A DNA stretch of 64,000 nucleotides from Aquibaculum arenosum (GTDB taxonomy: Bacteria > Pseudomonadota > Alphaproteobacteria > Kiloniellales > DSM-21159), in the NCBI RefSeq assembly GCF_029222965.1, contig NZ_JARHUD010000003.1, forward strand, positions 186,001 through 250,000. Reading direction: 5' to 3'. The translations under genes and the position numbers were made by a program. The notes below the pieces were generated by a model. It was given only the letters and a program-made list of their open reading frames with translations, was not told the origin of the DNA and made no database searches. Within the stretch, counting starts at the first letter, position 1. Every line of letters starts with the position of its first letter. Positions 1 through 64,000 of this stretch are shown piece by piece.

Positions 1-1
1 G

Positions 2-760
2 GTGCCGCTGTTCGAACGCCCGAACGACCTGGTCGAGGTGGACCTGCGCGATTTCCGCGCCGACCTGCCGCCGGAACGGCTGGTTGGCCATGTGGATAAC
101 GGCCGGCTCAAGCCCTATCCCGAACGTGCCGCGATCGAGAACGGCCACCTCGCCGGGCAGGAGGCGGAACTGCTTTGGGTCAGCGACCCGGTCGATGCCT
201 TCTTCCTGCACGTCCAGGGCTCGGGGGTGGTGCAGCTGGACGACGGCCGACGGCTGCGGGTCGGTTTTGCCGGCTCTAACGGACGGCCCTTCTATGCCAT
301 TGGCCGGGCCCTGATCGACGAAGGCATCATCGAGCGCGAACGCAGCTCCATGCAGGCGATCCGCGACTGGCTGCGCGCCAACCCGGATCGGGCCGAAGCG
401 CTGATGCACCGCAACGAGCGTTTCATCTTCTTCCGCGCCATCGACGGTGAGGGACCCATCGGGGCTCAAGGCGTGGCCCTGACGCCCGGGCGTTCCCTGG
501 CGGTCGACCCGGAAGAACTGCCACTCGGCGCCCCGCTCTGGCTCGAGACCACCTGGCCGGCCAGCGACCAGCCCTTGCAGCGGCTCATGGTGGCGCAGGA
601 TACCGGCAGCGCGATCAAGGGCGTCGTGCGCGGCGACTTCTTCTGGGGCAGCGGCGAGGCCGCCCTGGAGCAGGCCGGTCGCATGCGCCAGCAGGGCCGC
701 TACTGGCTGCTGCTGCCGCGCAGCGTGGCCGAGCGCCACGCCAGCACCTCCCAGCGTTGA
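2..760 (+). CDS. mltA: MltA lytic murein transglycosylase (3' part)
   Basis: Membrane-bound lytic transglycosylase A cleaves peptidoglycan glycan strands to 1,6-anhydromuropeptides at the outer membrane. About 252 C-terminal residues are visible. The first half is the MltA barrel (LLWVSDPVDAFFLHVQGSG). The end is the 3D domain with its conserved Asp run (AQDTGSAIKGVVRGDFFWG), which carries the catalytic aspartate in the family. The frame is open at the window edge, so the GTG at base 2 is probably not the real start and the signal peptide lies outside. A palindromic repeat begins directly after the stop codon, before nnrU. Confidence 0.93.
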   Translation: MPLFERPNDLVEVDLRDFRADLPPERLVGHVDNGRLKPYPERAAIENGHLAGQEAELLWVSDPVDAFFLHVQGSGVVQLDDGRRLRVGFAGSNGRPFYAIGRALIDEGIIERERSSMQAIRDWLRANPDRAEALMHRNERFIFFRAIDGEGPIGAQGVALTPGRSLAVDPEELPLGAPLWLETTWPASDQPLQRLMVAQDTGSAIKGVVRGDFFWGSGEAALEQAGRMRQQGRYWLLLPRSVAERHASTSQR

Positions 761-813
761 TTGCATTGGATTTGAAACCACGAGGTTTCAGATCGAATGC
801 GTTCGGGTTTAGA
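761..813. repeat. Palindromic repeat, B module only
   Basis: Arms at 763-779 and 784-800 match at 15 of 17 positions around a 4-nt loop (ACGA). The arm end GAAACC/GGTTTC and the tail GAATGCG..TTTAGA match the repeats at 9521-9572 and 45591-45654. It starts on the base after the mltA stop codon and fills most of the gap before nnrU. It is a shortened member of the family: the leading GGATTCACGC stretch and the ATCCGGTCTA end are degraded. Confidence 0.75.
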
Positions 814-824
814 CTGCCGGCGCC

Positions 825-1517
825 ATGCTGGACATAAACGAACTCCTTGCCGCGACCGTGCTCTTCGTCGGCGGCCACCTGCTCCTCGCCAGTGCGCCGC
901 TGCGCGGCCTGCTGCACGGCAAGCTGGGCGCGACCGGGTTCCGTATCCTCTATTCCCTCGTGGCCGTCGTCACCCTGGTCTGGATGATCAAGGCCTACAC
1001 CCAGGCGCCCTTCGTGCCGCTCTGGGCCTTCGTGCCGCTGCTGGACTGGGTGCCCCTGCTGGTCATGCCCATCGCCTCGATCCTCCTGGTCGCAGGGGTC
1101 ACCACAACCTCCCCGACTGCCGTGGGCAGTGAATCGGCCGCCCTGGCAGCCGATCCGGCGCCGGGAATCCTGCGGGTCACCCGTCATCCCTTTCTCTGGG
1201 GCACGGCGCTCTGGGCCATCAGCCACCTGCTGGCGCGGGGCGATCTGGCCAGCCTGGTGATGATGGGCGGCATCCTGGCGCTGTCCCTGCTGGGCATGAA
1301 GCAGATCGACCGCAAGCGCGAACTGCAGCTCGGCGCCGGCTGGGGACCGGTGAAGCTCACCACATCGCTGCTGCCCTTCCAGGCCATCGCGGAAGGCCGT
1401 ACCGAGATGGATTGGCCGGGGATCGGCTGGTGGCGCCCGCTGCTGGGCATCGCGCTCTACCTGGCCTTCATCATCCTGCACCCCTGGATCTTCGGCGTCC
1501 CGGCCGTGCCCTTGTAG
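825..1517 (+). CDS. nnrU: NnrU family membrane protein
   Basis: A 230-residue polytopic inner-membrane protein of the NnrU family. The family was named from denitrification loci, but its biochemical role is unsettled; it is related to isoprenylcysteine methyltransferase-like/methanethiol S-methyltransferase membrane folds. About six hydrophobic segments are visible, with the family signature RVTRHPFLWGTALWAISHLL near residue 118 and the LARGD that follows. No nitrite or nitric oxide reductase genes are nearby, so a denitrification role here is not supported. The ATG follows the repeat after mltA, and murJ starts 33 nt downstream. Confidence 0.85.
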   Translation: MLDINELLAATVLFVGGHLLLASAPLRGLLHGKLGATGFRILYSLVAVVTLVWMIKAYTQAPFVPLWAFVPLLDWVPLLVMPIASILLVAGVTTTSPTAVGSESAALAADPAPGILRVTRHPFLWGTALWAISHLLARGDLASLVMMGGILALSLLGMKQIDRKRELQLGAGWGPVKLTTSLLPFQAIAEGRTEMDWPGIGWWRPLLGIALYLAFIILHPWIFGVPAVPL

Positions 1518-1550
1518 GGGCGCGCCTACGCCGCACCGGCCGCGACCCCC

Positions 1551-3146
1551 ATGCTGCTCCGCGCCTTCGCCACCGTCGGTTCGCTCACCGCCGTCAGCCG
1601 CGTGCTCGGCTTCATCCGCGACATCCTGATGGCCGCGGCGCTTGGCACCGGGCCGGTGGCCGATGCCTTCTTCGTCGCCTTCCGCTTTCCTAATCTCTTC
1701 CGTCGTCTCTTCGCCGAGGGCGCCTTCAACGCCGCTTTCGTGCCGCTCTTCGCGACGCGGCTGGAGCGTGACGGCAAGGCGGCGGCCAAGGCCTTCGCGG
1801 AGCAGGCGCTGGCGGCACTGACGGCCGCGGTGCTGCTGCTCACCGCGCTCTGCTTGCTGGCCATGCCCTGGCTGATGCAGGTGATCGCACCGGGCTTCAC
1901 CGACGACCCAGAGCAGTTTGCCCTGGCGGTGGAGCTGACCCGCATCGCCTTTCCCTACCTGCTGGCCATGGCGCTGGTGGCGCTGCTCTCCGGTGTGCTG
2001 AACGCGCTCTATCGCTATGCAGCGGCGGCGGCCGCGCCGATCCTGCTCAACCTCTTCTTCATCGCCGCCATCATCTTGGTGCTGCCGCACTTTCGCGATG
2101 CGCCGGGACAGGTACTGGCCTGGACGGTCTGCCTGGCCGGGCTGGGACAGCTGCTGCTCCTGCTTTGGGCGGCCAAGCGCGCCGGCATGGCGCTGCGGAT
2201 GCCGCGCCCGCGCCTGACGCTGGAGATCCGCCGCTTGTGGCGACTCATGCTGCCGGGCGTCGCCTCGGCCGGGGCCATGCAGTTCAACCTGCTGGTCGGC
2301 ACCATGATCGCCACGCTGCAGGCCGGTGCCGTCTCCTACCTCTACTACGCCGACCGGCTGTACCAGCTGCCGCTCGGCATCATCGGGATCGGCATCGGCG
2401 TGGTGCTGCTGCCGGAGCTGGCCCGCAAGCTGCGCGCGGGTCGGGACGATGAAGCCCACAGCAGCCTGAACCGCGCGCTCGAGTTCTCGCTGCTGCTCAC
2501 CCTGCCGGCAACCGCAGCCTTGCTGGTGGCGCCCTTCCCGATCATCTCGGTGCTGTTCGAACGCGGCGCCTTCGATGCCGAGGCGGCACGCCTGACTGCC
2601 TGGGCGCTCGCCGCCTTCGCCATCGGGCTTCCGGCTTATGTCCTGGTTAAGGTCCTGCAGCCGCCCTTCTTCGCCCGCGAGGACACGGTGACGCCGCTGC
2701 GCTTCGCGCTGGCTTCGGTGGCGGCGAACCTGATCCTCAGCCTGCTGCTCTTCTTCACCATCGGGTTTGTCGGCATCGCGCTGGCAACCGCGCTCTCTTC
2801 CTGGCTGAACGTGCTACTGCTCGCCGGGCGCCTGCGCCGGCGGGGCTTTCTGCACTTCGATGCCCGTTTGCGCCGACGGCTGCCGCGCTCCTTGGCCGCC
2901 GCACTGGCCATGGCACTTGCGCTCATTTTGCTCCAACCCCTGCTGGCTGATCTCTTTGCCGGCGGCGAGATTGAACGCATCCTCGCTTTGGCACTTCTGG
3001 TGATGGCAGGCGGTGGGCTCTATTTTCTTCTGGCCTTCGCCCTGCGCGCGGTCGAGCCGGCCGATTTCCGTGCCGCCTTCCGGCGCAAGACCACAAGCGG
3101 CGACGGCGATCAATCGCGTAATGAGAACCGCCCGCGAAAGGCTTGA
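1551..3146 (+). CDS. murJ: MurJ lipid II flippase
   Basis: This integral membrane protein flips the peptidoglycan precursor lipid II across the cytoplasmic membrane. At 531 residues it has the usual family length, with about 14 hydrophobic helices. The N-terminal MurJ/MviN signature VSRVLGFIRDILMAAALG is followed by the DAFFVAFRFPNLFRRLFAEGAFNAAFVPLF block. In many alphaproteobacteria murJ is followed directly by trpS; here a cobalamin riboswitch and four btu genes lie between them. The candidate btu promoter overlaps the last codons and the stop of this gene. Confidence 0.97.
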   Translation: MLLRAFATVGSLTAVSRVLGFIRDILMAAALGTGPVADAFFVAFRFPNLFRRLFAEGAFNAAFVPLFATRLERDGKAAAKAFAEQALAALTAAVLLLTALCLLAMPWLMQVIAPGFTDDPEQFALAVELTRIAFPYLLAMALVALLSGVLNALYRYAAAAAAPILLNLFFIAAIILVLPHFRDAPGQVLAWTVCLAGLGQLLLLLWAAKRAGMALRMPRPRLTLEIRRLWRLMLPGVASAGAMQFNLLVGTMIATLQAGAVSYLYYADRLYQLPLGIIGIGIGVVLLPELARKLRAGRDDEAHSSLNRALEFSLLLTLPATAALLVAPFPIISVLFERGAFDAEAARLTAWALAAFAIGLPAYVLVKVLQPPFFAREDTVTPLRFALASVAANLILSLLLFFTIGFVGIALATALSSWLNVLLLAGRLRRRGFLHFDARLRRRLPRSLAAALAMALALILLQPLLADLFAGGEIERILALALLVMAGGGLYFLLAFALRAVEPADFRAAFRRKTTSGDGDQSRNENRPRKA

Positions 3147-3172
3147 CCGGGCACGAGCACCTCGGCCACACT
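3143..3172 (+). promoter_or_regulatory. Candidate sigma-70 promoter of the btu operon
   Basis: TTGACC at 3143-3148 is followed after 18 nt by CACACT at 3167-3172. A start near 3179 would place the transcript 5' end right at the cobalamin riboswitch. The -35 box overlaps the murJ stop codon (TGA, 3144-3146). The -35 is good and the -10 weak; position is the main support. Confidence 0.4.
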
Positions 3173-3180
3173 CCGCGCCG

Positions 3181-3353
3181 CCGACGGTGCCCGCAAGGGC
3201 CCGAGAGGGAACGCGGTAGGAGTCATCCGAAGCCGCGGCTGCCCCCGCAACTGTGAGTGGCGAGCCAGCACCCAAACATACCACTGGGCGGACAAGCCTG
3301 GGAAGGTCGGGTGCGGGCCGGGACCCACGAGCCAGGAGACCTGCCGTCGGCAC
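3181..3353 (+). promoter_or_regulatory. Cobalamin (B12) riboswitch
   Basis: Class I cobalamin aptamer ahead of btuB. Hallmarks in order: GAGAGGGAACGCGGT near 3203, GCTGCCCCCGCAACTGTGA at 3238-3256, a CCACTGG B12-box element near 3282, GGGAAGG near 3300, and AGCCAGGAGACCTGCC at 3330-3345. The outer helix can form between GGTGCC (3186-3191) and GGCAC (3348-3352). It should lower btuBFCD expression when adenosylcobalamin is plentiful. About 250 nt of structured leader follow before the btuB start, so control may act on translation or through Rho. Confidence 0.93.
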
Positions 3354-3397
3354 GGAGTCGCGCACGAGCGCATCGGACGGGGGTGCCGGTGTCGAAC

Positions 3398-3468
3398 GTC
3401 CTGCCTTGGCAGGACCTCGGTCGTTCGGCGCGACGCTTCGAGGGGAAGTCTCGACCGATGCCGAACGA
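3398..3468 (+). promoter_or_regulatory. Hairpins of the btuB leader (candidate expression platform)
   Basis: Downstream of the aptamer lies a perfect 8-bp hairpin, GTCCTGCC/GGCAGGAC (3398-3415). It is followed by a nested structure: outer arms TCGTTCGGC (3421-3429) and GCCGAACGA (3460-3468) enclose TCGAG/CTCGA (3438-3454). No U-run follows, so it is not an intrinsic terminator. The remaining 130 nt to btuB hold no ORF or clear hairpin that I can support. Confidence 0.45.
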
Positions 3469-3601
3469 ACGCACGCATCCTTTCATCACCACAACCGCCC
3501 AATAACCCGACCGCAGACCTGCATAGCCCTTCCGGGCGCTGCACGCGCGGCGTCCGGCACGCTGTCCCAGGTCGCAGTCCTCTGCACCAAGGAATTCTGC
3601 C

Positions 3602-5533
3602 ATGCGCAAGCCTTTCGGTGGGGAGCGGGCGGTTGCAATCGCCGCCCCGCTCACCCTGCTCCTTTGCCTCTCAACCCTCTCCGCGGCGCCCGTTCAGGCG
3701 CAGGAGAGTACTGCGGACGCTGCGCAGCTCGACCCGCTGGTGGTCACCGCCACCCGCACCGAGCGCCCGCTCAGCAGCGTCGGCAGCAGCCTGACGCTGA
3801 TTACTGCCGAAGATCTCGAGAACCGCGGCACGGACTATGTCGCTGATATCCTGCGTGAAGTGCCTGGGGTTAGCGTGACCCGCAGCGGCGGGCCGGGGGC
3901 CCTGACCGAGGTGCGGCTGCGCGGCACCGAAACCAACCAGACCCTGGTGCTGATCGACGGCATCGAGGTGAATGACCCCGCCGGTGCCTCCTTTTTTAAC
4001 TTCGCCCATCTGCTGGCGGCAGACGTGGCACGCATCGAGATCCTCCGCGGACCTCAAACGGTGCTCTATGGCTCCGAAGCCGTGGGCGGCGTCATCAATG
4101 TCATCACCAAGAGCGGTGTCGGTCGACCGAGCGGAGCCGTCAGCCTGGAAGGCGGCTCCTTCCGCACCGGGCAGGCCAATGCCAGCCTCGGCGCCGGAGG
4201 AGAGCGCTACAACGCCTTCATCAGCGGCACCCACATGCGCAGCAACGGCATTTCTCAGGCTAAGAGCCCCGGCGGCAGCCTGAAGCCCGACGGCTACGAG
4301 AACAGCACGGTCTTCACCAAGCTGTCGGCGCGTCCAGTGGAGAATCTGGAGCTCGATTTCGTGGCGCGCTACACCCGCTACGACCAGGACATCGACGACT
4401 TCACCACCCGGGCGGTTGAAGCGGACCTGCAGACCAAGGGCGATCAGCGCTATGGCCGCGCCCAGGCCCGCCTGGACCTCTTCGATGGCCACTGGCAGCA
4501 GCGCTTCGGCGCCACCCTGACCCGCATGAAAGCCCGGGATTACAACAGCGGCAACCGGACCAACACGGCTATCGGCGGCAAAACGAAGTTCGACTATCAG
4601 AGCGACGTCCTGTTCGACACGCCGGAGTTCGCAAACGCGTCGCATCTGGTGACGCTGGGGCTGGAGCAGGAACGCGAGAGCGTGGAGCTGAGCAGCGCCT
4701 TTGCCGACCTGGACCGCAGCTTCCGCACCCGCAGTGTCTTCGGTCAATACCAGATCGACCTGCTGGAGCGGGTGTCTCTGACCGCTGGCTTGCGTCACGA
4801 CGCCAACCAGCACTTCGAGGACGCACAGACCTACCGCTTCACCGCCGCCTACAACCACGTGGAAACCGGCACGCGCCTGCGCGCCTCCTACGGAACGGCG
4901 GTGAAGAACCCCACGGTCACCGAGCTCTACGGCTTCGACCAGACCTACCAAGGCAATCCCGACCTCAAGCCGGAAAGCAGCCGTGGCTGGGACATCGGCA
5001 TCGAACAGGATCTTTTCCAGGAGCGCCTCACGCTCGGCGCCACCTGGTTCCAGCAGAACATCGAGGACCTGATCACCGGTGCCGGACGCACCTCGGTCAA
5101 CCTGGACGGCCGCTCGCGCTCACGCGGTGTGGAGCTGACCGCCGATCTCGATCTCTCCAGCGGCTTTTCGCTGCAGGGGAGCTACACCTTCAACGACACC
5201 CGCGATCCCAACGGCGACCGCCTGACCAAGCGGCCGCGGCACAGCGGCAGCGTGAATCTCAACTACCGCTTCCTGGAGGATCGGGCGAACCTGAATCTGG
5301 GTGTGCTCTACAACGGCAATCAGCACGATCTGGCCTTCGACCAGAACTTCAACACCTCAGTGGTTTCGCTGCGCTCCTACACGTTGGTGAACCTCGCTGG
5401 CTCCTACCGCATCACCGACAACCTGGAGGTCTTCGGGCGCGTCGAGAACCTGCTGAATGAAAACTACGAGGAGAGCTACACCTACAATACGCCTGGACGC
5501 GCGGCCTACGCCGGCCTGCGCCTGCGCTTCTAG
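3602..5533 (+). CDS. btuB: TonB-dependent vitamin B12 receptor BtuB
   Basis: Outer-membrane gated channel that imports cobalamin using TonB energy. It has 643 residues. A signal peptide (about 1-32, ending APVQAQ) is followed by the TonB box region LDPLVVTATRTERP and a plug domain (about 45-165, with TEVRLRGTETNQTLVLIDGIE and RIEILRGPQTVLYGSEAVGGVINVIT split around it). A 22-strand barrel ends in aromatic AYAGLRLRF, the usual outer-membrane assembly signal. The ATG has AAGGA about 8 nt upstream. The upstream riboswitch and downstream btuFCD make B12 the most likely substrate. Confidence 0.93.
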   Translation: MRKPFGGERAVAIAAPLTLLLCLSTLSAAPVQAQESTADAAQLDPLVVTATRTERPLSSVGSSLTLITAEDLENRGTDYVADILREVPGVSVTRSGGPGALTEVRLRGTETNQTLVLIDGIEVNDPAGASFFNFAHLLAADVARIEILRGPQTVLYGSEAVGGVINVITKSGVGRPSGAVSLEGGSFRTGQANASLGAGGERYNAFISGTHMRSNGISQAKSPGGSLKPDGYENSTVFTKLSARPVENLELDFVARYTRYDQDIDDFTTRAVEADLQTKGDQRYGRAQARLDLFDGHWQQRFGATLTRMKARDYNSGNRTNTAIGGKTKFDYQSDVLFDTPEFANASHLVTLGLEQERESVELSSAFADLDRSFRTRSVFGQYQIDLLERVSLTAGLRHDANQHFEDAQTYRFTAAYNHVETGTRLRASYGTAVKNPTVTELYGFDQTYQGNPDLKPESSRGWDIGIEQDLFQERLTLGATWFQQNIEDLITGAGRTSVNLDGRSRSRGVELTADLDLSSGFSLQGSYTFNDTRDPNGDRLTKRPRHSGSVNLNYRFLEDRANLNLGVLYNGNQHDLAFDQNFNTSVVSLRSYTLVNLAGSYRITDNLEVFGRVENLLNENYEESYTYNTPGRAAYAGLRLRF

Positions 5534-5551
5534 GCCGGGACGCTGCGAGTC

Positions 5552-6418
5552 ATGCGCTTCATCTGCAAGGTCTGCCGGTGGCCGTCCTGGCTCGCAGCAC
5601 TCCTGCTCGCGTTTGGTCCTTCCGTTGGCTGGGCCGAGACCCCCAGTCGCATTGTTTCGCTCAACCTCTGCGCCGACGAGCTGCTGCTGCGGCTTGCCGA
5701 CCGCGAGGACATCGCCTCGGTCACCTTCCTGGCCGCAGACTCGCGGGTATCATCGGTGGCCGACCAAGTGGAGAGCTTGCCCCTCAACCGGGGCCGGGCC
5801 GAGGAGATTCTGCCGCTCAAGCCCGATCTGGTGCTGGCTGAACCCTACACCACCCGCAGCACGGTCGAGCTGCTTCGGCGGCTCGAGGTGCCGATCCTCG
5901 ACGTGGCCGTGCCCAGCACCCTGGAGGAGGTGGAAGCCCAGATCGCCGAGGTGTCCGCCGCGCTGGGCCGGCCAGATCGCGGGCAGGCCATGATCAAGTC
6001 CATGCGCCAGGCGCAAGCAAGGCTTGGCCCTCCACCGGAGGGACCGAGGCCCCTGGCTGCGGTCTATCGGCCCAACGGCTTTCTGGTCGGACCGGGCACC
6101 CTGGTGGATGAAATTCTGCGGCTTGCCGGCTTCAGGAACCTTGCCTCGGAGGGCCTGCAGAATCACAACGGCGTGCTATCGATCGAAACGCTGCTCTGGC
6201 ATCGCCCAGATCTGCTGGTACTCAACAGCATTGAGGAGCCCATGCCCTCCCTGGCCCATGAAGTGCTCTCTCACCCCGCCCTGGAGGACGCCTTTCCCGA
6301 AATGCAGCGCGTCGTGGTGCACCCTGCGCTCTGGAGCTGCGGTGGACCGGGGCTGATGGAAGCCCTCGCCAAGCTGCGCAGTGCCGCCAAGCGCCTGGCG
6401 ATGGGCAGCGGCGAATGA
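5552..6418 (+). CDS. btuF: Cobalamin-binding periplasmic protein BtuF
   Basis: Periplasmic binding protein of the B12 ABC importer, 288 residues, with an N-terminal signal peptide (about 1-28, ending VGWAE). The class III binding-protein fold shows in PSRIVSLNLCADELLLRLAD and the long central helix around 130-160. It starts 18 nt after btuB and its stop overlaps the btuC start (ATGA), so translation is coupled. Iron-siderophore binding proteins share this fold; the B12 assignment rests on the riboswitch and the operon. Confidence 0.87.
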   Translation: MRFICKVCRWPSWLAALLLAFGPSVGWAETPSRIVSLNLCADELLLRLADREDIASVTFLAADSRVSSVADQVESLPLNRGRAEEILPLKPDLVLAEPYTTRSTVELLRRLEVPILDVAVPSTLEEVEAQIAEVSAALGRPDRGQAMIKSMRQAQARLGPPPEGPRPLAAVYRPNGFLVGPGTLVDEILRLAGFRNLASEGLQNHNGVLSIETLLWHRPDLLVLNSIEEPMPSLAHEVLSHPALEDAFPEMQRVVVHPALWSCGGPGLMEALAKLRSAAKRLAMGSGE

Positions 6419-7431
6419 CCGAAAGCCGCGGCAATGCGCCCATGCCGGCCTGGCTGCTGCCCGGATTGGGGCTGCTCGTCATTCTGCTCTTCTTCCTCTC
6501 CCTGGGGGTGGGAACGATGCCCCTGCCACTGACCGGCACGCTGGCCGCTTTGTTCAGGGGCGAGAGCAGCCTGGAAACGCTGCTCCTTCTGGAACTGCGC
6601 CTGCCCCGCGCCCTGCTGGGCCTGCTGGTGGGGGCAAGCCTGGGTCTGGCCGGTGCTGCCATGCAGGGCTTCCTGCGTAATCCCCTGGCGGAACCGGGCG
6701 TGATCGGCGTGTCGAGCTGTGCCGCCTTCGGAGCCGTACTGGCCTTCTACAGCGGCATCTCTCTCACCTTTCCGCTGGCACTGCCCCTCGGTGGCATCGG
6801 CGGCGCATTCCTGTCGGTGCTGTTGCTCCATCTCCTCGCCGGCCGGGAAGCCAGCACGCTGTCGATCATTCTCGCCGGTGTTGCGATCAATGCCTTCTCC
6901 GCCGCGCTCACCTCCCTGGTGCTGAACTTCGCGCCCAATCCCTATGCCGCGCTGGAAATCATCTTCTGGATCATGGGGTCCCTGGCCGACCGCAGCATGG
7001 AGCATGTGCAACTGGTGGCGCCGATCATGCTGCTGGGCTGGCTGCTGCTCCTTGCCTCCGGCCGGGGGCTGGACGCGCTTACCCTGGGTGAGGACACGGC
7101 GGCCAGCCTGGGCATCGACCTGGGCTATCTGCGCCTCAAGCTCATCCTCGGCACCGCCTTGGCGGTGGGCGCGGCCGTGGCGGTCTCCGGCGCCATCGGC
7201 TTCGTCGGCCTGGTGGTGCCTCACCTCCTGCGTCCCCTGGTGGGGCAGCAGCCGGCGCGCCTGCTACCGGCCTCGGCGCTGGGTGGGGCCGCCCTGCTGC
7301 TGGCCGCCGACCTCTTGGTGCGGCTGCTGCCCACCGGCCCGGAACTGAAGCTGGGGGTGGTCACCGCCCTGGTCGGCGCGCCCATCTTTTTGCTGCTGCT
7401 GCACCGGCTGCGGCGGGAGATGGCCGAATGA
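6415..7431 (+). CDS. btuC: Cobalamin ABC transporter permease BtuC
   Basis: FecCD-family inner-membrane permease, 338 residues with about ten hydrophobic helices. The typical motif GLAGAAMQGFLRNPLAEPGVIG is present (seen in two halves around residues 76-100), as is the cytoplasmic coupling helix region GAIGFVGLVVPHLLRPLVG. It overlaps btuF by 4 nt and btuD by 4 nt, so the three genes form one translational block. It carries B12 delivered by BtuF, driven by BtuD. Confidence 0.92.
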   Translation: MTESRGNAPMPAWLLPGLGLLVILLFFLSLGVGTMPLPLTGTLAALFRGESSLETLLLLELRLPRALLGLLVGASLGLAGAAMQGFLRNPLAEPGVIGVSSCAAFGAVLAFYSGISLTFPLALPLGGIGGAFLSVLLLHLLAGREASTLSIILAGVAINAFSAALTSLVLNFAPNPYAALEIIFWIMGSLADRSMEHVQLVAPIMLLGWLLLLASGRGLDALTLGEDTAASLGIDLGYLRLKLILGTALAVGAAVAVSGAIGFVGLVVPHLLRPLVGQQPARLLPASALGGAALLLAADLLVRLLPTGPELKLGVVTALVGAPIFLLLLHRLRREMAE

Positions 7432-8219
7432 TGCGCATCACCGCCGAAGCCGTCAGCGTCGAGATCGGCGGCAAGCCCTTGCTTGACGGCGTCGATCTGG
7501 AGGTGCGGCCGGGCGAACTGACAGGCCTGATCGGCCCCAACGGCGCCGGCAAGACCACCCTGCTGCGGGTGCTGGGCGCCCTACGGCCGCCGGGGTCGGG
7601 GCGGGTTCTCTACGACGGAAAGACCATTGCCCGCCGGGAGCGCCCCGCGCTCGCACGGCGGCTGGCCTATCTGGCGCAGGGCGGCGAGGCGCACTGGCCG
7701 CTGCGGGTCGAGCGCCTGGTCGCCTTGGGCCGCCTGCCGCACCAGGGGCCGCTCGGCCGCGCCTCGGCCGAGGACCAGTCGGCAGTGGAACGGGCCTTGC
7801 AGCGCAGCGGCGTCGAGCACCTGCGCGCACGCACCCTCGCCACCCTGTCGGGCGGGGAGCGCATGCAAGTTCTGCTGGCCCGCGCGCTCGCGGTCGAGGC
7901 CGAAGCCCTGCTGGCCGACGAACCGGTGGCCGCCCTCGACCCCCATCATCAGCTGCGGGTCATGGACCTGCTGCGCGCCGAGGCCCGCGCCGGCAAGGCC
8001 GTGGTCGTGGTGCTGCACGACCTCTCCCTGGCCGCACGCTTCTGCGACCAGTTGGCCCTGCTGCACCGCGGCCGCCTGCTCGCCCAGGGACGGCCCGAGA
8101 GCGTGCTGGGCGACCGTGAGCTGGCCAGCGCCTATGGCGTACGCGTGCTGCGCGGCATGGAGAGGGGCGAGCCTTTCTTGTTGCCCTGGGAGCGGCTGGA
8201 GGCCGGCGAACGGCCATGA
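7428..8219 (+). CDS. btuD: Cobalamin ABC transporter ATPase BtuD
   Basis: Cytoplasmic ATPase of the B12 importer, 263 residues. Walker A is GPNGAGKTTL (about 37-46), the signature is LSGGERMQVLLARAL (about 138), Walker B is ALLADEPVAALD and the switch His is VVLHDLSLAARF. This is the heme/B12/siderophore ATPase type (COG1120). It overlaps the btuC end and is the last gene of the btu operon; the trpS promoter follows within 20 nt of its stop. Confidence 0.92.
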   Translation: MMRITAEAVSVEIGGKPLLDGVDLEVRPGELTGLIGPNGAGKTTLLRVLGALRPPGSGRVLYDGKTIARRERPALARRLAYLAQGGEAHWPLRVERLVALGRLPHQGPLGRASAEDQSAVERALQRSGVEHLRARTLATLSGGERMQVLLARALAVEAEALLADEPVAALDPHHQLRVMDLLRAEARAGKAVVVVLHDLSLAARFCDQLALLHRGRLLAQGRPESVLGDRELASAYGVRVLRGMERGEPFLLPWERLEAGERP

Positions 8220-8238
8220 CCGGCTGCCGGCCCGCTGC

Positions 8239-8267
8239 TTGACCCTCTGCCCGGCAGGGGCGATAAC
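8239..8267 (+). promoter_or_regulatory. Sigma-70 promoter of trpS
   Basis: TTGACC (8239-8244) is followed after 17 nt by GATAAC (8262-8267), a good match to a housekeeping promoter. It predicts a start near 8274 and a leader of about 50 nt. It separates trpS from the btu genes, so B12 should not control trpS. The spacer itself can fold as CCCTCTGCC/GGCAGGGG. Confidence 0.65.
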
Positions 8268-8324
8268 CCCTTCCGTTCCGTTCCCGCAGCCCGCGTTTGC
8301 TTTTCAGTGCCTGGACCCAGCGAC

Positions 8325-9353
8325 ATGAAGCGCATCTTTTCCGGCGTGCAGCCCACCGGCAACCTGCACCTGGGCAACTATCTCGGCGCCATCCGCAACT
8401 TCGTCGCCCTGCAGCACGACTATGAGTGCATCTACTGCGTGGTGGATCTACACGCCATCACGGTCTGGCAGGAGCCGGCCGCCCTGCGCGCCCACACCCG
8501 CGAGGTGACGGCTGCCTATCTCGCCGCCGGCATCGATCCCAAGCACTCGATCATCTTCAACCAGTCGCATGTCTCGGCCCACGCGGAGCTCGCCTGGATC
8601 TTCAACTGCGTTGTGCGCATGGGCTGGCTGAGCCGCATGACCCAGTTCAAGGAGAAGGCCGGCAAGCATCGCGAGAACGCCAGCGCGGGCCTCTTTGTCT
8701 ATCCCAGCCTGATGGCCGCCGATATCCTGGCTTACAAGGCCACGCACGTGCCGGTGGGCGAGGACCAGAAGCAGCATCTGGAGCTGACCCGCGACACGGC
8801 CCAGAAGTTCAACAACGACTACGGCGTCGACTGCTTCCCGATCACTGAGCCGCTGATCCTGGGCGCGGCGACCCGGGTCATGTCGCTGCGCGACGGCAGC
8901 AAGAAGATGAGCAAGTCCGACCCCTCGGACATGAGCCGCATCAACATGACCGATGAGGCAGACGCCATCGCCCAGAAGATCCGCCGCGCCACCACCGATC
9001 CCGAGCTCCTGCCCGGCCCGGCCGCGCTGGACGAGGCGGGGCGCCTGCCGGAGGAAACCCGCAAGGCCCGGCCCGAGGCCTGGAACCTGCTCGGCATCTA
9101 TGCGGCTCTGTCCGACAAGAGCTGGAGCGAGGTCCTGCAGGAGTTCGAGGGCGCGCAGTTCTCCGCCTTCAAGAAGGCGCTGACCGAACTCGCCGTGGAC
9201 AAGCTCGGGCCGATCGGCGCTGAGATGAAGCGCCTGCAGGCCGACCCAGAGCATGTGGACGGCATCCTGCGCGACGGCGCCGAACGTGCCGCGGCCATCG
9301 CCGAGCCCATCCTGCGCGAAGTGCAAGACGTCGTCGGCTTCCTGCGCCCCTGA
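8325..9353 (+). CDS. trpS: Tryptophanyl-tRNA synthetase
   Basis: Class I aminoacyl-tRNA synthetase charging tRNA-Trp, 342 residues. The HIGH-type motif is [13 protein letters not shown] near residue 11 and the KMSKS loop is [10 protein letters not shown] near 195; the tryptophan pocket region is intact. The ATG at 8325 was preferred to an in-frame GTG at 8307 because family members start at [12 protein letters not shown]. No strong ribosome-binding site is visible. Neighbouring usp and nfuA match the usual alphaproteobacterial order. Confidence 0.96.
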
Positions 9354-9490
9354 CGCGAAGGGCGCCTGGAAAGACAGACCGTCGCGAAGCTTTAGCGGGC
9401 TGGCACCGACCGAATGGGTTGGCAGGTCAGCCGCGAAGAAATCCCGTTTCATCAGTGTCGCATTTGCGCTCTGATGAAAGCTGTGGCTCT

Positions 9491-9572
9491 GCTCTAGTTG
9501 TTTGAAACTAGAACAGATTTACGCATTTAATTTGAAACCTTGTGGTTCAAATTGATTTCGATCCGGTCTAGG
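9491..9572. repeat. Palindromic repeat with degraded A module
   Basis: The B module spans about 9511-9572. AATTTGAAACC and GGTTCAAATT pair around a TTGT loop, the same loop as the 45591-45654 copy. The left end is AGAACAGATTTACGC and the right end GATCCGGTCTAG. Upstream, CTAGTT (9494-9499) and AACTAG (9506-9511) form a second small palindrome in the place of the A module of the composite copies. Confidence 0.8.
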
Positions 9573-9589
9573 ATTCCCGGTCACAGTCG

Positions 9590-9637
9590 TTCCAGGGGCC
9601 GATTCAGGGTCCGGTCCAGGGCCCGGTCCAGGGGTGG
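9590..9637. repeat. Four-copy imperfect 12-bp tandem repeat
   Basis: Units TTCCAGGGGCCG, ATTCAGGGTCCG, GTCCAGGGCCCG and GTCCAGGGGTGG lie head to tail. The core CCGGTCCAGGG recurs exactly at 9611 and 9623. It starts 18 nt after the palindromic repeat. The function is unknown; it could be a slippage product or a protein-binding array. Confidence 0.7.
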
Positions 9638-9766
9638 AACGGCCGCGTCGGCGAAGGGGTTTTCGCACATGGGTGCAGGCAGGCAGGAAGGGGTCATGAC
9701 CGAAAGGGTCGTTGTCCCCGAGTCTTGCCTCGTTTGCCGCAGCCAAAGGGAGTGCGCCTGAGCCCC

Positions 9767-10678
9767 ATGCAGATTTACCTGCCGATCGCCGAAATGTCCG
9801 TGAACGTCTTCCTGCTGCTCGGTCTTGGCGGCGCGATCGGTTTTCTGTCGGGGGTCTTCGGGGTCGGCGGCGGCTTTCTCATGACGCCGCTTTTGATCTT
9901 CATCGGCATTCCGCCCCCCATCGCCGTGGCCACCCAGGCCAACAACGTCATCGCCTCCTCGGTCTCAGGCAGCTTTTCGCAATGGAGCCGGGGCAACGTC
10001 GATTTCAAGATGGGGCTGATTCTGCTGGGTGGCGGTTTCGCCGGCTCGACAATCGGCGTGGCGATCTTTTCCCTGCTGCAGACTCTCGGTCAGATCGACC
10101 TGGTCATCAACCTGTCCTACGTCGTGTTGCTGGGGACGGTTGGCGTGCTGATGCTGATCGAGGGCACCAGGGCGCTGCTGCGCCGCCGCCGCAAGATCAA
10201 GCCGGGCAAGCTGCACACCCACACCTGGCTGCATGGCCTGCCACTCAAGACGCGGTTCCGACGCTCCCGGCTTTATGTTTCCGCCCTGCTGCCCTTTGTC
10301 ATCGGCTTCGCCGTGGGCATCCTCAGCGCCATCATGGGCGTGGGTGGTGCCTTCGTCCTGGTACCCTTGATGATCTACCTGCTGGGCATGCCCACTGCCA
10401 TCGTGGTGGGTACGTCGCTGTTCCAAATCATCTTCGTCTCGGTCAACGTCACCTTCCTGCAGGCCATCCAGAACCAGACCGTGGACATCGTGCTGGCGCT
10501 GCTGCTGACCATAGGCGGCGTCGTAGGCGCCCAGTTCGGTGGCCGCTTCGGCGCGCGCTTGCCCGGGGACACGCTGCGGCTGATGCTGGGCATCCTGATC
10601 CTGGGCGTGGCCGTGCGGCTCAGCCTGGAATTGGTCGTGCCGCCGGATGACCGCTACAGCCTGGGGATACCCTCGTGA
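9767..10678 (+). CDS. TSUP/TauE-SafE family membrane transporter
   Basis: Sulfite exporter TauE/SafE-type permease (DUF81), 303 residues, with about eight hydrophobic helices in two repeats. The repeats open with FLSGVFGVGGGFLMTPLL and GILSAIMGVGGAFVLVPLM, the paired glycine motifs of the family. The family moves sulfite, sulfoacetate or other organosulfur anions; the substrate here is not known. The start was set at the ATG at 9767 (MQIYLPIAEM); TTG 9725 and GTG 9752 are also in frame. Its stop overlaps the GTG of the next gene, a TIGR02186 protein that probably works with it. Confidence 0.88.
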   Translation: MQIYLPIAEMSVNVFLLLGLGGAIGFLSGVFGVGGGFLMTPLLIFIGIPPPIAVATQANNVIASSVSGSFSQWSRGNVDFKMGLILLGGGFAGSTIGVAIFSLLQTLGQIDLVINLSYVVLLGTVGVLMLIEGTRALLRRRRKIKPGKLHTHTWLHGLPLKTRFRRSRLYVSALLPFVIGFAVGILSAIMGVGGAFVLVPLMIYLLGMPTAIVVGTSLFQIIFVSVNVTFLQAIQNQTVDIVLALLLTIGGVVGAQFGGRFGARLPGDTLRLMLGILILGVAVRLSLELVVPPDDRYSLGIPS

Positions 10679-11424
10679 GCCGGTCGCTGCGCGCTCTGCT
10701 GCTCTGCCTGCTGGTGTTGGGCGGGACCGGCCTGCCCGCGCGATCGGCCGGACTCATCGCCGACCTCTCCAATCATTTGGTCGCCATCACCAGCGGTTTT
10801 GCCGGCGTCGACGTGCTGCTCTTCGGCGCCATTGACGAGCCGGGCGACCTCGTGGTGGTGGTGCGCGGGCCCGAGCGCACCCAGCCGGTGATGCGCAAAT
10901 CCAATGTTGCGGGCATCTGGATGAACACCGCGCGCATGACCTTCGAGCGGGTGCCCAGTTTCTATTTCGTGGCCTCGAACCGGCCGCTGTCTGAGATCGC
11001 CTCGGAGCCGGTGCTGCGCGCCAATCAGTTTGGGGTGGAGAATCTCGGCATTGCCCTGCCGTCGGCCCGCGCCGGCGGCCGGGCCGCTACGGAGTGGCGC
11101 GAGGCCCTGATCCGCAACAAGCAGCGCCAGGGCCTCTATGTGCGCGAGACCGCCAGCGTGGCTCTGCTGGGCCAAAGGCTGTTTCGCACTTCGGTACACC
11201 TGCCCTCCAACGTGCCGCCGGGCCTTTATCGTGCCGAGACCTACGTGCTGCAGGACGGGCAGGTCGTCGCGGCCCAGACCACGCCCCTGTCCATCAGCAA
11301 GTTGGGGGTAGAAGCCGATCTTTATGCCTATGCCCATGAACAGCCTGCCGCCTACGGCGCGATTGCCGTGCTGGCCGCCTTGGTGGCAGGATGGCTGGCC
11401 CACCTGCTGTTCCGGCGCTCCTGA
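10675..11424 (+). CDS. TIGR02186 family membrane-anchored protein
   Basis: Conserved alphaproteobacterial protein of unknown function, 249 residues. An N-terminal signal segment (about 1-24) precedes an extracytoplasmic domain with LVAITSGFAGVDVLLFGA and a C-terminal transmembrane helix (about 224-244) ending HLLFRRS. The GTG start overlaps the TSUP stop (GTGA), so the pair is co-translated. The pairing suggests it is an accessory part of the TSUP transporter. The family match is from recognition of the sequence pattern; the function is unknown. Confidence 0.8.
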   Translation: MSRSLRALLLCLLVLGGTGLPARSAGLIADLSNHLVAITSGFAGVDVLLFGAIDEPGDLVVVVRGPERTQPVMRKSNVAGIWMNTARMTFERVPSFYFVASNRPLSEIASEPVLRANQFGVENLGIALPSARAGGRAATEWREALIRNKQRQGLYVRETASVALLGQRLFRTSVHLPSNVPPGLYRAETYVLQDGQVVAAQTTPLSISKLGVEADLYAYAHEQPAAYGAIAVLAALVAGWLAHLLFRRS

Positions 11425-11463
11425 GGCCGGCAGTGGGGCAGCAAGCAAACAGCGAACGCAGTC

Positions 11464-12006
11464 ATGGCTGACGAACGAGTGAACCAGGAACCAGCGGGCG
11501 ACGAACGAGCGGAGGGGGAGCCCAAGACCGGCGAGGCAAAACCCACCGAGCGGGTGATGCTTGTGGTGGTCGACGACAGCCTCGAAATGCCGGTTGCCCT
11601 GCGCTATGCCTGCCGCCGGGCGCGCCATGCCGCGGGGCGCGTCGCCCTGCTGCACGTCATCGAGCGCACCGAGTTCCAGACCTGGCTCGGCGTGGGAGAT
11701 CTGATGGCCAAGGAGGCGCGCGAGCAGGCCGAGCGGCTGATGCAGCGGGTCGCCAAGCAGGTGATGGAGCAGGTCGGCAATATGCCGATCCTCTATCTGC
11801 GCGAAGGCAAGCAAAGCGACGAATTGATGCGGCTGATCTCGGAAGAGCCTTCGATCTCGATCCTGATCCTGGGTGCCAACACCGACCCGGGCGGCCCGGG
11901 TCCCCTGGTCTCGGCCCTGACCGGTAAGATGGTCGGCAAGCTGCGCATCCCGGTGACCATTGTGCCCGGCAACCTGTCGAGCGAGGACATCGACGCCATC
12001 TCCTGA
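11464..12006 (+). CDS. Universal stress protein (UspA family)
   Basis: Single USP domain of 180 residues. A charged N-terminal tail (about 1-25) precedes the beta strand VMLVVVDDSLEMPVALRYA. The C-terminal nucleotide-binding signature GANTDPGGPGPLVSALTGKM is a variant of the Gx2Gx9G(S/T) ATP-binding motif. It lies between trpS and nfuA as in many alphaproteobacteria. It starts 39 nt after the TIGR02186 gene. No strong ribosome-binding site is visible. Confidence 0.9.
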   Translation: MADERVNQEPAGDERAEGEPKTGEAKPTERVMLVVVDDSLEMPVALRYACRRARHAAGRVALLHVIERTEFQTWLGVGDLMAKEAREQAERLMQRVAKQVMEQVGNMPILYLREGKQSDELMRLISEEPSISILILGANTDPGGPGPLVSALTGKMVGKLRIPVTIVPGNLSSEDIDAIS

Positions 12007-12025
12007 ACATGGCTGCCTTGCGCTG

Positions 12026-12050
12026 GCGCCGGCCGGGAAGCGCCCGGCGC
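12026..12050 (+). terminator. GC-rich stem-loop after usp
   Basis: GCGCCGG (12026-12032) and CCGGCGC (12044-12050) pair perfectly around an 11-nt loop, 20 nt after the usp stop. No U-run follows, so termination is uncertain. The nfuA promoter begins 2 nt later. Confidence 0.35.
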
Positions 12051-12051
12051 G

Positions 12052-12082
12052 CTTGAACTGCTGTGCCAACTCGACCATCTTT
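12052..12082 (+). promoter_or_regulatory. RpoH-like (heat shock) promoter of nfuA
   Basis: CTTGAA (12052-12057), 17 nt, then CCATCTTT (12075-12082). This matches the sigma-32 pattern (CTTGAA/CTTGAC, then C..CATNT). The predicted start is near 12088, 47 nt before the nfuA ATG. The same arrangement precedes hslV in this window. Confidence 0.6.
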
Positions 12083-12134
12083 CAGACAGCATTCGTGAGA
12101 CTGCTGTTGACTGCCAGCATTACCGGAGCACCCC

Positions 12135-12680
12135 ATGTTCATTCAGACCGAGCAGACGCCGAACCCGGCGACTCTCAAGTTCCTGCCCGGCCGCACGGTC
12201 ATGCCCGAGGGCACGGCGAGCTTTGCCGACGCCGATGAGGCCGAGCGCTCACCGCTGGCCAGCCGCCTTTTCCAGGTCGAGGGCGTAAGCGGCGTGTTCT
12301 TCGGCCAAGACTTCATCTCGGTCAGCAAGGATGAGGAACGGGAGTGGTATCTGCTGAAGCCGAGCATTCTCGGCGTGATCATGGAGCACTTCGTCTCCGG
12401 GCAGCCGCTGATCCTCGAAGCCGGCGCCGACGGCCATGCCGAGGGTGACGACAATGAGGTGGTCTCCCAAATCAAGGAACTGCTGGACACGCGCGTGCGT
12501 CCGGCCGTAGCCCAGGATGGCGGTGACATCCTTTTCCACGGTTTCGAGCGTGGCGTGGTCTTCCTGCGCATGCAGGGCGCCTGCTCCGGCTGCCCGTCAT
12601 CCACGGCAACGCTGAAGATGGGCATTGAGAACATGCTGCGGCACTACATCCCGGAAGTGACCGAGGTGCGCGCGGTCTGA
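12135..12680 (+). CDS. nfuA: NfuA-type iron-sulfur cluster carrier
   Basis: Fe-S cluster scaffold/carrier that hands 4Fe-4S clusters to target enzymes. It has 181 residues in two domains: Nfu N-terminal domain (about 1-88, starting MFIQTEQTPNPATLKFLPG) and a C-terminal NifU domain (about 108-178) with the cluster-binding C150-x2-C153 in GACSGCPSS. Both cysteines are present. It has its own RpoH-like promoter and is followed by a strong intrinsic terminator, so it is probably a single-gene unit. Confidence 0.95.
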   Translation: MFIQTEQTPNPATLKFLPGRTVMPEGTASFADADEAERSPLASRLFQVEGVSGVFFGQDFISVSKDEEREWYLLKPSILGVIMEHFVSGQPLILEAGADGHAEGDDNEVVSQIKELLDTRVRPAVAQDGGDILFHGFERGVVFLRMQGACSGCPSSTATLKMGIENMLRHYIPEVTEVRAV

Positions 12681-12718
12681 TCGCTTACCGCCAAGCGGCG
12701 GATCCATTGCCCAAGAGC

Positions 12719-12749
12719 CGGCCCGGTGCCCTGCGCCGGGCCGTTTTTT
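12719..12749 (+). terminator. Rho-independent terminator of nfuA
   Basis: CGGCCCGG (12719-12726) pairs perfectly with CCGGGCCG (12736-12743) and is followed at once by six T (12744-12749). It lies 38 nt after the nfuA stop. It also shows that an in-frame GTG at 12726 is not the start of the next gene. Confidence 0.92.
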
Positions 12750-12911
12750 GTCGCGGGTTTTATTTATCGGTGGCGGGAACCAGGGACGGCACAAAGCTGT
12801 CACATTTTAGAGGCGGGACCTCCGTGGCGGCGGCCGGTATTCTTGCAGGAGTATGCTGGGTGGCCAATTTGCGTGGGCGGTTCCCGGGAACGTTGGGGAA
12901 AAGCAGGTTCG

Positions 12912-14141
12912 ATGCAGCAAGAGAAGACGCCAAATCGGGCGGCGACGCCAGGTGGCGACGGGCGTGTCGGGCTTCTCGACAGCCTGCGCGGCTTTGCCAT
13001 TCTCGGCATCCTGCTGATCAACGTGCAGTCCTTCGGCCTGCTCTCCAGTGCTTTCCTCAATCCCAAGGCACTGGGCGAACCTCCGGTCGCTGACTACTCC
13101 GTTTGGCTGATCACCCACCTGCTGGTGGACGAGAAGTTCATCACCATCCTGACCCTGCTGTTCGGCGCCGGCATAGTACTGATGGCTGAGCGCTCGAAGC
13201 TGGAGGCCCAGGAGTTCGAACGGGTTTTCCGCCGGCGCATGCTCTGGCTGCTCGGCATCGGCCTGGCGCACGGTTTGCTGCTCTGGCGCGGCGACATCCT
13301 GACCAGCTACGCCATCTGCGCCATGGCAGCCGTTCACTTCCGTAATCGAACGCCCTGGCAACTGCTGAAGATCGCCCTGGTGCTGCTGCTCGTGCCCACG
13401 GTCATCGCCGTACTGATGACCATTGGCCTACATTTCCTGCCGCCGGAGCGCCTGCAGGAGATCGCGAACGCCCATTGGCTGCCCAGTCGCGAGGTGATCC
13501 GGAGCGAGGTCGCGCTTTACACCGGGCCTTGGCTCAGCACCATGGGCGCGCGCGCGTTGGACGGCCTGACCATCCAGGGCTGGATGCTGATCACCGAACG
13601 CTTCTGGCGCGTGCTGGCGCTGATGCTCATCGGCATGGCGCTTTTGCGCATCGGTTTCCTGCGAGGACAGTGGGAACCGCAGCAGTATCGTCGCATCGGT
13701 CTGCGGGCGCTGGCCATCGGACTGCCCTTGGTGGCGCTGGGTGTGCTGCTGAACGAGGTGTTCGGCTGGGATCTGCGCTATTCCCTCTACCTGGGGGACA
13801 TCGCCAACTACTGGGCCAGTGCTCTGGTGGCGATCGGCTGGATCGCGCTGCTGGCCCTGCTGTTTCAATTCAACCTGCTCGGCCGCATCTCCCTTTGGCT
13901 CACCGCCGTCGGTCGTCTGGCGCTCAGCAACTATCTGCTGCAGACGCTCATCTGTGCCTCGCTGTTCTACGGCTTCGGGCTCGGCCTCTATGGTGAGCTG
14001 GACCGGCCGATGCTGCTCCTGGTGGTACTGGGCATCTGGATCACCCAGATTCTGCTCTCCATCTGGTACCTGAAGCATTTCAAAGTCGGTCCCTTCGAAT
14101 GGGCGTGGCGCAGGGCCTCTGCCCGCCCGCTCTTCGCCTAA
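12912..14141 (+). CDS. DUF418 family membrane protein (YeiB-like)
   Basis: Polytopic membrane protein of 409 residues with about nine hydrophobic helices. The N-terminal signature is RVGLLDSLRGFAILGILLINVQ (seen in two parts) and the C-terminal DUF418 domain has GRLALSNYLLQTLICASLF and the ending FKVGPFEWAWRR. The family resembles acyltransferase-3-type membrane enzymes, but no reaction is established. The start was placed at the ATG at 12912, because the open frame upstream runs through the nfuA terminator. Confidence 0.87.
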   Translation: MQQEKTPNRAATPGGDGRVGLLDSLRGFAILGILLINVQSFGLLSSAFLNPKALGEPPVADYSVWLITHLLVDEKFITILTLLFGAGIVLMAERSKLEAQEFERVFRRRMLWLLGIGLAHGLLLWRGDILTSYAICAMAAVHFRNRTPWQLLKIALVLLLVPTVIAVLMTIGLHFLPPERLQEIANAHWLPSREVIRSEVALYTGPWLSTMGARALDGLTIQGWMLITERFWRVLALMLIGMALLRIGFLRGQWEPQQYRRIGLRALAIGLPLVALGVLLNEVFGWDLRYSLYLGDIANYWASALVAIGWIALLALLFQFNLLGRISLWLTAVGRLALSNYLLQTLICASLFYGFGLGLYGELDRPMLLLVVLGIWITQILLSIWYLKHFKVGPFEWAWRRASARPLFA

Positions 14142-14162
14142 GCTGGACACCTTTCGAGGGAA

Positions 14163-14192
14163 TTGGCTTTCGCGCCAAAGCCGTGCTATAGG
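14163..14192 (+). promoter_or_regulatory. Candidate promoter of the GNAT gene
   Basis: TTGGCT (14163-14168), 18 nt, TATAGG (14187-14192). A start near 14199 gives a leader of about 160 nt. The spacer contains the small dyad GGCTTT/AAAGCC (14165-14182). Confidence 0.45.
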
Positions 14193-14226
14193 CAATCTGC
14201 TAAGGATGAGGTTCAGAGGGCTTGCC

Positions 14227-14274
14227 ATGACCTACGCGCCGCGACGACGAAGCCGGCTTGCTGCCGAGGCTTAG
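14227..14274 (+). CDS. Possible 15-codon upstream ORF, arginine-rich
   Basis: ATG with AGAGGG at 14215-14220 (6-nt spacing) opens a frame reading MTYAPRRRSRLAAEA and stops at TAG. The three adjacent arginines are all CGA codons. It sits in the leader between the candidate promoter and the GNAT start. A hairpin CCGGGCG/CGCCCGG (14313-14332) lies between the uORF and the GNAT gene. It could be a regulatory leader peptide, or chance. Confidence 0.25.
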   Translation: MTYAPRRRSRLAAEA

Positions 14275-14357
14275 CTGCGCGTACCGCGATGGTCCGTCGC
14301 CGCTCCTGTTCCCCGGGCGCCAGCCCGCCCGGACATCCTGACGACGGAACCCTCTCC

Positions 14358-14891
14358 ATGGACTTCGAGATTCTCCCTGAGCGGCCTGCCGACGCTCCCC
14401 TGATTGAACCACTGCTGGATCGGGCCTTCGGGCCGGATCGCAAGAGCCGCACCGTTTATCGCCTCCGCGAAGGCATCGCGCCCCTGCCAGGCATGTCCTT
14501 TGCCGCCGTGCATCCCGACGGCTCCCTGCTCGCCTCGCTGCGCTTCTGGCCGATCCTGATCGAGGAAACACCCGCAATCCTGCTGGGCCCCCTGGCCGTG
14601 GAGCCGGCCTATCAGGGTCGTGGCGCCGGGCGTGCCCTGGTGCGCCATGCCTTGAAGGAGGCCCGCCGGCTGGGTCACCGCCTCTGCGTCGTTGTGGGTG
14701 AGCCCGAATACTATCGTCCCTACGGCTTCACGGCCGCATCGCCCTACGGTCTCGTGCTACCCGGACCGGTGGATCCCCGGCGTTTTCAGGTGTTGGAGCT
14801 ATCTCCGGGCAGTTTAGAAGGCCTGCGCGGCCTGATCCGGCGCGCGGAGACGCACGCCATGCCCACGCAAAGCAGCTCACGCACGGCCTGA
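14358..14891 (+). CDS. GNAT family N-acetyltransferase (YhbS-like)
   Basis: Acetyl-CoA dependent acetyltransferase of 177 residues. The acetyl-CoA loop is AVEPAYQGRGAGRALVRHAL (about 79-98, the Q/RxxGxG/A motif). The later VVVGEPEYYRPYGF block is typical of the YhbS branch. The substrate is unknown. The ATG at 14358 was chosen because the frame upstream has no domain similarity and contains the leader. Its last 15 bases overlap the end of the convergent ada-like gene. Confidence 0.85.
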   Translation: MDFEILPERPADAPLIEPLLDRAFGPDRKSRTVYRLREGIAPLPGMSFAAVHPDGSLLASLRFWPILIEETPAILLGPLAVEPAYQGRGAGRALVRHALKEARRLGHRLCVVVGEPEYYRPYGFTAASPYGLVLPGPVDPRRFQVLELSPGSLEGLRGLIRRAETHAMPTQSSSRTA

Positions 14892-15761
14892 CGAAGCGCC
14901 CTGCTCCGAGGCCTCCTGGCGCAGCAGCGCCTTCTTGCGTGCAACGCCCCAGCGGTAGCCGCCAAGGGCGCCGTCGCCGCGCAAGACCCGATGGCAGGGC
15001 AGGATCAGCGCCACCGGATTGGCGCCGCAGGCACCGCCCACGGCACGCGCCGCCTTCGGCAGGCCAAGGCTGGCGGCAAGTTCGGTGTAGCTGCGGGTCT
15101 CGCCGCAGGGAATGGCGGCCAGCTCATTCCATACCCGCCGCTGAAAGGCCGTGGCCCGGATGTCCAGTGGCAGGTCGAGATGGGGCTCCCCGCCCGTCAG
15201 ATGCTCCACCAGCAGATCCAGTGCCACGTCCACGGCGACAGGGTCGCGCATTAGGGCATCGGCCGCCGGGTACTCGGCGCACAGCTGTGCTTCCAGTTCC
15301 TCGTCCTTGTCTCCTAGTGCCACGAAACAGATGCCCTTGTCCGTCGCCGCCACCAATAGGCGTCCGAGCGGGGAGTCCGTGCTCCCCCAGACGATGCGCG
15401 CCCCCTTGCCGCCACGGGCATAGCTGGCGGGAGTCATGCCGAGCCGCTCGCCGGCCTGTTCGTAAACGCGGCTTGAGGAACCGTAGCCGGCGCCATAGAG
15501 CGCATCGGCCACGCCCTGCCCGCTGCGCAGCTCACCACGAAAACGCGCCTCGCGCCGTGCCGCGGCCCAGTCCCGCGGGCTGACGCCCAAGTGCTTGCGG
15601 AAACGGCGGTGCAACTGCCAGGGACTGCAGCCCAGTTGTGCGGCAAGCCGCTCCAGGGACAGCGGTTCCATCTGGCTGTCGAGCAGCCGGCAGGCCTGCT
15701 CAACCATTTCCAGTGCGTCGCGCTCTACCCTGCCCTGCTGCGTCGTGTCGTGGACCGTCAT
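14877..15761 (-). CDS. ada: Ada-like AraC regulator / O6-alkylguanine transferase
   Basis: DNA repair protein and regulator, 294 residues. An AraC-type helix-turn-helix domain (about 15-115, LERLAAQLGCSPWQLHRRFR) is followed by a methyltransferase domain with acceptor Cys256 in LPCHRVLRGDGALGGYRWG. The N-terminal zinc-binding domain of E. coli Ada, which senses methyl phosphotriesters, is absent; this shorter form is common. It should repair O6-methylguanine by suicide transfer. An 8-bp inverted repeat lies 41 bp before its start. The 3' end overlaps the GNAT gene by 15 bp. Confidence 0.9.
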   Translation of the reverse strand: MTVHDTTQQGRVERDALEMVEQACRLLDSQMEPLSLERLAAQLGCSPWQLHRRFRKHLGVSPRDWAAARREARFRGELRSGQGVADALYGAGYGSSSRVYEQAGERLGMTPASYARGGKGARIVWGSTDSPLGRLLVAATDKGICFVALGDKDEELEAQLCAEYPAADALMRDPVAVDVALDLLVEHLTGGEPHLDLPLDIRATAFQRRVWNELAAIPCGETRSYTELAASLGLPKAARAVGGACGANPVALILPCHRVLRGDGALGGYRWGVARKKALLRQEASEQGASSGRA

Positions 15762-15801
15762 CTGCGTTCGCCTTCCTCGTTCCTCAGGCTGATCGGCAGA
15801 C

Positions 15802-15826
15802 TAGCGACCCGCCGATGCGGTCGCTA
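15802..15826. promoter_or_regulatory. Inverted repeat upstream of ada
   Basis: TAGCGACC (15802-15809) and GGTCGCTA (15819-15826) are perfect 8-bp arms with a 9-bp spacer. They sit 41 bp upstream of the ada start, where a promoter or operator is expected. No U-run follows on either strand, so an operator is more likely than a terminator. Confidence 0.45.
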
Positions 15827-15897
15827 TCCGAAGCTTGCGGCCTTTGCACTCAGCCGCCGCTTGCGCCGCGAAGATTGAGCGGCTACGAACGATAATG

Positions 15898-15953
15898 TGC
15901 GGAAACGAAACTTGGGAGCGGAGATGCCGCCAGAGCCGCTGTTCGCATACGAA
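15898..15953 (+). promoter_or_regulatory. GlpR-like operator pair upstream of ugpB
   Basis: TTCG-CATA-CGAA (15942-15953, inside TGTTCGCATACGAAAA) matches the core TTCG-N4-CGAA of the E. coli GlpR operator. A second site with one mismatch, TGCG-GAAA-CGAA, lies at 15898-15909, with centres 44 bp apart (about four helical turns). The better site sits just upstream of the candidate -35 at 15959. No glpR gene is in the window. Confidence 0.45.
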
Positions 15954-16165
15954 AAGGCTTGTCCTTTGTCATCGAACAGCAACAATAGGTTCACATCAGG
16001 TTCGTCCATGACGACTAATGGGGAGCAAGGACGCCCCGGTCGAGCCGAAGCGTCGCGCCTGCGCAACCGCTGGGCGCGGCGCAGAACAGGCTGCCGGGGT
16101 TCCGCGTGAGAGGTTCGTCGGCGCTCCGTCAGTTGCGGAGGGCCATGGAAATGAGGGAGACAGAA

Positions 16166-17488
16166 ATGACGTTCAAGTCTAAGACGCTGGCCGGTGCCGC
16201 CGTCGTCGCGCTGCTCGGCATGACTCAGGCCGCACAGGCCCAGGTCGAGGTGAACTGGTGGCACGCCATGGGTGGCGAGCTGGGCGATCGCGTGAATGAG
16301 ATCGCAGAAGGCTTCAATGCCAGCCAGGACGACTATCAGGTCAATGCGGTCTATCGCGGCAACTACACCGAGACCATGACCGCCGCCATCGCCGCCTTCC
16401 GCGCGCGCGAGCAACCGCACATCGTGCAGGTCTTCGAGGTCGGAACCGCCTCCATGATGGCAGCCGAGGGCGCCATCTACCCGGTCTATCAGCTCATGGA
16501 AGAGCACGGCGTCGACTGGGACCCCAGCGTCTACCTGGCGGCCGTGGCCGGCTACTACGCCGATCCGAACGGCAACATGCTCTCCATGCCCTTCAACAGC
16601 TCCACCCCGGTGCTCTACTACAACAAGGACGCCTTCGAGGCCGCCGGCCTGGACCCGGAGCAGGCGCCCGAGACCTGGGATGACCTGGTCGCGGCCAGCG
16701 AGGCCATGATCGAGGCCGGCGCCACCGAGTGCGGCTTCACCACCGGCTGGCAGTCCTGGGTGCAGATCGAGAACTTCTCGGCCCTGCACAACGTCCCGCT
16801 CTCCACGCATGCCAACGGCTTCGAGAGCCTGGAAACCGAGTTCCAGTTCAACAGCGACCTGCACAAGCGCCACATCGGCAACATGGAAGCCTGGCAGGAA
16901 GACCGCATCTTCGAGTATGGCGGTCGGCGCTCCGACTCCCGGCCTAAGTTCCTCTCCGGCGAGTGCGGCGTCTACATGGACTCCTCGGGCTCCTACGCCG
17001 CCGTCAGCGCCGGCGCCGATTTCGAATTCGGTGTGGGCATGCTGCCCTACTACGACGATGTGGAGGGCGCGCCGCAGAACTCCATCATCGGCGGCGCCAC
17101 CCTGTGGGTGCTCGAAGGGCACGATGCGGAAGAGTATGAAGGCGTTGCCGCCTTCTTCCAGTACCTCTCCTCTCCCGAGGTGCAGGCCTCATGGCACCAG
17201 GACACCGGCTACCTGCCGATCACCTATTCCGCCTATGAGCTCTCGCAGGAGCAGGGCTTCTACGACGAGAACCCGGGAACGGACGTCTCGATCAAGCAGA
17301 TGACCCTCAACGACCCGACGGACAACTCCCGCGGCCTGCGGCTGGGCAACTTCGTGCAGATCCGTGACGTCATCAACGAGGAGCTTGAGGAAGTCTGGTC
17401 CGGCAATAAGTCGTCCGACGAAGCCCTCGAAGCGGCGGTGGAGCGCGGCAACGCGCTGCTGCGTCAGTTCGAGGAAGACAACTCCTGA
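16166..17488 (+). CDS. ugpB: sn-glycerol-3-phosphate binding protein UgpB
   Basis: Periplasmic binding protein for glycerol-3-phosphate, 440 residues. A signal peptide (1-27, ending QAAQA) is followed by a mature protein that resembles E. coli UgpB closely through its length: WWHAMGGELGDRVNEIAEGF, GNYTETMTAAIAAFR, MPFNSSTPVLYYNKDAFEAA, IIGGATLWVLEGHDAEEY. The ATG at 16166 was chosen for GAGGGAGA 5 nt upstream and the complete signal peptide. It is the first gene of ugpBAEC; a strong stem-loop separates it from ugpA. Confidence 0.95.
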   Translation: MTFKSKTLAGAAVVALLGMTQAAQAQVEVNWWHAMGGELGDRVNEIAEGFNASQDDYQVNAVYRGNYTETMTAAIAAFRAREQPHIVQVFEVGTASMMAAEGAIYPVYQLMEEHGVDWDPSVYLAAVAGYYADPNGNMLSMPFNSSTPVLYYNKDAFEAAGLDPEQAPETWDDLVAASEAMIEAGATECGFTTGWQSWVQIENFSALHNVPLSTHANGFESLETEFQFNSDLHKRHIGNMEAWQEDRIFEYGGRRSDSRPKFLSGECGVYMDSSGSYAAVSAGADFEFGVGMLPYYDDVEGAPQNSIIGGATLWVLEGHDAEEYEGVAAFFQYLSSPEVQASWHQDTGYLPITYSAYELSQEQGFYDENPGTDVSIKQMTLNDPTDNSRGLRLGNFVQIRDVINEELEEVWSGNKSSDEALEAAVERGNALLRQFEEDNS

Positions 17489-17498
17489 TCTAGCGTAA

Positions 17499-17523
17499 CG
17501 GGGCGCCGCCCAGCGGCGCCCCG
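17499..17523 (+). terminator. Intercistronic stem-loop between ugpB and ugpA
   Basis: CGGGGCGCCGC (17499-17509) pairs perfectly with GCGGCGCCCCG (17513-17523) around a 3-nt loop. No U-run follows. Such hairpins after binding-protein genes usually protect the upstream mRNA or partly stop transcription, so UgpB would be made in excess over the membrane parts. Confidence 0.7.
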
Positions 17524-17592
17524 CTTGCCTGCCGACCGGTCTCCGGGTGATCCGTCTCCCGGCGACCGGACCCTGGCACTCGAGGGCCCTGG

Positions 17593-18474
17593 ATGCACAA
17601 GAAGGTCACCTTCGGGGGTTTCGGTTTCCCCCTGCTGCTGCTCCTGCCGCAGCTTGCGATCACACTCGTCTTTTTCATCTGGCCCGCGGCCCAGGCGCTC
17701 TATCAGTCGGTGCTGCGCCAGGACGCCTTCGGCCTGCGCACGACCTTCGTCGGGCTCAACAACTTTGCGCGGCTGCTGAGCGACTCCTCTTATCTCGGCT
17801 CCTTCAAGGTCACGATGGTCTTCAGCGCCTCGGTGACCCTGGCCGGACTGGCGATCGCGCTGCTGCTGGCGGTCATGGCCGACCGCACCATCAAGGGCGC
17901 CACCGGCTACAAGACCCTCCTGATCATCCCCTACGCCGTCGCGCCCGCCGTGGCCGGCGTGCTCTGGTATTTTCTCTTCAACCCCTCGATCGGCATCCTG
18001 GCCTACCTGGTGCGCGGCATGGGCTACGCGTGGAACCACCAGACCAGCGGCACCGACGCCATGATCCTGGTGATCATCGCCTCGGTCTGGAAGCAAATCA
18101 GCTACAACTTCCTCTTCTTCCTGGCCGGCCTGCAGGCGATCCCCAAGTCCCTGATCGAGGCGGCGGCCATCGACGGCGCGGGGCCGTGGAAGCGCTTCAC
18201 CTCGATCATCTTCCCGCTGCTCTCGCCCACCACCTTCTTCCTCATGGTGGTGAACGTGGTCTACTCCTTCTTCGAGACCTTCGGCGTCATCCATGCCACC
18301 ACCTCGGGCGGGCCGGGCCAATCCACCACCATCCTGGTCTACAAGGTCTTCACCGACGGCTTCGTGGCGCTGAACCTCGGCTCCTCGGCGGCCCAGTCGG
18401 TGATCCTGATGTTGATCGTCATCCTCCTGACCGCCATCCAGTTCCGCTACATCGAGCGACGGGTGCAGTACTGA
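17593..18474 (+). CDS. ugpA: Glycerol-3-phosphate ABC permease UgpA
   Basis: Inner-membrane permease of the Ugp importer, 293 residues with six hydrophobic helices. The cytoplasmic EAA loop reads [24 protein letters not shown] (seen from about residue 194), which docks to UgpC. The C terminus ends [12 protein letters not shown], typical of UgpA. It starts 104 nt after ugpB, past the stem-loop, and is 12 nt from ugpE. Confidence 0.93.
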
Positions 18475-18486
18475 TGGGGCGCGCCG

Positions 18487-19335
18487 ATGGTTGAAAATCG
18501 TCCCTGGCTGACCTTCTTGCAGCACTTCGTGCTGCTTTGCGGCGTGGCGCTCGTGGTCTTTCCCATCTGGATCGCCTTCGTCGCCTCGACCCACGACGGC
18601 CGCAGCCTGGTCTCGGGCGTCATCCCGCTACTGCCCGGCGATCTCTTTTTCGAGAACTACCGCACGCTGCTCTCCGAGGGCATGGCGGGCAGCGGCGGCG
18701 GGCCGGTCTGGCTCATGCTGTTCAACTCGCTGGTGATGGCGCTGTCCATCGCTGTGGGCAAGATCGCGATCTCGCTGCTCTCGGCCTTTGCGGTGGTCTA
18801 CTTCCGCTTTCCCTTCCGCATGTTCTGTTTCTGGATCATCTTCGCCACCCTGATGCTGCCGGTGGAGGTGCGCATCCTGCCGACCTTCGAGGTGGTGGCC
18901 AATCTGGGCATGCTGAACAGCTACGCCGGACTGTCGATCCCGCTGATCGCCTCGGCCACGGCCACCTTCCTCTTCCGCCAGTTCTTTCTCACCGTGCCGG
19001 ATGAACTCACGGAGGCCGCGCGCATGGATGGCGCCGGGCCCTTCCGCTTCTTCAAGGACATCCTGGTGCCGCTCTCGCGCACCAACATCGCCGCCATCTT
19101 CGTCATCATGTTCATCTACGGCTGGAACCAGTACCTCTGGCCCCTGTTGGTGACCACCGACGAGTCCTTCTACACCATCGTCATGGGCATCCAGCGCATG
19201 GTGACCGTCGCCGATTCCTATCCCCGCTGGCATCTCGCCATGGCAACCACGGTGCTGGCGCTGCTGCCGCCGGTGATCGTGGTGGTCGTCATGCAGCGGC
19301 TCTTCGTGAAGGGCCTGGTCGAGACCGAGAAGTAA
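18487..19335 (+). CDS. ugpE: Glycerol-3-phosphate ABC permease UgpE
   Basis: Second permease, 282 residues with six hydrophobic helices. Its EAA loop is [22 protein letters not shown]. The block [28 protein letters not shown] (read across residues 99-126) is very like UgpE. It forms the channel with UgpA. It follows ugpA by 12 nt and precedes ugpC by 17 nt. Confidence 0.93.
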
Positions 19336-19352
19336 CGGAGCCACCTCCTCCC

Positions 19353-20474
19353 ATGGCCGACATTGCCATCAAGAATGTGATCAAGCGCTACGGCGACACC
19401 CAGGTCATCCATGGTGTCTCCATCGACATCAACGACGGCGAACTCATCGTCATCGTCGGCCCCTCCGGCTGCGGCAAGTCCACGCTGCTGCGCATGGTGG
19501 CGGGGCTCGAGGCGATCAGCGGCGGCGAAATCTCGATCGCCGGGCGCGTGGTCAACCGCCTGGAGCCCAAGGACCGGGACATCGCCATGGTGTTCCAGAA
19601 CTATGCGCTCTACCCGCACATGAGCGTCTTCGACAACATGGCCTATGGTCTCAAGATCGCCGGCCGGCCGAAGGAGGAGATTCGCGAGCGGGTGGAGAAG
19701 GCCGCCAAGCTTTTGGAACTGAGTGCCCTGCTCGAGCGCCGGCCGCGGCAGCTCTCCGGCGGACAGCGCCAGCGGGTGGCCATGGGCCGGGCCATCGTGC
19801 GCAACCCCTCGGTCTTCCTCTTCGACGAGCCGCTGTCCAACCTCGACGCCAAGCTGCGGGTGCAAATGCGCCTCGAGATCAGGCAACTGCAGCGCTCGCT
19901 CGCCACCACCTCGCTCTACGTGACCCACGATCAAGTGGAGGCCATGACCCTGGCCGACCGGCTGGTGGTGATGAACCAGGGCGTCGCCGAGCAGATCGAC
20001 ACGCCGATCAACATCTACGACCGGCCGGCCACCGTTTTCGTCGCCGGCTTCATCGGCTCGCCCTCCATGAACTTCCTGCCAGGCGAGGTCGATGCCAAGG
20101 GAGAGGCCATCGCACTGGCGCAGGGCCCGCGCCTGCGCAGCATCAGCCAGAAGCTTGGCAACCACGCCGGACGCTCCATCACCCTGGGTGTGCGTCCCGA
20201 GCACCTGCAGCCCGTGGCCGAGGGCGAGCAAGACTTCCACCTGGAGGCCGGGGTCGTGGAAACCCTGGGTGCCGACGTTCTGGTGCATGGCCGGCTGGTG
20301 GAAGCCGGCGCGGCCGCCCCGCAGGTCGAAGGCGAAGGCGGGGCCGGCATCGTCGCCGTGCGCCTGCCCGGCCACGCCAAGGTCGCCGAGGGCGACCGCC
20401 TGCCACTGAAGGCCCAGGATGGCCTGCTACACCTCTTCGATCCCGAAAGCGGCAAGCGGCTGGCCGACGTTTGA
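19353..20474 (+). CDS. ugpC: Glycerol-3-phosphate ABC ATPase UgpC
   Basis: ATPase of the Ugp importer, 373 residues. Walker A is [11 protein letters not shown] (about 36), the signature is [15 protein letters not shown], Walker B is [12 protein letters not shown] and the switch His is [11 protein letters not shown]. The C-terminal MalK/UgpC-type regulatory domain (about 240-370) is complete. No ugpQ phosphodiesterase follows; hslV starts 90 nt downstream from its own promoter. Confidence 0.94.
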
Positions 20475-20527
20475 TACCGCGCGCGGGCGCGAATCCCTGC
20501 CAAGCCTCCGCAAAAGTCGCCTCGCTG

Positions 20528-20558
20528 CTTGACCCGTCCCCTCGGCTTCGCCATCTAG
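20528..20558 (+). promoter_or_regulatory. RpoH-like (heat shock) promoter of hslVU
   Basis: CTTGAC (20528-20533), 17 nt, CCATCTAG (20551-20558), an excellent match to the alphaproteobacterial RpoH consensus. It fits the known heat-shock control of hslVU. The predicted start (about 20562-20566) coincides with the hslV ATG at 20564, so the mRNA may have little or no leader. Confidence 0.75.
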
Positions 20559-20563
20559 CCTGC

Positions 20564-21127
20564 ATGTCCGACGAACAGTCTTCCTCACAATCCGTGTCCT
20601 GGCACGGCACCACCATCCTCTCGGTGCGCAAGGGGGGAAAAGTGGTGATCGCTGGTGACGGCCAGGTGAGCTTCGGCCACACCGTCATGAAGTCCAACGC
20701 CCGCAAGGTCCGCCGGCTCGGCCGCGGCGATGACGTCATCGCCGGTTTCGCCGGCGCCACCGCCGACGCCTTCACGCTCTTCGAGCGGCTGGAAGGCAAA
20801 CTGGAGAGCCATCCAGGCCAGCTCCTGCGCGCCTGCGTTGAGCTGGCCAAGGACTGGCGCACCGACCGCTACCTGCGCCGCCTCGAGGCCATGATGGCCG
20901 TGGCGGACAAGGACCATTCGCTGGTGCTCACCGGCAACGGTGACGTGCTGGAGCCCGAAGACGGGCTCATCGGCATCGGCTCCGGCGGCAGCTATGCGCT
21001 TTCCGCCGCGCGCGCACTGGTGGACATCGACAGCCTCGACGCCGAGGCCATTGCCCGCAAGGCCATGGGCATCGCAGCAGGGATCTGTATTTACACGAAT
21101 GACAACGTCACACTCGAAAGCCTCTGA
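20564..21127 (+). CDS. hslV: ATP-dependent protease subunit HslV
   Basis: Proteolytic core of HslVU, 187 residues. Self-processing at HG/TT would expose Thr16 as the catalytic nucleophile ([13 protein letters not shown]). The Lys of [13 protein letters not shown] and the domain [16 protein letters not shown] are intact. The ATG at 20564 was chosen because frames upstream run through the promoter. Its 3' end overlaps hslU by 29 nt in a different frame. Confidence 0.96.
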
Positions 21128-22466
21128 AGCCCCCGCTCCGGAAGTCACCGGCGCCTACGCCTTCAGCCCGCGCGAGATCGTTTCCGAGCTCGACCGCTAC
21201 ATTGTCGGCCAGCGCGAGGCCAAGCGCGCCGTCGCCATTGCGCTGCGCAATCGCTGGCGCCGGCAGCAGCTGCCCGACGATCTGCGCGACGAGGTGCTGC
21301 CCAAGAACATCCTGATGATCGGTCCCACCGGCGTGGGCAAGACGGAGATCGCCCGCCGGCTGGCCAAGCTGGCCCAGGCCCCCTTCCTCAAGGTGGAGGC
21401 CACTAAGTTCACCGAGGTGGGTTACGTGGGCCGCGACGTGGAATCGATCGTGCGCGATCTCGTGGAGATCTCGATCCACATGACGCGCGAGCGCCTGCGC
21501 AAGGCGGTGCGGGCCAAGGCTGAGCTAAACGCCGAATCACGTTTGGTGGATGCCCTTGTGGGCGCCAACGCCAGCCAGGAAACCAAGGACAAGTTCCGGC
21601 GCATGCTGCGCGACGGCAAGCTGGGCGACCGCGAGGTCGAACTGGAACTCCAGGACAGCGGCGGCATGCAGATGCCGACCATGGACGTTCCCGGCATGCC
21701 CGGCGCCCAGATGGGCATGATCAATCTGAACGACATCTTCGGCAAAGCCTTCGGCAACCGCACCCGCAAGCGCAAGGTGACGGTGGAAGACAGCTACGAC
21801 CTGCTGATGGCCGAGGAGAGCGACAAGCTGCTGGACGAAGAGCAGGTGGTCAGCGAGGCCATCGCCGCCGTCGAACAGAACGGTATCGTCTTCCTGGACG
21901 AGATCGACAAGATCACCGCCCGCTCCGACCAGCGCGGCGGTGCCGACGTCAGCCGCGAGGGCGTGCAGCGCGATCTTCTGCCGCTGATCGAAGGCACCAC
22001 CGTGGCCACAAAGCACGGGCAGGTGAAGACCGACTTCATTCTTTTCGTGGCGTCCGGCGCCTTCCATCTCGCCAAGCCGGCCGACCTGCTGCCGGAGTTG
22101 CAAGGCCGCCTGCCGATCCGTGTCGAGCTCTCCGCCCTCTCGCGCGAGGACTTCAAGCGCATCCTCACCGAGCCGGAGAACTCCCTGATCCGTCAGTATC
22201 GGGCTTTGATGGGAACTGAGGAGGTCGAGCTGGTCTTCTCCGACGAGGGCATCGAGGCCTTGGCCGACTTGGCCGCGGAGATCAACTCTACGGTCGAGAA
22301 CATCGGGGCACGCCGGTTGCACACGGTGCTGGAGAAGTTGCTGGAGGAGATCTCCTTCACCGCAAGCGACCGCGGCGGTGAGCGCATCGAGATCACGCCC
22401 GACATGGTGCGCGAGCGTGTCGGCATCCTCTCCAAAGACGCCGACCTCTCGAAGTTCATCCTCTAG
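21099..22466 (+). CDS. hslU: HslU unfoldase ATPase
   Basis: AAA+ ATPase that unfolds substrates and feeds them to HslV, 455 residues. Walker A is [17 protein letters not shown], Walker B is [12 protein letters not shown], and the C-terminal tail LSKFIL inserts into HslV. The intermediate (I) domain spans about 115-250. The ATG at 21099 lies inside the hslV end (29-nt overlap), giving coupled translation. A composite palindromic repeat begins 1-2 bases before the stop codon ends. Confidence 0.96.
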
Positions 22467-22603
22467 AGCAGATCGACTCAAATCGGGTTCGCGAAGCGAA
22501 CCGGTTTGAGTCGTGAATCTGCTCTACACCCTTAATTCAGAGCGGATTCACGCGTTTGTTCTGAACGCTGCGCGTTACAGATCAAACGCGATCTACTCTA
22601 GGG
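22465..22603. repeat. Composite palindromic repeat (A + B modules)
   Basis: Module A (22467-22525): AGCAGATCGACTCAAA pairs with TTTGAGTC..ATCTGCT, with an inner GTTCGC/GCGAAC hairpin. Module B (22540-22600): GCGGATTCACGC leads into GTTTGTTCTGAACGC paired with GCGTTACAGATCAAAC around a short loop, ending CGCGATCTACTCTAG. It lies between the hslU stop and the convergent merR gene and may act as a two-way terminator. It has the same layout as 45518-45654, with different arm bases. Confidence 0.85.
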
Positions 22604-22611
22604 AGGTCCGG

Positions 22612-23061
22612 TCACAGTCCGGCGCCGAGGTGCTCCGCCTCGGCGCAGAGGCTGTGGTCGGCCAGGGTCTCGATCACCCGGCACCGGGCCACCCTGTCGC
22701 CCTGACAATGATCCAGCATACGTCCTAGTTCGTGGCGCAGCGAGAGTAGCTGTGCGATGCGCTGCTCGACCGCCTCCAGTTGCCGAGCGGCGATCAGGTC
22801 GGCTTCATCGCAGGGCGCTTCGGGATGATCTGCCAGGCGCAGCAATTCGCGCACCGCCTCCAGCGGAAAGCCCAGGCCGCGTGCATGGCGGATGAAGGCT
22901 AGGCGCTTGCGGGCCACCTCGTCATAGAGGCGTTGGCCTCCAGCCGTCCTGGGCGCCGGCGGCAGCAATCCGATCTCCTCGTAATAGCGCACCGTCTGCA
23001 CCTTCGCGCCCGCGCTCCGCGCCACTTGGCCGATGGTCATCCAATTTTCCGTCTTATCCAT
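22612..23061 (-). CDS. MerR family metal-responsive regulator (CadR/PbrR/ZntR-like)
   Basis: Transcription activator of 149 residues. A winged helix-turn-helix (about 8-50, MTIGQVARSAGAKVQTVRYYEEIGLLPP read in two halves) is followed by a dimer coiled coil. Cysteines C84, C119, C127 and C139 match the metal-binding layout of Pb/Cd/Zn sensors (one Cys before the coil, then HCx7C). It is divergent from a CDF exporter across a 78-nt gap that holds a MerR-type operator. The target metal cannot be told from sequence alone. Confidence 0.88.
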   Translation of the reverse strand: MDKTENWMTIGQVARSAGAKVQTVRYYEEIGLLPPAPRTAGGQRLYDEVARKRLAFIRHARGLGFPLEAVRELLRLADHPEAPCDEADLIAARQLEAVEQRIAQLLSLRHELGRMLDHCQGDRVARCRVIETLADHSLCAEAEHLGAGL

Positions 23062-23073
23062 GCCGCCGGTCCC

Positions 23074-23104
23074 TTGAAGCTACAGTCACTGTAGGGATTA
23101 GGTA
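23074..23104 (+). promoter_or_regulatory. MerR-type operator/promoter of the CDF gene
   Basis: TTGAAG (-35, 23074-23079) is followed by the perfect dyad CTACAGT-C-ACTGTAG (23080-23094) and then TAGGTA (23099-23104), a 19-nt spacer. A dyad inside an over-long spacer is the hallmark of MerR-controlled promoters; the sequence resembles CadR/PbrR/ZntR sites. Confidence 0.7.
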
Positions 23105-23139
23105 GAGAGGCGACCTCGCAGCAACAAGGAGCAGAATGC

Positions 23140-23772
23140 GTGAGTGCCTCTTGCCATAGCCATGCGCCTCAATTCGAAGGACTGTCTCTCGCCTATCGCC
23201 GCATCCTCTGGCTGGTGATCGCCATCAACGCTTCGATGTTCCTGGCCGAGATGATCGCCGGCCAACTCGCCGGCTCACGGGCCCTGCAAGCCGACGCGCT
23301 CGACTTCGCCGGCGACAGCCTCACCTACGCGATCACGCTTGCGGTCATCGGCCGCTCGCTGCTGGTGCGCTCCGGCGCGGCACTCCTCAAGGGCGTCAGC
23401 CTGCTGTTGCTCGGACTCTGGGTGTCGGGGAGCACGCTGTGGAGCGTGTGGCACGGCGGCCTGCCCGAAGCCCATGTCATGGGTCTTTTCGGTCTGCTTG
23501 CCCTCACAGCGAACCTGGTTTCCGTTTTGCTTCTCATGCGCTGGCGCGACGGCGACGCCAACATCCGCTCGGTGTGGCTCTGCTCGCGCAACGACGCCAT
23601 CGGGAACGTCGCCGTACTCCTGGCCGCTCTCGGCGTGTTTGGCATGGGCACGGCCTGGCCGGACCTGCTGGTGGCCGGCCTGATGTCGATGCTGTTCCTG
23701 AGCAGCGCCTGGCAAATCCTGCGCCGAGCGCTTGCTGAGCGACGCGCGGCTTTGGCGAGCGAGAAAACATGA
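23140..23772 (+). CDS. Short CDF-type cation transporter
   Basis: Membrane protein of 210 residues, six hydrophobic helices, in the cation diffusion facilitator superfamily. The N terminus has a Cys-His motif (SASCHSHAP). Metal-site helices show LQADALDFAGDS (two Asp) and CSRNDAIGN, where the usual HxxxD has Asn in place of His. The C-terminal cytoplasmic domain of full CDF proteins is missing; this short type is usual beside MerR regulators. GTG start with AAGGAG 8 nt upstream. Expected role: export of Cd, Zn, Pb or Co. Confidence 0.85.
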   Translation: MSASCHSHAPQFEGLSLAYRRILWLVIAINASMFLAEMIAGQLAGSRALQADALDFAGDSLTYAITLAVIGRSLLVRSGAALLKGVSLLLLGLWVSGSTLWSVWHGGLPEAHVMGLFGLLALTANLVSVLLLMRWRDGDANIRSVWLCSRNDAIGNVAVLLAALGVFGMGTAWPDLLVAGLMSMLFLSSAWQILRRALAERRAALASEKT

Positions 23773-23820
23773 AGCGCTCAGCGGTGAATTCCATGCAGCC
23801 GTTGCGTAAGCGGCGGAACC

Positions 23821-24618
23821 CTACACGATGTTTTGCTGCTGAATGCCGATCTGACCGAGGAACTTGCGGGTCCGCTTGTGTTGCGGACGGGTGAAGAACT
23901 CGCTGGGCGGGGCGGTTTCCACGATCTCGCCTTCGTCCATGAAGACCACGCGGTCAGCCACTTTGCGCGCAAAACCCATCTCGTGGGTAACGCAAAGCAT
24001 CGTCATGCCACCTTCCGCAAGATCGATCATGGTGTCCAAAACTTCCTGCACCATCTCCGGGTCGAGCGCGGAAGTGGGTTCGTCGAAAAGCATGATCTTG
24101 GGGTTCATGCAGAGCGCACGGGCGATCGCCACGCGCTGCTGTTGGCCGCCGGAAAGCTGGGCCGGATACTTATCAGCCTGCTCGGGGATACGCACCCGCT
24201 CCAAGTAACGGCGCGCCGTCGCTTCGGCCTCTTCGCGTGACACGCTGCGGACCCGGCGTGGGGCCAGGGTGCAGTTCTCCAGCACCGTCATGTGCGGGAA
24301 GAGATTGAACTGCTGGAACACCATCCCGACTTCGCGGCGGATCGCCTCCACAGCGGCGCTGCCCGCAGTCAGGTCACGGCCATACACCAAGATACGACCG
24401 CCCTGAATCTCTTCCAGGCGGTTGATACAGCGAATGAGCGTCGACTTGCCGGAGCCCGATGGCCCGCAGATGACGATCCTCTCGCCACTGCGGACCTCCA
24501 GGTCGATCTTCTTGAGCGCATGGAAGTCGTCGTAGTGCTTGTCCACCCCTTCCATGCGCACGGCTATGTCGGAGCCTCGCGAAGCTCCCGTTGCTCCTGT
24601 CTGGAGTTCCGTCGGCAT
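23821..24618 (-). CDS. Polar amino acid ABC importer, ATPase (GlnQ-like)
   Basis: ATPase of 265 residues. Walker A is [13 protein letters not shown], the signature is [15 protein letters not shown], Walker B is [14 protein letters not shown] and the switch His is [15 protein letters not shown]; the HEMGFAR stretch is typical of polar amino acid importers. The ATG at 24618 is preferred over an upstream TTG at 24636, as GAGGAAAGG lies about 7 nt before it. It is the last gene of a four-gene operon: two permeases, binding protein, ATPase. Confidence 0.92.
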
Positions 24619-24632
24619 CGCGAAGCCTTTCC

Positions 24633-25436
24633 TCAATCTGCCGAATTGCGAACGAACTCAGGCAGCGGGGAGTCGAGCCACTTCTGGTGGATTTCATCCA
24701 GGCGGCCGTCGTCCTTCACCCGCTGCAGGAAATCATTGATGTAGTCCAGCAGCTCGCTGGAGCCGGGCCGCACCGCGATGCCCTGCACCTGCTCGGAGAT
24801 GTCGAACTTCACATCGAAGCGCCCCGGCGCCATCTGCTCCAGCTGAGCAATGACAGTGTTCGAGCAGCCAATCACGTCGACCTGGCCCGAGAGCAGGGCC
24901 TGCACCGCCGAAGCATCGTCATCGAAACGCTGAATGTGGGCGCCTTCCGGAGCCAGCTCAGTGATGCCCGTGTCCTGGGTGCTGGCCCGGGCGACACCGA
25001 TCGTGATGCCCTCGAGGTCCTCGGGCTCCGCGACCTCCACATCCTTCTCGCCATAGACCGAAATTTGGATGCCCACATAGGGCTCAGAGAAGTCGACGCT
25101 CTTGGCCCGCTCTTCCGTGATGCCCAGAGAGGCCACCAGCAGATCGACCTGATTGCTGACCAGATAAGGAATGCGGTTGGGGCCGGTCACGGGCACGAGA
25201 TTGACCTCGACCCCCATGTCTTCAGCCAGGAGTTTCGCTACGTCGGCATCGAAGCCATCGGGCTGATTCTGCTCGTTCATGATGCCGAAGGGCGGAAAAT
25301 CGACCAGCATGCCGATGTTGGCCGTCCCCCGCTCCTGAATCTCCTCCACCGTCTGCGCCTGCAGCGGTGCGCTCGAGAGACCGATGGCCAGGGCCGCACC
25401 GGCTGCCAGTGAAAAGGCTGATCTCATCATCTTCAT
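24633..25436 (-). CDS. Polar amino acid ABC importer, binding protein
   Basis: Periplasmic solute-binding protein family 3, 267 residues. Signal peptide about 1-27 (SSAPLQA). The family signature appears as [23 protein letters not shown]; two lobes follow ([23 protein letters not shown]). One extra Cys occurs in [10 protein letters not shown]. The ligand is not predictable from these motifs. It sits between the second permease (37 nt) and the ATPase. Confidence 0.9.
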
Positions 25437-25473
25437 GTACTTTTACTCCTCCCTTGCGTGGATCGCAGTTGGT

Positions 25474-26130
25474 TCATCGGGCTGTCGAGCGCGCGAAGTG
25501 GCGCTCCAACCGCCGTGCCAAAAGCGACAGCGGCCAGCATAGACTGAAATAGATCAGGGCGACGACGCCAAAGACCTTGAAAGGCTCGAAAGTGGCATTG
25601 TTGATGATCTGGCCCGAGCGAGTCAGCTCCATGAAGCCGATGATCGAAGCCAGTGAGGTTCCCTTGATGAGCTGCACCAGGAAACCGACGGTCGGCGCCA
25701 CCGCGATGCGCGCCGCCTGGGGCAGGATCACGTAGCGCATGCGGTCGCGATAGTTCAGTGCCAGCGCCGTTGCCGCCTCGTTCTGGCCCGGCGCCACGGC
25801 CTGGATACAGCCGCGCCAGATTTCTCCAAGAAAGGCGCTGGCATGCAGGGAAAGCGCCAACAGCGCCGCGATCCAGGCGTTCAGCGGCAGGCCGAAGATG
25901 TTGGCGCCAAAGTAGACCAGAAAGAGCTGCATCAGCAGGGGCGTGCCCTGGAAAAGGCGAATGTAGCCGGTCGTCACCAGGCGCAGCAGCTTCATCGAGG
26001 AGGTGCGCGCAAGTGCGATCCCCAAGCCTCCGAGCCCGCCGCCGCAGAAAGCGATGGCGGAGAGCGCGATCGTCCACTGCACCGCCGTGAGGATGAAGAG
26101 AAACTCGTTGAAGCCGAAGGGACGGATCAT
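25474..26130 (-). CDS. Polar amino acid ABC importer, permease 2
   Basis: HisM/GlnP-type permease of 218 residues with about five hydrophobic helices. LFQGTPLLMQLFLVYFG is the family N-terminal motif (RGTPLLVQ type) and the EAA loop is EAATALALNYRDRMRYVILPQA. It lies 10 nt after permease 1. The two permeases should form a heterodimer. Confidence 0.9.
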   Translation of the reverse strand: MIRPFGFNEFLFILTAVQWTIALSAIAFCGGGLGGLGIALARTSSMKLLRLVTTGYIRLFQGTPLLMQLFLVYFGANIFGLPLNAWIAALLALSLHASAFLGEIWRGCIQAVAPGQNEAATALALNYRDRMRYVILPQAARIAVAPTVGFLVQLIKGTSLASIIGFMELTRSGQIINNATFEPFKVFGVVALIYFSLCWPLSLLARRLERHFARSTAR

Positions 26131-26140
26131 CGCATTGTCC

Positions 26141-26812
26141 CTAGCGGCTGAGTGGATAGTTGAAGGCGACGCGTTCCACCAGCTTGAACAGGCTCGAGAA
26201 GCCTATCGAGAGGAAGAGGTAGATCAGCGTGATGACGAGATAGACCTCAAAGGCTGCGAAGGTGGCAGACTGGATGTTGTTGCCGATGGCTGTCAGGTCG
26301 TCAGCCGAAATTGCCGAGACCACGCTCGATGTCAGCATCAGGTAGATGAACTGGCTGGTGAGCGCCGGATAGATCGCGCGCATCGCAGGCTTCAGGATGA
26401 TGTAGCGAAAGATCTGCAGGCGCTTCAGACCCAGGGCGAAGCCGGCTTCGATCTGCCCCTTGGCGATTGATTCGATGCCGGCCCGGATGATCTCGGTGCC
26501 ATAGGCGCCGAAGTTGATGATCAGGGCCAGGAGTGCTGCGGAGTTGGGCGTGAGCCGCATACCCAGCGCCGGCAAGCCAAAGAAGATAAAGAAAATCTGG
26601 ACGAGAAAGGGGGTGTTGCGGATCAGCTCGACGTAAGCGTTCACGAGCCAGGCCAGGGGCCGCGGGCCGGAGGTTTTCAGCAGGGCGAAAAGAATGGAGA
26701 CCAGAAGGCCGACCAGCATCGCGCTGCCCGAGAGCTGAATGGTCAGCCAAGCGCCTTCCAGGAGCTGATCAAACCGTTCGAATACCGGCTCAAACCGGAA
26801 GGTATAGCCCAA
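26141..26812 (-). CDS. Polar amino acid ABC importer, permease 1
   Basis: Permease of 223 residues with about five hydrophobic helices. Family motifs are LIRNTPFLVQIFFIFFGLPA and the EAA-like loop EAGFALGLKRLQIFRYIILKPA. The start is probably TTG at 26812 (GGGGG about 6 nt upstream). It is the first gene of the operon. Upstream, 26813-26946 holds an ATTGC/GCAAT dyad (26883-26900) and an AT-rich patch that may carry the promoter. Confidence 0.88.
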   Translation of the reverse strand: MGYTFRFEPVFERFDQLLEGAWLTIQLSGSAMLVGLLVSILFALLKTSGPRPLAWLVNAYVELIRNTPFLVQIFFIFFGLPALGMRLTPNSAALLALIINFGAYGTEIIRAGIESIAKGQIEAGFALGLKRLQIFRYIILKPAMRAIYPALTSQFIYLMLTSSVVSAISADDLTAIGNNIQSATFAAFEVYLVITLIYLFLSIGFSSLFKLVERVAFNYPLSR

Positions 26813-26882
26813 GAGGCGCCCCCACTTCCTCCGTCGTTTCAGTCGGCAGGCGCCAGCTTAGCAGCAGCCTTAATCGGATCAA

Positions 26883-26900
26883 ATTGCAAAAACGCGCAAT
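26883..26900. promoter_or_regulatory. ATTGC-N8-GCAAT dyad upstream of amino acid ABC operon
   Basis: Inverted repeat in the AT-rich patch about 70 bp before the first permease start. It could be an operator. On the minus strand TTGCGC followed after 18 nt by GATTAA is a weak promoter candidate overlapping the dyad. Confidence 0.3.
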
Positions 26901-26946
26901 CCATTGGTGCAAAAAAACTCCGGGACTCGCCTTTGGGCGCCCCACC

Positions 26947-27576
26947 TCAGCCTTCGAGAAAGCGGTAGCGGCCTGGTTTGCCCTCGATGACCTCGAAGAC
27001 CATCGGCACGCCAGTGGGAATCTCCACGGTGGGGATCTCCTCCGGGCTGTGGCAGCCCAGGGCCACCAGCAGGGCGCGCACCGTGTTGCCGTGGGCGCCG
27101 ACGAGGACGGCTTCGCCGCGCGCCAGGCAGGGCGCGATTTCCGCCTCGTAGTAGCGCCCGGAGCGCTCCACCACGTCCTTCAGGCTTTCGCCGCCCGGCG
27201 GCGCGATGTCGTAGCTGCGGCGCCAGATGTGAACCTGCTCCTTGCCGTACTTCTCCGCCGTCTCGGCCTTGTTCAGGCCGGCAAGGTCGCCGTAGTCGCG
27301 CTCACGCAGGTCATCGTGGCATATGATGTCCCAACCGCCGTCGCGGCGCAGATGCTCGTTGGTGCCGCTTTCCGCCAAGGCGATTTCCGTGGTCTCGATG
27401 GCGCGCTTGAGGGTGGAGGAGAAGGCGCGATCGAAGCGCGTGCCCGCCAGTGCGCGGCCGCCCTTGCGCGCCTCTTCACGACCAAGCTCGGTCAGGCCGA
27501 CGTCGACGAAACCGGTGAAGCGGTTTTCCGCATTCCATTGGCTCTGGCCATGACGCAGGAGAACAAGCAGGGACAT
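26947..27576 (-). CDS. gpmA: 2,3-bisphosphoglycerate-dependent phosphoglycerate mutase
   Basis: Glycolytic enzyme that interconverts 3- and 2-phosphoglycerate, 209 residues. The catalytic His9 motif is LLRHGQSQWN, followed by RFTGFVDVGLTELG, and the second His lies in LVGAHGNTVRALL. The substrate-binding ERDYGDLAGLNKAE block is intact. The ATG at 27576 was chosen; codons upstream in frame lack similarity. The length is shorter than E. coli GpmA (about 250), as usual for the alphaproteobacterial form. Confidence 0.94.
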   Translation of the reverse strand: MSLLVLLRHGQSQWNAENRFTGFVDVGLTELGREEARKGGRALAGTRFDRAFSSTLKRAIETTEIALAESGTNEHLRRDGGWDIICHDDLRERDYGDLAGLNKAETAEKYGKEQVHIWRRSYDIAPPGGESLKDVVERSGRYYEAEIAPCLARGEAVLVGAHGNTVRALLVALGCHSPEEIPTVEIPTGVPMVFEVIEGKPGRYRFLEG

Positions 27577-27690
27577 CGGCGCAGCTTCCTCTGAGCAGTG
27601 GGTCGTCGGTGCCACCGGTTGTAGCCGGGGCCAGGCGCGATGGGAAGAGACTGAAGCCCTGCCCGAGCGCCGCGCCCGAGCCCAATGCGT

Positions 27691-28461
27691 TTAGGTCCCG
27701 CGCTTCTCCGCCAGGATCCAGACCTCCTCGGCCTCGCCGGCGAAGGGCTCGCCGTCGAGGCTGGACCAGCAGGCGATGGTCTCCAGGCCGGCGGCCCGAA
27801 GCAGGCCCTCCACCTCCGCCAGGGTGAAGACATGGTGACGGGCCAGATGTTCTTCCTGCGCCTGGCCGCGCCGAAAGCGATAACGCGTGGTCAGCACCCG
27901 GCCTTCCGGGTCATAGGCGTTCTGCGCACGCATCTCGATGCCGCCACGCTGCACCCGCACCTGCGGCTCCAGGAAAGGCAGCAGCGTTTCCGCCAGGTTT
28001 GCGCTGTGCAGCAGCAGACGTCGACCCGGCTGCAGGCAAGCCGCCACGGCGGCGAAGATGGCTCCGGTGGCCGCAGCATCCTCGTAGCCCAGGGAATTGC
28101 CCAGGAAGTAGGCGCCCTGGAAGCGGTCGGGCCAGGGCAGGTCGCGCAGGTCGCGCTGGCAGAGTTCGAGCTCGACCTCCGCCGCCGCAGCGCCAGCACG
28201 CGCCGCCGCCAGAGCCCGTGGCGAGAGATCGACAGCGGTGATGCGATAGCCCACAGCCGCCAAAGGCACGGCCAGTCGTCCATCGCCGCTAGCCAGGTCC
28301 AGCAGAGCATCGCCCGGATCCACATCCAAGGCATCGGCAACCAGGGCAGCTTCCTGGGCCGTGCGCTCCGGCGGGCAGGCCGCGCGCCAGAGTTCGGCCG
28401 CCAGGCCCTCGAAGAAGTTGCGGTACCAGTCGGCCGGCGCCTCACCCAAGGAATGGCTCAT
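27691..28461 (-). CDS. Class I SAM-dependent methyltransferase
   Basis: Methyltransferase of 256 residues with motif I LLDLASGDGRLAVPLAAVG (about 57-75), acidic post-I ITAVDLSPRALAAAR and a later LFLGNS-like YFLGNSLGYEDAAA segment. The substrate is unknown; the layout resembles small-molecule methyltransferases. Its ATG overlaps the stop of the MFS gene (ATGA), so the two are co-translated. The frame stays open far upstream inside the MFS gene, but that part is non-coding. Confidence 0.83.
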   Translation of the reverse strand: MSHSLGEAPADWYRNFFEGLAAELWRAACPPERTAQEAALVADALDVDPGDALLDLASGDGRLAVPLAAVGYRITAVDLSPRALAAARAGAAAAEVELELCQRDLRDLPWPDRFQGAYFLGNSLGYEDAAATGAIFAAVAACLQPGRRLLLHSANLAETLLPFLEPQVRVQRGGIEMRAQNAYDPEGRVLTTRYRFRRGQAQEEHLARHHVFTLAEVEGLLRAAGLETIACWSSLDGEPFAGEAEEVWILAEKRGT

Positions 28462-29744
28462 ATCCGCTGACCGCGGGGCAGGAAAAAGAGATACCAAAGC
28501 AGGGAGAGGAGCTGCAGGCCCACCACGCCGCCAAAGGCGAGTTGATAGGCTTCGGCTGGATAGTGGCCCTGAGCCTCTGGCGCCGCCAGGTCGAGCAGAC
28601 CGCCGATGGCGTACTGCATGGCAAAGGCTCCGATGAAGACCATCAGGTTGAGCGAGGTGTTCACCCGGCCGCTGAGCGACAAGGGAAAAGATCGGGCCAG
28701 CCGCGGGTAGATCACCATGCAAAGATTGGAGGTGAAGCCGAAGGCCATCCACGGCAAGGCCGATTGCGGCGCCAGTTCCAGCACGATCGCCAGCTGCGGC
28801 AGAATGAAGAGGATCGCACCCAACACCATGGCTGCATCCAGACCCAGCCCGATGCGTTCCATGCCGTCGGCCAAGAGGCCGCCAAAGAAGAAGCCCACCG
28901 TCATGGAGAGCGCCAGTGCCAGCAGCACGCCCGCTACGGCGGAGGAGGAAAGCCCGCCCACGTCGGCCAGCCAGGGTCCGGCCCAAAGCCCCTGCAGCGA
29001 GAGACCGGCAGCCAGACTGGAGACGCTGAGCGGCACGGCGGCCCAGAAAAGCCGGCTGCTCAGGATCCGTCCCAGGCCGGCGAGCTGCTCACGCAGATTG
29101 GACTGCGCCGCCCCCTGCTCGCCACGCGGCGGCACCACCAGGAAAATGAGGGAGGCAACCAGCAAGGTCGCGCCGGACAGAATGAGGAAGAGCGTACGCC
29201 AGTCGACCAGGTGCAAGGCCGCCTCGACCGGAGCCGTGGCGGTGGCCGCACCCAGCCCGCCGACCATTAGAAAGCAGCCATTGACCAAGGCCCAGCGCTG
29301 CGGCGGGAACCAGAGACTGAGCGCCTTGAGCGAGGCCATGAGCCCCCCGGCACAGCCCAGCCCAATCAGCGCTCTTCCGATCATCAGGGTTGTGAGTGAC
29401 TGACCCAGTGCGAAGACGACACCGCCTATCGCAGCAAAAAGCAGCAGTCCCGCCTGGACCCGCCGGGGCCCGAAGCGGTCCAGCAGCAGGCCGAGCGGCA
29501 GCTGGAAACAGGCAAAGGCAAGGAAGTAGGCGGCCGTCAGCAGGCCAAGCGCCGAGGCATCGAGGCCCAGCTCCGAGAGCAGCCGACCCGAGATCACGGC
29601 ATTGACCGAGCGGAACAGGTAGGAGAGGAAATAGCCGCCGGCAAAGGGCAGAGCCACCACCAGCGCGATACGCAGCAGCCCCAAGTTTGGCGTTTCCTCC
29701 TGTTCCGCGCTGCGGCTAGAACGCAGCTGCGCCTCTGTCGTCAT
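28458..29744 (-). CDS. Major facilitator superfamily transporter
   Basis: Twelve-helix permease of 428 residues. The MFS loop 2-3 motif is GLLLDRFGPRRVQAG (about 84-98), and helix 5 has GGLGAATATAPVEAAL. It belongs to the nitrate/nitrite- and organic anion-like MFS_1 group; the substrate is unknown. Its stop overlaps the methyltransferase start, suggesting that the enzyme handles the transported compound. The upstream gap, shared with a divergent DMT permease, holds a perfect 8-bp hairpin. Confidence 0.87.
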   Translation of the reverse strand: MTTEAQLRSSRSAEQEETPNLGLLRIALVVALPFAGGYFLSYLFRSVNAVISGRLLSELGLDASALGLLTAAYFLAFACFQLPLGLLLDRFGPRRVQAGLLLFAAIGGVVFALGQSLTTLMIGRALIGLGCAGGLMASLKALSLWFPPQRWALVNGCFLMVGGLGAATATAPVEAALHLVDWRTLFLILSGATLLVASLIFLVVPPRGEQGAAQSNLREQLAGLGRILSSRLFWAAVPLSVSSLAAGLSLQGLWAGPWLADVGGLSSSAVAGVLLALALSMTVGFFFGGLLADGMERIGLGLDAAMVLGAILFILPQLAIVLELAPQSALPWMAFGFTSNLCMVIYPRLARSFPLSLSGRVNTSLNLMVFIGAFAMQYAIGGLLDLAAPEAQGHYPAEAYQLAFGGVVGLQLLSLLWYLFFLPRGQRI

Positions 29745-29790
29745 GTCCGTCCCGATCCCTCACACCCGCGGAAGCCCACACCTTTCCTGA

Positions 29791-29810
29791 GCCGAAAGCA
29801 GCCTTTCGGC
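29791..29810. promoter_or_regulatory. Perfect 8-bp inverted repeat between divergent transporters
   Basis: GCCGAAAG (29791-29798) and CTTTCGGC (29803-29810) around CAGC. It lies 47 bp before the MFS start and 170 bp before the DMT start. It could be an operator; no U-run is present. Confidence 0.35.
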
Positions 29811-29981
29811 CAGCCCGGCACGCAGCAGCCCTGCCGCGGTGTGGAAACCGCAGCGACCCTAAGAGGAAAGGGCACAGCGAACAACCGGCGCGCGCCTCAT
29901 GGCTGCTTCCCGCCACGCGCGCCTTATCGCGGAGCGGGACAGCGGCTAAGAGTGGGGACCAATCAGCAGTGGAGACCCGCC

Positions 29982-30887
29982 TTGGAGTGGCTGTGGATTC
30001 CCATCACCATCGCCGCGGCGCTGTTCCAAAACGTCCGCACCGCCCTGCAAAAGCACCTGACGGGACGGCTGTCCACCTATGGCGCCACCTTCACCCGCTT
30101 CGTCTACGGCGTGCCACTGGCATTGGGTTATGTGCTGCTGCTCAACCAGGGTCTCGGTCATGCGCTGCCGCAGCCCGGCACCGGCTTCCTGCCCTGGGTG
30201 CTGCTGGGCAGCATGACGCAGATCCTTGCCACCGCGGCCCTGCTGGCCTGCTTCCGCCAGCGCAACTTCGCCGTCGGTACCGCGCTTTCGAAGAGCGAGG
30301 TGGTGCAAGCCGCGCTCTTCGCTCTGATCTTCCTCGGCGAAGCGGTCACGGGTTTGGGGGTGGCGGCCATCGCCTTGGGCACCGCCGGAGTCATGCTGGT
30401 CGCCGTGGAGAAGGGTCGTTTGAGCTGGCGCGGACTTTGGGCCGGCCTCGCTGGCCCCGCCGCGGGGCTCGGGCTGCTTTCGGGTGCGCTGTTCGCCATC
30501 TCCTCCGTTGCCTTCAGGGGGGCTGCTCTTTCCACCGGCCATCCCTCCTTCCTCATGGCCGCCGGCTGGACCCTGCTGGCCGCGGTCTTGCTGCAGACCC
30601 TGATGCTGGGACTCTGGCTTTCCCTGCGCGAGCCCGGGCAGCTCCGAGCGGTCTTCGCCAGCTGGCGCCTCTCGGGGCTTGTGGGCATCACCGGGGTTCT
30701 GGGCTCGGCCTGCTGGTTCACCGCCATGACGATCCAGCAGGTGGCCTATGTACGCACCCTGGGCATGATCGAACTGGTCTTCACCTTCCTGGTCTCACTG
30801 CTGATCTTCCGCGAGCGCCCCAGCGGGCGGGAATGGCTGGGCACCCTCTTGCTGCTGGCTGGCATCTTGCTGGTACTGCAGCGCTGA
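29982..30887 (+). CDS. DMT superfamily (EamA) permease
   Basis: Drug/metabolite transporter of 301 residues with ten hydrophobic helices in two EamA halves. ALSKSEVVQAALFALIFLGEAV ends half one, and RTLGMIELVFTFLVSLLIFRERPSGREWLG marks half two. The start is placed at TTG 29982 (LEWLWIPITIAAALFQ), with GGAGA 6 nt upstream; a GTG at 29952 is also in frame. Substrate unknown. It is divergent from the MFS gene. Confidence 0.83.
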   Translation: MEWLWIPITIAAALFQNVRTALQKHLTGRLSTYGATFTRFVYGVPLALGYVLLLNQGLGHALPQPGTGFLPWVLLGSMTQILATAALLACFRQRNFAVGTALSKSEVVQAALFALIFLGEAVTGLGVAAIALGTAGVMLVAVEKGRLSWRGLWAGLAGPAAGLGLLSGALFAISSVAFRGAALSTGHPSFLMAAGWTLLAAVLLQTLMLGLWLSLREPGQLRAVFASWRLSGLVGITGVLGSACWFTAMTIQQVAYVRTLGMIELVFTFLVSLLIFRERPSGREWLGTLLLLAGILLVLQR

Positions 30888-31038
30888 CGCAGGCCCTCAG
30901 AACGCCTTGTCGGTGGCCAAACAAGCTGTTCCGAACGAAGACCCTGTTAGCGACCGTCCCCCGCGAGCGAACTTTTCGACGTCCCGTTGCTCTGGTAGCC
31001 TGCTGCGACCAGAGGAGACTGGAGTCACGCCGCGATTA

Positions 31039-31055
31039 CGAAACATCTCATTTCG
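31039..31055 (+). promoter_or_regulatory. CGAAA-N7-TTTCG dyad upstream of the TRAP operon
   Basis: Inverted repeat about 53 bp before the dctP start, in a gap otherwise without clear promoter boxes. A regulator binding here could sense the TRAP substrate. Support is the symmetry only. Confidence 0.25.
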
Positions 31056-31107
31056 GCAGGCGCGATCCGGAGGGAAGCATCCACTTCACGTTATGAGGGA
31101 CGAAAAG

Positions 31108-32082
31108 ATGAAAAGAATTACCTCTTTGCTCGCAGCCTGCGCTGCGCTGTCATTTTCTGCCGGAACCCTTTCGGCCGAAACCTGGGACATGCCGCTCGCT
31201 TATCCGGCGACCAATTTCCATTCTGAGAATGCGGCCAAGTTCGCGCAGTGCGTCACCGAGGGCACAAGCGGAGAACTGGAGATCGTCACCCATCCAAACG
31301 GCTCGCTCTTCAACGGCTCCGACATCAAGCGCGCTGTTCAGACCGGCCAGGCACCGATCGGCGAACGCCTGATCTCAGCGCACGCCAACGAGAATCCCCT
31401 GTTTGGCATCGATTCCATCCCCTTCCTCGCGACCTCCTTCGAGGCCTCCGAGAAGCTCTGGGCGGCGGCCGAGGACAAGATGAAGGAGGTCCTGGACAGC
31501 CAGAACCTCGTTTACATCTACGCAGCCGCCTGGCCGCCCCAGGGGCTCTACGCCAAGAAGGATATTAACAGCACCGAGGACCTCCAGGGCGTGAAGTTTC
31601 GGGCCTACAACACGGCCACGGCGCGCATCGCCGAGCTTGCGGGCATGGCTCCTGTGCAGATCGAGGCCGCCGAACTCAGCCAGGCGCTGGCCACGGGTGT
31701 CGTCGACAGCATGATCACCTCGGGCTCGACGGGCGTTGATTCCAAGGTCTGGGAGAGCGTTTCGCACTTCTACGATGTGCAGGCCTGGCTGCCGCGTAAC
31801 CTCGTGTTCGTCAACAAGGGCGCCTTTGAAGGCCTCGACGAAGAGACGCAGAATGTCCTCCTCGAATGCGGTGAGACCGCCGGCGAAGAGGGTACGCGCA
31901 AGGCAGAGGAACTGACTGGCGGCTATCTGGAGGAGCTGCGTGCCAATGGCATGACGGTGGAACCGCCCTCCGATCAGCTGCGCGAGGAGTTGGCCGTCTT
32001 CGGCGAGACCATGACTGAAGAGTGGATCGAAAGCGCCGGCGAGGATGGCGCCGCGATCATTGAAGCCTATCGGGCGCAGTAG
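31108..32082 (+). CDS. TRAP transporter substrate-binding protein (DctP)
   Basis: Periplasmic binding protein of a tripartite ATP-independent transporter, 324 residues. Signal peptide 1-23 (GTLSAE). DctP features: LAYPATNFHSENAAKFAQCV, the conserved Arg region VKFRAYNTATARIAELAGMAPVQIEAAEL (split at residue 180) and TSGSTGVDSKVWESVSHFYD. The Arg in FRAYN normally binds the substrate carboxylate. The ATG at 31108 has GAGGGA 7 nt upstream. A hairpin separates it from dctQ. Confidence 0.92.
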   Translation: MKRITSLLAACAALSFSAGTLSAETWDMPLAYPATNFHSENAAKFAQCVTEGTSGELEIVTHPNGSLFNGSDIKRAVQTGQAPIGERLISAHANENPLFGIDSIPFLATSFEASEKLWAAAEDKMKEVLDSQNLVYIYAAAWPPQGLYAKKDINSTEDLQGVKFRAYNTATARIAELAGMAPVQIEAAELSQALATGVVDSMITSGSTGVDSKVWESVSHFYDVQAWLPRNLVFVNKGAFEGLDEETQNVLLECGETAGEEGTRKAEELTGGYLEELRANGMTVEPPSDQLREELAVFGETMTEEWIESAGEDGAAIIEAYRAQ

Positions 32083-32091
32083 GGAACAAGA

Positions 32092-32118
32092 GGGACCCGG
32101 TCGTAAGGGCCGGGCCCC
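32092..32118 (+). terminator. Stem-loop between dctP and dctQ
   Basis: GGGACCCGG (32092-32100) pairs with CCGGGCCCC (32110-32118), eight of nine positions, with a 9-nt loop. Only CTTCCC follows, no U-run. It is probably a partial terminator or mRNA stabiliser that raises DctP over the membrane subunits. Confidence 0.5.
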
Positions 32119-32154
32119 TTCCCACACCTCTTCCCAGCCTTGGGGGCTGCATCC

Positions 32155-32688
32155 GTGAATGAAGTGGGTCGCATGATCCGCCGCCTGCTCGACGCGCTCT
32201 ATTACGCAGCAGGTGGGCTCGCCGCGCTCTGTCTTATCCTCATTCTGATCGCCATCACCCTGCAGATTGCAGCGCGGTGGTTCGGGATCCCGCTGCACGG
32301 ACCTGCCGAGATTGCGGGCTATTTGATGGCGGCAGCCTCCTTCCTCGCCCTCGCGCATACCCTCAATCATGGGGCACACATTCGGGTGGGGCTCTTGCTC
32401 AACTTCCTCGGCAAGAAACGCTTCTGGGGGGAGCTCTGGTGCCTCCTGGTCGCCTCCGCCGGCAGCATCTATGTCGCCTGGTATGCGGTGAGGACCGTCT
32501 ACTGGTCATGGCTGCTGGGCGATGTCAGCCAGGGGCAGGACGCCACCCCGCTTTGGATCGCTCAGACGCCGGTTGCCGTCGGCTCCATCATTTTGGCGAT
32601 TTGCCTCCTTGATAATCTCGTTACGCTGCTCATCACCGGGCGCGACAACATCCGTGCCGGTGTCACCAAACCGAGCCGCGTGGAGTAG
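32155..32688 (+). CDS. TRAP transporter small permease (DctQ)
   Basis: Small membrane subunit, 177 residues, four hydrophobic helices. Typical pattern: LILIAITLQIAARWFGIPLHGPAEIAGYLM, then LAHTLNHGAHIRVGLLLNFL. GTG at 32155 is the most likely start (GGGGG upstream); ATG at 32173 is possible. It lies 5 nt before dctM and joins DctM in the sodium-driven transporter. Confidence 0.88.
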   Translation: MNEVGRMIRRLLDALYYAAGGLAALCLILILIAITLQIAARWFGIPLHGPAEIAGYLMAAASFLALAHTLNHGAHIRVGLLLNFLGKKRFWGELWCLLVASAGSIYVAWYAVRTVYWSWLLGDVSQGQDATPLWIAQTPVAVGSIILAICLLDNLVTLLITGRDNIRAGVTKPSRVE

Positions 32689-32693
32689 AACTC

Positions 32694-34016
32694 GTGGAAC
32701 AGCTCTACGCGATCGGCCTTTTTCTCTTTGTCCTCTTCCTGCTGCTCGGCTCTGGCGTCTGGATCGGTCTCGCCCTGCTCGGCACCGCCTACATCGGCAT
32801 GGAGATCTTCGCCGCCCGGCCCACCGGCGACGCCATGATGACGGCGATCTGGCGGCAGTCGTCTTCCTGGACCCTAACCGCCCTGCCGATGTTCATCTGG
32901 ATGGGCGAAATCCTCTATCGCACACGCCTGTCTGAAGACATGTTCAAGGGGCTCTCGCCCTGGATGGCGCGTTTGCCGGGCGGCCTGATGCACACCAATA
33001 TCGCCGGCTGTACCGTGTTCGCCGCCGTCTCCGGCTCCTCGGCAGCCACCCTCACCACCGTCGGCAAGATGACCATTCCGGAGCTGCGTCAGCGCAACTA
33101 CCCCGAAACCATGGTCATTGGCACCCTGGCGGGCGCCGCAACCCTCGGCCTCATGATCCCGCCCTCGCTGACGCTGATCGTCTACGGCGTCTCGATCAAC
33201 GAGTCGATCACCAGCCTCTTCATTGCCGGCATCATCCCAGGCCTCGTGCTGGGAGGCTTCTTCAGCCTCTACGTGATCCTGGTTTCGCAACTCTCGAAAA
33301 AGTACAAGCCAACCCCCGAGGCCCGGATCAGCTTTCGGGAGAAGCTCGAGCGCTCGCGCTTTCTCATTCCAATCTTTCTGCTGATCCTACTGGTGATCGG
33401 CTCGATGTACCTGGGAGTGGCCACGGCGACTGAGGCTGCGGCAATCGGCGTCATCGGCGCGATGATTCTGGCGGCCACGCAAGGCTCGCTCAACCGAAAG
33501 GTCTTCTTTGAAAGCCTGCTCGGCGCGACCCGCACCTCCGCCATGATCGCGCTGATCCTCGCCGGTGCTGCCTTCCTCACCATGGCGATGGGCTTCACCG
33601 GCCTGCCCCGTGCACTTGCCACCACGATCGCCACGCTTGAGCTCAGCACCTTCCAGCTCATCATGATGCTGATGATCTTCTACATCGTGCTGGGTTGCTT
33701 CCTTGACGGTATCTCCATCGTGGTCCTGACCATGGCGATCGTGGAGCCGATGGTGCGCCAAGCCGGCATTGATCTCATCTGGTTCGGCATCTTCGTGGTC
33801 ATCGTCGTGGAGATGGCCCAGATAACGCCGCCCATCGGCTTCAATCTCTTCGTGCTGCAAGGCATGACCGGGCATTCGATGAGCTTCATCGCCCGCGCGG
33901 CCCTGCCAATGTTCCTGATCATGTTCGCCATGGTCTTCCTGATCATCGCCGTTCCGGAACTGGCCACCTGGCTGCCGGAGCAGGTCCGTCCGGTGGCGGG
34001 TTCCTCGGTGCAGTGA
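32694..34016 (+). CDS. TRAP transporter large permease (DctM)
   Basis: Large transport subunit, 440 residues, with about 12 hydrophobic segments. DctM signatures: LPMFIWMGEILYRT, FAAVSGSSAATLTTVGKM, LAGAATLGLMIPPSLTLIVYG (split) and VVEMAQITPPIGFNLFVLQG. GTG start. It completes dctPQM; the FAD oxidoreductase starts 121 nt downstream on the same strand. Confidence 0.95.
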   Translation: MEQLYAIGLFLFVLFLLLGSGVWIGLALLGTAYIGMEIFAARPTGDAMMTAIWRQSSSWTLTALPMFIWMGEILYRTRLSEDMFKGLSPWMARLPGGLMHTNIAGCTVFAAVSGSSAATLTTVGKMTIPELRQRNYPETMVIGTLAGAATLGLMIPPSLTLIVYGVSINESITSLFIAGIIPGLVLGGFFSLYVILVSQLSKKYKPTPEARISFREKLERSRFLIPIFLLILLVIGSMYLGVATATEAAAIGVIGAMILAATQGSLNRKVFFESLLGATRTSAMIALILAGAAFLTMAMGFTGLPRALATTIATLELSTFQLIMMLMIFYIVLGCFLDGISIVVLTMAIVEPMVRQAGIDLIWFGIFVVIVVEMAQITPPIGFNLFVLQGMTGHSMSFIARAALPMFLIMFAMVFLIIAVPELATWLPEQVRPVAGSSVQ

Positions 34017-34137
34017 GGTTGGCCAATCCGAAGAGCGGTCTGTCGATGGCACAGCATCTTCCCTCGCTCAGCACACCCTTTTCCCGCCGGCCCGACTTCG
34101 TCACAATCCGCGCCGCCTGACAAAAGGGAGAAGCAGG

Positions 34138-35322
34138 GTGAGTCCGACGGCGTACGACGTGGTGATCGTGGGTGGCGGCGTGATTGGCAGCGCGGCCGCC
34201 TATTTCTTGGCCGCCAGCGCCGACTTCACCGGCCGTGTCGCCGTGGTGGAAAAGGACCCCTCCTATCAGAGTGGCGCCACGGGGCGCTCCGCCGGCTCGA
34301 TCCGCCAACAGTTCTCCACGCCGGAGAACGTCGCCATCTCGCGCTTCGGCGCCGCCTTTCTCAAGTCCCTGCCGGAGCATCTCGCGGTCGACGGCCAGAC
34401 GCCCGATCCCCAGTTCCAGGAAAAGGGCTATCTCTTTCTGGCCGGGGCTTCCGGGCTCGACATTCTCCGCCACAACCACGCGGTCCAGCGCGCAGGCGGT
34501 GCGCAGGTCGCCCTGCTCGAACCGGCCGAACTGCACGAACGTTTCCCCTGGATGCGGATCGAGGATCTGGCTGGCGGTTCCCTTGGTCTGGCCGATGAAG
34601 GCTGGTTCGACCCCTTCGCCCTGCTGCAGGCCTTCCGCGCCAAGGCGCGCAGCCTGGGCGTCGACTACCTCAATGACGAAGTGGTGGGGCTAGAGCTTGA
34701 GGCGGGGCGCGTTCAGGCCGCGAAGCTGGCGTCCGGCGGGCGGCTCGCCTGCGGCTGGCTGATCAATGCCGCCGGCATCCAGGGCAGCCGTGTCGCCGCC
34801 ATGGCCGAGATCGACATCCCGGTCCATCCCCGCAAGCGCAACGTCTTCGTCTTCGACTGCCGCACGCCACTGCCGCACTGCCCGCTGGTGATCGATCCCA
34901 GCGGCCTCTATTTCCGGCCGGAGGGCGAGGGCTTCATCTGCGGCATCTCACCGGGCGAGGGCGAGGCGGATCCCGACTGCGAGGATCTCGAGGTGGAGCA
35001 CGCGCTCTTCGAGGAGCGGCTCTGGCCCCTGCTCGCCGAGCGGGTTCCCGCCTTCGAGGCGATCAAGCCCACCGGTGCCTGGGCCGGTCACTACGACGTC
35101 AACAGCTTCGACCACAACGCCATTCTCGGCCCGCACCCGGAGATCACCAACTTCCTCTTTGCCAACGGCTTTTCCGGCCACGGCCTGCAGCAGAGCCCGG
35201 CGGTGGGCCGCGGCCTCATGGAATGCATCGTCCACGGCGGCTGGCAAAGTCTCGACCTCTCCGCCTTCAGCTTCGCGCGCCTGCGCGAAGGCCGGCCGCT
35301 GCGCGAGGTGGCGGTGGTGTGA
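34138..35322 (+). CDS. FAD-dependent amine/amino acid oxidoreductase (DAO family)
   Basis: Flavoprotein of 394 residues. The dinucleotide-binding motif is VVIVGGGVIGSAAAYFLA (GxGxxG near residue 12). GATGRSAGSIRQQFSTPEN follows, as in dimethylglycine/sarcosine dehydrogenase and FOXRED1-like proteins. C-terminal NGFSGHGLQQSPAVGRGLME is the second flavin-contact block. GTG start with AAGGGAG 8 nt upstream. Its position behind dctPQM suggests it oxidises the imported compound, perhaps an N-methylated or D-amino acid; the exact substrate is inference. Confidence 0.85.
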   Translation: MSPTAYDVVIVGGGVIGSAAAYFLAASADFTGRVAVVEKDPSYQSGATGRSAGSIRQQFSTPENVAISRFGAAFLKSLPEHLAVDGQTPDPQFQEKGYLFLAGASGLDILRHNHAVQRAGGAQVALLEPAELHERFPWMRIEDLAGGSLGLADEGWFDPFALLQAFRAKARSLGVDYLNDEVVGLELEAGRVQAAKLASGGRLACGWLINAAGIQGSRVAAMAEIDIPVHPRKRNVFVFDCRTPLPHCPLVIDPSGLYFRPEGEGFICGISPGEGEADPDCEDLEVEHALFEERLWPLLAERVPAFEAIKPTGAWAGHYDVNSFDHNAILGPHPEITNFLFANGFSGHGLQQSPAVGRGLMECIVHGGWQSLDLSAFSFARLREGRPLREVAVV

Positions 35323-35444
35323 GGGGGCGGGAGGCTCCGCCTCAGTGCCGCGGCGCCTCGTCCGGAAGCAGCATGCTCAGCCGACCCGCTGCGCCTCCAG
35401 GCGCTGCCGGTCGAGGGAAAGCGTCCGTTGAGAGCGGGCTTCGT

Positions 35445-35741
35445 TCAATCGTCCTGCTCACTGAAGGTACGATTTTCACGACAATGCCAAAGTCGCAGTA
35501 TGAAGATGGTCCGGTTCGCGATCTCGTATCGCAGCTCGTAATTCCCAACGATGATCCGCCTGACCTCGCGTGGCTCATAGGGCGCCAGCTTTTCACCAAT
35601 CCTCGGATAGTCCAGCAACCGATCGGGGGCATGAGCAAGTTGCTGGACCACCCTGGCCGCGGCTTCAGGTGCAACGGGGCTTAGGTGCTCGTACAGGCGC
35701 AGCAGATCCGAGGAAGCTCTGCGCGTCCACTGGACCTTCAT
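35445..35741 (-). CDS. ParE/RelE-type toxin
   Basis: Small basic protein of 98 residues in the ParE/RelE superfamily: VQWTRRASSDLLRLYEHLS, then VGNYELRYEIANRTIFILRLWHCRENR (split). ParE members poison gyrase and RelE members cut mRNA; the sequence favours the ParE branch. Its start overlaps the antitoxin stop by 4 nt, the classic antitoxin-toxin order. A gap of 122 nt on its 3' side shows nothing else. Confidence 0.87.
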   Translation of the reverse strand: MKVQWTRRASSDLLRLYEHLSPVAPEAAARVVQQLAHAPDRLLDYPRIGEKLAPYEPREVRRIIVGNYELRYEIANRTIFILRLWHCRENRTFSEQDD

Positions 35742-36007
35742 TCAGTGGGCGGTGGAAGCGGGTTTCCGGTCCCGAGGCTGTCAGCCCAGGCTTGGATTGC
35801 CCGCTGGTCGATCACGCGCCCTGCGTCGACATCCTCCAGGGCTTCGAGCGTCATCCGGTGACGCTCCTCCTCCTGATCCACCCATGCTGCAAGCGCCTGT
35901 TTGATCACCCAACCACGCGGCCGCTCTAGCCGCGCAGCCATTTCATCCACCTGCTTTACAAGACTGAGCGGTACATGCGCGGTGAGGACTTTGGTCTCTC
36001 CACCCAT
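35738..36007 (-). CDS. Ribbon-helix-helix antitoxin
   Basis: CopG/ParD-type antitoxin of 89 residues. The N-terminal beta strand and helices TKVLTAHVPLSLVKQVDEMA and RPRGWVIKQALAAWVDQEEE make the DNA-binding fold; the C-terminal half should wrap the toxin. GGAGG lies 7 nt before the ATG. The start is only 20 nt from the 3' end of tRNA-Arg on the same strand, so it may be read from the tRNA transcript. Confidence 0.87.
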   Translation of the reverse strand: MGGETKVLTAHVPLSLVKQVDEMAARLERPRGWVIKQALAAWVDQEEERHRMTLEALEDVDAGRVIDQRAIQAWADSLGTGNPLPPPTE

Positions 36008-36026
36008 AAAACTGCCTCCGTCAGAT

Positions 36027-36103
<77 letters not shown>

Positions 36104-36179
36104 GTTGCGGTGTGGCGTTTGTGGGTCGGTTATAGCAGGGGCGGATCGCTGGCCCAAGATGGTTGCTTAGCAATCCGCT

Positions 36180-37127
36180 CTACAGCCTTTTGAAGCGTTC
36201 CGTGGCCCGAACGAGGGCGCGGCGGATGTTGGGTTCCATGGCCGAGTGGCCGGCGTCGGCGATCATCTCGAAGCCCGCTTCCGGCCAGGCCTGGGCCAGT
36301 TCCCAGGCGGTGATAGGCGGGCAGACATTGTCGTAGCGCCCCTGGACAATCACCGCCGGGATGTGGCGGATGCGCGAAACCCCACGCAGCAGCGCCCCCT
36401 CTCCCAGGAAGCTGCCGTGGGAGAAGTAGTGCGCTTCCAGGCGCGCCAGGCCGATGGCCGTGCGCTCGCGGCCGAAGGCGGCGACGGTGTCGGGGCTGGG
36501 CAGCAGGGTGGAGCAGGCACCCTCGTAGGTGCTCCAGGCCTGGGCCGCCGGCCGGTGCACATCAGGATCGGGGTCGCTCAGGCGTTTGAGATAATTGCCA
36601 AGCAGATCGCCGCGCTCCGCCTCGGGCAGGTGGCCGGCAAAACGCTCCCAGGCCTCGGGAAAGAAACTGCGCAGGCCATAGAGAAACCACTCGATCTCCC
36701 GGGCCCGGGATAGAAAGATCCCGCGCAGCACCAGTGCCGCCACCCGCTCCGGGTGGCGCTGCGCATAGGCCAGGGCCAGGGTCGAGCCCCAGGAGCCGCC
36801 GAAGACCTGCCAGCGGGCGATGCCCAAGAGCTCGCGCAGGCGCTCGATGTCGGCGATCAGGTGATCCGTGGTGTTCTCGTGCAGCTCCCCCAGCGGGGTG
36901 GAGCGCCCGGCGCCGCGCTGATCGAAGATCACGATGCGATAGTGCGCCGGATCGAAAAAACGCCGGTGATCCGCCGAAGCCCCAGCGCCCGGCCCGCCGT
37001 GAAGGAAGAGCACCGGCTTGCCGCCGGGATTGCCCGACTGCTCCCAGTAAAGCTCGTGCAGGTCATCGACGCGCAATCGCCCCGTTTCATAGGGCTCGAT
37101 CGGCGGGAAGAGTTCAAAAGGCGGCAT
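36180..37127 (-). CDS. pip: Proline iminopeptidase
   Basis: Alpha/beta-hydrolase peptidase (family S33) that removes N-terminal proline, 315 residues. Oxyanion HGGPGAG, nucleophile in GGSWGSTLALAYA, acid in QGRYDNVCPP and His in DAGHSAMEP are all present. The start was placed at the ATG at 37127, with AGGAAGGAG about 8 nt upstream; ATGs at 37136 and 37157 are also in frame. The protein ends ATERFKRL, typical for the family. Confidence 0.93.
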   Translation of the reverse strand: MPPFELFPPIEPYETGRLRVDDLHELYWEQSGNPGGKPVLFLHGGPGAGASADHRRFFDPAHYRIVIFDQRGAGRSTPLGELHENTTDHLIADIERLRELLGIARWQVFGGSWGSTLALAYAQRHPERVAALVLRGIFLSRAREIEWFLYGLRSFFPEAWERFAGHLPEAERGDLLGNYLKRLSDPDPDVHRPAAQAWSTYEGACSTLLPSPDTVAAFGRERTAIGLARLEAHYFSHGSFLGEGALLRGVSRIRHIPAVIVQGRYDNVCPPITAWELAQAWPEAGFEMIADAGHSAMEPNIRRALVRATERFKRL

Positions 37128-37197
37128 CGACGGCATCTCCTTCCTGTCCTCACTCATAGCATGCGTCGGAAAGGCGCGCAGCAGCCGTGCAACCACT

Positions 37198-37227
37198 TTG
37201 CCTTGCTTTGGCACTCTCCGTTATTCT
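37198..37227 (+). promoter_or_regulatory. Candidate promoter of the SNase-like gene
   Basis: TTGCCT (37198-37203), 18 nt, TATTCT (37222-37227), only 6 nt before the ATG at 37233. If used, the mRNA would be leaderless or nearly so. Confidence 0.35.
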
Positions 37228-37232
37228 ACGGC

Positions 37233-38021
37233 ATGTTTAGGCTATTTCTGATTGCTTGTCTGTTTGGCGGGATGACGGGTGCGCCGGAGGCCGCTGCGCC
37301 GAACTGGCAGGAGGCCGAGACTGCCCAGGTCGCAGCGGTCCTTTCCGCCACCGAACTGCGCCTGGAAGATGGACGCACGCTGCGGCTGGCCGGCGTGCGG
37401 GGCCCAAAGCCCCCGCTCGCCTATGACGATCATAGCCCCTGGCGGCAGGCTGAAGCGGCGCGCGCCTGGCTGGAACGGCTGGCACCGCCCGGCAGCGCGC
37501 TCAGTTTCCTGGCAGTCGCGCCAGGCAGCGACCGGCACCGGCGCCTGCTAGTCCAGGGCGCAGCCGAAGGCGCTTGGCTGCAGGAACGTCTGCTGCGTGA
37601 GGGGGCGCTGCTGCTCGACCTGCGCGGAGCCGAGTCGCCAGCGCCGGCCCTGGCTGCGGCGGAGCGGCTGGCGCGCGACGAGCAGCGCGGCCTCTGGGCC
37701 GATCCGGCGCACCAGCCGCTGCATCACAGTGAGGCGCGGCGCGCGCTGGGGCGTTTCGCGCTCATCGAGGGCCGGGTGCTGGCGGCCGAGGACGTGCGCG
37801 GCACCGGCTACCTAAACTTTGAAGTGGACTGGCGCCAGGATTTCACCATCCGATTGCCCAGCACCGTTATGCGCCGCCTGACGCACCAGGGACAGCTCCT
37901 GTCCTCCTTCGAGGGCCGACGCGTACGCGTACGCGGGTGGGTGTTCTTCAGCGGCGGCGCGATGATTGAGCTGGCGTCCCCGCAGGAGATCGAGCTCCTG
38001 GAACGCGCTCCACTGCCGTGA
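37233..38021 (+). CDS. SNase-like (thermonuclease family) secreted protein
   Basis: Protein of 262 residues with a short signal peptide (about 1-21, GAPEAAA). The first half resembles the staphylococcal nuclease OB fold: RTLRLAGVRGPKPP, WLQERLLREGALLLDLRG and RDEQRGLWAD. The usual catalytic Arg-Glu-Arg set is not clearly complete, so nuclease activity is uncertain. The second half (about 170-262) looks like another OB-type domain (FEGRRVRVRGWVFFSGGAMIEL). It is divergent from pip. Confidence 0.72.
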   Translation: MFRLFLIACLFGGMTGAPEAAAPNWQEAETAQVAAVLSATELRLEDGRTLRLAGVRGPKPPLAYDDHSPWRQAEAARAWLERLAPPGSALSFLAVAPGSDRHRRLLVQGAAEGAWLQERLLREGALLLDLRGAESPAPALAAAERLARDEQRGLWADPAHQPLHHSEARRALGRFALIEGRVLAAEDVRGTGYLNFEVDWRQDFTIRLPSTVMRRLTHQGQLLSSFEGRRVRVRGWVFFSGGAMIELASPQEIELLERAPLP

Positions 38022-38024
38022 CCC

Positions 38025-38432
38025 TCAGGCGCCAGTCTCAGGCTCAGTGATCACCGTCGGCGCGCCACCGCGCAACGCGTTGTAAAAACAGCTGCGCCGG
38101 TTGGTGTGGCAGGCCTGGCCCGTCTGCTCCACCAGCAGCAGCAGGCAGTCGGCATCGCAGTCCCAGCGAAAATCGACCAGCTGCTGTACGTGGCCGGAAC
38201 TTTCCCCCTTGCGCCAGAGCGCGGCACGCGAACGCGACCAATAGCACACCCGGCCGCTGCTAAGCGTTTGGCGCAACGAGTCCGCCGACATCCAGGCCAG
38301 CATCAGCACTTCACCGCTGTCATGCTGTTGCGCAATGGCGGGAATCAGTCCGCGCTCGTCGAAACGCAAAGCCGCCAGAACGCTTTCGATGCTCTGCGGG
38401 CGCTCTACCTGCCATTGCATTTTCTTGACCAT
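38025..38432 (-). CDS. hisI: Phosphoribosyl-AMP cyclohydrolase HisI
   Basis: Third step of histidine biosynthesis, opening the purine ring of PR-AMP. It has 135 residues, a single-domain HisI (no HisE fusion). Zinc/magnesium motifs DCDADCLLLLVEQTGQACH and RRSCFYN, together with WSRSRAALWRKGESSGHVQ, are complete. No other his gene is within the window; the next gene on the other side is unrelated. Confidence 0.95.
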   Translation of the reverse strand: MVKKMQWQVERPQSIESVLAALRFDERGLIPAIAQQHDSGEVLMLAWMSADSLRQTLSSGRVCYWSRSRAALWRKGESSGHVQQLVDFRWDCDADCLLLLVEQTGQACHTNRRSCFYNALRGGAPTVITEPETGA

Positions 38433-38544
38433 AGCTTGATCTCCTGTGCAGCGGTGCTTGCCCTATCGTCCAACAGCGGGCAAAAGTCCGGGCAACTGTG
38501 TCCTGCGGACAGGCTCACGGACGAGGAAAACGGACCAACTCGCC

Positions 38545-39276
38545 ATGTCACTCGGATTAAGGGACCCTCTCGAAAGGCGCAAGCGTGAGCGCCGCTGGGC
38601 CCTCATCAAGACACTGCTGGTGCTGGGCAGCATCGCTGTGGCGGCCTGGATGGCCTATGGCGCCGGGCGCCAGGTGGGCCAGGCTCAGATCGACGCCCTC
38701 GCGCATCAGCTTGAAGAAACCCGCGGACGACTCGATTCGATCCAGGCCGAGAACGGCCAGCTGGCCGCCGACGCGGCAAGCGCCCGTCAGGCGGAAGCCG
38801 AGGTGCGGGAGCGCTATGAGCAGGACGTTCCTACCGGCGAGATGGCCGAACTGCTCGACCAGGCGCAATCCCGGCTGGCAGACGGGGTGGAGCTTTCCCG
38901 CCTGACCTTCGTGATTTCTGCGGTCGAGCCCGAGCGCGAATGCCGCGGCGAGCCGGTCACCCGGCGCTTCCTGGTGCGCACGCCGCTTCATCGCGGCGGC
39001 AACGATGTCGCCTCCTTCGGGGATGGCCTCTTCACCGTTACGGCATCCGGCCCGACGGCCATGAACGCCGATGGCAACCCGGAGGCCTGGTTCGACCCCG
39101 GAGCGGTGCTGCGGCTGACCGTCACGCGCCTGGGCGGAGAGACGCAGGAGTTCGAAGGCGAGCTGCCGCTGCATTTCTCGGTCGTGCATGATGGCAGCGA
39201 ACATCTCTTCGCCGCGCAGCAGGGTGAGAACCGGGGCTTCCTGCAGGTCACCCACGACCTCTGCGCCTTTCCCTGA
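38545..39276 (+). CDS. Membrane-anchored coiled-coil protein, unknown function
   Basis: Not recognised with confidence. It has 243 residues: a basic N terminus, one transmembrane helix (about 21-39, TLLVLGSIAVAAWMAYGAG), a coiled coil (about 45-95, QLEETRGRLDSIQAENGQLA) and a periplasmic-side beta-rich domain (about 110-243). The layout (N-in anchor, coil, soluble domain) recalls cell-envelope accessory proteins. Two cysteines (REC and HDLC) could form a disulfide outside. The start at ATG 38545 has only a distant GAGGAAA. Confidence 0.6.
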   Translation: MSLGLRDPLERRKRERRWALIKTLLVLGSIAVAAWMAYGAGRQVGQAQIDALAHQLEETRGRLDSIQAENGQLAADAASARQAEAEVRERYEQDVPTGEMAELLDQAQSRLADGVELSRLTFVISAVEPERECRGEPVTRRFLVRTPLHRGGNDVASFGDGLFTVTASGPTAMNADGNPEAWFDPGAVLRLTVTRLGGETQEFEGELPLHFSVVHDGSEHLFAAQQGENRGFLQVTHDLCAFP

Positions 39277-39280
39277 GGCA

Positions 39281-40018
39281 GTGGCGGGGCCTGAGGCGGT
39301 GGCGAGGAACGCGCCGCGGCTGGCAGTGGTCATCCCGGCGCTGAACGCTGCCGCCTGCCTTCCCGCCACGCTCGCGGCCCTGCGCGCCGACTGGCTAGCG
39401 CTTGAAATCTTCGTGGTCGACGGCGGCTCCAGCGATGACACAGCTGGCATTGCCGAGCGCTTCGGCTGTCGTTCTTTGACCAGCCCCGCCGGCCGCGGCC
39501 GGCAGCTCGCCGCCGGGGCCGAAGCCGCGATCGCGTCCGGCGCCGAGTGGCTCTTCTTCCTGCACGCGGACAGCTTCCCCGCCGGCCCCTGGGTCGAGGC
39601 GTTGCGAAGCTTCATCGACGATCCGGCCAATCGCCGGCGCGCCGGCTACCTGCGCCTGCGCTTTATCAGCCCGGCGCCGCAGGCCCGGCGGGTCGAGCGG
39701 CTGGCCGCCTGGCGTGCGGCTTGGTTCGGTCTGCCCTATGGCGATCAGGGCATGGTGATAGCCGCCGCCTTCTACCAGGACCTGGGCGGCTACCCGGACT
39801 GGCCCCTGATGGAGGATGTGGCGCTGGTGCGGCGCATCGGCCGCAAGCGCTTGTTCGCCCTTCCGGCCACGGTCTGCACCAGTGCGCAGCGCTATGAGCG
39901 CGAGGGCTGGTGGCGCCGGCCCTGGCGTAATCTCACCTGCCTCGGGCTCTACCATCTCGGCGTGCCGCCCGAGCGACTGGTCCGCCGCTATGAAGGCCGC
40001 CGCAGCGCGCCGCCATGA
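39281..40018 (+). CDS. Family 2 glycosyltransferase, TIGR04283 (arsenosugar-associated type)
   Basis: Glycosyltransferase of about 245 residues. GT-A motifs: LAVVIPALNAAACLPATLAAL, VDGGSSDDTAGIAERFG and the metal-binding LFFLHADSFP. The TIGR04283 look is clear in GRGRQLAAGAEAA and GLPYGDQGMVI. GTG 39281 or 39299 is the likely start. Its last 4 nt overlap the next gene, a TIGR04282 protein; the two often pair. Despite the family name, no arsM or arsS gene is nearby. Confidence 0.8.
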   Translation: MAGPEAVARNAPRLAVVIPALNAAACLPATLAALRADWLALEIFVVDGGSSDDTAGIAERFGCRSLTSPAGRGRQLAAGAEAAIASGAEWLFFLHADSFPAGPWVEALRSFIDDPANRRRAGYLRLRFISPAPQARRVERLAAWRAAWFGLPYGDQGMVIAAAFYQDLGGYPDWPLMEDVALVRRIGRKRLFALPATVCTSAQRYEREGWWRRPWRNLTCLGLYHLGVPPERLVRRYEGRRSAPP

Positions 40019-40650
40019 TGGGCAGCCGCAACCGCCTGATCGTAATGTGCCGGCAGCCCCGCTTCGGGCAGGGCAAGCAGCGACTGGCGCGCGAAGCAGG
40101 CCAGCTTGCGGCCTGGCGCTTCCAGAAGATCGCCCTGGCGGAGCTGCTGCACCGCCTGCAGGCACCGCGGGAGTGGAGGCTGGTGGTGGCGGTGACGCCG
40201 GATGCCGCGGCGCGGGGTTCGGGCCGCTGGGCATCCAACCACCCGCGACGCCCGCAAGGGCACGGCGACCTGGGCCAGCGCATGCTGAACCTGCTGGCAC
40301 CGCCACCGGGGCGAAAGGGCGCGGCGCTGCTGGTCGGCTCAGATGTTCCTGGCATCGACCCGGCCACGGTGCGCCGGGCCTTCTTCCTGCTGCGCCGCCA
40401 CGACTGGGTGCTGGGACCAGCCGACGACGGCGGTTTCTGGGCCATCGGCGCCCGCTGCCGGCCCTGGCGGCGCCCCGATTTCAGCGGTGTCGCCTGGGGC
40501 AGCAAGAGCGTGCTGCAGGATACCCGGGCACGATTGCCCGAGAGCCTGGTGCTGCTGGAGCAACGCTATGACGTGGACGACGCCCCGGCGCTGCAGCGCT
40601 GGCAGGCGGAGCGGCTGAAGATCAGCTCTGCAGTTCGTCACGCCCCTTGA
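40015..40650 (+). CDS. TIGR04282 / DUF2064 glycosyltransferase-like protein
   Basis: Protein of 211 residues in the DUF2064 nucleotidyl/glycosyltransferase-like family: [43 protein letters not shown] and [16 protein letters not shown], the last being a sugar nucleotide-type binding segment. It overlaps the TIGR04283 gene (ATGA), so the two are co-translated. The 3' end overlaps the convergent aacS end by 29 nt. The pair may make a glycosylated small molecule; the product is unknown. Confidence 0.82.
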
Positions 40651-42610
40651 AGTGATCCAGCGCCTCGGGGTTGGCCAGGGCTTCCTGGTTTTTCACCACC
40701 CGGCCGTGGACCACGTCGCGCACGGCCAATTCGACGATCTTGCCGGACTTGGTGCGCGGGATGTCCGGCACCGCCAGCACCCTGGCCGGCACGTGGCGCG
40801 GGCTGGCGCCCTGGCGGATGGTGGTCTTGATGCGCTTGGTCAGCTCCTCGTCCAGCACCGCACCCTCGGCGAGGCGCACGAAGAGCACGACACGCACGTC
40901 GTTGTCCCAGTCCTGGCCGACGACGATTGACTCCAGAACCTCGGGCAGCTGCTCCACCTGGCGGTAGATCTCCGCGGTGCCGATGCGCACCCCGCCGGGG
41001 TTGAGCGTGGCGTCGGAGCGCCCATAGACGATGATACCGCCGTGGCGGGTCAGTTCCACATAGTCGCCGTGGCACCAGACGCCGGGGAAACGCTCGAAAT
41101 AGGCGCTGCGGTAGCGGCTGCCGTCGGGATCATTCCAGAAATAGATCGGCATGCAGGGAAAAGGCTTCACGCAGACCAGTTCGCCCTTCTCCTCGATCAC
41201 TGGCTCGCCGGCATCGTTCCAGACTTCCACCGCCAGCCCCAGGCCGCGGCACTGAATCTCGCCACGCCACACCGGGTTGATCGGATTGCCCAGCACGAAA
41301 CAGGAGACGATGTCGGTGCCGCCGGAAATCGACGCGAGGCAGAGATCCTCCATCACGTTCTCATAAACCCAGTCGAAGCTCTCCGGCACCAGCGGCGAGC
41401 CGGTGGAGGTCATGACCTTCATGGCCGAGAGGTCGTGGGTGTCCTTGGGCCGGAGGTCTGCCTTCTTCAAGGCGTCGATGTACTTGGCCGAGGTGCCGAA
41501 GAGCGTCGCGCGCTCGGCTTGCGCATAGTCGAAGAGCACATTGCCGTCGGGATGGAAGGGCGAGCCGTCGTAGAGCAGCAGTGTGCACTCGCTCGCCAGG
41601 GCCGAGACCTGCCAGTTCCACATCATCCAGCCGCAAGTGGTGAAGTAGAAGACCCGGTCGTCCGGCTTCAGATCGCAGTGCAGCTTGTGCTCTTTGAGGT
41701 GCTGGATCAGCGTGCCGCCGGCGCCGTGCACGATGCACTTGGGTTTCCCGGTCGTGCCGGAGGAGAACATAATATAGAGCGGTGCATTGAAGGGCATGCG
41801 CTCATATTCGATCTCGCCCACCGGCGGCAGCGGTAGATAATCCTCCAGCCAGACACCGCGCTCGTCGAAGTTCAGCGGCCCACTGCCGTCGCCCAGCAGC
41901 GGGCAGACCACGATGCGCTGCACCGTGGGCAGTTCGGCGGCGAAAGCCTTTACTCGGTCGAGCACCGGCAAGGTCTTGCCGGCGTAGTAGTAGCCATCCG
42001 GCACGAAAAGCACCTTGGGCTCGATCTGCCCGAAGCGGTCGAGCACGCCCTGATGCCCGAAGTCCGGGGAGCAGGAGGACCAGATGGCGCCCAGGGCGGC
42101 GGTAGCCAGCATGGCGATGACCGTTTCCGGCATGTTGGGCAAGAAGCCGGCCACCCGATCGCCGGGCTCCACGCCCTCCTCGCGCAGCGCGATCACCAGG
42201 CGCGCCACCTGTTCGTGCAGTTCGCGGTGGCTGAGCCGCCGTTCCACCTTGTCCTCCGCACGGAACACAATGGCATCGGCCCCGTCGCGGCGGCGCAGCA
42301 GGTTCTCGGCGAAGTTCAGCTTCGCATCCGGGAAGAACTGGGCCCCGGGCATCTGGTCAGCGTTGACCAGGGTCACCTCGCCCGGGCCGTCCGCGATGAT
42401 GCCGCTCCACTCCCAGAAGGCGCGCCAGAAGGTCTCGGACTGGTCGACGGACCAGCCATAAAAGGAGGCGTAATCCGCCAGGTCCAGGCTTTCCCGCTCC
42501 CCGACCCAGGCCATGAAAGCCGTCATGTTAGCCTCGGCGATCCGCTCCGCCGAGGGTTCCCAGAGTGGCTTTGCAACAGGCATGTCGGCTTCGGTCCCGG
42601 TGGTCGGCAT
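40622..42610 (-). CDS. aacS: Acetoacetyl-CoA synthetase
   Basis: ATP-dependent ligase that makes acetoacetyl-CoA from acetoacetate, 662 residues, ANL superfamily. The N-terminal cap is [19 protein letters not shown] (from residue 14). AMP-binding motif [31 protein letters not shown] and the A8 hinge [19 protein letters not shown] are typical of AacS. The acylatable Lys is in [10 protein letters not shown]. The ATG at 42610 is favoured by GGGAG about 9 nt upstream; ATG 42583 is an option. With phaB it feeds the ketone-body/PHB route. Confidence 0.94.
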
Positions 42611-42757
42611 GGCTCGACGGCTCCCTTGTGCTCCAGTCCTTATCCCCGCCTGGCAGCGGGGCGCCAAACACTATGGCGAAGGCCCCGTAGCGCGCAAGGC
42701 AGGCTTGCACGCCTGAGCGTAGCGGCGGCTTGCAGGGCTGCCTATGCTGCGTGCCCC

Positions 42758-43708
42758 ATGGGAATTTTCGATCGTTTTCCCCCGGCAGCCTTGCGCCCCA
42801 GCGCCCCCATTGCCGCTGCGCTCTACATGAGTGCCGCCGCCTTCGGCTTCTCTTTGATGAACGTGGCGATCCGCGAGGCGGCCCAGGAACTCTCGCCGCT
42901 GCAAGTCGCCTTCCTGCGCAACTTCTTCGCCGCGCTCACCCTGATGCCCTGGCTGGTGGCCGGCGGCTTTTCCGCCCTGCGCACCACCCGGCTCAAGACC
43001 TATTTCTGGCGCGCCGCCGTCGGGCTCTGCGCCATGATGATGTGGTTCACCTCGCTGGCACTGCTGCCCCTGGCCGACGCGGTGGCCCTCAACTTCACCG
43101 TCCCGCTTTTTGCCACCGTCGGCGCTGCTCTCTTCTTGGACGAGATCGTGCGTGCGCGACGCTGGATGGCGACCCTTGTGGGCTTTGCCGGCGTGCTGGT
43201 GATCCTGCGGCCGGGCTTCACCGATCTCAGCCTGATCATGCTGCTGCCCATCGCTGCCGCCCTTTTCCAGGCCATGGGCGCCCTGATGGTCAAGTCCCTG
43301 AGCCGCACCGAGGGCGCCGGCACGGTGGTCGCCTACATGAACCTGCTGCTCACGCCCCTGTCGCTGGTGCCGGCGCTCTTCGTCTGGCAGTGGCCCAGTG
43401 GCTATGCGCTGGCGCTCTGCGCCTTCGTCGGCTTCACCGGGGCCATCTCCCACGTCGCCTTCACCCGCGCCTATGCCCTGGCCGATGCCAGCGCGGTCAT
43501 GCCCTTCGACTACATGCGCCTGCCCTTCTCGGCTGCGCTGGCCTACCTGCTCTATACCGAGTTGCCCGACCTCTGGACCTGGGTCGGTGCCGGCATCATC
43601 GCAGCCTCGGCAATCTACATCGGTCAGCGCGAGGCCAAACTGGCCCGCGAGCGTGAACGCGCGGTTCTGCGGGCCGCCTCCACCTCACCCGGCAGCCGCG
43701 ATGTCTGA
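42758..43708 (+). CDS. EamA family permease, copy 1
   Basis: DMT-superfamily transporter of 316 residues, ten hydrophobic helices in two EamA repeats. LQVAFLRNFFAALTLMPWLV and GLCAMMMWFTSLALLPLADAVAL (split) mark repeat 1; VMPFDYMRLPFSAALAYLLYTELPD marks repeat 2. The ATG at 42758 is divergent from aacS with a 147-nt gap. It overlaps a second, related EamA gene by 8 nt; the pair looks like a tandem duplication. Confidence 0.88.
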   Translation: MGIFDRFPPAALRPSAPIAAALYMSAAAFGFSLMNVAIREAAQELSPLQVAFLRNFFAALTLMPWLVAGGFSALRTTRLKTYFWRAAVGLCAMMMWFTSLALLPLADAVALNFTVPLFATVGAALFLDEIVRARRWMATLVGFAGVLVILRPGFTDLSLIMLLPIAAALFQAMGALMVKSLSRTEGAGTVVAYMNLLLTPLSLVPALFVWQWPSGYALALCAFVGFTGAISHVAFTRAYALADASAVMPFDYMRLPFSAALAYLLYTELPDLWTWVGAGIIAASAIYIGQREAKLARERERAVLRAASTSPGSRDV

Positions 43709-44654
43709 CGGGCTACGCCACACCTATGCGGCATTGCGTGCGGGCCGCGCACCCGCGGGTTGGGTGCGACTGGGCGGCAATGAGCGTGGTGCGCTCTGGA
43801 TGCTGCTGGCCGCCCTTGGCTTCACCCTGAACGCGGCCTTCGCCAAGACCTTGGCACAGGGCGGCATGCCTGTGTTCCAAATCGCCTTTGCCCGCGCCTT
43901 TTTCGCCTTGGCACCGCTGCTGCCCTTCCTGCTGGCCGGCGGCCTTGTCGCCTTCCGCACCCGTCATCCCGGAACCCATCTTCTGCGCGCGCTTTTCGGC
44001 GCGGGCGCCATGATCAGCGGCTTCTACGCGCTCTCGACCCTGCCGCTGGCCACGGTGACGGTGCTGACCTTCACCGTGCCGCTTTTTGCCGTGGTGCTTT
44101 CGGTGCTGCTGCTGGGCGAGCAGGTGCGCTGGCGACGCTGGACGGCCACGCTCACCGGTTTTGGCGGCGTGGTGATCATGACCTTGCCCAGCCTGCTGCA
44201 GGACGGCGGCTTCGTGCTCGAATGGGCATTGCTGGCAGGTCTGGGCCAAGCCTTCGGCATCGCCATGTCCGTGGTGCTGGTGAAGCGCGTTCCGGCCAGC
44301 GAGAGCCAGCCAGTGATGGTCTTCTGGTTCTGCCTGGCCTCGATCATTCTGACAGCACCCCTGGCGCTGATGCAGTGGATCACACCCAGCCAGGAGCAGT
44401 GGATCCTGCTCGCGGCGGTGGGCGTGACCGGTTTCGTTTCCCAATCGCTCATCATCAAGGCCTACCGCAGCGGCGAGGCCTCCTTCGTCGCGCCCTTCGA
44501 CTACGCCAAGCTGCCGATCGCCGTGCTGGCCGGTTGGCTAGCTTTCGCCGAGCTGCCGGACTGGGCCACCTATCTGGGCGGCGCCATTGTGGTGGGCTCC
44601 ACCCTCTATATCGCTCGCCGTGAAGCGCGACCGGCCGAGGGCTCGCGCTTTTGA
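43701..44654 (+). CDS. EamA family permease, copy 2
   Basis: Paralogue of the previous gene, 317 residues, ten hydrophobic helices. VFQIAFARAFFALAPLLPFL, ALSTLPLATVTVLTFTVPLF and FVAPFDYAKLPIAVLAGWL align by eye with copy 1. It overlaps copy 1 by 8 nt (ATG inside its last codons), so the two may form a heterodimer or carry related substrates. phaB follows 99 nt downstream. Confidence 0.88.
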   Translation: MSDGLRHTYAALRAGRAPAGWVRLGGNERGALWMLLAALGFTLNAAFAKTLAQGGMPVFQIAFARAFFALAPLLPFLLAGGLVAFRTRHPGTHLLRALFGAGAMISGFYALSTLPLATVTVLTFTVPLFAVVLSVLLLGEQVRWRRWTATLTGFGGVVIMTLPSLLQDGGFVLEWALLAGLGQAFGIAMSVVLVKRVPASESQPVMVFWFCLASIILTAPLALMQWITPSQEQWILLAAVGVTGFVSQSLIIKAYRSGEASFVAPFDYAKLPIAVLAGWLAFAELPDWATYLGGAIVVGSTLYIARREARPAEGSRF

Positions 44655-44753
44655 TCCGTCGCAACAAGGCTTCCGTTGCCGACCGATAAAATGCTTTCAT
44701 ATCGGGAACCCACCCGGAAAGGCCGGGCGGCGAAAAGGAACGAGGAGGCTTTG

Positions 44754-45476
44754 ATGGCACGACTGGCACTGGTCACCGGCGGCACCCGCGGTATCGGCGA
44801 GGCAATCTGCGTCGCCTTGAAGGACGCCGGCTACAAGGTGGTCGCCAACTACGGCGGCAATGACGAGGCGGCCCAGGCCTTCACCGACCGGACCGGCATC
44901 CCCGCGGTCAAATTCGACGTATCCGACTTCGAGGCGGTGAAGAGTGGTATCGAAAAGATCACCGCCGAACACGGCCCGGTTGAGGTGCTGGTCAACAACG
45001 CCGGCATCACCCGCGACACCACGATCCACAAGATGACGCCGGAGCAGTGGCAGGCGGTTATCGACACCAATCTGACCTCCTGCTTCAACCTCTCGCGCTG
45101 CGTGATCGAAGCCATGCGCGCCAAGGGCTTCGGGCGCATCGTCAACATCGGCTCGATCAACGGCCAGGCCGGACAGTATGGCCAGGTGAACTACGCCGCC
45201 GCCAAGTCAGGCATCCACGGCTTCACCAAGGCGCTGGCCCAGGAAGGCGCGGGCAAGGGCATCACCGTCAACGCCATCGCCCCCGGCTACATCGCGACCG
45301 ACATGGTGCGCGCCGTGCCGGCCAATGTGCTGGAAAAGATCGTGGCGCGGATCCCGGTCGGGCGTCTGGGTGAGGCGGAGGAGATTGCGCGCGGCGTGGT
45401 CTTCCTGGTGGCCGACGACGCCGGATTCGTCACCGGCTCCACCCTGTCGATCAACGGCGGCCAGCACATGTATTGA
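44754..45476 (+). CDS. phaB: NADPH-dependent acetoacetyl-CoA reductase
   Basis: Short-chain dehydrogenase of 240 residues that reduces acetoacetyl-CoA to (R)-3-hydroxybutyryl-CoA for polyhydroxybutyrate. NADP motif TGGTRGIGEAICVALK, NNAGITRD, catalytic Ser-Tyr-Lys in GSINGQAGQYGQVNYAAAK, and the PhaB-type GYIATDMVRAVP are all present. GAGGAGG precedes the ATG at 44754. phaA and phaC are not in the window. A composite repeat separates it from uvrB. Confidence 0.92.
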   Translation: MARLALVTGGTRGIGEAICVALKDAGYKVVANYGGNDEAAQAFTDRTGIPAVKFDVSDFEAVKSGIEKITAEHGPVEVLVNNAGITRDTTIHKMTPEQWQAVIDTNLTSCFNLSRCVIEAMRAKGFGRIVNIGSINGQAGQYGQVNYAAAKSGIHGFTKALAQEGAGKGITVNAIAPGYIATDMVRAVPANVLEKIVARIPVGRLGEAEEIARGVVFLVADDAGFVTGSTLSINGGQHMY

Positions 45477-45517
45477 TCCGCCCGCCGGCAAGAGCCGGCG
45501 CGGCCAACCAGGCCTTA

Positions 45518-45650
45518 GTGCAGATCGCGTCCAACGGGAATCGCTTTGCGATCCAAGTAGAACGCGTGAATCTGCACTATCTTTTTGGTGTTAGACCGGA
45601 TTCACGCATTCAATCTGAAACCTTGTGGTTCAGATTGAATGCGATCCGGT

Positions 45651-45654
<4 letters not shown>
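45518..45654. repeat. Composite palindromic repeat (A + B modules), best copy
   Basis: Module A (45518-45579): GTGCAGATCGCGT opens and ACGCGTGAATCTGCAC closes it, with GGGAATCGC/GCGATCC inside. Module B (45591-45654): 11-bp terminal repeats TTAGACCGGAT and ATCCGGTCTAA enclose a hairpin with arms 45606-45622 and 45627-45642 and loop TTGT. It fills the gap between the stops of convergent phaB and uvrB, so it may stop transcription from both sides. Confidence 0.88.
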
Positions 45655-47846
<2,192 letters not shown>

Positions 47847-47992
47847 AACTGAAGTGTAGTGCCGCGGGCAGCGCTCTGCCAGGGGCCAGGATGAGGCAAG
47901 GGGGACTGCATCGGCTGCATCGGTTCTACCCCACTATCAGGCGGCCTGCGCGAGGGCCTGCGAGCGCTTCTTAAAGAATTTCTAAAATAGCC

Positions 47993-48021
47993 TTGACCGC
48001 AGCGGACCCCCACACTACATC
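47993..48021 (+). promoter_or_regulatory. Candidate promoter of ahpC-ahpD
   Basis: TTGACC (47993-47998), 17 nt, TACATC (48016-48021), preceded by an AT-rich patch (47970-47990) that could act as an UP element or regulator site. No canonical OxyR spacing pattern was seen. The leader to ahpC would be about 100 nt. Confidence 0.4.
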
Positions 48022-48128
48022 AGCAATCAACGCAGATTAGACGCGTTCCAAACAATGGGCTTACGAGCCTAACCCAGCGGGCGCCGACCATGTGCCCAAC
48101 TTGACGCAGTACAAAGGGAAACTCTCAT

Positions 48129-48677
48129 ATGCTTACCGTTGGTCAGAAACTCCCCTCCTTCAATCTCCAGGCCGTTCCCGCCGGTCAGCCGAAGTCGCCG
48201 AGCGAGGCTTTTGTCGAGATCAGCGACCAGTCCAACCAGGGCAAGTGGCTGGTGCTCTTTGCTTGGCCGAAGGACTTCACCTTCGTTTGCCCGACGGAGA
48301 TCGCGGCCTTCTCCGCGCTGAACGAGGAGTTCGAGGATCGCGATGCGCAGATCCTGGGCCTCTCCACCGACAGCGAGTTCGTGCATCTGGCCTGGAAGCG
48401 CGACCATGAAGACTTGCGCGACCTGAAGTTCCCGATGCTCTCCGACATCAAGCGAGAGCTCTCCGAGGCGCTCGGCATCCTCGACGTCAATGAGGGCGTG
48501 TGCCTGCGCGCCACCTTCATCGTCGACCCCGAGGGCATCATCCGCCACGTGTCGGTCAACGATCTGAGCGTCGGCCGCAACCCGCAGGAGACCCTGCGCA
48601 TCCTCGATGCGCTGCAGACCGACGAACTCTGCCCCTGCAACTGGCAGCAGGGCGAAGAGGTCCTGAAGGTCGCCTAA
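48129..48677 (+). CDS. ahpC: Alkyl hydroperoxide reductase AhpC (peroxiredoxin)
   Basis: Peroxiredoxin of 182 residues that reduces hydrogen peroxide and organic peroxides. The peroxidatic Cys54 is in KDFTFVCPTE. Resolving cysteines C168 and C170 lie in DELCPCNW, the three-Cys layout of the actinobacterial/AhpD-linked AhpC type. AAAGGGA precedes the ATG by about 9 nt. AhpD follows after 94 nt and should recycle it in place of AhpF. Confidence 0.95.
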   Translation: MLTVGQKLPSFNLQAVPAGQPKSPSEAFVEISDQSNQGKWLVLFAWPKDFTFVCPTEIAAFSALNEEFEDRDAQILGLSTDSEFVHLAWKRDHEDLRDLKFPMLSDIKRELSEALGILDVNEGVCLRATFIVDPEGIIRHVSVNDLSVGRNPQETLRILDALQTDELCPCNWQQGEEVLKVA

Positions 48678-48702
48678 GGCGGACTGCCTTTCACACTCAG
48701 CC

Positions 48703-48727
48703 CCGGGGGCAGCGCCCCTGCCCCCGG
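48703..48727 (+). terminator. Stem-loop between ahpC and ahpD
   Basis: CCGGGGGCAG (48703-48712) pairs perfectly with CTGCCCCCGG (48718-48727) around CGCCC. Only TTGCTT follows, so read-through is expected. It probably sets AhpC above AhpD. Confidence 0.6.
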
Positions 48728-48771
48728 TTGCTTACCGCTTTCCCCAGATCGCTCACGAAAGGAGGCGCGCT

Positions 48772-49323
48772 ATGGCTGTCGACGCCCTCAAGGCCCGCAT
48801 CCCGGCCTACGCCAAGGATATCAAGCTCAACCTCTCCAACATCTTCCAGTCCACCGCGCTCAGCGAATCGCAGGTCTGGGGCGCGGCCCTGGCTGCCGCG
48901 CTGGCGACCCGCAACGCCGAGGTGATCGGTGCCGTGGCCGAGGACGCTGCCGGCAAGCTGAGTGCCGAGGAGCAGCAGGCCGCCAAGGCCGCTGCCGCCA
49001 TCATGGCGATGAACAACATCTACTATCGCTCGGTGCACCTGCTCTCCAATAAGGAGTACGGCAAGATGCCGGCGCGCCTGCGCATGAACATCATTGCCAA
49101 CCCCGGCGCCGACAAGGTCGACTTCGAGCTTTGGTCGCTCGCCGTTTCCGCCATCAATGGCTGCGGCATGTGCCTGGATGCCCATGAGCGCGAAGTGCTG
49201 GCCAAGGGTGTGTCCAAGGAAGGCGTGCAGGATGCCCTGCGCATCGCCGGCGTGATCCATGCGGTCGCCGCGGTGCTCGACGGCGAGGCCGCGCTTCCGG
49301 CGGAGCAGCAGGCCGCCGCCTGA
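48772..49323 (+). CDS. ahpD: Alkylhydroperoxidase AhpD
   Basis: Reductant for AhpC, 183 residues, carboxymuconolactone decarboxylase-like fold. The redox pair C131-x2-C134 with H138 is in NGCGMCLDAHE. The N-terminal half and C-terminal half are both all-helical as in Mycobacterium AhpD. In the known system it passes electrons from a lipoyl protein to AhpC. AAAGGAGG lies just upstream of the ATG. A UUCG-loop terminator follows. Confidence 0.95.
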   Translation: MAVDALKARIPAYAKDIKLNLSNIFQSTALSESQVWGAALAAALATRNAEVIGAVAEDAAGKLSAEEQQAAKAAAAIMAMNNIYYRSVHLLSNKEYGKMPARLRMNIIANPGADKVDFELWSLAVSAINGCGMCLDAHEREVLAKGVSKEGVQDALRIAGVIHAVAAVLDGEAALPAEQQAAA

Positions 49324-49353
49324 CCCAGTCTTCAGAGCCTCTCCCTGCGCAGG

Positions 49354-49386
49354 CGCCTCGTCATCATTCGTGATGGCGGGGCGTTT
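49354..49386 (+). terminator. Terminator after ahpD with UUCG tetraloop
   Basis: A 13-bp stem (49354-49366 with 49371-49383, including G-U pairs) capped by TTCG, followed by TTTGCGTTT. It lies 30 nt after ahpD and 20 nt before the end of the convergent ABC operon. Confidence 0.75.
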
Positions 49387-49405
49387 GCGTTTCTGCGGCT
49401 TGTGC

Positions 49406-50140
49406 TCAGGGCAGGCCCGCGGGCGAGAGGTCCGGCCGGGCCGGCTCCGCCTCGCGCGGGCGCAGGTGCCCGGAGAGGCGATATTCGACCTTCCGCAAGA
49501 CCCAGAGGATCAGGTAGGTGCAGGCGAGATAGAGCAGGCCGGCCGCGATGTAGAGCTCGTAGACTGCGAAAGTGCGTGCCACCATCACCCGCGCCACGCC
49601 CGTCAGGTCCAGCAGCGTGATTATCGAGACCAGCGAGGTGGCCTGGAAGAGGAAAACCACCTCGTTGGAATAGGCCGGCAGCGCCAGGCGGAAGGCTTTG
49701 GGCAGGATGATGCGGCGATAGAGCAGACCGCGGCTCATGCCACAGGCGCGCGCCGCCTCGATCTCGCCGAAGGGCACGGCCTGGATTGAGCCCCGGAGAA
49801 TCTCCGCCGTATAGGCCGCGGTGTTGAGCGTGAGGGTCAGGACGGCGCAGAAGTAGGGCTCGCGGAAGTAGACCCACAGCCCCAGCGCCTCCAGCTCGGG
49901 GCGGAACTGTCCCGAACCGTAGTAGATCAGGAAAAGCTGCACCAGAAGCGGCGTCCCGCGAAAATAGAAGATAAAGCCGAAGACCGGCAGGCGCAGCACG
50001 GGGTTGGTGGAAACGCGCATCAGCGCCAGCGGGATGGAAGCAGCAAGGCCAAGCGCCAGCGCCCAGGCCGTGATCTCCAGGGTCACGAGCAGGCCCGAGA
50101 GCAGCTGCGGCAGGGAATCGAGCACCAGCGCCAGGTTCAT
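49406..50140 (-). CDS. Polar amino acid ABC importer 2, permease (HisM-like)
   Basis: Permease of 244 residues, about five hydrophobic helices. FIFYFRGTPLLVQLFLIYYG is the family motif, and the EAA loop is EIEAARACGMSRGLLYRRIILPKA (split). It resembles HisM/ArtM of lysine-arginine-ornithine-histidine importers. It starts 4 nt after the HisQ-like gene and is the last gene of the operon. Confidence 0.9.
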   Translation of the reverse strand: MNLALVLDSLPQLLSGLLVTLEITAWALALGLAASIPLALMRVSTNPVLRLPVFGFIFYFRGTPLLVQLFLIYYGSGQFRPELEALGLWVYFREPYFCAVLTLTLNTAAYTAEILRGSIQAVPFGEIEAARACGMSRGLLYRRIILPKAFRLALPAYSNEVVFLFQATSLVSIITLLDLTGVARVMVARTFAVYELYIAAGLLYLACTYLILWVLRKVEYRLSGHLRPREAEPARPDLSPAGLP

Positions 50141-50144
50141 TGCC

Positions 50145-50837
50145 TCAGGCCCTCCGCACGCCGCGATTGGCCATGGCCTCGAAACGCTGCTGCAACAGCA
50201 TGGAGGCCACGGTGATGCCGAGGTACATGAGCGAGGCTACGAAGTAGAAGGTAAAGGGCAGCTTGGTGGCGCCCACGGCGATCTGCGTCTTGCGCATCAG
50301 TTCGTCGAGCTGGATGACCGAGATCAGTGCCGTTGCCTTGATCAGCACCATCCAGACATTGCCCAGCCCTGGCAGGGCAAAGCGCCAGACCTGCGGCAGC
50401 ACGATGCGCCGGAAGGTCAGGTGCCGGCTCATGCCACAGGCGCGCGCCGCCTCGATCTGCCCCGGCGGCACGGCAAGAAAGGCGCCGCGGAAGACCTCGG
50501 TGGCGAAGGCGCCGTAGATGAAGCCCAGAGTCAGGACCCCGGACACGAAGGGATCAAGGTTGATATAGACTGGGGTGCCCCAGCGCGCCGCCGTGTTCTG
50601 GATCAGCGTCGGTGTGCCGTAGAAGACCAGCAGGATGAGCAGCAGCTCCGGCACGCCACGCACCACGGTGGTGTAGGTGCCGGCAATGCCGCGGGCGATC
50701 CGCGAGGCACCCAGCTTGGCCCAGGCGCCGAGCAGGCCGAGGAGGATGGCCAGCAGCAGCGATGCCAGCCCAACCAGAAGGGTGAGCTGCAGCCCTTCCC
50801 AGAGCATCCAGCCATAGCCGCGCAGGTCGGGCAACAT
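50145..50837 (-). CDS. Polar amino acid ABC importer 2, permease (HisQ-like)
   Basis: Permease of 230 residues, about five hydrophobic helices. TYTTVVRGVPELLLILLVFYG and the EAA loop QIEAARACGMSRHLTFRRIVLPQ match HisQ/ArtQ. The identical RACGMSR core in both permeases is typical of the basic amino acid systems. It follows the binding protein by 111 nt. Confidence 0.9.
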   Translation of the reverse strand: MLPDLRGYGWMLWEGLQLTLLVGLASLLLAILLGLLGAWAKLGASRIARGIAGTYTTVVRGVPELLLILLVFYGTPTLIQNTAARWGTPVYINLDPFVSGVLTLGFIYGAFATEVFRGAFLAVPPGQIEAARACGMSRHLTFRRIVLPQVWRFALPGLGNVWMVLIKATALISVIQLDELMRKTQIAVGATKLPFTFYFVASLMYLGITVASMLLQQRFEAMANRGVRRA

Positions 50838-50948
50838 TCAGGCCCCCCCGCTGAGCACGGTCGGTGATTGCTGTGGCTGCAGGCCCCACGAGTGCCGGGC
50901 CGCACCGGCTGTGACAAGAAACACACCCACGGCCCGGCCTCGCGTCAC

Positions 50949-51740
50949 TCAATCGCCGTAGACGTCGAAGTCGAAGTACTTGGCGTTGATTTCCTGATAG
51001 GTGCCTGTCTCGCGGATCTCCTCAATTGCCGCGTTCAGCGCCTCACGCAGGTCATCCTCGCCCTTGCGCACCGCTATGCCAATACCCTCGCCGTGCCACT
51101 GCTCCTCAATGTAGTCCGGGCCGACAAAGCTGTAGCCCTCGCCTTCCTCGGTCTCCAGGAAGCCTTCCAGCAACACCACGGAATCGGCCATCACCAGATC
51201 GACGCGGCCATTGACCAGATCGAGATTGGCTTCGTCCTGGGTGGCGTAGACCCGGATGTCCGCATCGCCGAAGTTGTCGCGCAGGAAGTTCTCGTGAACC
51301 GTGGCACGCTGCACGCCGATCGCCATGCCGGAGAGGGTGTCATTCGCTTCAGAAATGTCGTCGGGAATATCCAGATCGCGATCGTCCGCTTTCACGAACT
51401 TCGCTGGCGTGGCGTAGTACTTCTCGGTGAAGTCGACCACTTCCTTGCGCTCTTCGGTGATCGACATGGAGGCGATGATGGCGTCGTAGCGGCGCGCCAG
51501 CAGGCCGGGGATGATGCCGTCCCAATCCTGCACCACCAACTCGCACTCGAAGCCCGCCGCATCGCAGAGCGCATTGGCGACATCGATATCGAAGCCGACG
51601 AGGTTGCCTTCCGCGTCGATGTAGTTGAACGGCGGGTAGGCCCCTTCCGTGCCGATGCGCACCACATGCTCTTCGGCCGAAGCCGACACGGCAGCGAAAC
51701 CGAAAGCCGCCGCCGCGAAACCCAGAACCAGTTTCTTCAT
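50949..51740 (-). CDS. Polar amino acid ABC importer 2, binding protein
   Basis: Family 3 binding protein, 263 residues, signal peptide about 1-22 (AVSASAEE). YPPFNYIDAEGNLVGFDIDVANALC and AIIASMSITEERKEVVDFTEKYY (split) are HisJ/ArgT/ArtJ-like; CDAAGFECELV gives a disulfide pair as in LAO-type proteins. The likely ligands are arginine, lysine, ornithine or histidine (inference). Confidence 0.9.
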   Translation of the reverse strand: MKKLVLGFAAAAFGFAAVSASAEEHVVRIGTEGAYPPFNYIDAEGNLVGFDIDVANALCDAAGFECELVVQDWDGIIPGLLARRYDAIIASMSITEERKEVVDFTEKYYATPAKFVKADDRDLDIPDDISEANDTLSGMAIGVQRATVHENFLRDNFGDADIRVYATQDEANLDLVNGRVDLVMADSVVLLEGFLETEEGEGYSFVGPDYIEEQWHGEGIGIAVRKGEDDLREALNAAIEEIRETGTYQEINAKYFDFDVYGD

Positions 51741-51767
51741 TGTCCTACTCCCCCTTCTTGGGCGCCT

Positions 51768-52604
51768 TTACGACGCCGTTGGTTGATCGACCGCCGCCAC
51801 TGCAGCGGCCGTGGGACCATTTCGGTCCCGGCTCAAATGCGATGCCAGGAACTGCCGGCAGCGTTCGGATCGCGGCGATCCGAAGACCTGTTCCGGTGGG
51901 CCCTGTTCCTCGATGCGACCCTGGTGAAGATAGATCACCTCGCTGGAAACCTCCCGCGCAAAGCCCATCTCGTGCGTAACGATGATCATGGTCCGGCCTT
52001 CCTCGGCCAGTTGGCGCATCACCCGCAGCACGTCGCCCACCAACTCCGGATCGAGGGCCGAGGTCGGCTCGTCGAACAGCATTACCTCCGGCTCCATCGC
52101 CAGAGCCCGGGCGATGGCGGCACGCTGCTGCTGGCCGCCGGACAGGTGTGCCGGATAGGCACTCGCCTTATCGGCGATGCCAACCTTTTCCAACAGGGCC
52201 ATGGCCTGCTCGCTCACCTCGCGTTTGGGTTTGCCGAGTACGTGTACCGGCGCCTCGATGACATTCTGCAGCACGGTCATGTGGGTCCAGAGATTGAAGG
52301 ACTGGAAAACCATGCCCAGGCGGCTGCGTATGCGATCGACCTGTCGCCAGTTGGCCGGCCGCGACTGCCCGCGCCGATCCCGGGTCATCTCCAGCGGCTC
52401 GCCGCGCAGCCGAATGCGTCCGGAATCGGGAATTTCGAGGAGGTTGATGCAGCGTAGAAGGGTGGACTTGCCGGAGCCACTGGCGCCAATCAAGGCGATC
52501 ACGTCGCCTTCCGCAGCGGAAAGCGACACGCCCTTCAGCACCTCCAGCGGACCGAAGGCCTTGTGAATGTCCTCGACGACCAACGCCGGCGCTGTCTGCG
52601 CCAT
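51768..52604 (-). CDS. Polar amino acid ABC importer 2, ATPase (HisP-like)
   Basis: ATPase of 278 residues, slightly longer than usual through a C-terminal tail. Walker A is [13 protein letters not shown], the signature is [16 protein letters not shown], Walker B is [14 protein letters not shown] and the switch His is [15 protein letters not shown]. The [19 protein letters not shown] insert is typical of HisP/OccP. It is the first gene of the operon, 160 nt after ccmI. Confidence 0.92.
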
Positions 52605-52764
52605 TCTCTAAGTCCCCTCGTCAATCCAGAGTGCAAGCTCCGGCTGCTTTGATGTCCGCATTGTGCGCCACTGCACCTGCGCGCAGGCATCAAGCCGACG
52701 GTAGTCGCCCGGGACGGCCGGCGACAAGGGAAAAGCGCGCCGCTGCACAGCCTCCGCGTCCCGC

Positions 52765-53976
52765 CTAGGAGCCATCGCCCAAGAGACGCAAGCCTTCTTC
52801 CACGGCCTGGCGCCGTCGGTCGTCTGCCGGCAGTTCTGCCACCAGGGGTTCGGCCCGCTCCAGCGCCGCAAGAGCCGCATCGGTTTCCCCCAACACCAGC
52901 CGGGCCTGAACCAGGCGCAGCCAGCCGTCGATATCATCGGGATCCTCCTCGAGGCGGTCGGCCAGGCCTTCGACCATGGAGCGGATGAAGGCTTCGCGCT
53001 CCTCGGGGCTCATGTCCTCCACCGCGGCTTCCTGCTCCGCCATGGGACCGCCGCGCGGCTCGGGACCGGCCGGGATGCTCAGCTCCGCCAGCGGCAGCCC
53101 CAGGTCCTCCGCCGCCATGACAATCTGCTCGCGCAGCAGCGGGCGCCAGCCGGCATCGCGGGGCGTGGTTTCCGCCAGTTCCAGCCAGAGATCCAGCGCC
53201 TCGCGCACCTGTCCGCCCTGTTTCAGGGCAAGGGCGGTGTAGTAGCGCGCCCTGGGCTCCTGCGGATCGGCCTCCAGGGCAGCGGCAAAGGCCGCAGCAG
53301 CGCGCGGTGAGACCGTACCGCCGGCCGCAGCGGTCAGGGCCTCGCCCAGCGCCGATTGCAGGCTCGCCTCTTCGGCACCGCCGCGGGCAACGGCCTCCTG
53401 GTAGGCCTCCGCTGCCGCCTCCCAGTCGCCCATCTCGGCGCGTGCGCGTCCCAGCAACTGCCAGCCACGCGCATCATCGGGATTCTCGGCCAGGCGGCGC
53501 TGCAGGTCGGCGACCATCTCGCGCATCTCTCCCTCGCGCTCCACCTCGGCACTGCGCTCGGCGCGTGGCAGGCTCGGCAGATCTGGTTCGCCGATGGAAA
53601 GATAGGTGGCGAGCGCACCCAAAGGCACCACAACGACCACCGCCAGGGCTGCCATTCGCGATGCGGTGCTGCGGCGCCGGGTGACCTCACCGGCAGCCTG
53701 GACCGCCCCGCCCACGCGTCGTCGGTCAGCCGCCAGCAAGCGACGCTGAACTTCCAAACGCGCGGCGTCGGCCTCGCGCTCGGTCAGCACACCGCGGGCA
53801 AGGTCGCGGTCGATCTCGGCAAGTTGGTCGCGATAGATGTGCAGGTCGTAGGCTTCGCGGTCCTCCGGCGCAGTCTCCCCAGCGGCCCCGGCCGGCCGGC
53901 GCAGCAAGGGGTGCAGCAGAGCACCGACGCTCAGCGCCGTGAGCACGGCAGCCACCGCCCAGAAGAGCCAAGTCAT
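52765..53976 (-). CDS. ccmI: Cytochrome c maturation protein CcmI
   Basis: Apocytochrome c chaperone of 403 residues. Two N-terminal transmembrane helices (about 2-24 and 108-127) flank a leucine zipper-like loop (YDLHIYRDQLAEIDRDLARGVLTEREADAARLEVQRRLL, in parts). The C-terminal part has tetratricopeptide repeats (about 150-230 and 340-395). It overlaps ccmH by 4 nt and is the last ccm gene. Confidence 0.92.
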   Translation of the reverse strand: MTWLFWAVAAVLTALSVGALLHPLLRRPAGAAGETAPEDREAYDLHIYRDQLAEIDRDLARGVLTEREADAARLEVQRRLLAADRRRVGGAVQAAGEVTRRRSTASRMAALAVVVVVPLGALATYLSIGEPDLPSLPRAERSAEVEREGEMREMVADLQRRLAENPDDARGWQLLGRARAEMGDWEAAAEAYQEAVARGGAEEASLQSALGEALTAAAGGTVSPRAAAAFAAALEADPQEPRARYYTALALKQGGQVREALDLWLELAETTPRDAGWRPLLREQIVMAAEDLGLPLAELSIPAGPEPRGGPMAEQEAAVEDMSPEEREAFIRSMVEGLADRLEEDPDDIDGWLRLVQARLVLGETDAALAALERAEPLVAELPADDRRRQAVEEGLRLLGDGS

Positions 53977-54446
53977 GCGGGCCCGCCCTTTTCGGAATCT
54001 TCTTGCAGCAGCCGCTTCAGGCGCGTGCGTTCCTCATCGCTCAAGGCTGCGGGGCCACCCTCGGCCCGGCGGCGCCGGCGCACCACGGCCAGCGCCACCC
54101 CCCCGCCGGCCAGGACGAGGGTCACCGCCGGCCCGAACCAGAGCAGCCAAGTCTCCGGGCGCATCGGCGGGCGGAAGAGCACATAGTCGCCGTAGCGGGC
54201 CACGAGATAGGCCTTGATCTCCTCGTCGCTGTCACCGGCCTGCAGGCGCTCGCGCACCAGCACCCGCAGGTCCCGCGCAATGCCGGCCTGGGAGGAATCG
54301 ATGGACTCGTTCTGGCATACGACACAACGGATCTCGCGCTGCAGGTCCCGGGCCCGCTCCTCCAGCTCCGGATCCTCGAGCCGCAGCTCCTGAGCCAGCG
54401 CCGGCAGGGAGAAACAGACCAGCAGCAGAGTCAGCAGACGCTTCAC
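53973..54446 (-). CDS. ccmH: Cytochrome c maturation thiol protein CcmH
   Basis: Thioredox protein of 157 residues that keeps the apocytochrome heme-binding cysteines reduced. Signal peptide about 1-19, redox motif C41-VV-C44 in REIRCVVCQNES, and one C-terminal transmembrane helix (about 103-122). It has only the N-terminal CcmH part; the TPR part is ccmI. It overlaps ccmG and ccmI by 4 nt each. Confidence 0.94.
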   Translation of the reverse strand: MKRLLTLLLVCFSLPALAQELRLEDPELEERARDLQREIRCVVCQNESIDSSQAGIARDLRVLVRERLQAGDSDEEIKAYLVARYGDYVLFRPPMRPETWLLWFGPAVTLVLAGGGVALAVVRRRRRAEGGPAALSDEERTRLKRLLQEDSEKGGPA

Positions 54447-54985
54447 TGCAGCCGCTCCAGGATCGGCAGAATCAACTCTTCCAGCTCAACCGGATGGATC
54501 GGCCCCACGTGGCGGTAGCGGATGGTGCCCTCGCGGTCGACCACGAAGGTCTCCGGCACGCCGGAGATGCCCCACTCGATGCCCACACGCCCCTCCTCGT
54601 CGGCGCCAATGCGCTCATAGGGGTTTCCCAGTTCCTCCAGCCAGGCCAGAGCTTCCTCCGGCTCATCCTTGTAGTTGATCCCGAGTATGCGCACGCGCTC
54701 TTCGGCAGCCAGGTCCATGAACAGGGGGTGCTCGGCGCGGCAGGGCAGGCACCAGGAGGCGAAGACGTTGACCAGGGTAACCTCACCATTGCCCAAATCT
54801 CCGGTGGAGAAGCCAGGCTGGTCCCCGCCGGTGATCGCCGGCAACTCGAAGGCCGGCGCCGGCTGATCGATCAGCACGGAGGGAATGGTCGAGGGATCAC
54901 GGGCGGGATCGAGCCCCAGATAGAAGAAGTAGGCGCCGACGGCGAAGATCAGCAGCGGGAAAAGAAAAAGCAGTCGTAGCAGCAT
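54443..54985 (-). CDS. ccmG: Thiol:disulfide interchange protein CcmG/DsbE
   Basis: Membrane-anchored thioredoxin of 180 residues. An N-terminal helix (about 3-23) anchors a periplasmic domain with active site W78-C79-L-P-C82 and the cis-Pro loop GISGVPETFVVDREG. The acidic GVPET variant is CcmG-specific. It starts 9 nt after ccmF. Confidence 0.95.
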   Translation of the reverse strand: MLLRLLFLFPLLIFAVGAYFFYLGLDPARDPSTIPSVLIDQPAPAFELPAITGGDQPGFSTGDLGNGEVTLVNVFASWCLPCRAEHPLFMDLAAEERVRILGINYKDEPEEALAWLEELGNPYERIGADEEGRVGIEWGISGVPETFVVDREGTIRYRHVGPIHPVELEELILPILERLQ

Positions 54986-54994
54986 GTCAGACCC

Positions 54995-56980
54995 TCACTC
55001 GGCCGGCGCCGGCTGAGCCGCTGCCTTGGCTGCCTTGCGCGGCGCCCCGACCCGCAGGCGGCGATCGCTGAGCGACACCAGGCCTCCGAGCGCCATGAAG
55101 GCGGCTCCGAACCAGATCCAGGGCACCAGCGGCTCGAGATAGAGCCGCAGGGTCCAGGCACCACCCGGCTGCGGGTCGCCGATGACGGCATAGAGATCAT
55201 AGAGGCCGTTGGTGCGGATGGCAGCCTGGGTGGTGTGCATTTCCTGCACAGGATAAAAGCGGCGTTCTGGATAGAGCGTGCCGAGCTCGCGCCCATCGCG
55301 CAGCAGGGTGAGCGGCGCGGTGTCACTCAGGTAGTTGGGGCCCTGGATGCGCTGGGCGCCGTCGAAACGGAAGCTGTAACCGCCCAGCGCCACCTCGTCG
55401 CCCGGGCGCACCACCCGCACCTCCTCCTGTTTCCAGGCCGAGGAGCCGATCATCCCGGCCATGGCCACGGCAAGCCCGGCGTGGGCCAGGCTCATGCCCC
55501 AGGCGGCGCGCGGCAGACCACGCGCCCGGCGCCAAGAGTCACCGGCAGGCACCCGGAAGAGACGCACCCGCTCACCCAGTTCCCACAGCGTGCCGAGAAA
55601 GAGCCAGACCGCCAGCCCCATGGCCAGGGCGGCCAGAACGGGCCCGCCCTCCTGAATGTACCAGGTGGCGGCCGCGGCCAGCACGGCGGCCAGCGCCACA
55701 AACTTGAGCCGCCCGAGCACCCCGGCCAGATCGGCCCGCTTCCAGGCCATCATCGGCCCGACCGCCATCACCGCCACGAGCGGCAGCATGATCGGCAGGA
55801 AAGTGGCGTTGAAGTAGGGCGGCCCCACGGAGAGCCGCCCGCCTGTGAAGGCTTCGACGAAGAGCGGATAGAAGGTGCCAAGCAGCACGGTCGCCGTAGC
55901 CGTGGCGAGCAGCAGGTTGTTCAGCACCAGCCCGCCTTCCCGGCTGACCGGCGCAAAAAGGCCGCCGGCCTTCAGGCTGGGTGCCCGCCAGGCGAAGAGC
56001 GCCAGAGAGCCACCTGCAGCGATCACGAGCAGCAGCAGGATGTAGAGCCCGCGCGTGGGATCGACGGCAAAGGCATGCACCGAGGTGAGCAAGCCCGAGC
56101 GCACCACGAAGGTGCCAAGCAGGGAGAGTGAGAAGGTGAGGATGGCCAGGAGGATGGTCCAGACCTTCAAGGCGTCGCGCTTTTCCACCACGATGGCCGA
56201 GTGCAGCAGCGCCGTGCCCAATAGCCAGGGCATGAAGGAGACATTCTCCACCGGGTCCCAGAACCACCAGCCGCCCCAGCCCAGTTCGTAGTAAGCCCAC
56301 CAGCTGCCCAGCGCGATTCCGCCGGTCAGGAAGGTCCAAGCCGCGAGCGTCCAGGGCCGCACCCAGCGCGCCCAGGCCGGATCGACCCGCCCCTCGAGCA
56401 GGGCGGCGATGGCAAAGGAGAAGGCGATGGAGAAGCCAACGTAACCCAGGTAGAGCAGCGGCGGATGGAAGGCGAGGCCAGGGTCCTGTAGCAGCGGATT
56501 GAGGTCGTTGCCGTCCAGCGGCGCCGGCCAGATCCGCTCGAAGGGGTTTGAGGTGAAGAGCATGAAGGTGAAGAAGCCGATGGCGACCCACGCCTGCACG
56601 CCCAGCACCCGCGCCTTCAGGCTGGGCGGCAGATTGCGCCCGAAGCCTGCCACCGCCGCCCCGAAGATGGTGAGGATCAGCACCCAGAGCAGCAGGGAAC
56701 CCTCGTGGTTGCCCCACACGCCGGTGACCTTGTAGAGCATCGGCTTGGCCGAGTGTGAGTTCTGGACCACGTTCAGCACGGTGAAGTCGCTGACCACATA
56801 GGCCCAGGTCAGTGCCGCGAAGGCCAGCACCGTGGCCGCGCACTGCAGGAAGGCAGCCGGACGGGCCACTGCCATCCAGTCGGCGCGACCGCGCGCAGCC
56901 CCGAGCATGGGCAGGCTGCCCTGCACCAGCGCCACCAGCAGCGCCAACACCAGGGTGAAGTGACCCAGCTCAGGAATCAC
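54995..56980 (-). CDS. ccmF: Heme lyase subunit CcmF
   Basis: Core of the heme-apocytochrome ligation complex, 661 residues, about 15 membrane helices. WAYYELGWGGWWFWDPVENVSFMPWL (WWD motif, split) and conserved His in KVTGVWGNHEGSLLLWV and the late ALAHAGLAVAM type segment (SLAHAGLAVAMAG) are present. A periplasmic domain precedes the last helix. It lies 3 nt after ccmE. Confidence 0.96.
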   Translation of the reverse strand: MIPELGHFTLVLALLVALVQGSLPMLGAARGRADWMAVARPAAFLQCAATVLAFAALTWAYVVSDFTVLNVVQNSHSAKPMLYKVTGVWGNHEGSLLLWVLILTIFGAAVAGFGRNLPPSLKARVLGVQAWVAIGFFTFMLFTSNPFERIWPAPLDGNDLNPLLQDPGLAFHPPLLYLGYVGFSIAFSFAIAALLEGRVDPAWARWVRPWTLAAWTFLTGGIALGSWWAYYELGWGGWWFWDPVENVSFMPWLLGTALLHSAIVVEKRDALKVWTILLAILTFSLSLLGTFVVRSGLLTSVHAFAVDPTRGLYILLLLVIAAGGSLALFAWRAPSLKAGGLFAPVSREGGLVLNNLLLATATATVLLGTFYPLFVEAFTGGRLSVGPPYFNATFLPIMLPLVAVMAVGPMMAWKRADLAGVLGRLKFVALAAVLAAAATWYIQEGGPVLAALAMGLAVWLFLGTLWELGERVRLFRVPAGDSWRRARGLPRAAWGMSLAHAGLAVAMAGMIGSSAWKQEEVRVVRPGDEVALGGYSFRFDGAQRIQGPNYLSDTAPLTLLRDGRELGTLYPERRFYPVQEMHTTQAAIRTNGLYDLYAVIGDPQPGGAWTLRLYLEPLVPWIWFGAAFMALGGLVSLSDRRLRVGAPRKAAKAAAQPAPAE

Positions 56981-56983
56981 CGC

Positions 56984-57451
56984 TCAGCCCCCGCTGCCCC
57001 GGGGTGGGCCTTCGCCGGACTCCGGGCGCCAGACCCCAGCGCGCTCCAGCGCATCGGCGACCTCGGAGGGCATGTAGTTCTCATCGTGGCGCGCCAGCAC
57101 CTCTTCCGCCTGGAACAGGCCGGCATCGGTCAGGCGCCCCTGGGCCACCACGCCCTGCCCTTCCCGGAAAAGATCCGGCAGGATGCCGCGGTAGGTGACC
57201 GGAACGGTGCTGGCAAAGTCGGTGACCCGGAAGGCCACACTGCCCTCCCCGTCCCGCTCGAGCGATCCCTCCTCCACGATGCCGCCGATGCGCAGCATGC
57301 GGCCGGGAGGCGGCGCCTCGCTGTGCAGGTCGGAGGGCGAGTAGAAGAAGAGCAGGTTGTCCTCGAAGGCGGTCAGCGCGAGCGCCGCGGCGGCGCCAAG
57401 GCACAACAGCCCCAGGCCAACGACCATCATGCGGCGGCGCTTGCGGGTCAT
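56984..57451 (-). CDS. ccmE: Heme chaperone CcmE
   Basis: Periplasmic heme carrier of 155 residues. An N-terminal anchor helix (about 9-27) precedes an OB-fold domain. The covalent heme-binding His122 with Tyr126 lies in LARHDENYMPSEV. The start is the ATG at 57451, which overlaps the end of ccmD by 4 nt. Confidence 0.95.
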   Translation of the reverse strand: MTRKRRRMMVVGLGLLCLGAAAALALTAFEDNLLFFYSPSDLHSEAPPPGRMLRIGGIVEEGSLERDGEGSVAFRVTDFASTVPVTYRGILPDLFREGQGVVAQGRLTDAGLFQAEEVLARHDENYMPSEVADALERAGVWRPESGEGPPRGSGG

Positions 57452-57645
57452 GTGCTTTCCCCCTTCTTGCTGCCCGCCCGCTGCCGGCGGTGGGGCGCGA
57501 GGGCGCGCAGGGAGTCCAACTCCCGCTCCCGCCGCTTCAATCCCTGACGCGCGCCAAAGAACAGCAGCCCGAGCACAAGCGCCGTCAGGGCGTAGCTGCC
57601 CCAAACGTAGAGCGCATAGCCGCCCATGGCGAGGTAGCCGCTCAT
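57448..57645 (-). CDS. ccmD: Heme exporter protein CcmD
   Basis: Small protein of 65 residues with one transmembrane helix (YALYVWGSYALTALVLGLLFFGAR in parts, about 10-33) and a basic cytoplasmic tail (GLKRRERELDSL). It helps release holo-CcmE from the CcmABC complex. It is packed between ccmC and ccmE with overlaps of 1 and 4 nt. Confidence 0.92.
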   Translation of the reverse strand: MSGYLAMGGYALYVWGSYALTALVLGLLFFGARQGLKRRERELDSLRALAPHRRQRAGSKKGEST

Positions 57646-58400
57646 CAGCGTCCCTCCACGGCCAGGCGGCCCAGTGCACGCAGCCGTGCGGCGAGCAGTT
57701 CACTGCGCATGCGCAGGATCAGCACCACCACGTAGAACAGCGTGAACGCCAAGGCCATGACCAGCAGCGGCCAGAGCATGGAACTGTGAATGGCGGGCGT
57801 GCCGATCCGGCTGACACTGGCCGGCTGATGCAAGGTGTTCCACCAGTCGACCGAAAACTTGATGATTGGCAAGTTGACCACACCCACCAGGGCCAGCACG
57901 GCCCCGGCCCGGCGGCCGCGTTCCTCATTCTCAAAGGCGTTGGAGAGCGCCATGTAGCCCAAATAGAGGAAAAAGAGGATCAGCACCGAGGTGAGCCGTG
58001 CGTCCCAGACCCACCAGGTGCCCCACATGGGCTTGCCCCAGAGCGAGCCGGTGGCGAGCGCCAGGAAGGTGAAGGCCGCACCGATGGGCGCGCTGGCCTG
58101 GGCTGCCACCCCGGCCAAAGGATGACGCCAGATCAACAAGGACGCGCTGGCCAATGCAAGATTGAGATAGACGAAGAGTGCCATCCAGGCCGCGGGTACG
58201 TGCACGTACATGATGCGTACGGACTGGCCCTGCTGATAGTCAGCGGGAGAGAGCGCGAGCGCGCCGACCAATCCAGCAGTCAAGGCAAGCAGCATGGTCC
58301 CGAAACACCAGGGATAGATGCGGTCAGCAAAGCGCAAAAAGCGCCCCGGATTGGCGAGGCGGTGCAGATTGGCGCTTCTGGCGGTGGTGGTGTCGGTCAC
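57645..58400 (-). CDS. ccmC: Heme exporter/handling protein CcmC
   Basis: Six-helix membrane protein of 251 residues that loads heme on CcmE. The tryptophan-rich WWD motif is GKPMWGTWWVWDARLTS; heme-ligand His lie in IMYVHVPAAWMA and AIHSSMLWPL. It starts 163 nt after ccmB; that gap holds no ORF and possibly a weak internal promoter. Confidence 0.95.
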   Translation of the reverse strand: MTDTTTARSANLHRLANPGRFLRFADRIYPWCFGTMLLALTAGLVGALALSPADYQQGQSVRIMYVHVPAAWMALFVYLNLALASASLLIWRHPLAGVAAQASAPIGAAFTFLALATGSLWGKPMWGTWWVWDARLTSVLILFFLYLGYMALSNAFENEERGRRAGAVLALVGVVNLPIIKFSVDWWNTLHQPASVSRIGTPAIHSSMLWPLLVMALAFTLFYVVVLILRMRSELLAARLRALGRLAVEGR

Positions 58401-58563
58401 TGCTTCTCAGCCGAAGTCCTGCAGGCGCGTGGCGGCAGCCGGCCCGATCGCAGGCTCCGCAGAGGAGCCATCCGGGCCAACCGGGGTTCGGGCTTTGCAT
58501 TCGGGGCGTAAAATGGCCTGTTGTACCCCTCAGGTCCAGCCAAATGCCGCAGGAAAGGCCGCG

Positions 58564-59229
58564 TCATTCCGCCGCTTGACGCAACCCTGCCCCCCCGGCA
58601 ACGGCAGCCACCGGCAGGGCGATCAGCAAGAGCGCTCCCAGCAGAAGCAGGTGGGGACGCGCCGGCAGCCCCGCAAGCGTGGCATCCACCGCTGCTGTGC
58701 CGAATATCAGCACCGGCACGGCCAGTGGCAGCACCAGCAGCGGCAGCAGCACGCCGCCGCGCCGCGCGCCCAGGCAGAGCGCAGCCCCGGTGGCGCCGAA
58801 GAGCGAGAGCGCCGGCGTGCCCAGGAGCAGGCTGGCCAGGAGCACGAGATAGCCTCCCGGCGGCAGGGTGTAGAGCAGCCCCACCAGCGGTGCCGCCAGC
58901 ACGAGCGGCAGCCCCGTTGTCAGCCAGTGGGCCGTGGCCTTGGCCAGCACCAGAGCTTCCGCCGGCAGCGGCGAGAGCAGCAGCAGGTCGAGGCTGCCAT
59001 CCTCCTGCTCCAGGGCAAAAAGACGCTCCAGGGAGAGCAGCAGCGCCAGCAGCGCAGCCACCCAGACCACGCCCGGCCCGATGCGCAGCAATAGGTTGGG
59101 CTCGGGCCCCAAAGCGAAGGGAAAGAGTGCCGCCACCAGCAGAAAAAAGGACACGGCGAGGAAGAGATCGCCACGCTGCCGCCAGGCAAGCTGCAGATCG
59201 CGGGCGACGAGCGCAAACCAGGGGCTCAT
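58564..59229 (-). CDS. ccmB: Heme exporter membrane protein CcmB
   Basis: ABC permease partner of CcmA, 221 residues, six hydrophobic helices. The family signatures LFALEQEDGSLDLLLLSPLP and the N-terminal ARDLQLAWRQRGD are clear. It overlaps ccmA by 4 nt. The role is energising release of heme-loaded CcmE. Confidence 0.94.
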   Translation of the reverse strand: MSPWFALVARDLQLAWRQRGDLFLAVSFFLLVAALFPFALGPEPNLLLRIGPGVVWVAALLALLLSLERLFALEQEDGSLDLLLLSPLPAEALVLAKATAHWLTTGLPLVLAAPLVGLLYTLPPGGYLVLLASLLLGTPALSLFGATGAALCLGARRGGVLLPLLVLPLAVPVLIFGTAAVDATLAGLPARPHLLLLGALLLIALPVAAVAGGAGLRQAAE

Positions 59230-59882
59230 GCCAGCAGCGCCTCGGCGTCAGGGGCCCGGGGTCGATAATGGGCGAGATCCAGGCGCTGCGCCCGGTCGGT
59301 CACACCCGGCAGGGCTTGGTGCGTCGCCATCACGAGATTGCCGCCGGCCGCCCGATGCCGGGCGATGGCCGCCACCAGCGCCTTCTGGGAGGCCGTGTCG
59401 AGGCCCACGGTCGGTTCGTCCAGCAGCCACAGGGGTCCGGGCGATACGGTGAGGCGCGCCAGTGCCAGACGGCGGCGCTGCCCGGCCGATAGCAGGCGTC
59501 CTGGCCGATCGGCCAGGGCCTCCAGGGCAAAGGCTTTCAAGGCCTCCTCCACCAGGCGGTGTGGCTGTGCATGAAGCTTCGTCCAGAAGGCAAGGTCTTC
59601 GCGCGGGGTGAGCGGTGCCTTGATGGCATCCTGATGCCCGAGATAGCGCGTGCGGGCACGATGCAGGTCGGGATCCTTGGCCACGGGAACACCCTGCCAG
59701 CGCAGCTCGCCAACCGCCGGCGGAATGTAACCGGCCAGAAGTCGCAGCAGACTCGACTTGCCCGACCCGTTGGGCCCGACGAGCAGCAGCGCGTCACCCG
59801 CGTCGAGGGTGAAATCGAGATGTGCAAAAACCGGCCAGCCTCCCCGCAGGCAGCCAAGGTCATAGCCTTCGAACTGGCTCAC
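59226..59882 (-). CDS. ccmA: Heme exporter ATPase CcmA
   Basis: ATPase of 218 residues. Walker A is VGPNGSGKSSLLRLLAG, the signature is LSAGQRRRLALARL (the LSxGQ variant usual in CcmA), Walker B is LWLLDEPTVGLD and the switch His is MATHQALPG. Start at GTG 59882, with AAGGAGC 6 nt upstream. It is the first gene of the ccmABCDEFGHI operon. Confidence 0.94.
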   Translation of the reverse strand: MSQFEGYDLGCLRGGWPVFAHLDFTLDAGDALLLVGPNGSGKSSLLRLLAGYIPPAVGELRWQGVPVAKDPDLHRARTRYLGHQDAIKAPLTPREDLAFWTKLHAQPHRLVEEALKAFALEALADRPGRLLSAGQRRRLALARLTVSPGPLWLLDEPTVGLDTASQKALVAAIARHRAAGGNLVMATHQALPGVTDRAQRLDLAHYRPRAPDAEALLA

Positions 59883-60237
59883 TTCGGGCTCCTTGCTGCA
59901 TTGGCCAGAACGCTCTGGCCGCGCGTCGGCGCCTGATAACAGATCACAAGCCCAGGCCAAAGGGGCGAAGGCTCCGTTGTCGGGGGCAGCGCAAGGCAAG
60001 TTGCAGCAGGAAAGGGAGAAGGCGCGAAAGAAAAAAGCGGCCGCCGGGGGTCGGAGCCGGCGGCCGCTCGAGCCGATCTATGCTTGGGGGGCATTTCGAG
60101 GTCGACCGGCAAACCTCTGACAGAGAGGGGAAGTCTCCGTAGGATTGAAGTTAAGCCTCGATTGTGGTGCCCATTTGCTCCGAATAAGGCGGAATTGTGA
60201 TTCCGGCGAGCGGTGCGTACGCCTGTGAGTGCGGGCA
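59883..60237. other. Gene-free stretch between mnmE and ccmA
   Basis: A 355-nt gap without a credible gene. It holds a strong minus-strand terminator (60027-60067), two small hairpins on the mnmE side (60114-60128 and 60191-60204) and about 145 nt of ccmA leader in which I could not find clear promoter boxes. Confidence 0.55.
60027..60067 (-). terminator. Strong Rho-independent terminator downstream of mnmE
   Basis: An 11-bp perfect GC stem (60037-60047 with 60057-60067) with a 9-nt loop. On the minus strand it is followed by six T (60036-60031). It lies 170 nt after the mnmE stop and shields ccmA from read-through. Confidence 0.92.
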
Positions 60238-61590
60238 TCACTTGCCGATGCAGAAATCGCGAAAGATGATGTCGAGCAAGGCCTCGACATCAACCCGGCC
60301 CACGATGCGGCCCAGCGCGCGCAGGGCCAGGCGCAGATCCTCGGCAAACAGCGCGGTTTCGCCAGCTTGCGCCGCCCTGGCCAAAGCCTCGGCACAGTCT
60401 GCTACCGCCGCACGCTGGCGCGCCCGTGTGAGCAGAGGCGCCTCGCCGGCATGCTCGAAACGAGCCTCAACCAGAGTCAGTAGGCGGCGCTCCAGTTCGG
60501 CCAGGCCAGCGCCGCTGCGTGCCGACAGCGAGAGCGCGGGAACGCCGTCCAGACTGTCCGGCAGATTCCCCTCGACCAGATCGACCTTGTTCCAGAGCAC
60601 CAGGCTGTCGCGATCGAGCAGCGCAAAGCTAGCCGGATCCGGTGCCGCAGCCTCGGCGGCGTCGAAAACCAGCAGCTTGATGTCTGCGGCTTCGGCCCGG
60701 GCCAGGCTGCGGCGGATGCCCTCGGCTTCCACGGGATCCAAGTTGCTCTCTTCCGGCGCGGCCCGCAGGCCGGCGGTGTCGGCTAGCAGGAGGGGATAGC
60801 CGCCCAGATCCAGCGCCACTTCCACCACGTCCCGGGTGGTGCCGGCCCGCTCGGAGACGATGGCGGCATCGCGGCGGGCCAGGGCGTTGAGCAGGCTCGA
60901 CTTGCCGGCGTTGGGCGGACCCAGCAGGGCGACGCGCAGCCCCTCGCGCAATCGCTCGCCCGTCGGCGGCGACTCCAACAGCGCGACCAGTTCGCTCCGC
61001 AGCATCTCAGCATCGCGCGCGGCTTCCGGCAGCAGCTCGTCCGGCAGTTCCTCGTCAGCGAAGTCGATGGCCGCTTCCACCCGGGCCAGGATGCGGGTTA
61101 AGCGCGCGGACCAGTCGGCCACCGCCCGGCCTAGCAGCCCTTCGGCCTGCGCCAGCGCCTGGCGGCGCTGGGCTTCCGTGTCGGCATCTATGAGATCGGC
61201 CAGACCCTCCACCGCCGCCAGGTCGAGCCGGCCGTTGTCGAAGGCCCGGCGGGTGAACTCACCCGCCTCTGCCAGCCGCAAGCCTGGCAGGCTCGCCAGA
61301 GCCTCAAGCAGCGCAGTGAGAACGGCGCGGCCACCGTGGACCTGAAACTCCGCCATATCCTCGCCGGTGAAGGAACCCGGCCCCGGAAACCAGAGCACCA
61401 GACCATGATCGATCACCCGCCCGTCGCCCGGGTGGCGCAGCGCCCGCAGGCTCGCGCGTCGGGGTTCGGGCAGATCGCCAGCCAACGCGCGGACAGCAGC
61501 CGCGGTGGCGGGTCCTGAGCAACGTACCACCGCCACCCCAGCGCGCCCCTGCCCGCTCGACAGCGCAAAGAGTGTGTCCTCAGCGCTCAC
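60238..61590 (-). CDS. mnmE: tRNA uridine-5-carboxymethylaminomethyl modification GTPase MnmE
   Basis: GTPase that with MnmG modifies the wobble uridine of tRNAs, 450 residues. The N-terminal tetrahydrofolate-binding domain (about 1-120) is followed by an alpha domain holding a G domain: GPPNAGKSSLLNAL, DTAGLR and WNKVDL. The C-terminal catalytic Cys is in FRDFCIGK. mnmG is not in the window. The start is an ATG at 61590. Confidence 0.96.
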   Translation of the reverse strand: MSAEDTLFALSSGQGRAGVAVVRCSGPATAAAVRALAGDLPEPRRASLRALRHPGDGRVIDHGLVLWFPGPGSFTGEDMAEFQVHGGRAVLTALLEALASLPGLRLAEAGEFTRRAFDNGRLDLAAVEGLADLIDADTEAQRRQALAQAEGLLGRAVADWSARLTRILARVEAAIDFADEELPDELLPEAARDAEMLRSELVALLESPPTGERLREGLRVALLGPPNAGKSSLLNALARRDAAIVSERAGTTRDVVEVALDLGGYPLLLADTAGLRAAPEESNLDPVEAEGIRRSLARAEAADIKLLVFDAAEAAAPDPASFALLDRDSLVLWNKVDLVEGNLPDSLDGVPALSLSARSGAGLAELERRLLTLVEARFEHAGEAPLLTRARQRAAVADCAEALARAAQAGETALFAEDLRLALRALGRIVGRVDVEALLDIIFRDFCIGK

Positions 61591-61645
61591 GGCACTTCAC
61601 ACAAGTGGTACAGCATGAAACTAGGCGCAGGAGAGAAAGACGCAA

Positions 61646-61924
61646 TCACTCCCCGCTCTTGCCGCTCTTGCCACCCTTCCCGCCACCGCCGGTGGCCGCC
61701 GCGGCCATCTGGTTCCAGAAGTTCTTTTGCAGCTCTTCCCATCCCTGCAAAGAGGCCGGCAGCCAGGTTTTGAGCAAGGTTTCCGGCTCACTGGCCTGCA
61801 GGGCCTTGCGCATGCGCTGCTGGATTTCCTCCATCAAGGCCTCCTGCATCGGCGCCACGTCCGGCAGACCGAGAAAGGAGCGGGCCTCTTGGGCGGTGCA
61901 GTCGATATCGATGGTGATCTTCAT
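61646..61924 (-). CDS. DUF6489 family small protein
   Basis: Conserved alphaproteobacterial protein of 92 residues, function unknown. The body is helical (MKITIDIDCTAQEARSFLGL, then EEIQQRMRKALQ) and the tail is a Gly-Lys-Ser low-complexity stretch (GGGGKGGKSGKSGE). The N-terminal DIDCTAQEARSFLGLPDV and a WNQM near residue 70 are the recognisable family features. It may bind polyhydroxybutyrate granules or nucleic acid, but nothing shown here proves a role. It lies upstream of mnmE by 55 nt. Confidence 0.75.
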   Translation of the reverse strand: MKITIDIDCTAQEARSFLGLPDVAPMQEALMEEIQQRMRKALQASEPETLLKTWLPASLQGWEELQKNFWNQMAAAATGGGGKGGKSGKSGE

Positions 61925-62037
61925 GACCAGATGCCTCCCGGGCTTGAGAGCGGGCGGTGCCGCCCCTCATATAACCCTCACGCGATCCGTCGGCAAAGCC
62001 CGGCGACCCAATCACCAGCCGCCGAAGGGATGTCGCC

Positions 62038-64000
62038 ATGAGCCGCAACCGCCTCGCATGGGAAAGCAGCCCCTATCTGCAGCAGCACGCCGACAATCCT
62101 GTGGACTGGTATCCCTGGGGCGAGGAGGCCCTGGCGCTGGCCCGCAAGGAGAACAAACCGATCCTGCTCTCAGTGGGCTATGCCGCCTGCCACTGGTGCC
62201 ACGTCATGGCGCACGAAAGCTTCGAGAACCCCGAGATCGCAGAGCTGATGAATGCCCACTTCGTCAACATCAAGCTCGATCGTGAGGAGCGGCCGGATCT
62301 CGACCACCTCTATCAGCAGGCGCTGGCGCTGCTTGGTGAGCAGGGCGGCTGGCCGCTCACCATGTTCCTGACGCCGAGCGCCGCGCCCTTCTGGGGCGGG
62401 ACCTACTTCCCGCGCGAGCCGCGCTACGGCCGTCCGGGCTTCGCCCAGGTGCTGAACGCCGTCTCCGAGGCCTTTCACCAGAGACCGGAGGCCGTGGGCC
62501 AGAACGTCGAGGCGCTCACCGAGGCGCTGGAGCGCCTGGCACAGCCGGAAGGCGGGTCCGAAATCACCGCCGAGCAGCGCATGGCGCAGGCCCGGCGGCT
62601 GCTGCGCGAGATCGACCCCTTCGAAGGCGGCTTCGGTCGGGCGCCTAAGTTTCCCCAGCCGATGATCCTCAAGCTGCTCTGGTACGCCTGGCACGCCAGC
62701 GGCGACCCTGCCTTCCGCCAGGCGGTAGAGCTTTCCCTGCGCAAGATGAGCCAGGGTGGGATCTACGATCACCTGGGCGGCGGCTTTGCCCGCTACAGCA
62801 CGGACAATCGCTGGCTGGTGCCACACTTCGAGAAGATGCTCTACGACAATGCGCAGCTGCTCGATCTGCTGAACTGGGCCTGGCAGGCCGGCCGGGATCC
62901 ACTGTTCGAGCAGCGGGCTAAGGAGACCGTGGCCTGGATGCTGCGCGAGATGCAGGCAGAAGACCGGCCCGGCGGGGTGCCCTGTGGCGGCTTTGCCGCC
63001 AGCCTGGATGCCGACAGTGAGGGGGAAGAGGGCCGCTTCTACGTCTGGAGCGAGGCGGAGATCGACGCCCTACTCGGCGATAAGGCCGCCTTCTTCAAGG
63101 ATCACTACGACGTGAGCGCGGCAGGCAACTGGGAGGGCAAGGTCATCCTGAACCGCTCCCACCGCCCCGACCTGCTGGATCCGGCCGCAGAAGCGGTGCT
63201 GGCCGAATGCCGCGCGCGCCTGTTCGAGGCCCGCGAGAGCCGACCGCACCCGGGCTGGGACGACAAGGTCTTGGCGGACTGGAACGGCCTGACCATCGCC
63301 GCGCTTGCCCGCGCCGCCGGTCCCTTCCAGCAGCCGGAATGGCTGCAGGCGGCGCAAGCAGCTTTCGACTTCGTGGTGAGCGAAATGGATGAAGGCGGAC
63401 GGCTGTTTCATGCCTGGCGCCACGGGCAGCGCAAGCATGCGGCCACCCTGGACGACTACGCCCAGATGGCCGAAGCCGCCCTGGCACTGGAAGAGGCCAC
63501 CGGCGAGGCGCGCTATCGCCAGCAGGCACTGGTCTGGGTCGAGACGGCGCTGGCCCACTTCTGGGATGAGGAAAAGGGAGGCTTCTTCCTGACCGCCGAC
63601 GATGCGCGCGATCTCGTCGTGCGGCCCAAGCATGCCCAGGACAACGCGACGCCGGCGGGCAACGGCACGATGGCCGCGGTGCTGGCGCGTCTCTGGCACC
63701 TGTCGGGCGAGCCGCGCTGGCGCGAGGCGGCCGAGCGCAGCCTTGCCGCCTTCTCCGGCGAGATGGAACGCAGCCTGTTTGCCTTTCCCGGCATCATCCT
63801 GTCCAGCGCGATGCTGGAGGACGCGCTTCAGCTGGTCATTGTCGGCCGGCGCGAGGACGAGGAGACGCGAATCCTGATCCAGGCTGCTCAGTGCGGTCGT
63901 CCCGACCTGGTGCTTCAGGTGGTGGAGGACACCAGTGTCCTTCCCGCCGGACATCCAGCTGCCGGAAAGGGCGCACTTGCCGGCCAGGCCACGGCCTTTC
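62038..64000 (+). CDS. Thioredoxin domain-containing protein YyaL/DUF255 (5' part)
   Basis: The open frame runs off the window end; 654 codons are visible of a family that is usually about 680 residues. The N-terminal DUF255 thioredoxin-like domain opens with [21 protein letters not shown] and holds C51-HW-C54 in [16 protein letters not shown]. The (alpha/alpha)6 barrel domain follows ([58 protein letters not shown]). GAAGGGA lies 7 nt before the ATG. The cellular role of this family, related to human SPATA20, is unclear. Confidence 0.93.

Follow-up and report, generated by a model that had tools for sequence, protein, structure and literature searches.

Between the convergent genes phaB and uvrB, the window (the whole 64,000-nucleotide stretch of the Aquibaculum arenosum genome analysed here) carries a full-length copy of a dispersed palindromic element whose copies appear to enter TA dinucleotides and to lie, unexpectedly often, exactly in stop codons. 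Taken as a whole, it is probably a non-autonomous palindromic MITE of the CIR/RIME kind, targeted to TA and mobilised in trans by what we infer to be an IS630/Tc1-mariner-type transposase. Comparison of the copies clearly indicates dispersal, insertion at Y-TA-R and separate insertions at one shared site in this and a sister species.

Architecture of the element

Two side-by-side modules at 45518-45654, and the same plan at 22465-22603, had been proposed in the first-pass annotation, and both are present with the exact limits given in Table 1. The element consists of two inverted copies of one unit around a short linker (12 bases in copy 1). The unit, with module B read on the minus strand, opens with a stem beginning TAG and then GATC; a hairpin of variable sequence, a TGA bulge and ATC follow in that order before the stem closes. 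Folding against dinucleotide shuffles gave z-scores of -9.8 and -12.1 for the two strands of copy 1 and of -11.7 and -11.0 for those of copy 2, whose best fold also pairs its two ends; in each of the four folds, none of 200 shuffles folded as well. From 24 units we built a covariance model, R1 (66 positions, 28 pairs), in whose building alignment 83.7% of the cells are paired, 17 of the 28 pairs have changed on both sides, and covariation reaches 0.366 versus 0.160 in shuffles. When partner columns were shifted by one to three positions, pairing fell to 15-44%. The further claim that no ORF lies inside holds for predicted genes and fails for mechanical frames: a 115-aa ORF (45473-45820, plus strand, TTG start) spans copy 1, and the coding-potential script calls no gene for it. 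Besides the two full-length copies, the window contains a degenerate remnant and a half copy, the latter intergenic between two tandem genes and with its GANTC lost (TAAATC in unit orientation).

The TGA bulge and the following ATC create GAATC, a GANTC (CcrM) site. Among the 126 modules with scores of 45 bits or more, 112 keep GANTC at the bulge (44/54 in the own genome, G000; 36/36 in the sister species, G001; 8/8 in G010; 24/28 in G015), a count somewhat favoured by R1 having been built from units with the motif. Since pairing gives no reason for a bulge to be conserved, recognition by a protein is likely, and the conserved GANTC bulge is a likely candidate for the recognition site. The genome encodes a methyltransferase with a RAMA domain (Table 1), for which the best family is CcrM (NF050803) at 622.7 bits, below the 830 cut-off.

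Table 1. Coordinates of the element copies, their parts and the neighbouring genes (window positions unless a locus is named).
Feature	Position	Strand	Basis or remark
Copy 1, full-length two-module element, 134 bp	45518..45651		covariance model R1, modules 67.9 + 84.3 bits
Copy 1, left TA (target duplication)	45516..45517		sequence
Copy 1, right TA (target duplication)	45652..45653		on the minus strand, supplies the TA of the uvrB stop
Copy 1, module A, unit forward	45516..45579	+	TA included
Copy 1, linker, 12 bp	45580..45591		read from sequence
Copy 1, module B, unit of module A inverted, different apical hairpin	45592..45653	-	TA included
GAATC (GANTC, CcrM-type site), bulge of module A, copy 1	45568..45572	+	
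GATTC (GANTC), bulge of module B, copy 1	45599..45603	-	
uvrB stop TAG	45651..45653	-	TA duplication + first G of element
uvrB ORF	45651..47846	-	TIGR00631/NF003673
phaB/phbB-like acetoacetyl-CoA reductase	44754..45476	+	TGA stop
Copy 2, full-length two-module element, 133 bp	22466..22598		TA at 22464-22465 and 22599-22600
hslU stop TAG at boundary of copy 2	22464..22466	+	flanking TA + first base of element
hslU	21099..22466	+	start from coding-potential script; mechanical ORF starts 20940; TIGR00390 441/441
Half copy, one module + linker remnant	9508..9572	-	R1 65.5 bits
Degenerate remnant	759..802	-	blast match alone; absent from covariance-model matches at E<=0.01
CcrM-like DNA methyltransferase, RAMA domain	L147 625-1797, contig C23		about 25 kb outside the window, same contig

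Dispersal and target site

Searching the whole 3,488,018-base genome with R1 returned 116 rows at E<=0.1, opposite-strand shadows included. In 60 fetched loci 131 rows were obtained at E<=0.01, and removal of 56 of them (opposite-strand shadows and duplicates of locus L107 in L141) left 75 modules, which assemble into 56 elements for the 3.49-Mb genome: 19 two-module elements in the order +-, none in the order -+, 18 single + and 19 single - modules. When 39 genomes of relatives and the own genome among them were searched at E<=0.001, R1 matched 18, again counting the own one, with 95 rows in the sister species, 134 in G015 and 116 in G021; in a class-wide draw under stricter filters, 20 of 289 genomes, again with the own one, matched at E<=1e-5. 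A strict end pattern, TAGAGC-N2-GAT...ATC-N2-GCTCTA, occurs in 6 of the 289 genomes of the class and its reversed control in none; it omits the window copies, which have one free base at that place instead of two. Among the units listed, some in G002, G116 and G262 keep the ends, GATC and the TGAATC bulge with different inner stems, those of G312 are without the bulge, and the one of G283 has TGGATC instead. Relatives of the element are scattered patchily over the Alphaproteobacteria, in other genera and families. A blastn search of the element against plasmids gave no match. In one locus of the own genome (L141), two single units at 1201-1252 (+) and 2176-2241 (-) face inward about 1 kb apart, which may represent a composite or chance.

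The ends were analysed in 50 of the 52 full-length copies from four genomes (L277 and L296 were excluded), and 30 of them retain TA on both sides, in answer to the proposal of the first-pass annotation that target-site duplications be looked for. In these 30 copies the base before the TA was tabulated as C in 20, T in 7, G in 2 and A in 1; both G resulted from a misplaced left TA (L263 and L273), and correction by hand gives Y in 29/30. The base after the TA is G in 20, A in 9 and C in 1, that is, G or A in 29/30. These counts point to Y-TA-R, mostly CTAG, as the target, with TA duplicated, the duplication being deduced from the flanks of the copies themselves rather than by alignment with an empty site conserved on either side. 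A 4-bp duplication of CTAG was considered and rejected: the first left base and the last right base vary independently, from which it follows that the duplicated part is the TA within Y-TA-R and not four bases. One intergenic copy (L228:7874-8014) is missing at the aligned place in the sister species, where divergence between the genes prevents the duplication from being read. For copy 1, a search with the C-terminal half of UvrB found relatives of at most 82% identity and no sister species, and the sister species G001 offers no empty site, as phaB and uvrB lie there on different contigs. Judged by its phaB gene, the genome is similar to Azospirillum.

Insertion at stop codons

Because the element begins with G, its insertion into the TA of TAA or TAG still yields a stop, TAG. 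Mapping to gene ends, as had been suggested, revealed that the element boundary coincides exactly with the stop codon of a neighbour in 9 of the 19 full-length copies of the own genome and in 10 of 17 in the sister species, two of whose stops are now TAA; the corresponding figures are 3/12 for G015 and 0/4 for G010. The loci of these three other genomes are the best-scoring R1 matches, and some reach contig ends without a neighbour. The same exact coincidence was found at 5 of the 18 loci read in the six genomes with the strict end pattern. To judge whether the proteins that end at an element are complete, 19 of the 24 obtained from 26 loci (all but L281 and L291) were compared with their best NCBIfam profile, and 13 of the 19 reach within 9 positions of the profile end. 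The untruncated proteins include HslU (441/441, twice), LepA, ClpB, RlmD and glutamate-cysteine ligase. Profile coverage rules out C-terminal truncation by the TAG of the element for these 13; among the other six, two are without a family match and four are uninformative. Insertion into a stop codon thus appears to rebuild the stop and leave the protein unharmed. A search of titles and abstract beginnings, mostly from outside the subscription literature, found none on stop-codon insertion of such elements, and the nearest case, as far as the text of PMC5896051 was available, is one QMITE2 copy at enhC.

The coincidence might simply reflect target preference, as non-genic TA, and CTAG in particular, is scarce in a GC-rich genome and stop codons would supply much of it. 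We regard this account as possible, though on balance improbable. In a first background, stops indeed make up 7.8% of the available TA, 11.9% of YTAR and 20.7% of CTAG. However, when stop and non-coding TA sites were matched by target class, 16 of the 30 TA-keeping full-length copies from the four genomes lay exactly in a stop codon versus 4.3 expected (P=3.5e-7). The background pool for this expectation is small (67 stop TAs and 770 non-coding TAs, largely near elements and from the author's own gene caller), and neither the genomes nor their gene calls are fully independent. Within these bounds, stop codons hold many more copies than the availability of TA predicts.

The hslU gene, present in 38 of 39 genomes at the cut-off used, allows one site to be compared across species. 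Among the 30 loci read, its stop is TAG in 22, TAA in 7 and TGA in 1. A full element lies at the hslU stop both in A. arenosum (copy 2) and in the sister species G001, in opposite orientation, so that two independent insertions must have occurred. In the other 28 loci R1 found no element at the stop, and its rows there with E of 0.02-0.24 fall, with one exception, at a single recurring position other than the stop. A third candidate came from G012, of another family of the order, where two strong hairpins (L380 2362-2460; fold z -4.5, 1/200 shuffles as good) start with TAGAGC at the hslU TAG. R1 does not match them, its sole row in L380 (E 0.07) lying within coding sequence at a place that R1 also matches in other loci, and the case was accordingly set aside as a resemblance only. 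A stretch of L366 folded alongside was discarded as a control, since that locus runs in the other orientation and the stretch does not correspond to the 3' end of hslU.

Kinship, mobilisation and rival explanations

The first-pass annotation recognised no named family, which agrees with Rfam: at the gathering score nothing matches at the elements. In the window Rfam gives only a cobalamin riboswitch (3168-3362, RF00174, 106 bits) and a tRNA gene (36030-36103, minus strand, RF00005). The kind, in contrast, is already catalogued, since CIR is known from Caulobacter and Brucella and RIME from rhizobia, and it is in kind alone that a catalogued family matches. By analogy we place the element with the CIR/RIME-type palindromic MITEs, CIR being compared by description only. 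In the available parts of PMC2229807 and PMC10969869, CIR has two arms, a linker, GANTC and TA termini. Like the present element it is intergenic, with two hairpin arms around a linker and a conserved GANTC, and it occurs in alphaproteobacteria with CcrM. It differs in length (about 110 bp versus 134 bp here) and in the place of GANTC, which in CIR lies at or partly in the terminal loop of one arm; here both arms carry it in a bulge next to their outer stem. The target duplication is entered as "?" for CIR in the table of PMC2229807 and is TA here.

The RIME comparison was made on the replicon pSymB of S. meliloti (1.68 Mb), where a hairpin core was found at 18 places (L394-L411) and the reversed-pattern control at none. 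We label these elements RIME1-like; the annotation of the pSymB record does not carry that name. Many of them share the TAG..CTA plan, and the better-preserved ones resemble our element more fully: two palindromes lie between the ends YTAG...CTAR, and the linker contains GAATC. Three of the 18 supply the stop of a neighbour at the element end, and a fourth (L398) is ambiguous. The likeness does not extend to sequence as seen by R1, which matches none of the 18 cores (best E over the core region 0.36, in L396; best E in 50 kb of pSymB 0.14). Away from any such core, L401 783-825 on pSymB gave an R1 match with E 9.5e-5 (24.5 bits).

Among other families, RUP, Correia/NEMIS and ERIC are tabulated in PMC2229807 as TA-duplicating bacterial MITEs, of which only RUP is tied to an IS630 element in the available text. 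They share a length of 100-200 bp, TA termini and target duplication with our element, which differs in its two separate hairpin arms and CcrM-type site and in that no source IS was found. Br-REP1 and Br-REP2 of Bradyrhizobium are likewise alphaproteobacterial 3'-UTR palindromes, and their consensuses contain GAATC/GATTC, but their units are shorter and the available text of PMC5082802 describes neither a target site nor stop-codon insertion. QMITE2 of Coxiella is a MITE found mostly in 3' untranslated regions, and its enhC copy adjoins the stop (PMC5896051, PMC10969869); it gives an in-frame extension of the protein or is preceded by an indel-derived stop, and general rebuilding of stops is not described in the parts of these papers available.

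The first-pass annotation had left the element as MITE- or REP/BIME-like. The MITE part is borne out by the 56 elements, the relatives in other genera and families, the TA duplication and the opposite-orientation insertions at one site, whereas a strict REP/BIME moved by a RAYT (Y1 tyrosine) transposase is very improbable. Such repeats are also intergenic and palindromic, form inverted pairs of modules and often sit at 3' ends. The units here are, however, about 66 bp long, and the REP-associated transposase that had been proposed as a check was not found: PF01797 (Y1/RAYT) has no match in the genome, whereas 5 of 14 controls searched in the same way, Caulobacter included, gave one. Nor is TA duplication expected of Y1 single-strand transposition. 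It is also unlikely that the element is primarily a selected structural feature of 3' ends, a bidirectional terminator or an mRNA-stabilising hairpin, with mobility secondary. The very stable folds on both strands and the compensatory changes in the stems would suit such a role, as would the enrichment at convergent sites, where 8 of 18 full-length copies lie (L089, without a right neighbour, was excluded) compared with 9 of 60 gene pairs in the window (p=0.013), an enrichment that overlaps with the stop-codon effect. Yet the two-way terminator postulated earlier was not borne out, as neither window copy has a terminator-like site (0 intrinsic terminators, defined as GC hairpin plus T run), and single modules account for 37 of the 56 elements. 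Of the 30 hslU loci, moreover, 28 have no element behind the gene that R1 can find. Finally, 4 of the 18 copies lie between divergent genes, which makes a 3'-end function possible but unneeded. Likewise, the idea that these are a few copies confined to this genome gives way before the number of elements and their relatives elsewhere.

The reading we prefer, a CIR/RIME-kind MITE mobilised in trans, fits a TA-duplicating and CTAG-preferring insertion, for which an IS630/Tc1-mariner-type transposase is suited. The IS630 family duplicates TA (PMC2170065), and its CTAG preference is indicated by the title of a paper cited in that article. A TA-specific DDE transposase of this type, now absent or undetected here, would cut and paste the element in trans; the own genome has no match to DDE_3 (PF13358), and no IS with matching ends was found. 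The CTAG-like target may account for one part of the stop-codon bias and the purging of harmful insertions for another, to which a real choice of target possibly adds. The GANTC bulge would be a recognition feature, and methylation by CcrM could gate it to the replication cycle. Once inserted, the element would be mainly a harmless, very stable hairpin at a 3' end.

A broader proposal, which we consider rather doubtful, is that CIR, RIME and this family are class-wide miniature transposons homing to stop codons, with G-first ends kept for regeneration of the stop and with the GANTC bulge tying transposition to replication through CcrM. In this proposal all three share the ends TA-G...C-TA, which in our family and several others read TA-GAGC...GCTC-TA, and stop codons would be an evolved safe harbour of the element class and no by-product. 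For CIR-type repeats, target duplication and mobility were listed as unknown in the review PMC2229807 (2007), and this family supplies the target: what is new is Y-TA-R with TA duplicated, together with independent insertions at the same stop in two sister species. Rebuilding of the stop by the end of the element would explain simply why these insertions are largely harmless. The results further point to the type of transposase to be sought, and open the function of the conserved CcrM site to experiment.
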